Part shown: piece after piece, positions 1 through 25,419 of the stretch
Layout of the letters: every line of letters starts with the position of its first letter
Position numbering within the stretch: position 1 is the first letter of the stretch
Virus record (IMG/VR): IMGVR_UViG_3300007504_001353
Location: 1 to 25,419 of that record
Direction: 5' to 3' (one strand)
DNA length: 25,419 bases
Origin: a virus
Position numbers and translations under genes: made by a program
Notes under the pieces: generated by a model
The model's input: only the letters and a program-made list of their open reading frames with translations
The model's database searches: none
What the model was told of the DNA's origin: nothing

Positions 1-442
1 ATTCCAATAAAAGCGTTCTGCTAAAAATTTTTGTGAGCTTCTTAAGTGTCTCATTTCTGTCTGGAATATCAGAGGCGTTTATTTTTAACATCAGCTGATT
101 ATATAACTTTGTATAATTTTCTTTTTTCATTTCTCCAAATTTTCGAATAAGAAAATCCGCAAAATCTGCCAAAACATATTCTTTTTTTACATCCATAGAA
201 TCACCCAGGTTTACAAGCAGGTCCATTACCTTGTCTGGCTCAGGTGTATTTGAGCGCTTCTTTTTTTCTTTAAATTCTGGTTCAAGATCACCGCCCATAA
301 GAGGTTCTGTGGTACGCTCAAGTAAACAAATACCATTCCTGCCTGCATTTTCTGTCGCAGAATCTTTATTTGATACATTAATCGACAGATTTTTTACAGG
401 CTTAGGTTCTTGATATTCACTGGACCAATAAGCTATCTTCAT
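1..442 (-). CDS. Hypothetical protein, 3' end cut by the window edge
   Basis: An open frame of 147 codons starts at ATG 442-440 and runs off the left end with no stop, so the C-terminus is missing. The start overlaps the stop of the preceding 73-residue gene by four bases (ATGA), the usual sign of translational coupling here. The N-terminal 65 residues are polar and proline- or charge-rich and probably disordered, with KEKKKR near residue 60. From about residue 70 the sequence looks helical, with aromatic and charged residues (YVLADFADFLIRKFGEM). I do not recognise a family. It lies just downstream of the portal gene, where phages often encode head or maturation proteins, but that is context only. 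Confidence 0.75.
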   Translation of the reverse strand, partial: MKIAYWSSEYQEPKPVKNLSINVSNKDSATENAGRNGICLLERTTEPLMGGDLEPEFKEKKKRSNTPEPDKVMDLLVNLGDSMDVKKEYVLADFADFLIRKFGEMKKENYTKLYNQLMLKINASDIPDRNETLKKLTKIFSRTLLLE

Positions 443-660
443 TTTTCTTTCTTCTTCTTTTTATCTGCGCCAGAAGCTTTAACTCTATCACTTAAAGAAT
501 GTCCTTTCCATTTGCCTTTCGGCTTGTATCCCTGAACTATATCTGCAGGCGTAAACACTTTTCCTGACTCATCTACATATGTTGGCTGAGTAGATGAAGT
601 TGATGATGCCTCTTTTGAGCAATAATCTGCACAGTTTTTTGCATTTTTATTTTGACTCAT
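439..660 (-). CDS. Small lysine-tailed hypothetical protein
   Basis: This 73-residue polar protein follows the portal gene by 30 bases and overlaps the next gene by four bases. It has a strong ribosome binding site (AGGAGG) four bases before the ATG. The sequence is rich in Ser, Thr and Lys, has two cysteines near the start (NCADYC), and ends in a dense lysine run (KKKKKEK). No membrane segment or known motif is visible. The basic tail could bind nucleic acid or an acidic partner protein, but this is a guess. Its ribosome binding site falls inside a small inverted repeat, described separately. Confidence 0.7.
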   Translation of the reverse strand: MSQNKNAKNCADYCSKEASSTSSTQPTYVDESGKVFTPADIVQGYKPKGKWKGHSLSDRVKASGADKKKKKEK

Positions 661-662
661 AA

Positions 663-681
663 AAACCTCCTATAGAGGTTT
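663..681 (-). promoter_or_regulatory. Inverted repeat covering the ribosome binding site of the 73-residue gene
   Basis: Positions 663-669 and 675-681 are perfect 7-base inverted repeats around a 5-base centre. In the leftward transcript most of the AGGAGG ribosome binding site would sit in the stem, and the stem is followed by several U residues. It could lower translation of the small gene or act as a weak partial terminator after the portal gene. The pairing is short and partly AU, so the effect is uncertain. Confidence 0.35.
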
Positions 682-690
682 GAAAAATTA

Positions 691-2400
691 CTATACCCCT
701 TCTAACCCAGGACCTCCTGGCGGTGCCATCGCCGGCCCCCCTCCCATTCCGGGCAACTCTGGAGGGCCAGCCTCCATTCCAGGCAAGCTTTCCATTCCTG
801 GTATTCCTCCACCCATATCTGGGACTCCGCTGCCTTCTTCTCCTGCCGGCTCCATTATTGGCTTTTCAGGGTCCAAGGAACGCAGTTCAGAAAGACTCAT
901 TGCAGACATTGCGGCAACTTCACGATCTAAAATAACTTGATCAATGGCCTCTTTTCTAATTAAAATTCTTTCTTCTTCATATGAAGTTCCTAAACATCTA
1001 TGTAAAGTATGTGCTGAAATTTGCTTATTTGCTACCATCCCAGAAATATTTTGTACATAATCCATCATGTCATATAAGTTCATATGATTGAAATCTATTT
1101 GAGGAATCACAAGGCGCTTTTCTTTGTCAACATATTCATAAAAATCTTGCATCTCACATATAGGAGCAAAGATTTTTCGCTCAATCCATTTTTTCATCAT
1201 ATTTCGAAAAATATCATACCTTTCTCGTAAAACTTCAAGACCAATAGACGAACTTGCGTAAGTTACACTTTCTTGCTCTATAAGTGATTTCGGAACCATT
1301 AATCCTGTGTAAAGATTATTATTAATAAGCTCAATATCTGGAGTTACATCAAGAGTTTGGCCAGAAAAACCAACCCTCTCAATAGTTACACCATCATGTG
1401 TAATAAGCTTAAAATCTTTATCATACTGGGCCTCTTCGAGAATATCCTTATAGGCAAGAATATCTGCACCTGTTGGCCTGTAACCTTCAGAACCTCCAAG
1501 TTTAACATGAGTAAGAGGGTTAATCATGCCATCTGCTTGCGCAAATTTTGATTCACGAAGTTTATCATATAACATTAAATCTTTATAAACAGATACGATA
1601 ATAGAAGTTCCTCGGATATCATAAGGGGCGCTTAATAGCTTTAAATGTGATATATTAAAATCGTCTAAAGGTATATTTTGATCTTTTTTTACATATTCCA
1701 AAATATGTTTCGGAATTCTTTTCCGCATATAAAGATCTTCCGGAGAACTTGAGGTTATAATCTTTTTTAAAGATGAATCTGGCCTCAAAGAAATAAATGT
1801 TTTGTTTCCAATTGCAGGACGACGCACATGAACATAGTCAGGATTTAAAATAGTAATTCGTTTCCATGTCCCACGATCTCTATCTAATTCTGCATATGGA
1901 AAACATTCACCAAGACGCCAATATTCTAATGCCGCACCATAAACAACGCTATATAAATCTATCTCTTCTGCCATTTCCATAAAAAAACGTTGAACTTTTC
2001 TATTTTTACAAGTAATGTTTATTTTACTTATAGGAAACGATGCATGAAGGTTTATCGCATTTCTTACAATGGGGTGTGTATCGTAAAAAATGCGGTTCCA
2101 CGCATTCATAGTGATACGATCTCTTGGGAGGTTTAAATTCGCAAGCTGGAAAAGTGGAGAATAAACTTCCGGGCCAATCATCTCCATTCTATGTGATGCT
2201 GACGGTGCCACAGTTTGTCCAAAAGTGGAAACTTTTCTAAAAAGGTGACTGTGCGCTATAGCCGCCGGGAGATCTTTTGATGCCATTTGATCTATATCAC
2301 GAACCACTTCAGAAATATCCGCTCTTCTTAGGCGCGTCAGCCCCATTCCGGTTTTTTTTGAAATATTTCCACTTGGCTTTCTTGAAGTTCTTCTTGACAT
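691..2400 (-). CDS. Phage portal protein
   Basis: The 569-residue product is most likely the portal, the dodecameric ring at one head vertex through which DNA is pumped and to which the tail attaches. The call rests on size, on its position three bases after the large terminase gene, and on portal-like stretches in the middle, for example VRNAINLHASFPISK (about 110-125), the ILNPDYVHVRR region (about 185-195) and SLIEQESVTYASSSIGLEVL (about 375-395). A basic N-terminus (MSRRTSRKPSGNISKK) precedes the core. The last 60 or so residues are low-complexity Gly, Pro and Met, with repeated PGM units, and the DNA there is far more GC-rich than elsewhere. The ribosome binding site (AAAGGT) lies inside the end of the terminase gene, suggesting coupled translation. 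Confidence 0.85.
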   Translation of the reverse strand: MSRRTSRKPSGNISKKTGMGLTRLRRADISEVVRDIDQMASKDLPAAIAHSHLFRKVSTFGQTVAPSASHRMEMIGPEVYSPLFQLANLNLPRDRITMNAWNRIFYDTHPIVRNAINLHASFPISKINITCKNRKVQRFFMEMAEEIDLYSVVYGAALEYWRLGECFPYAELDRDRGTWKRITILNPDYVHVRRPAIGNKTFISLRPDSSLKKIITSSSPEDLYMRKRIPKHILEYVKKDQNIPLDDFNISHLKLLSAPYDIRGTSIIVSVYKDLMLYDKLRESKFAQADGMINPLTHVKLGGSEGYRPTGADILAYKDILEEAQYDKDFKLITHDGVTIERVGFSGQTLDVTPDIELINNNLYTGLMVPKSLIEQESVTYASSSIGLEVLRERYDIFRNMMKKWIERKIFAPICEMQDFYEYVDKEKRLVIPQIDFNHMNLYDMMDYVQNISGMVANKQISAHTLHRCLGTSYEEERILIRKEAIDQVILDREVAAMSAMSLSELRSLDPEKPIMEPAGEEGSGVPDMGGGIPGMESLPGMEAGPPELPGMGGGPAMAPPGGPGLEGV

Positions 2401-2403
2401 GAT

Positions 2404-4200
2404 TTATACCTTTAAAAATGGGGCATATGCTAAAATAGGTCTAAGGCTTCTCTCTTCTCTTTGCTCTCCAAGTTTAAAAGAAAAGCCCTTTGTTGCATCA
2501 AACTTCCAGGCTATATATGCATATAATAAAGCCATAAGACCGTCATTAGGCCCTGCCCCTTTTTTGAAAGTTTTTAACTGTTGCCCCGAAACTAATCGTG
2601 TTGCTCCATCCATTGAAGTACAGTGTTCTACCAACCATTCCACTTTTTCGTAAGGTTTCCCCGGGAAACGAATTTTTCCTTTTTTGATTTTATCAAAAAC
2701 CTCTTCAATTAAAAGATCTTTATTGTAAGAGATCATTTTTTCATCTTCCCTAAACTTAAGTGGATTTCTTAAAGCTCCGCTGCCCTGCGCACCAAAAAAT
2801 CTATGCCCATAAATTAATTGAAGCTCATGCACTACATCTTGGCCGAAATACCAATCAGAGACTCCTCTTTTAATACCGAATCTTCTATAACATTCAATAA
2901 TTGTATCTTTTTTATATTTAAAAGCCTGACTTCTTAACTTATGTCCATGCTCAACCAATAATGTACCATCTCTTGTTGCTGATAATATAACTACGCAAGA
3001 AAAAGACATCCCGCGATTAATAGAATCATTATCTACTTTTCCTCCCCAATCAACGCCAAGATAACTATCCGTCCTTTCTGGATTTAATGAAGTTGAAAAA
3101 GAACGCTCATAATCCATAGCATAATCAGCTATATCTTGTTTAGTTAACGGCGTACCTGCCCCAGAGTAAAACTCTCCAATAACTTCATTATTCCAGACTC
3201 TTTCTGTTTGAGTAGGGTTATTTTCTGGCATCAATTCCAAAATAGTGCTTTTTTGAAAATATGGGATATATAATTGATTAACATGGAATCCAACATATTT
3301 TGCTTCGTCCGGATTTTTTGTTGGAATCCAGCGACCATTTTGGATACCCTCAATCTTTGTTTGCTTATGACCACACAACGGACACTTTATAATATGCCCC
3401 CCGATCCAAATATCTTTCCATGCATTTTGAATATCAGAATGATAAAAAAAGAAATAATCATTACAGTTTAAACATCCAAATTGATAATACCTTTTATCAG
3501 ACATTTCCCAAATTCTATGAAAAAAAGAACCCCTCTCTTTGGGGGTGCCAAAGTAAACCTGAACCCCTTTACCTTTTGGACCATACTTTGCTGGTGTTAA
3601 AGTTTTTGTGACATTATTGATTGCGCGAGCTAGCATATCTTGGCACTCATCAAAAATAGCAACATCGAGAGACATACCTCTAACTCTATCTCCATCAATA
3701 CCTATACTTTCAATCCACAAAGTTCCGTTGATAAATTGCTTCATTGTGATATTATCAACGGCATTTTTTTCTATTAAATTTAATTTATTTTTATTAATGA
3801 AGTCATCTTTTGCGGCACGAATGAGATCTTCAAGCTTTGACTGAGAAAATCTTTTTACTAAGCCTATTGTTGGAAACAAATGTGCGACTTTGGCCGGAGG
3901 ATTTGCAAATAATCCGCTATTTGTAAAATAGAGATCTAATGCTGCAGCCATAACAGTTGCTCCGATCTGACGACCTTTGCATATAACAACCGGTTTCCCG
4001 TTTTCGCGCACAGATTCCAAAGCAATATATCTGTATATATCCGCCATAAATTTCCAGCCATTATCTAATACTGAAAATGGTGCTCCATCTAATGTTAAAT
4101 TATTTTTTGTAAAATAAACAGGATCGTAATCCATAAATGAGGTTTTAACATCAGAAAATAATTCTTTTAAATGAGCATCCGGTTTCTTTTTTTTTGCCAT
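2404..4200 (-). CDS. terL: Large terminase subunit (packaging ATPase and nuclease), GpA-like
   Basis: This 598-residue protein is the DNA-packaging motor. The ATPase has a Walker A motif KGRQIGAT (residues 75-82), Walker B IFDECQD (182-188) and a coupling motif YFGTPKERGS (216-225). Four cysteines, C243/C246 and C273/C276, form a zinc-ribbon-like insert after the ATPase, as in the lambda GpA-type terminases. The RNase H-like nuclease shows acidic residues at D384 (GVDWGG), D449 (VSDW) and D553 (PNDG). All expected catalytic positions are present and the length is normal, so it should be active. It lies 8 bases after the preceding gene and 3 bases before the portal gene. GpA-type enzymes often cut at defined or cohesive ends, but the cutting mode cannot be told from this sequence. 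Confidence 0.95.
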   Translation of the reverse strand: MAKKKKPDAHLKELFSDVKTSFMDYDPVYFTKNNLTLDGAPFSVLDNGWKFMADIYRYIALESVRENGKPVVICKGRQIGATVMAAALDLYFTNSGLFANPPAKVAHLFPTIGLVKRFSQSKLEDLIRAAKDDFINKNKLNLIEKNAVDNITMKQFINGTLWIESIGIDGDRVRGMSLDVAIFDECQDMLARAINNVTKTLTPAKYGPKGKGVQVYFGTPKERGSFFHRIWEMSDKRYYQFGCLNCNDYFFFYHSDIQNAWKDIWIGGHIIKCPLCGHKQTKIEGIQNGRWIPTKNPDEAKYVGFHVNQLYIPYFQKSTILELMPENNPTQTERVWNNEVIGEFYSGAGTPLTKQDIADYAMDYERSFSTSLNPERTDSYLGVDWGGKVDNDSINRGMSFSCVVILSATRDGTLLVEHGHKLRSQAFKYKKDTIIECYRRFGIKRGVSDWYFGQDVVHELQLIYGHRFFGAQGSGALRNPLKFREDEKMISYNKDLLIEEVFDKIKKGKIRFPGKPYEKVEWLVEHCTSMDGATRLVSGQQLKTFKKGAGPNDGLMALLYAYIAWKFDATKGFSFKLGEQREERSLRPILAYAPFLKV

Positions 4201-4208
4201 TCAATACC

Positions 4209-4820
4209 TTAATCCAGCGAAGTATCTGCATGGCTATAATATTCTGCCTGCTCTACTCCCGTGTTTCCTTCTTCATTGCGCGAAACATATTTAACTTCTT
4301 CATTCTCATTTTTTCTGACAGAAGAAAGTAATCTTTCCGCATAAGCCTTCAGCTTTGTATGGTCTATTTTTAAAGAATTAAAACCAAGCCCTTCATCTTC
4401 TCTGCACTTTGCAATAATATTGGTTGCGCTCAAATGAGGCTCTGCTTTCACTATATCTTTTACAAAATTTAAAATATTTTGCATTTTGCGGATATCATCT
4501 TCTTTTCTGCCTGCATAAGTCTTAAGTTTGCAAGCACAAGAAGTAGTTACTTCGCATTTGCAAGAGTTCCCAGATTTATTTAAAGAGTCTAATTCATCAG
4601 CAAACTTTTGTGATAAATCAAACCCAATCCTTTTTTTTATATCGGCCATTTTTTCTTCTATAGATGAATATTGCTTTCGTCTAATAATTGGAGCCAAATT
4701 GCCTAGATTTGCCCTTCTTTGGATCTCTCTTTGCAGAAGCTTTTTTTCAAACGCAACAAGCCAATCAACAGTTGTTCTATTCCTCTCTATTAATCCCAGC
4801 CTTGCTACTTTTTTCATCAT
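4209..4820 (-). CDS. Hypothetical protein with a cysteine pair cluster, upstream of terL
   Basis: This 203-residue, largely helical and basic protein has no recognised family. The N-terminal half is rich in Arg and Lys with long predicted helices. A compact cluster C87, C89, C95, C97 (CKCEVTTSCACK) could hold a zinc or other metal ion. The C-terminal 40 residues are polar and acidic. AAGGAGGA runs directly into the first ATG, so the adjacent second ATG (4817) has better spacing and may be the real start. Its place right before the large terminase makes a packaging role, even small terminase, possible, but no helix-turn-helix is obvious. Confidence 0.75.
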   Translation of the reverse strand: MMKKVARLGLIERNRTTVDWLVAFEKKLLQREIQRRANLGNLAPIIRRKQYSSIEEKMADIKKRIGFDLSQKFADELDSLNKSGNSCKCEVTTSCACKLKTYAGRKEDDIRKMQNILNFVKDIVKAEPHLSATNIIAKCREDEGLGFNSLKIDHTKLKAYAERLLSSVRKNENEEVKYVSRNEEGNTGVEQAEYYSHADTSLD

Positions 4821-4826
4821 TCCTCC

Positions 4827-5786
4827 TTATGCAAAGTAATTTGTCATAAAATCTATACCCATAGCATCTTCGCCATCTGCATCCTCACCATAACTACCGC
4901 GATCCTTAAATACTGGATGACCCATATCAGTTACAAGTTGCATAATAGCCAACTCTTCCCTATCCGTAAATTTATATTTTTTCTTTAGATATTCATATAC
5001 ATCTTCGAATGGTCTTCCGGCCGAAACTACCGCATTTATAAGCATACCGGAAATTGCCCTTTCGAATGGAGTAATTACCATTTGCGGTCTTGCTGACGAA
5101 GCTTCTTTTGCAAATTCAATATCTGAACCGGCAACGGCGAAATTAGCTTTTTTTCCATGCTCTTCACGAATTTTCCTTTGAAGATTTTTCATATGATTTT
5201 TTAAAGTCATCATATCATTTATCATTTTAAAACGAAAATCATCTAAAAGCGCTATATCTAAAATATGGCTTGAATCTAAAGCAATAGCTCTCGAAATTTC
5301 TTTATTTAAAGAATTAAGATAGTTTAAGGCTCTTTCGCATCCAAGAATTTTGGTGCCGTCATGTTTTGGGATATTCTTATAAGCTATAGCAAGATAAGAC
5401 CCAAAATCTCTAACATCTCCATCCTCTTTCCAGGAACCTATGACTTCTTCATCTTCTTCTTCTTGATCATCAGCAAGGCTTAAATCAGATCCGGGAAGTT
5501 TCGGCGCCTCAATTGGAATTTCTATTTCAGGAACAACTTCTTCTGCCGCTTCCGTTCCAGGAACAGCTTCCTCTATTTCTGGAGTTATCTCTGAAAATTC
5601 AGGGCCTTCCATATCATCTGATGAATTATCCATTGTTGACTCACGGAAGTCTATTACCAATTCATCTTCTGGGACCTGAGAAACTTCTTCCCCAAAGGCT
5701 TGATCCATTACAGACTCAGAAAACTCAACAACTTGAGCATCTTTTATTAAGCCTTCATCAAACTCTGTTATAATAAATTTATTCAT
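4827..5786 (-). CDS. Acidic hypothetical protein of the packaging region
   Basis: The 319-residue product has two parts. Residues 1-120 are strongly acidic and proline-containing, probably disordered, and include a short repeat 25 residues apart (VVEFSESVMD at 19-28 and VIDFRESTMD at 44-53). Residues 125-319 look helical and include a Lys- and Arg-rich helix (LKNHMKNLQRKIREE) and an AISGMLINAVVSAGRPFEDVY stretch. An acidic disordered region attached to a helical domain would fit a scaffold or virion assembly factor, but there is no sequence motif to prove it. A good AAGGAG site precedes the ATG. Confidence 0.75.
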   Translation of the reverse strand: MNKFIITEFDEGLIKDAQVVEFSESVMDQAFGEEVSQVPEDELVIDFRESTMDNSSDDMEGPEFSEITPEIEEAVPGTEAAEEVVPEIEIPIEAPKLPGSDLSLADDQEEEDEEVIGSWKEDGDVRDFGSYLAIAYKNIPKHDGTKILGCERALNYLNSLNKEISRAIALDSSHILDIALLDDFRFKMINDMMTLKNHMKNLQRKIREEHGKKANFAVAGSDIEFAKEASSARPQMVITPFERAISGMLINAVVSAGRPFEDVYEYLKKKYKFTDREELAIMQLVTDMGHPVFKDRGSYGEDADGEDAMGIDFMTNYFA

Positions 5787-5797
5787 TTCCTGGCTCC

Positions 5798-6019
5798 TTA
5801 ACCATAAATACTACTCGCTGCTATATCAGGAAAAATCTCATTCCATAAGACATAATTATCTCCTTTATAGCCGGATTCATTAAAATCTGTCATATCAGGA
5901 ATTCCTGACTGCCCAACATATATATGCGGATAAATAGGACTTCCGTTAACAGGAAGATTATTATCTTCCTCATCTTCCTCTTCTTCAAAAGGCTCTTCTT
6001 CTAATTCTTTATATTCCAT
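5798..6019 (-). CDS. Small acidic hypothetical protein
   Basis: This 73-residue protein begins with a nearly continuous Glu/Asp stretch over residues 2-20 (EEEPFEEEEDEEDN), followed by a Pro, Gly and Tyr-containing segment. AAGGAAG precedes the ATG with normal spacing, and the gene sits 28 bases after the peptidase-like gene and 11 before the 319-residue gene. There is no recognisable domain. The strong acidity resembles its downstream neighbour, so the two may work together; this is inference. Confidence 0.65.
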   Translation of the reverse strand: MEYKELEEEPFEEEEDEEDNNLPVNGSPIYPHIYVGQSGIPDMTDFNESGYKGDNYVLWNEIFPDIAASSIYG

Positions 6020-6047
6020 AACTTCCTTAAAATATTACCATTTTCTA

Positions 6048-6926
6048 TTATTGAACTCTTACGTGATAATGATCGCCTTCATATAATACAAATAACGCAA
6101 ACTCCCCAGAACTATCAACGGTATCCAAAACCTGCTTTATTCCATTTGTAAGTCGCAAATCAACAGCTTCCGCTGGATTTTTAATGTGAGAAGATATCCC
6201 GGGATTACTTTCAATATATTCAGAGACAATCCTTTTTGAGTTTCTATTTACACCATAATTAGAGTAAACTTCATCAACAAAAATAGCTAAATTTTTGTTT
6301 TTATAAAGCTTATATAAATAAACCAATCCTAAAGTTACTTCTTTTGTTTTTTTTCGTGTAACAATTTCAACTCCTAAACTCCCAAGCTGAGAGAGCTGAT
6401 TTTCTGACAAGAGAGTGGAACCTCCATGTCTTTCCCAATTTCTGCCCATTACCCTTGCCTGAGACATTGTACTTCTGTATCCACTTGTAACAAAAGGAGT
6501 CTGCACATTTAACTTTTCAGCTACACCAGCAATAGTATCCAAGAAATCTTTTACTTGCGGAGTTACGTTATCTATATTTACCCCAGAACCTTTTCTTACT
6601 CGGTTTCTTATTCTAGGTAATCTACCAGAAAAAAAGTTTTTCATTTTGCTCATACGCTCTTTTACTGTTTGCTGATGCGAACTTGAACTTGGAGCAGTAG
6701 CCTCTCTTTTTAAAATACTTAAAGTCTCTTCTGGGCCTTTATGAGCGCGCCCCCAATCATTATAAAAATGCTGCATATACCAAGAAGTCCAAGAATTATA
6801 AGTGGGGCCGGAAGTGTTACTTACTTGCTGCCAATTGGTTTTCCACCAATCCTCTATTGCTTTATATGCCGGACCTTGGGCAGTATACTCATCCCAAGAA
6901 GTAGCCATATATGCGTTTTTAATCAT
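6048..6926 (-). CDS. M15-like (D-Ala-D-Ala carboxypeptidase fold) metallopeptidase
   Basis: The 292-residue protein has the signature pattern of zinc peptidases of the M15 / VanY / phage endolysin type in its second half. It has SGYRS at 148-152, then SSHIKNPAEAVDLR with the presumed ligands H247 and D256, and a C-terminal DHYHVRV with H286 and H288. These enzymes cut peptide bonds in peptidoglycan. The first 115 residues are Trp-, Tyr- and Ser-rich, then basic, with no signal peptide, and are unlike a usual cell-wall binding domain. About 90 residues separate the SGYR and SxH motifs, more than I would expect. The gene shares an ATGA overlap with the nucleotidyltransferase gene and has a strong GGAGG site. 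It may be a lysin or a virion-associated wall enzyme. Confidence 0.65.
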   Translation of the reverse strand: MIKNAYMATSWDEYTAQGPAYKAIEDWWKTNWQQVSNTSGPTYNSWTSWYMQHFYNDWGRAHKGPEETLSILKREATAPSSSSHQQTVKERMSKMKNFFSGRLPRIRNRVRKGSGVNIDNVTPQVKDFLDTIAGVAEKLNVQTPFVTSGYRSTMSQARVMGRNWERHGGSTLLSENQLSQLGSLGVEIVTRKKTKEVTLGLVYLYKLYKNKNLAIFVDEVYSNYGVNRNSKRIVSEYIESNPGISSHIKNPAEAVDLRLTNGIKQVLDTVDSSGEFALFVLYEGDHYHVRVQ

Positions 6927-7672
6927 TCTTCCTCCAGATATCCTGCGAGCATTTTGCGTTCGATCAAAACATCTTTAAACTTACCGATCAATGGGACCTT
7001 TTTTAATAAATTTAACTGTTTTAATAAATATAAAGTTAATTCTTCGTTATCCTTTAAACTTTTGGCTATCTTAACAACAATATATTGCTCTTTTACATTA
7101 GCAAAAACATCCGGATTTTCCAACACGAAATTCGTTATTCTTTTATCAATTTTATATCCATAACGCGCCGCTAAATTAATCGCTCGATATATTCTTCTTG
7201 GATCATCATTTAAAGTGACCTTTGGATCAACAGGAGTATTTATAACCTTCCTTCTTATATCAGCAAATCCCAGGCCAGTCGGATCTATAATTTCTCTTGT
7301 CAGAAGATCTTGATGAAGAGTATTAATTGTAAAATCTCTACTATATGCTTCGGCGATATCTTTTTTATCTTTTTCTAAATATTCCAATACCTGTTCGGAT
7401 ATAAAATGACTAGAGAAATCTAAATCAAAGGAATCTGTAAATACAGTTATATGTCCATCATCCGATAATTCAAAGGTTACATTAAGCTCATCGGCCACAA
7501 GAATGCCTAAACGCAATACATCTGGAGAATTTGTAGTTAAATCTACATCAGTTGTTTTGATCTCTTTTTTTAGATAAACATCTCTTGGTAATCCACCAAC
7601 AATATAAGGCTTGTCAATTAAATTAATTTTAGCTATTTTTTCGACAAGCTCTAATGTTTCCTTTATTTCCAT
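6923..7672 (-). CDS. tRNA nucleotidyltransferase / poly(A) polymerase head domain (class II), short form
   Basis: This 249-residue protein matches the catalytic head and neck of class II CCA-adding enzymes. Motif A reads VGGLPRD (25-31) with DVD at 42-44; motif B is SRDFTIN (111-117); the flexible-loop region is DPTGLGFADI (130-139); motif D, the nucleotide-selecting EDxxR element, appears as DDPRR (156-160), followed by INLAARYGY. Bacterial enzymes are usually around 400 residues or more and continue into body and tail domains that hold the tRNA, and these are largely missing here. Activity could be CCA repair, oligo(A) addition or something else. It shares the AGAGGT-type site and tight spacing of its neighbours, placing it inside the packaging operon. 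Confidence 0.85.
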   Translation of the reverse strand: MEIKETLELVEKIAKINLIDKPYIVGGLPRDVYLKKEIKTTDVDLTTNSPDVLRLGILVADELNVTFELSDDGHITVFTDSFDLDFSSHFISEQVLEYLEKDKKDIAEAYSRDFTINTLHQDLLTREIIDPTGLGFADIRRKVINTPVDPKVTLNDDPRRIYRAINLAARYGYKIDKRITNFVLENPDVFANVKEQYIVVKIAKSLKDNEELTLYLLKQLNLLKKVPLIGKFKDVLIERKMLAGYLEEE

Positions 7673-7683
7673 GCCTTACCTCT

Positions 7684-9105
7684 TTACATCCGAGGTGGCG
7701 CAGCAGGCGATGCCTCTGGCTGAACTTCGGGCGCTTCAACTCTCTCAGGCGCTTCTGTGAATTCCTCCGAAATAACTTCCTCTTTTGGCAGCTTCTCTTC
7801 TGGAGGCGAAAAAGTTTTACCTACATCTTTTTCAACACTTCTCTGTAATTCATCACTTTTTGCATTGGCTATCTCTGCAATATTTTTACCACTTGATAAC
7901 ATGCCTAACATTTTAGTTACACGCGTTAATGCATATGAATATGAATCAATTAACTTACTCTGAGCTTCCGCTAATTCCGGGAACATTGGAGCAATCCCAA
8001 GCTTATCTAACATAATATCAAACTCAGCAAGCAAACGCACTACCCTGCGGTCAGCAAGCTTTCCAGCTATTTCCTCTAATTTATTAGAAGCCATCTGCAA
8101 AGATACATCTCCCTCTAATTCTTCATATTCTCCCGGTTTCGCACCAGAGCCACCCATCAAAGCCTTTCCTAAGGGAGCAGAAACACCCCCCTCTTCTCTT
8201 TTGGGCTCAGGCTCAACGCCCAGCACGTCTTCTGGTTCGGGAGCAATAGGAGGCTCTATAGGCGCCTCCTGAGCAAACTTTTTTAAAACCGCAGCCCCTT
8301 TTTTAAATCCCTTGTTGGAAAACGCATTTGACGCTCTTAATGTAATATCTGATGCAGTAGAAGCAACTCTTACCTTCCGAACCTCCATATCAAAAGCATG
8401 AAGAAGATCAGCTAACTCCGCATGGATATTTGAGTCCATATGAGGATCTCCTTGGCGAAGAAGTTTGTCAAGTCGCCTAATAGCTATATAAAGTTTATTT
8501 TTCCATCCTTTAAACTCTTCTTTTCTTTCATCCTTTCTCTGTCTTTTCGGACGCATAGGAATGTTTTCCGGAGGGTAAAATCCTCCTCCTGTTAAAGGAA
8601 ATTGAAAATTTGATTTTTTATCCATATCTCTCTCTTTGGCCGCACGATTATATTTTAAATGTTCTCCATTTTTATAATATTTTAACCATTGCTTGAAATT
8701 CTCATCTTCTTTTTTTTCTATAGCAAGAAAACCGGCATAATAATCTACGGCGTTATCATAACTCATTTCGCCTTTTACTACAGCATCATAGATTTTATGT
8801 ACGAGCTTAATCCATTTTGCTATATCAAACTCTTCTTCATATTCTTCTGTCAAGGCACCCTGCATTATAGGGTAACCAATTTTTTTCAGCCCAGAAGTAT
8901 TTATATATGCTTCAGATGCTAAATAATAACAATCATTTAAATTTCCGCATTTAAAATCAGACTCTATAACATACTCTAATACTTCTTTGCTTATTCCAAC
9001 TTTATGATGCTTATATATATTATAAATGCTTGCAACCAACGCCTCTTTCTCTTTTGTATCAACAGAGGGAAATTTTTTTCTTATCTCTTTAATTACTTTT
9101 TTCAT
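7684..9105 (-). CDS. Large hypothetical protein, helical with Pro/Glu-rich linkers
   Basis: I place the start at ATG 9105-9103, giving 473 residues. It has an ATGA overlap with the previous gene and an AAGGAA site; an upstream ATG at 9153 would overlap that gene by 52 bases without need. The N-terminal 150 residues are helical and charged. A basic region (PKRQRKDERKEEFKGWKNK) and further helices follow. Around residues 265-330 there is a Pro/Glu/Gly linker, then another helical domain rich in Leu and Ala. The C-terminal 60 residues are again Pro/Glu-rich, ending APPRM. No catalytic motif is visible. The position between a DNA-binding protein and terminase genes suggests a structural or assembly role, unproven. 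Confidence 0.75.
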   Translation of the reverse strand: MKKVIKEIRKKFPSVDTKEKEALVASIYNIYKHHKVGISKEVLEYVIESDFKCGNLNDCYYLASEAYINTSGLKKIGYPIMQGALTEEYEEEFDIAKWIKLVHKIYDAVVKGEMSYDNAVDYYAGFLAIEKKEDENFKQWLKYYKNGEHLKYNRAAKERDMDKKSNFQFPLTGGGFYPPENIPMRPKRQRKDERKEEFKGWKNKLYIAIRRLDKLLRQGDPHMDSNIHAELADLLHAFDMEVRKVRVASTASDITLRASNAFSNKGFKKGAAVLKKFAQEAPIEPPIAPEPEDVLGVEPEPKREEGGVSAPLGKALMGGSGAKPGEYEELEGDVSLQMASNKLEEIAGKLADRRVVRLLAEFDIMLDKLGIAPMFPELAEAQSKLIDSYSYALTRVTKMLGMLSSGKNIAEIANAKSDELQRSVEKDVGKTFSPPEEKLPKEEVISEEFTEAPERVEAPEVQPEASPAAPPRM

Positions 9106-9356
9106 TGTTCCTTTTCCACTTTTGAAATCAAAGCATTTAAAGCTCGTAACCAAAATGTTAAATTAATATCATCATGTTGATTTAAATTTGCTTTTATATG
9201 CTCAAGATATAGAAGCATCTCTTGGGCGGGAAATGTTGCTTCATGCTTATTTTGAAAATTATCTTGGAGCCAAAACATAAAAGCAGCCTTAGATTCTAAA
9301 TCCTTTAAAAAAAGAAAACCATATCCTCCTTTATTTTGTGAAAGATTAACTGACAT
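9102..9356 (-). CDS. Small hypothetical protein
   Basis: The 84-residue product is compact and looks mostly helical, with many aromatic residues (GGYGFLFLKDL near the start and FMFWLQDNF, then LTFWLRALNALISKVEKEQ). The gene overlaps the preceding one by 11 bases and the following one by four, and GAGGTAATAG precedes its ATG, so it is probably a real coupled gene. There is no signal peptide or convincing membrane segment. I recognise no family. Confidence 0.65.
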   Translation of the reverse strand: MSVNLSQNKGGYGFLFLKDLESKAAFMFWLQDNFQNKHEATFPAQEMLLYLEHIKANLNQHDDINLTFWLRALNALISKVEKEQ

Positions 9357-10050
9357 CTATTACCTCTAATTGCTTTTGGTCCGCATAATCAAGATATTCT
9401 TTTTCTCCATATTGAGTATCTAAAAGTTTGGAATTTAATTTTTCAATAAACAAAGGAATAAGTGCCGGCTCTATTTCCCTCAATACCTCCAAAATAATTC
9501 CTTTTAATACGGTTAATTGCTCATTAACAACGTTTATATTAATATTATGTTCAACCGTTTGATCTGCAACCTTATCAACATACTTTTTCCAATCCCTTAA
9601 GACCTCTCTATGTTGCGTAATTAATTCCATAAAAACACGTTCCTCACGGATATTTCCGCCGGAGTTGATTACATTAAAATAATATTCTATTCTGGAAGAG
9701 ATAAGATGCTCCATTTCAAGCATCTTTCTGTTGACATCAATTTTATCATTTATTATTTCGGCAAGCTTTTCTTGGTATGCATTCGATCCCGCAACTCTTG
9801 CCATATTTTTAATTTTTTCTTTATTGGCAGTTTTTTTAGTGGCCATTTCTTTGATTTTTTTTAAAGCCTCTCCCTCAAGATTTAAAAAATCGGCCCGAAA
9901 TCTTTGAAGTGTGATACTGCTAACATGAAGCCTTTTTGTCTTTGGATGCTTTTTTTTAAGCCATGCTTCAACGCCTTTTACAGAATGACCCTCTAATAAA
10001 CGAGATATAATTTCCTCTTTTTCTGGATGTCTTAATACTTTATTGCTCAT
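9346..10050 (-). CDS. Helix-turn-helix protein, possible small terminase subunit
   Basis: The 234-residue protein starts with a helix-turn-helix-like unit: EEIISRLLEGHSVKGVEAWL (about 12-31), then a basic turn and VSSITLQRFRADFL (43-56). A Lys-rich segment and long helices follow (RKMLEMEHLISSRIEYYF, VLRDWKKYVDKVAD). Small terminases combine an N-terminal DNA-binding domain with an oligomerising helical part, and this gene opens the block that leads to the large terminase, so that role is plausible. It lies five genes further upstream than a small terminase usually does, and other DNA-binding roles remain open. AAGGTGAT precedes the ATG, immediately after the terminator described next. Confidence 0.55.
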   Translation of the reverse strand: MSNKVLRHPEKEEIISRLLEGHSVKGVEAWLKKKHPKTKRLHVSSITLQRFRADFLNLEGEALKKIKEMATKKTANKEKIKNMARVAGSNAYQEKLAEIINDKIDVNRKMLEMEHLISSRIEYYFNVINSGGNIREERVFMELITQHREVLRDWKKYVDKVADQTVEHNININVVNEQLTVLKGIILEVLREIEPALIPLFIEKLNSKLLDTQYGEKEYLDYADQKQLEVIDVS

Positions 10051-10067
10051 ATATCACCTTCACATAT

Positions 10068-10101
10068 AAAAAAAGCCTGCAAAGATTTTACTATGCAGGC
10101 T
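10068..10101 (-). terminator. Rho-independent terminator for leftward transcripts
   Basis: Positions 10074-10081 and 10094-10101 form a perfect 8-base GC-rich stem with a 12-base loop. In the leftward transcript it is followed by seven U residues (A run 10068-10074 on the plus strand). It lies 18 bases past the end of the 158-residue gene and separates the middle block from the packaging block. The next gene starts only 18 bases later with no good promoter between, so read-through may feed it. Confidence 0.85.
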
Positions 10102-10118
10102 GAGATTCATTGTTTTGT

Positions 10119-10595
10119 TTATTTTTTTAATTTTGCCGGGTCACAAATAGAGGAACGTGTATATAAATCACTCTGGAGACTAACACAACCCCCAGGGTAC
10201 TCTTGTCCGCTTTCATCCTTGAAACCTTCACGCCAATCATATATCTTCTTGGTATAAGGGTCCATATAAACACTTTCTCCGCCGCGAATTCTTTCAGCCA
10301 TTAATCCTGGTTTGCCAGGAACATATCTGGTGGATAATGAAGGAGCTGGCTCCTCTACAGAAGGATCGGCTTTTTCTTTTTTTACAGTAGGGCTATCATG
10401 TGATATTTCACCACCACGCTCAGTTAAAATTCTTTTTTTGTTTCCATATTCTATTCCAGTACCACGATAATTTTGAAGAATTCCGCTTTCTGCGGCTTCT
10501 TTTAAAATACGAATATACTCAGAACGTAACTTTCTCGTAATGCTGCGATTAACCTTCGAATTTTTTATATTTAAATATAGCTTTCCAGCGCTCAT
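10119..10595 (-). CDS. Hypothetical protein, last gene of the middle block
   Basis: This 158-residue protein has a basic helical N-terminus (residues 1-40, LYLNIKNSKVNRSITRKLR), a disordered Pro/Ser/Glu segment around 65-90 and a C-terminal region with many Tyr and Gly residues and two cysteines (PGGCVSLQ and SSICDP). AAGGGG precedes the ATG. It follows the 517-residue gene by 10 bases and is followed by a strong terminator. No family is recognised. The Tyr/Gly-rich end could fold as a small beta structure. Confidence 0.7.
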   Translation of the reverse strand: MSAGKLYLNIKNSKVNRSITRKLRSEYIRILKEAAESGILQNYRGTGIEYGNKKRILTERGGEISHDSPTVKKEKADPSVEEPAPSLSTRYVPGKPGLMAERIRGGESVYMDPYTKKIYDWREGFKDESGQEYPGGCVSLQSDLYTRSSICDPAKLKK

Positions 10596-10605
10596 AAAAA
10601 ACCCC

Positions 10606-12159
10606 TTAATTAATTTTTATGTTGGATGTATTAATCATCACCTGTTCAGAATCTGCATTTTGACTTTTAAGTCGATGCATCGGCATCGGACGACCCTGTG
10701 CGTCAAATGCTATTTTACTTAACGGCAATGCTAATTTTGGACAATACCACTGAACTGTTGTTGGATGTTTTATTAAATCTCCTCTTTCAATGGCTACCTT
10801 GATATGACGAGTTCTGTCAGTCTCAACCGCAGAAGAATGTTTTAATAAATCCTGATAATGCTTAAATGCAGAAACATAATGAGATTTCTCAAATCTTCTC
10901 TGAATTACCATTAAAGCATTTTCTGCTTTTTTGTAATTTTTTGATGCAACACCCTCAAGAAGCTGATCCATCAACTGATGATATGATTGATCCCCCATCT
11001 CTTTTCTCTCTCTATCAAACCCAAGAGAAGCAGAGGTGTTTAGCCTATTATTAAAAGAATCATAACCAGCTTTTGAAAAATCATAAACATTATCTGCTGT
11101 GTAAAACTTGCTTGGGAGAATTGTTTGTCCATTATGAATTTCTACAGGCACACGTACATTTACATGACCTTTTACCGTTGGAACTTCAGCAGAATAAACA
11201 ACCCCGGTCTGAGAAGATGAGCCAAATTTAACCTGAGGATTAAAAAATCCTAAGCCTTTAAGCTCATTAGAAACCAAAACCATCCCTTTTCTCAAAATGC
11301 GATCATCATGCGAAGCTCTCGCCATCATTAAATCATTTTCTAAATTTGCAAATTTATCTAAACTCTGTGGTAATACTTTTTTCTCTGTAGGAATAGAATC
11401 TAAAGGTTCTCGCCGCCCTGCTACTTTTTTCTGACTGTAATACTTCTTTTCTTCTTTTGCTTCTTTAATGGCCAACCAAACATTATCTTTTGTCAATGGG
11501 ATTGTTGTTTCACCATTAGTTAAAGAAGATGGGGGATTTACAAGCCCATTTGTAATCTGCACAGGTAAATGCAAAGCTACTTTGTTATATCCATCAGAAT
11601 AAATTGCTGCACATAAAGCGAAATGATCGTTCTCAGCAATTACGTCAATTGAGCGAGGTGCATATCCAATCCCAGATAAAGCTGATACAACAGCCTTCTT
11701 AACAGAAGATGTTAAATTTCTGTTCTTTTTATTGAAAATTCCCCTGTTTAAATCAAGGACTACCTCAAAAGCATCAGAAAGCTCTTTATTCTTGTAAGGC
11801 ATTGCTACCGCTCCGGTGGTAGCCTTTAAATGCGAATTATTTTCGTGTTTCTTCTCAAGATATTGGCGCTCTTCGGGAAGCAAATCTCCTAAGACGGTTC
11901 TAAATGCGGAGCGATTGCCTCCAAGGCCAAGCATTTGATCGTAAATAGACTTCACATCTGATTGAGACATAAAGGCAGAACTTGATGCTTTTTTTACAAT
12001 AACATCTCTCATGCTGTTAATCAAAATATCATTAGGCTTTTCGTCGGCTGCGCGAACAAATCTTTCGGCAACATATGCAGATGTGTACAAATTGCCATTA
12101 TCAAGCTGACCAAGGGCAGCCTGCGCAGCTTTTATAATATTAAAAATATCTTTCTGCAT
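10606..12159 (-). CDS. Large hypothetical protein with an internal domain duplication
   Basis: The 517-residue product contains two related stretches, about residues 153-230 and 290-360. Matching points, in order, are LSGIGY and LKGLGF, then VALHLPVQITNG and VNVRVPVEIHNG, then TIPLTKDNVW and ILPSKFYTADNVY. Each pattern suggests a helix followed by beta strands, repeated after a linker. Helical regions precede (1-110) and follow (375-480) them. The very end is basic and polar. The sequence has no enzymatic motif that I can see. AAGGAT precedes the ATG, and the gene sits 11 bases after the 168-residue gene. It may be a virion or nucleoid-type protein; I cannot assign it. Confidence 0.75.
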   Translation of the reverse strand: MQKDIFNIIKAAQAALGQLDNGNLYTSAYVAERFVRAADEKPNDILINSMRDVIVKKASSSAFMSQSDVKSIYDQMLGLGGNRSAFRTVLGDLLPEERQYLEKKHENNSHLKATTGAVAMPYKNKELSDAFEVVLDLNRGIFNKKNRNLTSSVKKAVVSALSGIGYAPRSIDVIAENDHFALCAAIYSDGYNKVALHLPVQITNGLVNPPSSLTNGETTIPLTKDNVWLAIKEAKEEKKYYSQKKVAGRREPLDSIPTEKKVLPQSLDKFANLENDLMMARASHDDRILRKGMVLVSNELKGLGFFNPQVKFGSSSQTGVVYSAEVPTVKGHVNVRVPVEIHNGQTILPSKFYTADNVYDFSKAGYDSFNNRLNTSASLGFDRERKEMGDQSYHQLMDQLLEGVASKNYKKAENALMVIQRRFEKSHYVSAFKHYQDLLKHSSAVETDRTRHIKVAIERGDLIKHPTTVQWYCPKLALPLSKIAFDAQGRPMPMHRLKSQNADSEQVMINTSNIKIN

Positions 12160-12170
12160 AGTTTATATCC

Positions 12171-12677
12171 TTATACATATTTGTTTAATTCTGGGAAAGC
12201 CTGCTTTATAGAGCTTCTTTTTGATTCCGGTTGCTCAGCGAATACTTCCTTCACAAAAGAATCGTCTTCTCCAATTCTTTCCAAAAGAGCCTCTTTGAAA
12301 GTAATTACTTCCTCCGGCGCAAAACCATAAGACTTAGAAGAGAATCTCGCAATTGGGCGAGATTTATAGGTTAATGTAACATTTTCCCTATTGTAATCAG
12401 AAACTGCGCCCCAATCTCCGCTATTCACAGATTCATATCTCGGATCAGAAGCCCTTACTAAATGAGCTGCACCATTGATATCCTGCAATACCCATAAACC
12501 ATTATATGGATCGTCATTTACTTTATATACATCAAATGCAAACTTTTGGATTTGGCCATTAGACACAAGTTTTTCCGAAAATTTAATTGCGTTTTTTTCA
12601 GATAAAGATACCGAATTCTTTGCCAAAGCCTTCTTTAAAACTGCATCTATGTTAGCTAAATACTTTTCTCTTGTCAT
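12171..12677 (-). CDS. Hypothetical protein
   Basis: This 168-residue protein has a helical Lys-rich start (1-40), then a central region with a beta-like pattern (KFAFDVYKVNDDPYNGLWVL, LVRASDPRYES) and a helical C-terminus (EEVITFKEALLERI, SFVKEVFAEQPE). AGAGGTAAG precedes the ATG. The gene lies 22 bases after the sigma-like gene and 11 before the 517-residue gene, so all three probably share a transcript. I recognise no domain; the DPYNGLW and DPRYES segments look like conserved loops and would be good search seeds. Confidence 0.7.
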   Translation of the reverse strand: MTREKYLANIDAVLKKALAKNSVSLSEKNAIKFSEKLVSNGQIQKFAFDVYKVNDDPYNGLWVLQDINGAAHLVRASDPRYESVNSGDWGAVSDYNRENVTLTYKSRPIARFSSKSYGFAPEEVITFKEALLERIGEDDSFVKEVFAEQPESKRSSIKQAFPELNKYV

Positions 12678-12699
12678 TAGACTTACCTCTTCGTAAGAT

Positions 12700-13161
12700 T
12701 TATAGTTTATTAATAGAAAGATCTAACTCGGATTCGTCGCCGTTTTTGATCTCCCTTATCTCTTTTAAAATTCGCTGAATCTCGGGATTATTACTACATA
12801 TCTTTTTTAGCTTCTTAACAATCCCACCATAACGCTTTTTGTTGTTTTTATAATCAATGTTCCCAAGGAGGGCTTTGTGGATTGCTGACTGTGTTACACC
12901 TAAATGTTCTGCTATTTCATTCTGTGTTTTCCCCATCAATCTCATAAGAAGAATCTTTTTCTGATGTGCCGTAAGAAAGCCTCCATGAATGATGTTATAT
13001 ATTTCTTCTAAAAGCTCCTCTCTTAAAGTTTGAATCCTTTCATCTATTTCGTTATTTTTTAAAATATGACTAATACCTCTTTCTTCGGGAAAGTTATTAA
13101 GCTTTCCCTGATCAAAAGAGATCTCAACAATTTTATGTTGATATAGTTTAGATTTATTCAC
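12700..13161 (-). CDS. Sigma region 4-like helix-turn-helix protein (GTG start)
   Basis: The 153-residue protein carries a helix-turn-helix much like region 4 of sigma-70 factors or LuxR-type regulators: LTAHQKKILLMRLMGKTQ (63-80) followed by NEIAEHLGVTQSAIHKALLG (81-100). A basic C-terminal helix (about 110-125) and an acidic tail follow. The region 2 needed for -10 recognition is not apparent, so it is unlikely to be a complete sigma factor; it may redirect host polymerase or act as an ordinary regulator. It begins with GTG at 13161-13159, preceded by AGGAAATAAATA, and overlaps the endonuclease gene by 8 bases. Being in front of late-type genes, it could control them; this is inference. Confidence 0.75.
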   Translation of the reverse strand: MNKSKLYQHKIVEISFDQGKLNNFPEERGISHILKNNEIDERIQTLREELLEEIYNIIHGGFLTAHQKKILLMRLMGKTQNEIAEHLGVTQSAIHKALLGNIDYKNNKKRYGGIVKKLKKICSNNPEIQRILKEIREIKNGDESELDLSINKL

Positions 13162-14296
13162 TATTTATTTCCTGTAAATATTTAGCCACAATGGCCTCAA
13201 CGTTTTCAAGATCCCAATAAGGAATCCTTAATAAATTTATGTTATTGGAAGCACAAAAGATATTTTTAATTTGATCATTTATCTGAATATACTCTAAATT
13301 CTCTATGTCACCACTCCATCCAATATAATGCTGCAAGCCATCAAACTCTATACAAAGATTATGTCTTGGTAAATAAAAATCAAACTTTAAAGGTTGCTTA
13401 TTCCTGCAGCTACTAAAAGATTTCTCCATTTCAAAATCAAAATTATTTTCTCTTAGAAACTTTCTTATTCTAAGCTCTCCCCTGCTTTCGAAACAGTAAG
13501 TGCAACCATGCCCCTGTAAATGATCTCTTGCCATTTGGTAAAATACACCGTGTTTCTTGCATTTAATGGCAACTTTCTGATAAGACACTATATATTTTGT
13601 TAAATCATATTCAAACAAATCACCATGAACAGCTTTCGCTAAAGAAATAAATTTTCCGGTTGTATAGCGCCGGGCTATCTGCTTTTGAGCTAAGATTAAT
13701 TCGGCACATTTGGGGCAATTACTTTTTAAATGCCCAGTTGGAGTTTGTAAAAACTCGCCATGTTTTTTGCAAATAAGAATAACCGGGGTATAACAATTCT
13801 TATAATCAACTTTAGAGTAATTATATTTATCCCCATGCGTTTCTCTTGCCTTTGTAATAAATTCAGCGCGCGTTAATGCATTTTTTCGCCCCGCTCTTTC
13901 CGAACCGCATTTGGGACATCCATGACCCTGGAAGTGAATTCTCGGAGTTTGCTTAAACTCTCCATGATCAGAGCATCCGATTATTACCTTTACTTCGTTA
14001 CGCTTATATACAACTTTATCATAATTATATTTATCTCCATGAACTTCTTTGGATTTCTCCAAGAATTTGACCAAGTTAAATCGGCATCTATCTCCGGTTT
14101 TATTGGCCGCACATTTTCTGCATCCTCGACCTGCCATATGATGATCAGGTTGTTGTATAAACTCACCATGCTCAGGGCATATTATGATAGCCTTTGTTCT
14201 ATTGTTTTTATAAACAGATTTAGAATAATCATATTTATCTCCATGAGACTCTCTTGATTTTTCTATAAACTCTTCTCTCGTTTTTCTTCTTGGTAT
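13154..14296 (-). CDS. Homing-type endonuclease with four Cys/His repeats, apparent AUA start
   Basis: The first in-frame ATG (14137) cuts into the first repeat, but the frame stays open and repeat-like up to an ATA codon at 14296-14294, six bases after a strong AAGGAG; a stop (TGA) lies two codons further up. This gives 380 residues. Four repeats of about 60-75 residues share the pattern HGDKYxYxK, then CxxHGxFxQxPxxH, then GCxxC (DUF723-like), and probably bind zinc and DNA. The C-terminal 110 residues form a Vsr / PD-(D/E)XK-like nuclease: SRGE, FDFYLP, CIEFDGLQHY, and a final Asp and Lys (NDQIKN). It resembles the gene at the right edge. Such genes cut DNA to spread themselves. It sits 10 bases after the primase stop, and its end overlaps the sigma-like gene. 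Confidence 0.8.
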   Translation of the reverse strand: MPRRKTREEFIEKSRESHGDKYDYSKSVYKNNRTKAIIICPEHGEFIQQPDHHMAGRGCRKCAANKTGDRCRFNLVKFLEKSKEVHGDKYNYDKVVYKRNEVKVIIGCSDHGEFKQTPRIHFQGHGCPKCGSERAGRKNALTRAEFITKARETHGDKYNYSKVDYKNCYTPVILICKKHGEFLQTPTGHLKSNCPKCAELILAQKQIARRYTTGKFISLAKAVHGDLFEYDLTKYIVSYQKVAIKCKKHGVFYQMARDHLQGHGCTYCFESRGELRIRKFLRENNFDFEMEKSFSSCRNKQPLKFDFYLPRHNLCIEFDGLQHYIGWSGDIENLEYIQINDQIKNIFCASNNINLLRIPYWDLENVEAIVAKYLQEINSE

Positions 14297-14306
14297 TTTT
14301 CACTCC

Positions 14307-15089
14307 TTATTCAAAAGCCGGGCAGTAATCACTTAAAGCATTAAATAATTCATTCTTTGAGTGGTTTCTTAAAAACTCATCAACATCTTTATATCCTTCA
14401 GGGAGAATTTTGTATCTAATTTTAAGTCCCCAATTCGAATATTTTTTATTTACAGACTCCATACCTTTTCTTCCACCATCATCACGATCAAAAAGAAAAG
14501 TCATTTTATCTGTATATTTTGTTAAAGCTAAAACGTGTTTTTTGGACAATCCTGTCCCACATAAAGCAACTGCATTTTTAATGTTATTTAAAACAAGACT
14601 CATTTGATCAAAAGGCCCTTCGCATATAAATACATTTTTATGTTTAAGAATATGTCCTCTTGAAGAGTTCAATCCAAAAAGCGTCTTGCTTTTTGGGTAT
14701 TTGCTATTTTCATACTTAGAGATTAATAATGCCGCACGCTCATCTTCTGACAAGAGAGTCCTGCCATTTATGCCTATTGGTCTATTGAATTCATCAAAAA
14801 GCGGTATTATTAAACAAAAAAATTCTGAAAACTTTGAGTCTCCAGAATAATTAATTATATTTAAACTTTCCAATGTAAAACGAGAAACGTATTTTGTTAA
14901 AATATCAACATTTTGAGGAAAATACCCTAACTTGTATTTGCTTATGATATCATCAGATAAACCTCTCTCTTTTCGAAGATAGCTTTGGGCCTTTTTCGAG
15001 TTTTTAAGGTTGGCATGGCAAATATCAATAAGAATGCCAAGATCTTTGCGAATATTTTCGCTCAAACGAACTCCATTTTTTTCTTTCAT
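14307..15089 (-). CDS. DnaG-type primase catalytic core without zinc domain
   Basis: The 260-residue protein corresponds to the RNA polymerase core of bacterial primase. It opens with the helical YLRKERGLSDDIISKYKLGY region (37-56), then LIIPLFDEFNRPIGINGR (93-110), YPKSKTLFGL (131-140), and a TOPRIM fold with ICEGPFDQ (E157), GTGLSKKH, FLFDRDDGG (D201, D203) and KDVDEF (235-238). The usual N-terminal CHC2 zinc domain of about 100 residues and the C-terminal helicase-binding domain are missing, and neither is encoded nearby. It should make RNA primers with help from another factor. The ATG at 15089 has no ribosome binding site; a TTG at 15065 is preceded by GGAG at five bases and is an alternative start. 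Confidence 0.85.
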   Translation of the reverse strand: MKEKNGVRLSENIRKDLGILIDICHANLKNSKKAQSYLRKERGLSDDIISKYKLGYFPQNVDILTKYVSRFTLESLNIINYSGDSKFSEFFCLIIPLFDEFNRPIGINGRTLLSEDERAALLISKYENSKYPKSKTLFGLNSSRGHILKHKNVFICEGPFDQMSLVLNNIKNAVALCGTGLSKKHVLALTKYTDKMTFLFDRDDGGRKGMESVNKKYSNWGLKIRYKILPEGYKDVDEFLRNHSKNELFNALSDYCPAFE

Positions 15090-15148
15090 CTATAACAACT
15101 TTTTTTACAATGAAGCAACTTTATTTGCAACATTTCATTTTTTATAAT

Positions 15149-15176
15149 AAAAAAGCCTCCTTTTTAGGGAGGCTTT
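15149..15176 (-). terminator. Rho-independent terminator after recA
   Basis: Positions 15152-15160 and 15168-15176 form a 9-base stem (AAAGCCTCC and its complement) with a 7-base loop. In the leftward direction the stem runs into six U residues (A run 15149-15154). It lies 43 bases past the end of the recA-like gene and ends the groEL-recA unit. A strongly AT-rich stretch of about 60 bases follows, up to the primase gene. Confidence 0.85.
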
Positions 15177-15218
15177 CTGCTTCCGTATTAATAAAAATAC
15201 GCACCAAAAACTTTAAAA

Positions 15219-16394
15219 TCAATCTTCTTGATTAAAAGGATTCTCCGGGACTTCTACTTCATCCGGCTCAAATTCTTGATTTTCATCAGCATCTGAACCC
15301 AAATATTTACTTCTTAAATCTTCCTCTACGGTATCCAAATTATCTTTTATAAAGTTAATCATTTTTTCTCTGCCAACAAAATCTTGGCCGGCATACTGAT
15401 AACGAACCTTCGAAGGTCTATCAAAAAGATCTACCATTAATCCAGCTTCAAACAACTCAATTTCTTTTCTTACTATGCCTTTCGTATATTCGACAAAATA
15501 CTCAGCTTTTTTAAATGGTGAAGCTACTTTATTTTTTGTTATTCTTGCTCTAACCAAATGCCCAATCCGTTCTTCATGAGCATTTAAAATAGTATTCTCT
15601 CTCGTTAACGATGGAGCAACCATAAGCATTATCGAGCAAGCGTGTTTCCATGCGCGTCCGCCGGGAGTCGATTCGGGGTTTCCATACGTCTCTCCAACTT
15701 TTACTTTAACATGATTTAAGCCAAACATAACAACATTTGCATTCGCCACAACAGGAGTTAATTTTTTTAGCTCTGTCGTTAAAAATCTTGCAGTAGCCGC
15801 AATATTTGCTTTTCCTACCGCAGAAGCTGCTTCTGTTGGTGTTTGAATTGAAGCAATAGAGTCCAAAGTTACAACCCCCAATCTTGAAAGGTCAAATCTT
15901 CTTAACTTCCCAGAAGGAGTTTTCATGGATATAACTTGCCCAGTTTTAACCATATCAAGAAGTCCCATTGTATGCTTAAACTTCCCAGTTTTTAATTTCT
16001 TTGTAACTCCGACCAACCCTGTGAATATATCAACTCCATTATTAGTTTTTACCAATATAACTCTATCATTATCAATACCAAGCATTTCAGCCCAATCAGG
16101 ATCATATGTATATTCTGCATCAATAAATAAGCCGCAATTATCAGGATGCATCCTTTGCCAAATAGCCATAGACAAAAGAGATAAAAGAGTCTTTCCTGAT
16201 GAAGGCATCCCCGCTATCTGAATTAATCTGCCCCGAGGCCATCCACCAACTCCTAATGCTCGATCAAGAGCTGCAGATGGTGATCTAATAATTTCTGTTG
16301 GAGGTATATCTCTTGGGTTCATAAACAAATTATCTTCCCCAAACATTCCAAGAATTTGTTTATATGCTTTACCTTCTGTTAAAACTTCTGCCAT
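15219..16394 (-). CDS. recA: RecA-type recombinase
   Basis: This 391-residue protein is a RecA-family strand-exchange ATPase. Walker A is GMPSSGKT (62-69); FIDAEYTYDPDWAEMLG (about 90-106) matches the RecA FIDAE region; Walker B is LGVVTLDS, and SIASIQTPTEA continues the loop 1 area. The loop 2 region reads GNPESTPGGRAWKH, followed by RARITKNKVASPFKKAEY, typical of RecA. An insertion of about 30 residues rich in Lys (around 130-165) precedes Walker B, and the C-terminal 25 residues are very acidic, as in bacterial RecA where the tail modulates DNA binding. It promotes recombination-dependent replication and repair. It lies 13 bases after groEL and shares its transcript, with a weak, distant AAGGA site. 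Confidence 0.93.
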   Translation of the reverse strand: MAEVLTEGKAYKQILGMFGEDNLFMNPRDIPPTEIIRSPSAALDRALGVGGWPRGRLIQIAGMPSSGKTLLSLLSMAIWQRMHPDNCGLFIDAEYTYDPDWAEMLGIDNDRVILVKTNNGVDIFTGLVGVTKKLKTGKFKHTMGLLDMVKTGQVISMKTPSGKLRRFDLSRLGVVTLDSIASIQTPTEAASAVGKANIAATARFLTTELKKLTPVVANANVVMFGLNHVKVKVGETYGNPESTPGGRAWKHACSIMLMVAPSLTRENTILNAHEERIGHLVRARITKNKVASPFKKAEYFVEYTKGIVRKEIELFEAGLMVDLFDRPSKVRYQYAGQDFVGREKMINFIKDNLDTVEEDLRSKYLGSDADENQEFEPDEVEVPENPFNQED

Positions 16395-16407
16395 TTATTT
16401 TTTTTCC

Positions 16408-18066
16408 TTAATATTTGTGATTTAAGCCAGTTGAAGATGGTAATCTCCACCCAGGAGGAGGCGTCCAACCTGTAGGATTATCTACTCTGTCTACAATTAC
16501 TGCCTCTGTAGTTAATAATAACAACCCAATGCTCAATGCATTTTGTAGTGCAGTCCTCGTTACTTTCTTTGGGTCAACAACTCCCATCTCAAAAAGGTTT
16601 CCATATTCTTCTGTAACCAAATTAAATCCCGAAAATTCTTCATCAGGAATATTTCCCAAAATTGCTGCCGGCTCTAATCCTGCATTTGTTACAATTTGAA
16701 CAAACGGACGCACGCACGCGCTCACGAGCGTCTCTACGGCGGGCCTATATTCCTCAGATACTTGTTCTAAATCAACCTTCTCGGCTGCCCTAAATAATGC
16801 CATTCCACCTCCAGGGACAATCCCTTCTTCTATGGCAGCACTAACTGCAAAAATTGCATCATCAGCCCGGTCTCCTTTTTCTTTCAGCTCTAATTCGGTA
16901 GAATATCCAACCGTGATAATCGCAGCTTTACTGGTTAAAAACTGTTTTCTTTTTCTTATGTCAAAACGTTCATTATCACCAATAAGAAGCTTTAGATCAC
17001 TTTCATATGTTTTTGTTTGTTCTTCAATTCTCGCTTCATCTCTTTTTGGTTCAATTATTTTCGTTGAATGTCGTCCAACTTCTACTTGGCCAGCAAAACC
17101 TAAATCATCAAAAGTAACATCAGCTAAAGGAATTCCGGAATCTTCTCCGATGACATACGTTCCAAGCAACATCGCTAAATCCTCCAGCCAGGAATCTGGA
17201 TTTGCGCGGAAAGTTGGTATTTTGATCGCACAACTTTTCAGTACACCGGCTTGATGATTATGAACCATTGTTTTTAAAGCAAGCTTGTTTATATTTTTTC
17301 CTATTACCAATAAAGATGCATTTCTCTTTGCAACCTCTGTAAATAACTCTTTGCAATCTTCTATGTGGCTTAGCTCATCATTTAATATAAGAACATGACA
17401 ACGCTTTAAAGCCGAAATTGCATGGCCTTTATCTAAAAAAGCAGAGTGTATATAGCCGCTTTTTAACTCAAGACCATCAATTAACCTTACTGAATTTGCA
17501 ACCCCCGGCACGGCTTCTGCGGTTATTAATCCATCTCTATCAACTAACTCATATGCTTTTGCTATCACGCCTCCCAAATCAGGATCATTATTTGCAGAAA
17601 TAGTTGATACATTTAAAAGATCTTGAGAAGATTCGATTGGCCTTGACAACTTATCTATATTTTCTAAAATTAATTTCAAACCAAGATTAAGCCCATCTCT
17701 AAGAGAAAGAGCGCTGTATCCTGAATTCATTAAAGATAATCCTTTTTGAAGAATCTCTGCAGTCATAACAGTGGAGGTAGTTGTTCCATCTCCAGCTACA
17801 TCTGCTGTTCGGCCAGCTGCTTCTTTTACTAACTGACATCCTGCTTCTTCAAAAGGATCTTCTAATACCACCGAGCGAGCTACAGTAACTCCGTCCTTTG
17901 TAATAATAGGCGCTCCGATAGGTGGCCCGTCATTTACTCTTGCAGGCCCGATAATCACATTTCTACCCTTTGGCCCCATAGTAACCGATACAAGGTTAGC
18001 TAATTTTTCAACCCCAACAAATATAGCTTCACGGGCGCTATTGCCCTTTATAAAATCTTTTGGCAT
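16408..18066 (-). CDS. groL: GroEL-type chaperonin (Cpn60), phage-encoded
   Basis: The 552-residue protein is a group I chaperonin, a barrel that folds proteins using ATP. The equatorial ATP motifs are intact: MGPKGRNVII (30-39), TKDGVTVA (D58, equivalent to D52 in E. coli), DVAGDGTTTSTV (D93) and DDAIFAVSAAIEEGIVPGGG with the hydrolysis Asp. An apical domain with LKSGYIHSAFLDKG and ALKRCHVLILND follows the expected order. A six-residue insertion (RVNDGPPI region) lies in the stem-loop near residue 45. The usual Gly-Gly-Met tail is replaced by a Trp/Pro-containing tail (TGWTPPPGWRLP). No GroES gene is seen here, so it may act alone or use host GroES. A GGAGGG site precedes the ATG, and the gene heads the leftward unit. 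Confidence 0.95.
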   Translation of the reverse strand: MPKDFIKGNSAREAIFVGVEKLANLVSVTMGPKGRNVIIGPARVNDGPPIGAPIITKDGVTVARSVVLEDPFEEAGCQLVKEAAGRTADVAGDGTTTSTVMTAEILQKGLSLMNSGYSALSLRDGLNLGLKLILENIDKLSRPIESSQDLLNVSTISANNDPDLGGVIAKAYELVDRDGLITAEAVPGVANSVRLIDGLELKSGYIHSAFLDKGHAISALKRCHVLILNDELSHIEDCKELFTEVAKRNASLLVIGKNINKLALKTMVHNHQAGVLKSCAIKIPTFRANPDSWLEDLAMLLGTYVIGEDSGIPLADVTFDDLGFAGQVEVGRHSTKIIEPKRDEARIEEQTKTYESDLKLLIGDNERFDIRKRKQFLTSKAAIITVGYSTELELKEKGDRADDAIFAVSAAIEEGIVPGGGMALFRAAEKVDLEQVSEEYRPAVETLVSACVRPFVQIVTNAGLEPAAILGNIPDEEFSGFNLVTEEYGNLFEMGVVDPKKVTRTALQNALSIGLLLLTTEAVIVDRVDNPTGWTPPPGWRLPSSTGLNHKY

Positions 18067-18085
18067 TTATTTCCCTCCTCACCAG

Positions 18086-18094
18086 TATTATACT
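18086..18094. promoter_or_regulatory. Divergent, nearly symmetric -10 region
   Basis: In the 61-base gap between groEL and the ruvC-like gene, 18085-18095 is the near-palindrome AGTATTATACT. Read leftward it gives a perfect TATAAT (18092-18087), about 20 bases ahead of the groEL ATG; read rightward it gives TATACT (18089-18094), about 34 bases ahead of the ruvC-like ATG. Neither direction has a convincing TTGACA box, so the call depends on the -10 and the gene arrangement. Confidence 0.5.
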
Positions 18095-18127
18095 TACAAG
18101 AAAACCCGAACATCTATCAGGAAAACT

Positions 18128-18673
18128 ATGAAAATTTTGGCCCTCGATATATCCAGCGCAACAATCGGCTGGAGCGTTTTTTTAAAAAAAAACGATAAAA
18201 CTATTAAACTTATAGCAGTTGGCCATATCAAACCACTGCCAAAAAAAAAGGCCAAGAATCTTTCTGAAAGAATCTCAGGCGTGTATGATTCTATCATGCA
18301 GCTTTTAGAGCAATATCAGCCCGATGTATTTGCCGTTGAAGATTATGCTCGTAAATTTTCAGCAGGTCGCAGCACAGCAAATACAATTATTCTTTTAAGC
18401 GTATTTAATGAAACAGCTCGTTTAGCTGCATGGAGATATGGCTGCCATGACATAGAATCTTATCCTGTTAGCACAGCAAGAAAAACAATTAAAGAGTTTT
18501 ATAATAGATCTCTAAAATCAAAAGAAGATGTCATTGCTTTTGCCAAAGATAAATTTCAATATACTCCGCATTTAAATAGAATAAAAAATATTGCAAAAGA
18601 ATGCGAAGATGAAGCAGATAGCATTATTATAGGCGTTTGCTGCGCACATAAAAAACCCGGCATACCAGAATAG
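18128..18673 (+). CDS. RuvC-like Holliday junction resolvase
   Basis: This is the only rightward gene. I use the ATG at 18128, giving 181 residues, because the protein fold starts there (MKILALDISS) and AGGA precedes it; an upstream in-frame ATG would extend into groEL. The RNase H-like catalytic acids are D7 (ALDISSATIGW), E71 (FAVEDYA), and D161 and D164 (CEDEADSIIIG), the order seen in RuvC-type resolvases. They cut four-way DNA junctions, which must be removed before packaging. The helix after E71 (SAGRSTANTIIL) is also typical. It lies between the single-stranded DNA-binding protein and groEL, and its stop codon falls in the loop of the following terminator. Confidence 0.85.
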   Translation: MKILALDISSATIGWSVFLKKNDKTIKLIAVGHIKPLPKKKAKNLSERISGVYDSIMQLLEQYQPDVFAVEDYARKFSAGRSTANTIILLSVFNETARLAAWRYGCHDIESYPVSTARKTIKEFYNRSLKSKEDVIAFAKDKFQYTPHLNRIKNIAKECEDEADSIIIGVCCAHKKPGIPE

Positions 18674-18694
18674 ATATGCCGGGCTGAAATTTTT
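18650..18694. terminator. Bidirectional terminator between converging genes
   Basis: Positions 18656-18664 and 18675-18683 form a perfect 9-base stem with a 10-base loop. Leftward the stem is followed by six U residues (A run 18650-18655), a strong terminator for the single-stranded DNA-binding protein transcript. Rightward it has a weaker T5 run (18690-18694) six bases after the stem, and it may also end the ruvC-like transcript, whose TAG (18671-18673) lies in the loop. Confidence 0.85.
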
Positions 18695-18696
18695 AT

Positions 18697-19296
18697 TTAT
18701 TCATTAAAAGTAAAGGATACATCATCATCTTCTTCACTCGAATCACCTGCCGGTGTCCATCCCAATAGATCGTATACATATGCAGGATCGGAAGGGGAAA
18801 TAAGTCTCTCAATGTTGATATTATCTCTGAACTCAACCCAGCTTTCTTTTAAACTCTCAGGAAGAGCCTCTTTTGGGTCCGGAACAACCGAATATAACGG
18901 CTGAGTTCCTTTTGGCCCTTTATTGATATTAATGTCGTAATTTGTTACCTTTCCCCACTTTTTATTTCTTACAAGACCACGTACCGCCTTGAAAATTTGA
19001 GGTCCGACTTCAAGCAATCTGAATTTATCATCAGAGCGATCTAACACTTTTAAAATCCAGCGAGTCTGACGTCTAAAATCTGCATCATCAAGCCTCTGGA
19101 CTAAATCAGGGTCCTCAATTGGGGTGTTTACTTTTCGTCTTCCATCAGAAGTATCCAACCAGTTAACATAAAACTGAACTGGACTTGCCATTATTCTGAC
19201 TGTATTACCGCCTTGGGTTAATTTCATAAAATCGGCTTTTCCGCCGCCTACATCTGCGGAATTCCAATCCACATCTCCAAAAACAAGTTCTGCCAT
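18697..19296 (-). CDS. Single-stranded DNA-binding protein, gp32-like
   Basis: I choose the ATG at 19296, giving 199 residues, because AGGAG sits at proper spacing before it and the protein there begins MAELVFGDVDW; the frame is open further up but gains only a non-conserved stretch. The features fit phage single-stranded DNA-binding proteins: a short N-terminal segment, an OB-like core with LTQGGNTVRIMASPVQFYVNW (about 26-46), FRRQTRWILKVLDRSDDKFRLLEVG (near 75-100), a NKKWGKVTNYDI stretch, and an acidic tail ending DDDVSFTFNE. The acidic, aromatic-ended tail usually recruits partners such as polymerase and recombinase. It lies 60 bases after the 186-residue gene and before the terminator. 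Confidence 0.75.
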   Translation of the reverse strand: MAELVFGDVDWNSADVGGGKADFMKLTQGGNTVRIMASPVQFYVNWLDTSDGRRKVNTPIEDPDLVQRLDDADFRRQTRWILKVLDRSDDKFRLLEVGPQIFKAVRGLVRNKKWGKVTNYDININKGPKGTQPLYSVVPDPKEALPESLKESWVEFRDNINIERLISPSDPAYVYDLLGWTPAGDSSEEDDDVSFTFNE

Positions 19297-19356
19297 TTTT
19301 TCTCCTATATGACTTTTTAATTTAAGCCCTTGATAAAACCATATTATCAAATGAGG

Positions 19357-19917
19357 CTATTCCCACATGTTGTCTTCTTTATCGCACCATTCTTCATTCT
19401 CATCATCCGGCGTGCGTTGCTCCGAAGCAGTTTTAGTACCTTTATTATACGTTATTCCCTGAAGATTTCCTAGCCTTTCAAGAGAATAATCCCTATTTAA
19501 AAACGTTTTGAAGGCATAATGCCAACTTGAAAAATAGCTTGCTTTGTTCTCAAAATATTTCTTTGCAGCTTTGGCTAAAACTAATTCATTATAAGTTTCC
19601 AAATACTCCTCATCAGCTTGCGCAAACCATTCTTTGTCTTTGCTTGTTTTCCAACCTCCTTCTTTTGCTCTTGAAACAGCTTCTCGCCATACTCTATTTT
19701 TATCAGATTCTTTGTAGCCAATCCACACATCTATTTTCGCTATATGTTCCTGACAAACATTCTGGCCATGTAAAGAATAAATTACTCCTTGCTCTGCTGT
19801 ATTTAGATCTATAACCGCATTACGTGGCAACCATGCCGATATTTCATCTATTTCGGTCGTATCTAAAGCTGCAAGTGTGAACTTATTCAGTTGAACTTTT
19901 TCAAGAAAATTGCTCAT
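19357..19917 (-). CDS. Hypothetical protein of the replication block
   Basis: The 186-residue protein is mainly helical with many Trp and Glu residues. Helices around residues 70-145 include WREAVSRAKEGGW and YLETYNELVLAKAAKKYFEN. The C-terminus is acidic (DDENEEWCDKEDNMWE). The gene sits directly before the single-stranded DNA-binding protein gene and one base after the small hydrophobic-segment gene, with AAGGATAGG before the ATG. Its place suggests a replication or recombination partner, for example a recombination mediator, but I see no diagnostic motif. Confidence 0.75.
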   Translation of the reverse strand: MSNFLEKVQLNKFTLAALDTTEIDEISAWLPRNAVIDLNTAEQGVIYSLHGQNVCQEHIAKIDVWIGYKESDKNRVWREAVSRAKEGGWKTSKDKEWFAQADEEYLETYNELVLAKAAKKYFENKASYFSSWHYAFKTFLNRDYSLERLGNLQGITYNKGTKTASEQRTPDDENEEWCDKEDNMWE

Positions 19918-19918
19918 C

Positions 19919-20209
19919 CTATCCTTCTAATTTAGAAATTCTTTTCTCTAATTCATCAATTTTTGATAACTTATAATCAATTGCTCGTAATCGCTGATTA
20001 AGCATAAGATTCAGAAAGAAAAAAATCACCAAAATGGCTGTCGGCTTTTCCGCCGACGGGGTAAGTGTTATTATCCTACCCCCGGCATCAGATTCGAATA
20101 AGTCCCGGAAAACATCTTTTCCGAACTTTTTTGCAAGCGAAGAATAATACGCGAATTCTTCATTTGTCATATCAACAATACGACCTTCTATTTCGCGAAT
20201 CAATTTCAC
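19919..20209 (-). CDS. Small protein with a short hydrophobic segment and coiled-coil end
   Basis: This 96-residue protein has a soluble charged N-terminus (1-55), a hydrophobic run of about 15 residues (57-70, TAILVIFFFLNLML) and a short heptad-like helix (80-95, KLSKIDELEKRISKLEG). It may be a single-pass membrane protein or a buried helix; the hydrophobic run is short for a membrane span. The start is GTG 20209-20207, overlapping the previous stop by four bases; a TTG six bases later has better spacing from the AGGAGGG site. It lies between replication genes, which makes a membrane-tethering role possible but unproven. Confidence 0.65.
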   Translation of the reverse strand: MKLIREIEGRIVDMTNEEFAYYSSLAKKFGKDVFRDLFESDAGGRIITLTPSAEKPTAILVIFFFLNLMLNQRLRAIDYKLSKIDELEKRISKLEG

Positions 20210-20769
20210 ACCCTCCTAACAGAGAAGCCTGGGTTTTTCTTACTCAAATAAGACTTCTTTGATTTTTCTGCGGCCCTTTTTAACCTTTCAACTCTCTGAC
20301 TTCTTGTTGTTTCCAAAGTAACCTCTCCAAACTCAGCATCTTCTATAGGAGTATGACTTGGCTCCACCTCAGGAATGAACGACTCCGGAGAAGGAGATGA
20401 TATATTCTCTGCCGGAAGATTTTGAAGCTCAGGATACTCGCTTTCTACCTCTTTCCTTAATTTCTCCTGAACAGACTCTTCAGATTCTTCCTCTGAGACA
20501 GATCCATTCTTTTTATTAAGAAAACCTTGGAAATATTTTTGGCCTATACCATTCTTTATTTCATCCATAACATATAAAGCAACCTCAAAAGCCTGAACCT
20601 CTGAATAGCTTTTCCCAAAACCCTGCTGAATAATTCTGTTTTTTAACATCCCGATATCTTTCATTTCGGAATTTGAAAACAACCCTTCTCCACATGCAGG
20701 ACATACGTTCTTCATTAAAGCAAATTTCATATTACTATTAACTCGAAATTTACAACTACCGCATATCAT
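20206..20769 (-). CDS. Zinc-ribbon protein after dnaE
   Basis: The 187-residue protein starts with a likely zinc ribbon, C3/C6 (ICGSCKF) and C23/C26 (VCPACGE), in its first 30 residues. A helical part follows (about 35-85, MLKNRIIQQGF, AFEVALYVMDEI), then an acidic, Pro- and Ser-rich linker (about 90-150) and a basic end (RSQRVERLKRAAEKSKKSYL). Zinc ribbons of this kind bind nucleic acid or a protein partner. The gene begins one base after the dnaE stop with GAGGT before its ATG, so it is certainly co-transcribed with dnaE. It might substitute for a zinc-binding module of the primase, but no sequence shows this. Confidence 0.75.
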   Translation of the reverse strand: MICGSCKFRVNSNMKFALMKNVCPACGEGLFSNSEMKDIGMLKNRIIQQGFGKSYSEVQAFEVALYVMDEIKNGIGQKYFQGFLNKKNGSVSEEESEESVQEKLRKEVESEYPELQNLPAENISSPSPESFIPEVEPSHTPIEDAEFGEVTLETTRSQRVERLKRAAEKSKKSYLSKKNPGFSVRRV

Positions 20770-20770
20770 T

Positions 20771-23700
20771 TTAATACCTCGCTTCCCTAACTCTTCTGCC
20801 AGAAATATTCTCCAGCACTGATAAGTTTATATCCTTTTTACCCTGATAATCAGACACTTTACAAATTGCTTTTATTGGAACAACTGTTTCGAATGCTCGT
20901 CTATATCGACCATAATGAAAAGACCATAAGGTCATATGAGCAGTATTGCCATAAGCATCTTCCACTAAATACTTCCCAAACTTCTTTCCTTTATTTTGAC
21001 CATTCTTAATTGTTAGCTCTTTAATTAAGCCTTTAATGATTATCTCAACCTTTATTTTTTTCTTATCAGGAAGATCTTGGATTTTTGATAATGGTGTTAT
21101 CATCGGATTTCCCTTTCTGAAAAATCCCGGAAAAATCTCATGAATAGGGCCGCTAATAGTTCTGCCAAAAACATCTAACTCATTAAGTAAAATTTCTTTT
21201 CGAGACCACTCTTCTTCTGTATAAACAAAATTAATATTATCAATAATCTCATCCAAATTTAATTGCTCATGAATCTCGGCATAAAAGGCTTTTTTTCTTG
21301 CGTTTCTTATTTTAAGTGGCAATGCAGCAAACGCAATCTTTTCGGCTTGGCTGAGAGCTTCAAGGTGTGCATCCCAATATTCTTTTTTTGCTTTATTAAT
21401 TGTATTATTTACTTTTGTTCTATATTTTGCATAATTATCAAAAATAGATTTTCTGGATATACCCCAACAATCAAAAACTCCGGCTTTTGCAAGTGATCCC
21501 ATAACAGTTTTATTTAAGATTCTGCCTTTGGTTCTTGCAAAAAACTGAACCAAATTATCAGGTTTGGCTTGCACAAGCTCTATAATAGCTTTTGCGCCAA
21601 CTCCTTTTAGGGCAGAAAATCCCGTTGCAATTATTTTATCTTCAGAAACCGTATAACCCTCATTACTTGTCATAATATTTGGAGGTGTAATCTTTATCCC
21701 AAGTAATCTGCAATTATTTATATGCTCCAAAGATTCATCAGAATTCGGGTCTTTAGAGTTAAGCAGAGCACACATAAATTCCGTTGGATAATGGCATCGC
21801 ATCCAAGCAGTATAATATGATATATGAGAATAAGCAATAGAATGAGCTTTGTTGAAAGAATATCCAGACATAGGCTCTATCCATCTCTTCCATATATTTA
21901 CCGCTTCTTCTTTGGCCATATTAGAATGCTCCATAGAATCCCTAATAAAATCCGTCTCTGTTTTTGCTGCTAACTCAGGGTCTTTTCCTTTGAGCTTACT
22001 AAGCTTTCTTAGTGCGTCAGCTTGGTTTAAGTTCCAGCCAGCAACATCTTCAGCAATATACATCGCAGATTCTTCATAAAGAAGAATCCCTTGCGTTTTC
22101 TCTAAACCTCGCTTCATATTAGGGTGGCCATATTTAACTTTTTCTTTTCCAAGAACCCTGTCAATATAAATCTCGCGGGTTTCCGGCAGACAAGATGGTC
22201 TGCCTAATGCATTAATTGCGGATATACCTTCAATATTTTTAGGTTTTATCTTTATACAAAATGGAGTTAATGAAGCCTCTAATTGAAAAACCCCGGAGGT
22301 TTCTCCTCGACCAATCATGTCATAAGTTTCTTTGTCATCAAGTGGGATATCTTCAAGCACAAATTCTTTACCTTGAACTTCTTTTATTGTTTTTAATGTA
22401 TTATCAAGAACCGTCATGGTTTTTAGGCCAAGACAATCCATTTTCACTAAACCAAAATCTTCACAACGGTTTTTTTCCCACTGAGTTACCGTAGTCCATG
22501 TACTTGGATCATTAATATCACCTTGCTCAATCCTCAAAGGAATTAGTTCATACAAAGGCTGATCTGCCATGACAATTCCGGCAGCATGAACCCCCCAATT
22601 TCTCGTTAACCCCTCCAATCTCGTCGCATATTCATGCAATTTAGGATAACGCATTAAGGCTTCCGCAAACTCAGGATCGGCTTTCATGGCTTTATCAATG
22701 CTTTTTTCATCTGGCATTATTTTAGTTAAATGATTTGCTATTTCAAACGCAGATGATTTATCTCCACCTAATCTCAAACTTCTCGCGGCATCTTTGATAG
22801 CAACCTTTGGAGATAAAGTGGAGAAATTTGATATTGAGGCGACATTTTCATGCCCATATTTTTCCCTAATATATTGTTTTACCTTATCAGGAGAAGCAAA
22901 ATCTAAATCAATATCCGGTGTTGCCGTTTTTTGCGCATTATGAAATCGCTCAAAAATCAGACCATATTTAATAGAATCAACTCCGGTAATTCCTATTAAA
23001 TAAGCAATTACGCAGCCCCCTACGCTGCCCCTCCCGGTGCCAACAGGAACATTGTTTTCTTTAGCCCATCGAACAAAATCAGCAACGATTAACATATATG
23101 AAGAAAAATCCTTATCCTCCAAAATAGCTAATTCTTTCTTAACCCTCTCCCAATATAACTTTTTATCTTTTTTAGGAAGGTGTCCCACCTTCTCCTTAAA
23201 CCCTTCTATGCACCTATATCTTAAATACGACTGATCCTCCGGAATATTCTTCTTGTTAGAAACCATATCCCAACCCTTAAAAGACCAATAGTTTTTTTCT
23301 TGATGCACAGGAAACTTCGGAAGGATTGTTCCCTTCGGCTCTAAATATGTCGGCTCATCACAAGCATCCAAAATCCGCACCGAATTCGCCATGCCTATCT
23401 CGGCAACCCCCTTCCCAAAAAAATCTATAATCTCTTCGTGAGTCTTGAGATACATATCTTGCACACCATAGCGGAACCTATGCTCATCATCAAGAGCCTT
23501 TCTGTCTTTAACTGCAAGCATGAAATCATGATATTTTGCATGGCTTGCATCTCTATAATGAGCATCACAGGTAATTACATACGGAATATCCATATCTCTT
23601 GATAGACGAATCATTGCTTGATTTAATTTCGGCTGATTTACCTCCCTACCTTTTTTGTCTACATGCACAAGTGCGTGCGGCTGGATCTCAAGAAATAAAT

Positions 23701-24214
23701 TATCCCTAAAAATAGAGTGTAACCTTCTAATGTGACATATGGCCTTCTCTTCATCTTGTTCGGTTATAAGCGTTTTAGCTATTAATCCATTTGAACAGGC
23801 GGTTAAAACAAATAACCCTTCATTCCACTGCTCTAAATGTCTCCATGTGATTCTTGGCGTCTTTTTGCTCATATAGCCAATAGACTGGTTTTTAAAAGAT
23901 TCATATGCAAGTCTTAATAGGTTTTTGTAACCTATAGCATTTTGAGCAAGAATAACCATATGGTTATTCTTTTTTGTAGAAAGATCAGTTGTGAAATAGA
24001 ACTCTTCACCGGGAACTAATTTTACACCTGTTTTCTTTGATGCTTTCCATGCATCAAATATTGCTGTCAAATTCCCGTGATCAGAGACTGCAACCCCGGC
24101 ATGTTCAATCTCTTTTGCTCTCACAAATAAATCATGCACATCATTCATCCCATCTAATGGACTTCCTAATTCTGTATGATTATGGAGAGAAACATATGGT
24201 GACCTAGGCTTCAT
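20771..24214 (-). CDS. dnaE: DNA polymerase III alpha subunit (DnaE-type)
   Basis: This 1147-residue protein is a full-length family C replicative polymerase. The N-terminal PHP domain keeps metal-binding-type residues: HNH (11-13), SDH (D45, H46), E70/E71, H85 and CDAHY (216-220), so it may retain a proofreading nuclease, which E. coli DnaE has lost. The polymerase active site has GTGRGSVGGC (392-401) and the catalytic aspartates of PDIDLDF (D434, D436). Conserved stretches follow, for example GILLYEESAMYIAEDVAG and MSGYSFNKAHSIAY. Further on come a helix-hairpin-helix (FSALKGVGAKAI) and a C-terminal OB fold (LTIKNGQNKGKKF). No DnaQ-like insertion as in PolC is seen. The start overlaps the preceding endonuclease gene by 11 bases, with GGAG upstream. 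Confidence 0.97.
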   Translation of the reverse strand: MKPRSPYVSLHNHTELGSPLDGMNDVHDLFVRAKEIEHAGVAVSDHGNLTAIFDAWKASKKTGVKLVPGEEFYFTTDLSTKKNNHMVILAQNAIGYKNLLRLAYESFKNQSIGYMSKKTPRITWRHLEQWNEGLFVLTACSNGLIAKTLITEQDEEKAICHIRRLHSIFRDNLFLEIQPHALVHVDKKGREVNQPKLNQAMIRLSRDMDIPYVITCDAHYRDASHAKYHDFMLAVKDRKALDDEHRFRYGVQDMYLKTHEEIIDFFGKGVAEIGMANSVRILDACDEPTYLEPKGTILPKFPVHQEKNYWSFKGWDMVSNKKNIPEDQSYLRYRCIEGFKEKVGHLPKKDKKLYWERVKKELAILEDKDFSSYMLIVADFVRWAKENNVPVGTGRGSVGGCVIAYLIGITGVDSIKYGLIFERFHNAQKTATPDIDLDFASPDKVKQYIREKYGHENVASISNFSTLSPKVAIKDAARSLRLGGDKSSAFEIANHLTKIMPDEKSIDKAMKADPEFAEALMRYPKLHEYATRLEGLTRNWGVHAAGIVMADQPLYELIPLRIEQGDINDPSTWTTVTQWEKNRCEDFGLVKMDCLGLKTMTVLDNTLKTIKEVQGKEFVLEDIPLDDKETYDMIGRGETSGVFQLEASLTPFCIKIKPKNIEGISAINALGRPSCLPETREIYIDRVLGKEKVKYGHPNMKRGLEKTQGILLYEESAMYIAEDVAGWNLNQADALRKLSKLKGKDPELAAKTETDFIRDSMEHSNMAKEEAVNIWKRWIEPMSGYSFNKAHSIAYSHISYYTAWMRCHYPTEFMCALLNSKDPNSDESLEHINNCRLLGIKITPPNIMTSNEGYTVSEDKIIATGFSALKGVGAKAIIELVQAKPDNLVQFFARTKGRILNKTVMGSLAKAGVFDCWGISRKSIFDNYAKYRTKVNNTINKAKKEYWDAHLEALSQAEKIAFAALPLKIRNARKKAFYAEIHEQLNLDEIIDNINFVYTEEEWSRKEILLNELDVFGRTISGPIHEIFPGFFRKGNPMITPLSKIQDLPDKKKIKVEIIIKGLIKELTIKNGQNKGKKFGKYLVEDAYGNTAHMTLWSFHYGRYRRAFETVVPIKAICKVSDYQGKKDINLSVLENISGRRVREARY

Positions 24215-25397
24215 TATTTTTCTCCAAATTTTTAATTACTTCCATAATAGCCCCCTTTACATCCTCTATAAAATAACTTATTCTTAATAAATCTAACCCA
24301 TTATCTTTACAATATTGATTTTTAATATTGTCACATATTAATCTTTCAAAATATGCCCCTTCTCCTCCGAAAAAATCAAGCGGATAAAAATGTTGCTCTC
24401 CATCATATTCTATGCATAGTTTAAAATCTGGCAAATAAAAGTCAAATTTCAAAAACCCTGTATTTTTACAGTTAGAAAAAACAAACTCTCTTCTGTAAGA
24501 AATATTTAGATCATCTAAAATATTGGCAACCCTTCTTTCCCCCCTGCTTTCTCTACAATACGGACAACCATGCCCAGCCATGTGTCCATATGCTTTTTGT
24601 TGAAAAGAGCCGTGCTTTTTACATATAATCTCTACTTTGGCGTGCGCAAATGTATATTCTGTTTGAGAATAATCATATTTTTCACCATGAATACTTTTTG
24701 ACTTTTTAATAAATTCATCAATTGTTAAAAACTGCTTTGACGCTCTTTTGTCTACACCGCACTTGAAGCAACCATATTTTAAATGCAACATTGCTTTCTG
24801 CTCAAAATCACCATGCTTGGGACAGCCAATAGTAATCTTATCTCGTAACACACGATAACTTGTCTTTTCATAAGAATATTTGTTCTTATGAAACTTATTT
24901 GCGCGTTTAATAAACTCTTCTTTGGTAACCGTGCTTTTATATATTCTCGGAGTTTTTCTTTTTAAAAACTTTTTACTTGCTGATAGCTTTGCTGCGGCTT
25001 TAACAAACCCGCATTTTCTGCAACCGTTACCTAACAAATGACTATTCGGAATCTGTTCAAATTCTCCATGATCAGGGCAAATGATTATTACCTTTTCTTT
25101 ATTTCTTTTATATTTAACTTTTGAATAATCATATTTATTGTTATGGACCTGAGCAGCTTTTTTCTGAAAAACCTTTTTACCTAAGACTCTTTTCTTTGCT
25201 CGGTCTGTAGTTGCACACTGCCTACATTTTTTTCCTTTTAAATGATCGTAAGGTAAAATACTAAAATTTCCATGAAGAGAGCAGAGAATAATTACTTTGG
25301 TTCTTGCGTTTATATATTTTGTATCAGAATAATCATATCTATCGCTATGCTTTTCTTTTGCTTTTGCTACGAAATATTCAGTGTCCTTCCTTTTCAT
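24204..25397 (-). CDS. Homing-type endonuclease with four Cys/His repeats
   Basis: The 397-residue protein has four repeats (about 5-63, 72-130, 165-222, 228-285) with the shared pattern KYDYSxxxY, then CxxHGxFxQ, then a final CxxC, likely zinc-binding DNA-contacting units (DUF723-like). The C-terminal nuclease (about 285-397) has SRGERRVANIL, LKFDFYLPDF, LCIEYDGEQHF and CDNIKNQYC, the acidic and lysine pattern of Vsr / PD-(D/E)XK enzymes, as in the EDxHD group of phage homing endonucleases. It closely parallels the product at 13154-14296 in repeat number and nuclease. GGAGAT precedes the ATG. It sits directly before dnaE, where such selfish genes often insert beside replication genes. Confidence 0.85.
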   Translation of the reverse strand: MKRKDTEYFVAKAKEKHSDRYDYSDTKYINARTKVIILCSLHGNFSILPYDHLKGKKCRQCATTDRAKKRVLGKKVFQKKAAQVHNNKYDYSKVKYKRNKEKVIIICPDHGEFEQIPNSHLLGNGCRKCGFVKAAAKLSASKKFLKRKTPRIYKSTVTKEEFIKRANKFHKNKYSYEKTSYRVLRDKITIGCPKHGDFEQKAMLHLKYGCFKCGVDKRASKQFLTIDEFIKKSKSIHGEKYDYSQTEYTFAHAKVEIICKKHGSFQQKAYGHMAGHGCPYCRESRGERRVANILDDLNISYRREFVFSNCKNTGFLKFDFYLPDFKLCIEYDGEQHFYPLDFFGGEGAYFERLICDNIKNQYCKDNGLDLLRISYFIEDVKGAIMEVIKNLEKNNEA

Positions 25398-25419
25398 TTA
25401 TCTCCATAGCAATAATATT

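Follow-up and report, generated by a model that had tools for sequence, protein, structure and literature searches.

Where does translation of the endonuclease gene on the minus strand of this phage DNA begin? The window analyzed here is a complete virus record from IMG/VR, 25,419 bases long, in which the gene occupies positions 13154-14296 and encodes 380 amino acids when read from an ATA codon at 14294-14296. The initial annotation had claimed that no ATG, GTG or TTG lies in the endonuclease frame between an upstream TGA (14302-14300), which closes the frame, and an ATG at 14137, and a scan of the sequence agrees. The first in-frame ATG (14135-14137, Met54) is 53 codons inside the frame counted from the ATA. 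The ATA itself is preceded, across a gap of six bases (TGAAAA), by an extended Shine-Dalgarno (SD) sequence, TAAGGAG (14303-14309, minus strand), whose AAGGAG core is at 14308-14303, the distance and coordinates originally described. It is followed by the codons CCA AGA AGA AAA ACG AGA GAA GAG TTT. The SD overlaps the TAA stop (14307-14309) of an upstream primase-like gene on the same strand. That the AUA marks a real start position is well supported. Judging from the sequence, we consider it probable (roughly 0.7) that the full-length endonuclease starts at AUA 14296-14294 after an ATG-to-ATA change, with low-level initiation on the strong SD.

The 53-codon stretch upstream of ATG 14137 belongs to the endonuclease gene. 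Codon log-odds were trained on the other genes of the window and the remainder of the endonuclease gene. The stretch from ATA to ATG scored +17.4, against an average of 15.6 (s.d. 5.4) for gene windows of equal length, and its five other frames scored from -9 to -49. The HGDKYDYSK...CPEHGEF...GRGCRKC pattern can be read in the translation, so that the first repeat is indeed intact 5' of the ATG, as initially noted. Internal ATA codons of the gene fall at positions occupied by Ile in homologues, which indicates that the genetic code is standard and AUA is not generally read as Met; a reading of AUA as Met throughout the gene was rejected on this ground.

The endonuclease is composed of four repeated zinc-finger-like modules and a C-terminal nuclease domain, with matches to Pfam PF14311 (DUF4379, above cut-off) and to PHROG 559/681 (HNH/homing endonuclease). 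In the AlphaFold model, modules 1 to 4 cover residues 7-70 (14087-14278), 75-138 (13883-14074), 143-208 (13673-13870) and 213-269 (13490-13660), and the nuclease domain, placed by PHROG, the model and Foldseek, covers residues 272-379 (13160-13483), all on the minus strand. The fold and confidence of module 1 match those of modules 2-4, with pLDDT about 91 over most of module 1, and as modelled it is whole only if translation starts at or 5' of the ATA. One could instead start at ATG 14137, the first canonical start in frame, to obtain a 327-residue protein with three modules, and module number does vary among related proteins. However, this ATG lies late in module 1, between the end of its strands and the last of its Cys pairs. 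It had no purine-rich SD in the survey of starts across the window, and its use would leave 53 well-formed codons and a strong SD unexplained. A start at this ATG is thus very unlikely.

The modelled fold of the C-terminal domain resembles the catalytic domain of I-Bth0305I (3r3p; Foldseek probability 1.00, E only 0.038), and a sequence search of the PDB returned no relative. Residues E274, D306 and D341 are nearly invariant in the homologue alignment, and the domain may have the EDxHD (I-Bth0305I/Vsr-like) fold. Tandem zinc-finger-like DNA-binding modules are shared with the DUF723/DUF4379/CapR zinc-finger phage nucleases (PMC10448857), in which the modules are fused to T5orf172 nucleases, whereas here they precede a domain resembling I-Bth0305I.

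The N-termini of homologues were compared with the sequence following the ATA. The relatives L056-L058 begin MARRKTREEF, and a sister endonuclease gene in the window (24204-25397, minus strand) begins MKRKDTEYF, against I-PRRKTREEF here. In these proteins, the initial Met aligns with the ATA codon or one residue away from it, and codons 3-10 of L056-L058 are nearly identical to those of the endonuclease gene at the DNA level too. The sister gene had been described as having four complete repeats from its start, and four repeats do follow its ATG. Homologue starts that are supported by an SD lie mostly 16-18 residues 5' of the first HGDKYDY motif, and the ATA lies 17 residues 5' of it. An alignment with homologues that places the start at 14137, named initially as evidence that would speak against the ATA, was sought and not found.

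Relatives of the endonuclease occur in over a thousand phage records, at identities below 60% in all. Among 108 distinct homologous open reading frames (ORFs) with a complete repeat, three run off the contig, leaving 105. An ATG is found 5' of the first repeat in 97 of the 105, counting any ATG within the open frame and not only proven starts. Another six have only GTG or TTG, and two have no canonical start, namely the window endonuclease and L072. In the latter (L072:251-1256), no canonical in-frame start precedes the first repeat, and TTG AAA AGA CCC GCT CGA ATA enters the repeat out of frame. The sequence suggests that its lack of a start reflects a frameshift caused by a small N-terminal indel. 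The other SD-supported homologue starts are all ATG, GTG or TTG, in a comparison that looked for ATA starts in the window gene only; the AUA is therefore not conserved.

The strength of the SD was estimated by its duplex with the anti-SD. The TAAGGAG duplex has a value of -11.0 kcal/mol, which ranks fourth among 26 gene starts in the window, and the start region is weakly structured (z = +1.26), with no strong fold. A strict search for similar starts was run over 1.13 Mb of related phage DNA, requiring a strong SD, a distance of 5-8 nt and an ORF that is closed upstream and spans 100 codons or more. It returned 21 ATG, one GTG, the window ATA and one CCG. The last two were the only non-canonical matches, and the CCG proved to be a terminator hairpin, not a start. 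The homologue N-termini, the strength and spacing of the SD, the coding potential and the modelled module boundaries each independently support the start position at ATA that was first proposed.

An out-of-frame GTG next to the SD had been pointed out as the basis of another reading, in which a -1 shift or recoding event, or an indel, would join it to the gene. The GTG is present, at 14303-14301 and not 14304-14302, and it overlaps the SD with zero spacing instead of adjoining it. Its own frame stops after 22 codons. Because it lies 7 nt upstream of the ATA, it could be brought into the endonuclease frame only by ribosomes slipping +1 on AAAAA, or by loss of one base (GTG AAA A|ATA); the -1 direction is wrong. 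A +1 slip has some appeal in that tRNA-Lys could re-pair with AAA, with AUA as the next codon. Nevertheless, apart from the overlap with the SD, the product would gain an N-terminal extension absent from the nearest homologues, whose starts coincide with the ATA position. The local structure is weak, and an Rfam search of the window returned nothing, indicating no known frameshift or regulatory RNA there. The GTG was rejected as a start, and recoding from it is hardly credible.

The genes on either side may be connected with the endonuclease in translation. The upstream gene (14307-15089, minus strand) encodes a DnaG-like primase with DNAG_N and Toprim domains; the N-terminal zinc domain of DnaG gave no match in it. 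Its ATG (15089) has no SD (-0.4 kcal/mol). Some 60 nt upstream of that ATG, at about 15176-15150, is a strong hairpin resembling a terminator, AAAGCCTCC...GGAGGCTTTTTT. With no SD and a hairpin upstream, the primase gene may be expressed from a short leader. Downstream, a small sigma-region-4/HTH gene (12700-13161, minus strand) has a GTG start that overlaps the endonuclease stop by 8 nt (13154-13161), and the AUA-started endonuclease and this gene could thus be translationally coupled. Elsewhere in the window, a GroEL-like chaperonin of the phage (16408-18066; phrog_5725, E 2.9e-124) adjoins a RecA/UvsX-like gene, and a bacterial-type DNA polymerase III alpha with a PHP domain is encoded at 20771-24214. 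The best phage relatives of this polymerase are only about 31-35% identical, which places the phage at a distance from deposited ones.

How could an AUA serve as the start? The ancestral codon at this position would have been the AUG that homologues carry, whose third base would have changed from G to A. The strong, unstructured UAAGGAG with its six-base gap would position the ribosome at the AUA. Reinitiation possibly assists, since ribosomes finishing the primase gene stop at a UAA that overlaps this SD. The initiator tRNA would then pair with AUA with a third-base mismatch, a kind of pair against which IF3 discriminates, and the level of the enzyme would be reduced by this mismatch. The product is predicted to begin fMet-Pro-Arg-Arg-Lys-Thr. 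As the ATA stands exactly where relatives have AUG, the enzyme is probably produced in small amounts, and a nuclease gene that spreads by itself can perhaps tolerate a reduced yield or profit from it. The layout, the frame, the SD and the homologous start position are shown by the sequences. Initiation at the AUA, its low yield, the coupling to the primase and the tolerance or usefulness of a low yield are all what we infer from this arrangement.

Starts of this kind have been described in bacteria. In Staphylococcus aureus, infC and ccpN have AUA starts with an extended SD, and reporters with non-canonical starts gave about 10% of the AUG level, with ccpN reaching as much as 30% in rich medium (PMC13009471). 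The AUA/AUU starts of infC, ccpN, citZ and cvfC1 resemble the present one: a near-cognate codon, one base from AUG, lies at the usual distance from an SD that is strong or extended. In contrast, they are bacterial starts seen by ribosome profiling, with those of ccpN and cvfC1 described as conserved (PMC13009471), whereas here the gene is a mobile phage nuclease whose AUA was read from the sequence and is not conserved. An Escherichia coli rpoS ATG>ATA mutant carries the same third-base G-to-A start change and still produces RpoS, up to 5-fold less (PMC12864459). That mutation was acquired in the laboratory from a known parent, whereas the present AUA was seen in one phage record only. A lower value for AUA initiation in E. 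coli, at most 1% of AUG, is quoted from Hecht 2017 in PMC12864459. By analogy with these cases, initiation from an AUA behind a strong SD would be expected to be low but real.

Low expression is also a property of the free-standing homing endonuclease genes of T4-like phages, which likewise lie between phage genes and for some of which translational coupling has been proposed (PMC2988022). There, repression is exerted by RNA hairpins masking the SD or by gene overlaps, not by the start codon, which is AUG, or GUG in mobA (PMC2988022). A weak start codon would therefore be a different route to the same end. The AUA might even be a selected throttle, a near-cognate start on a strong SD that holds the endonuclease low and depends on both IF3 and primase translation. 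It would then take the place of the hairpins that mask the SD in T4 endonuclease genes. Selection for such a throttle is doubtful.

The same AUA may instead mark a pseudogene in the making, in which the ATG was recently mutated, the mobile gene is decaying and any residual initiation at AUA is without purpose. Homing endonuclease genes often gather inactivating mutations after invasion (PMC13405050), and the AUA start is unique among homologues. In the sequence, such a recent loss would look no different from selection for low expression. On the other hand, all 380 codons are open, modules 1-4 and the nuclease domain are complete, codon use is normal and the strong SD is still present. With frame, modules and codon use intact, any loss of the start must be very recent. 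We regard decay as plausible if short of probable; it overlaps mechanistically with low-level initiation at AUA, and the confidence placed in one does not exclude the other.

Finally, the base in the record could be wrong, with a G in the phage and an ordinary ATG start. The difference is a single base, and no second genome of the phage was found for comparison. Specifically, a megablast search against phages found no near-identical phage, and scans of viral contigs returned no relative with the primase, none with DNA polymerase III alpha and one, at 45%, with RecA. The DNA pattern of the start region had no match in viral contigs, and no relative with an empty site, lacking the endonuclease gene, was found. 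An error in the base would require an isolated substitution in an otherwise clean 25 kb record, in which the frames of the other genes are unbroken and begin at canonical codons; it is therefore considered unlikely.

AUA starts are already known in bacteria, and the phage endonuclease is an uncommon instance of them. Standard gene finders would drop 53 residues of this protein, i.e., a whole DNA-binding module. If the start was lost only recently, the gene would offer a snapshot of the death of an endonuclease gene. If the phage uses and retains the AUA, the choice of start codon would join the means by which phages restrain mobile nucleases.
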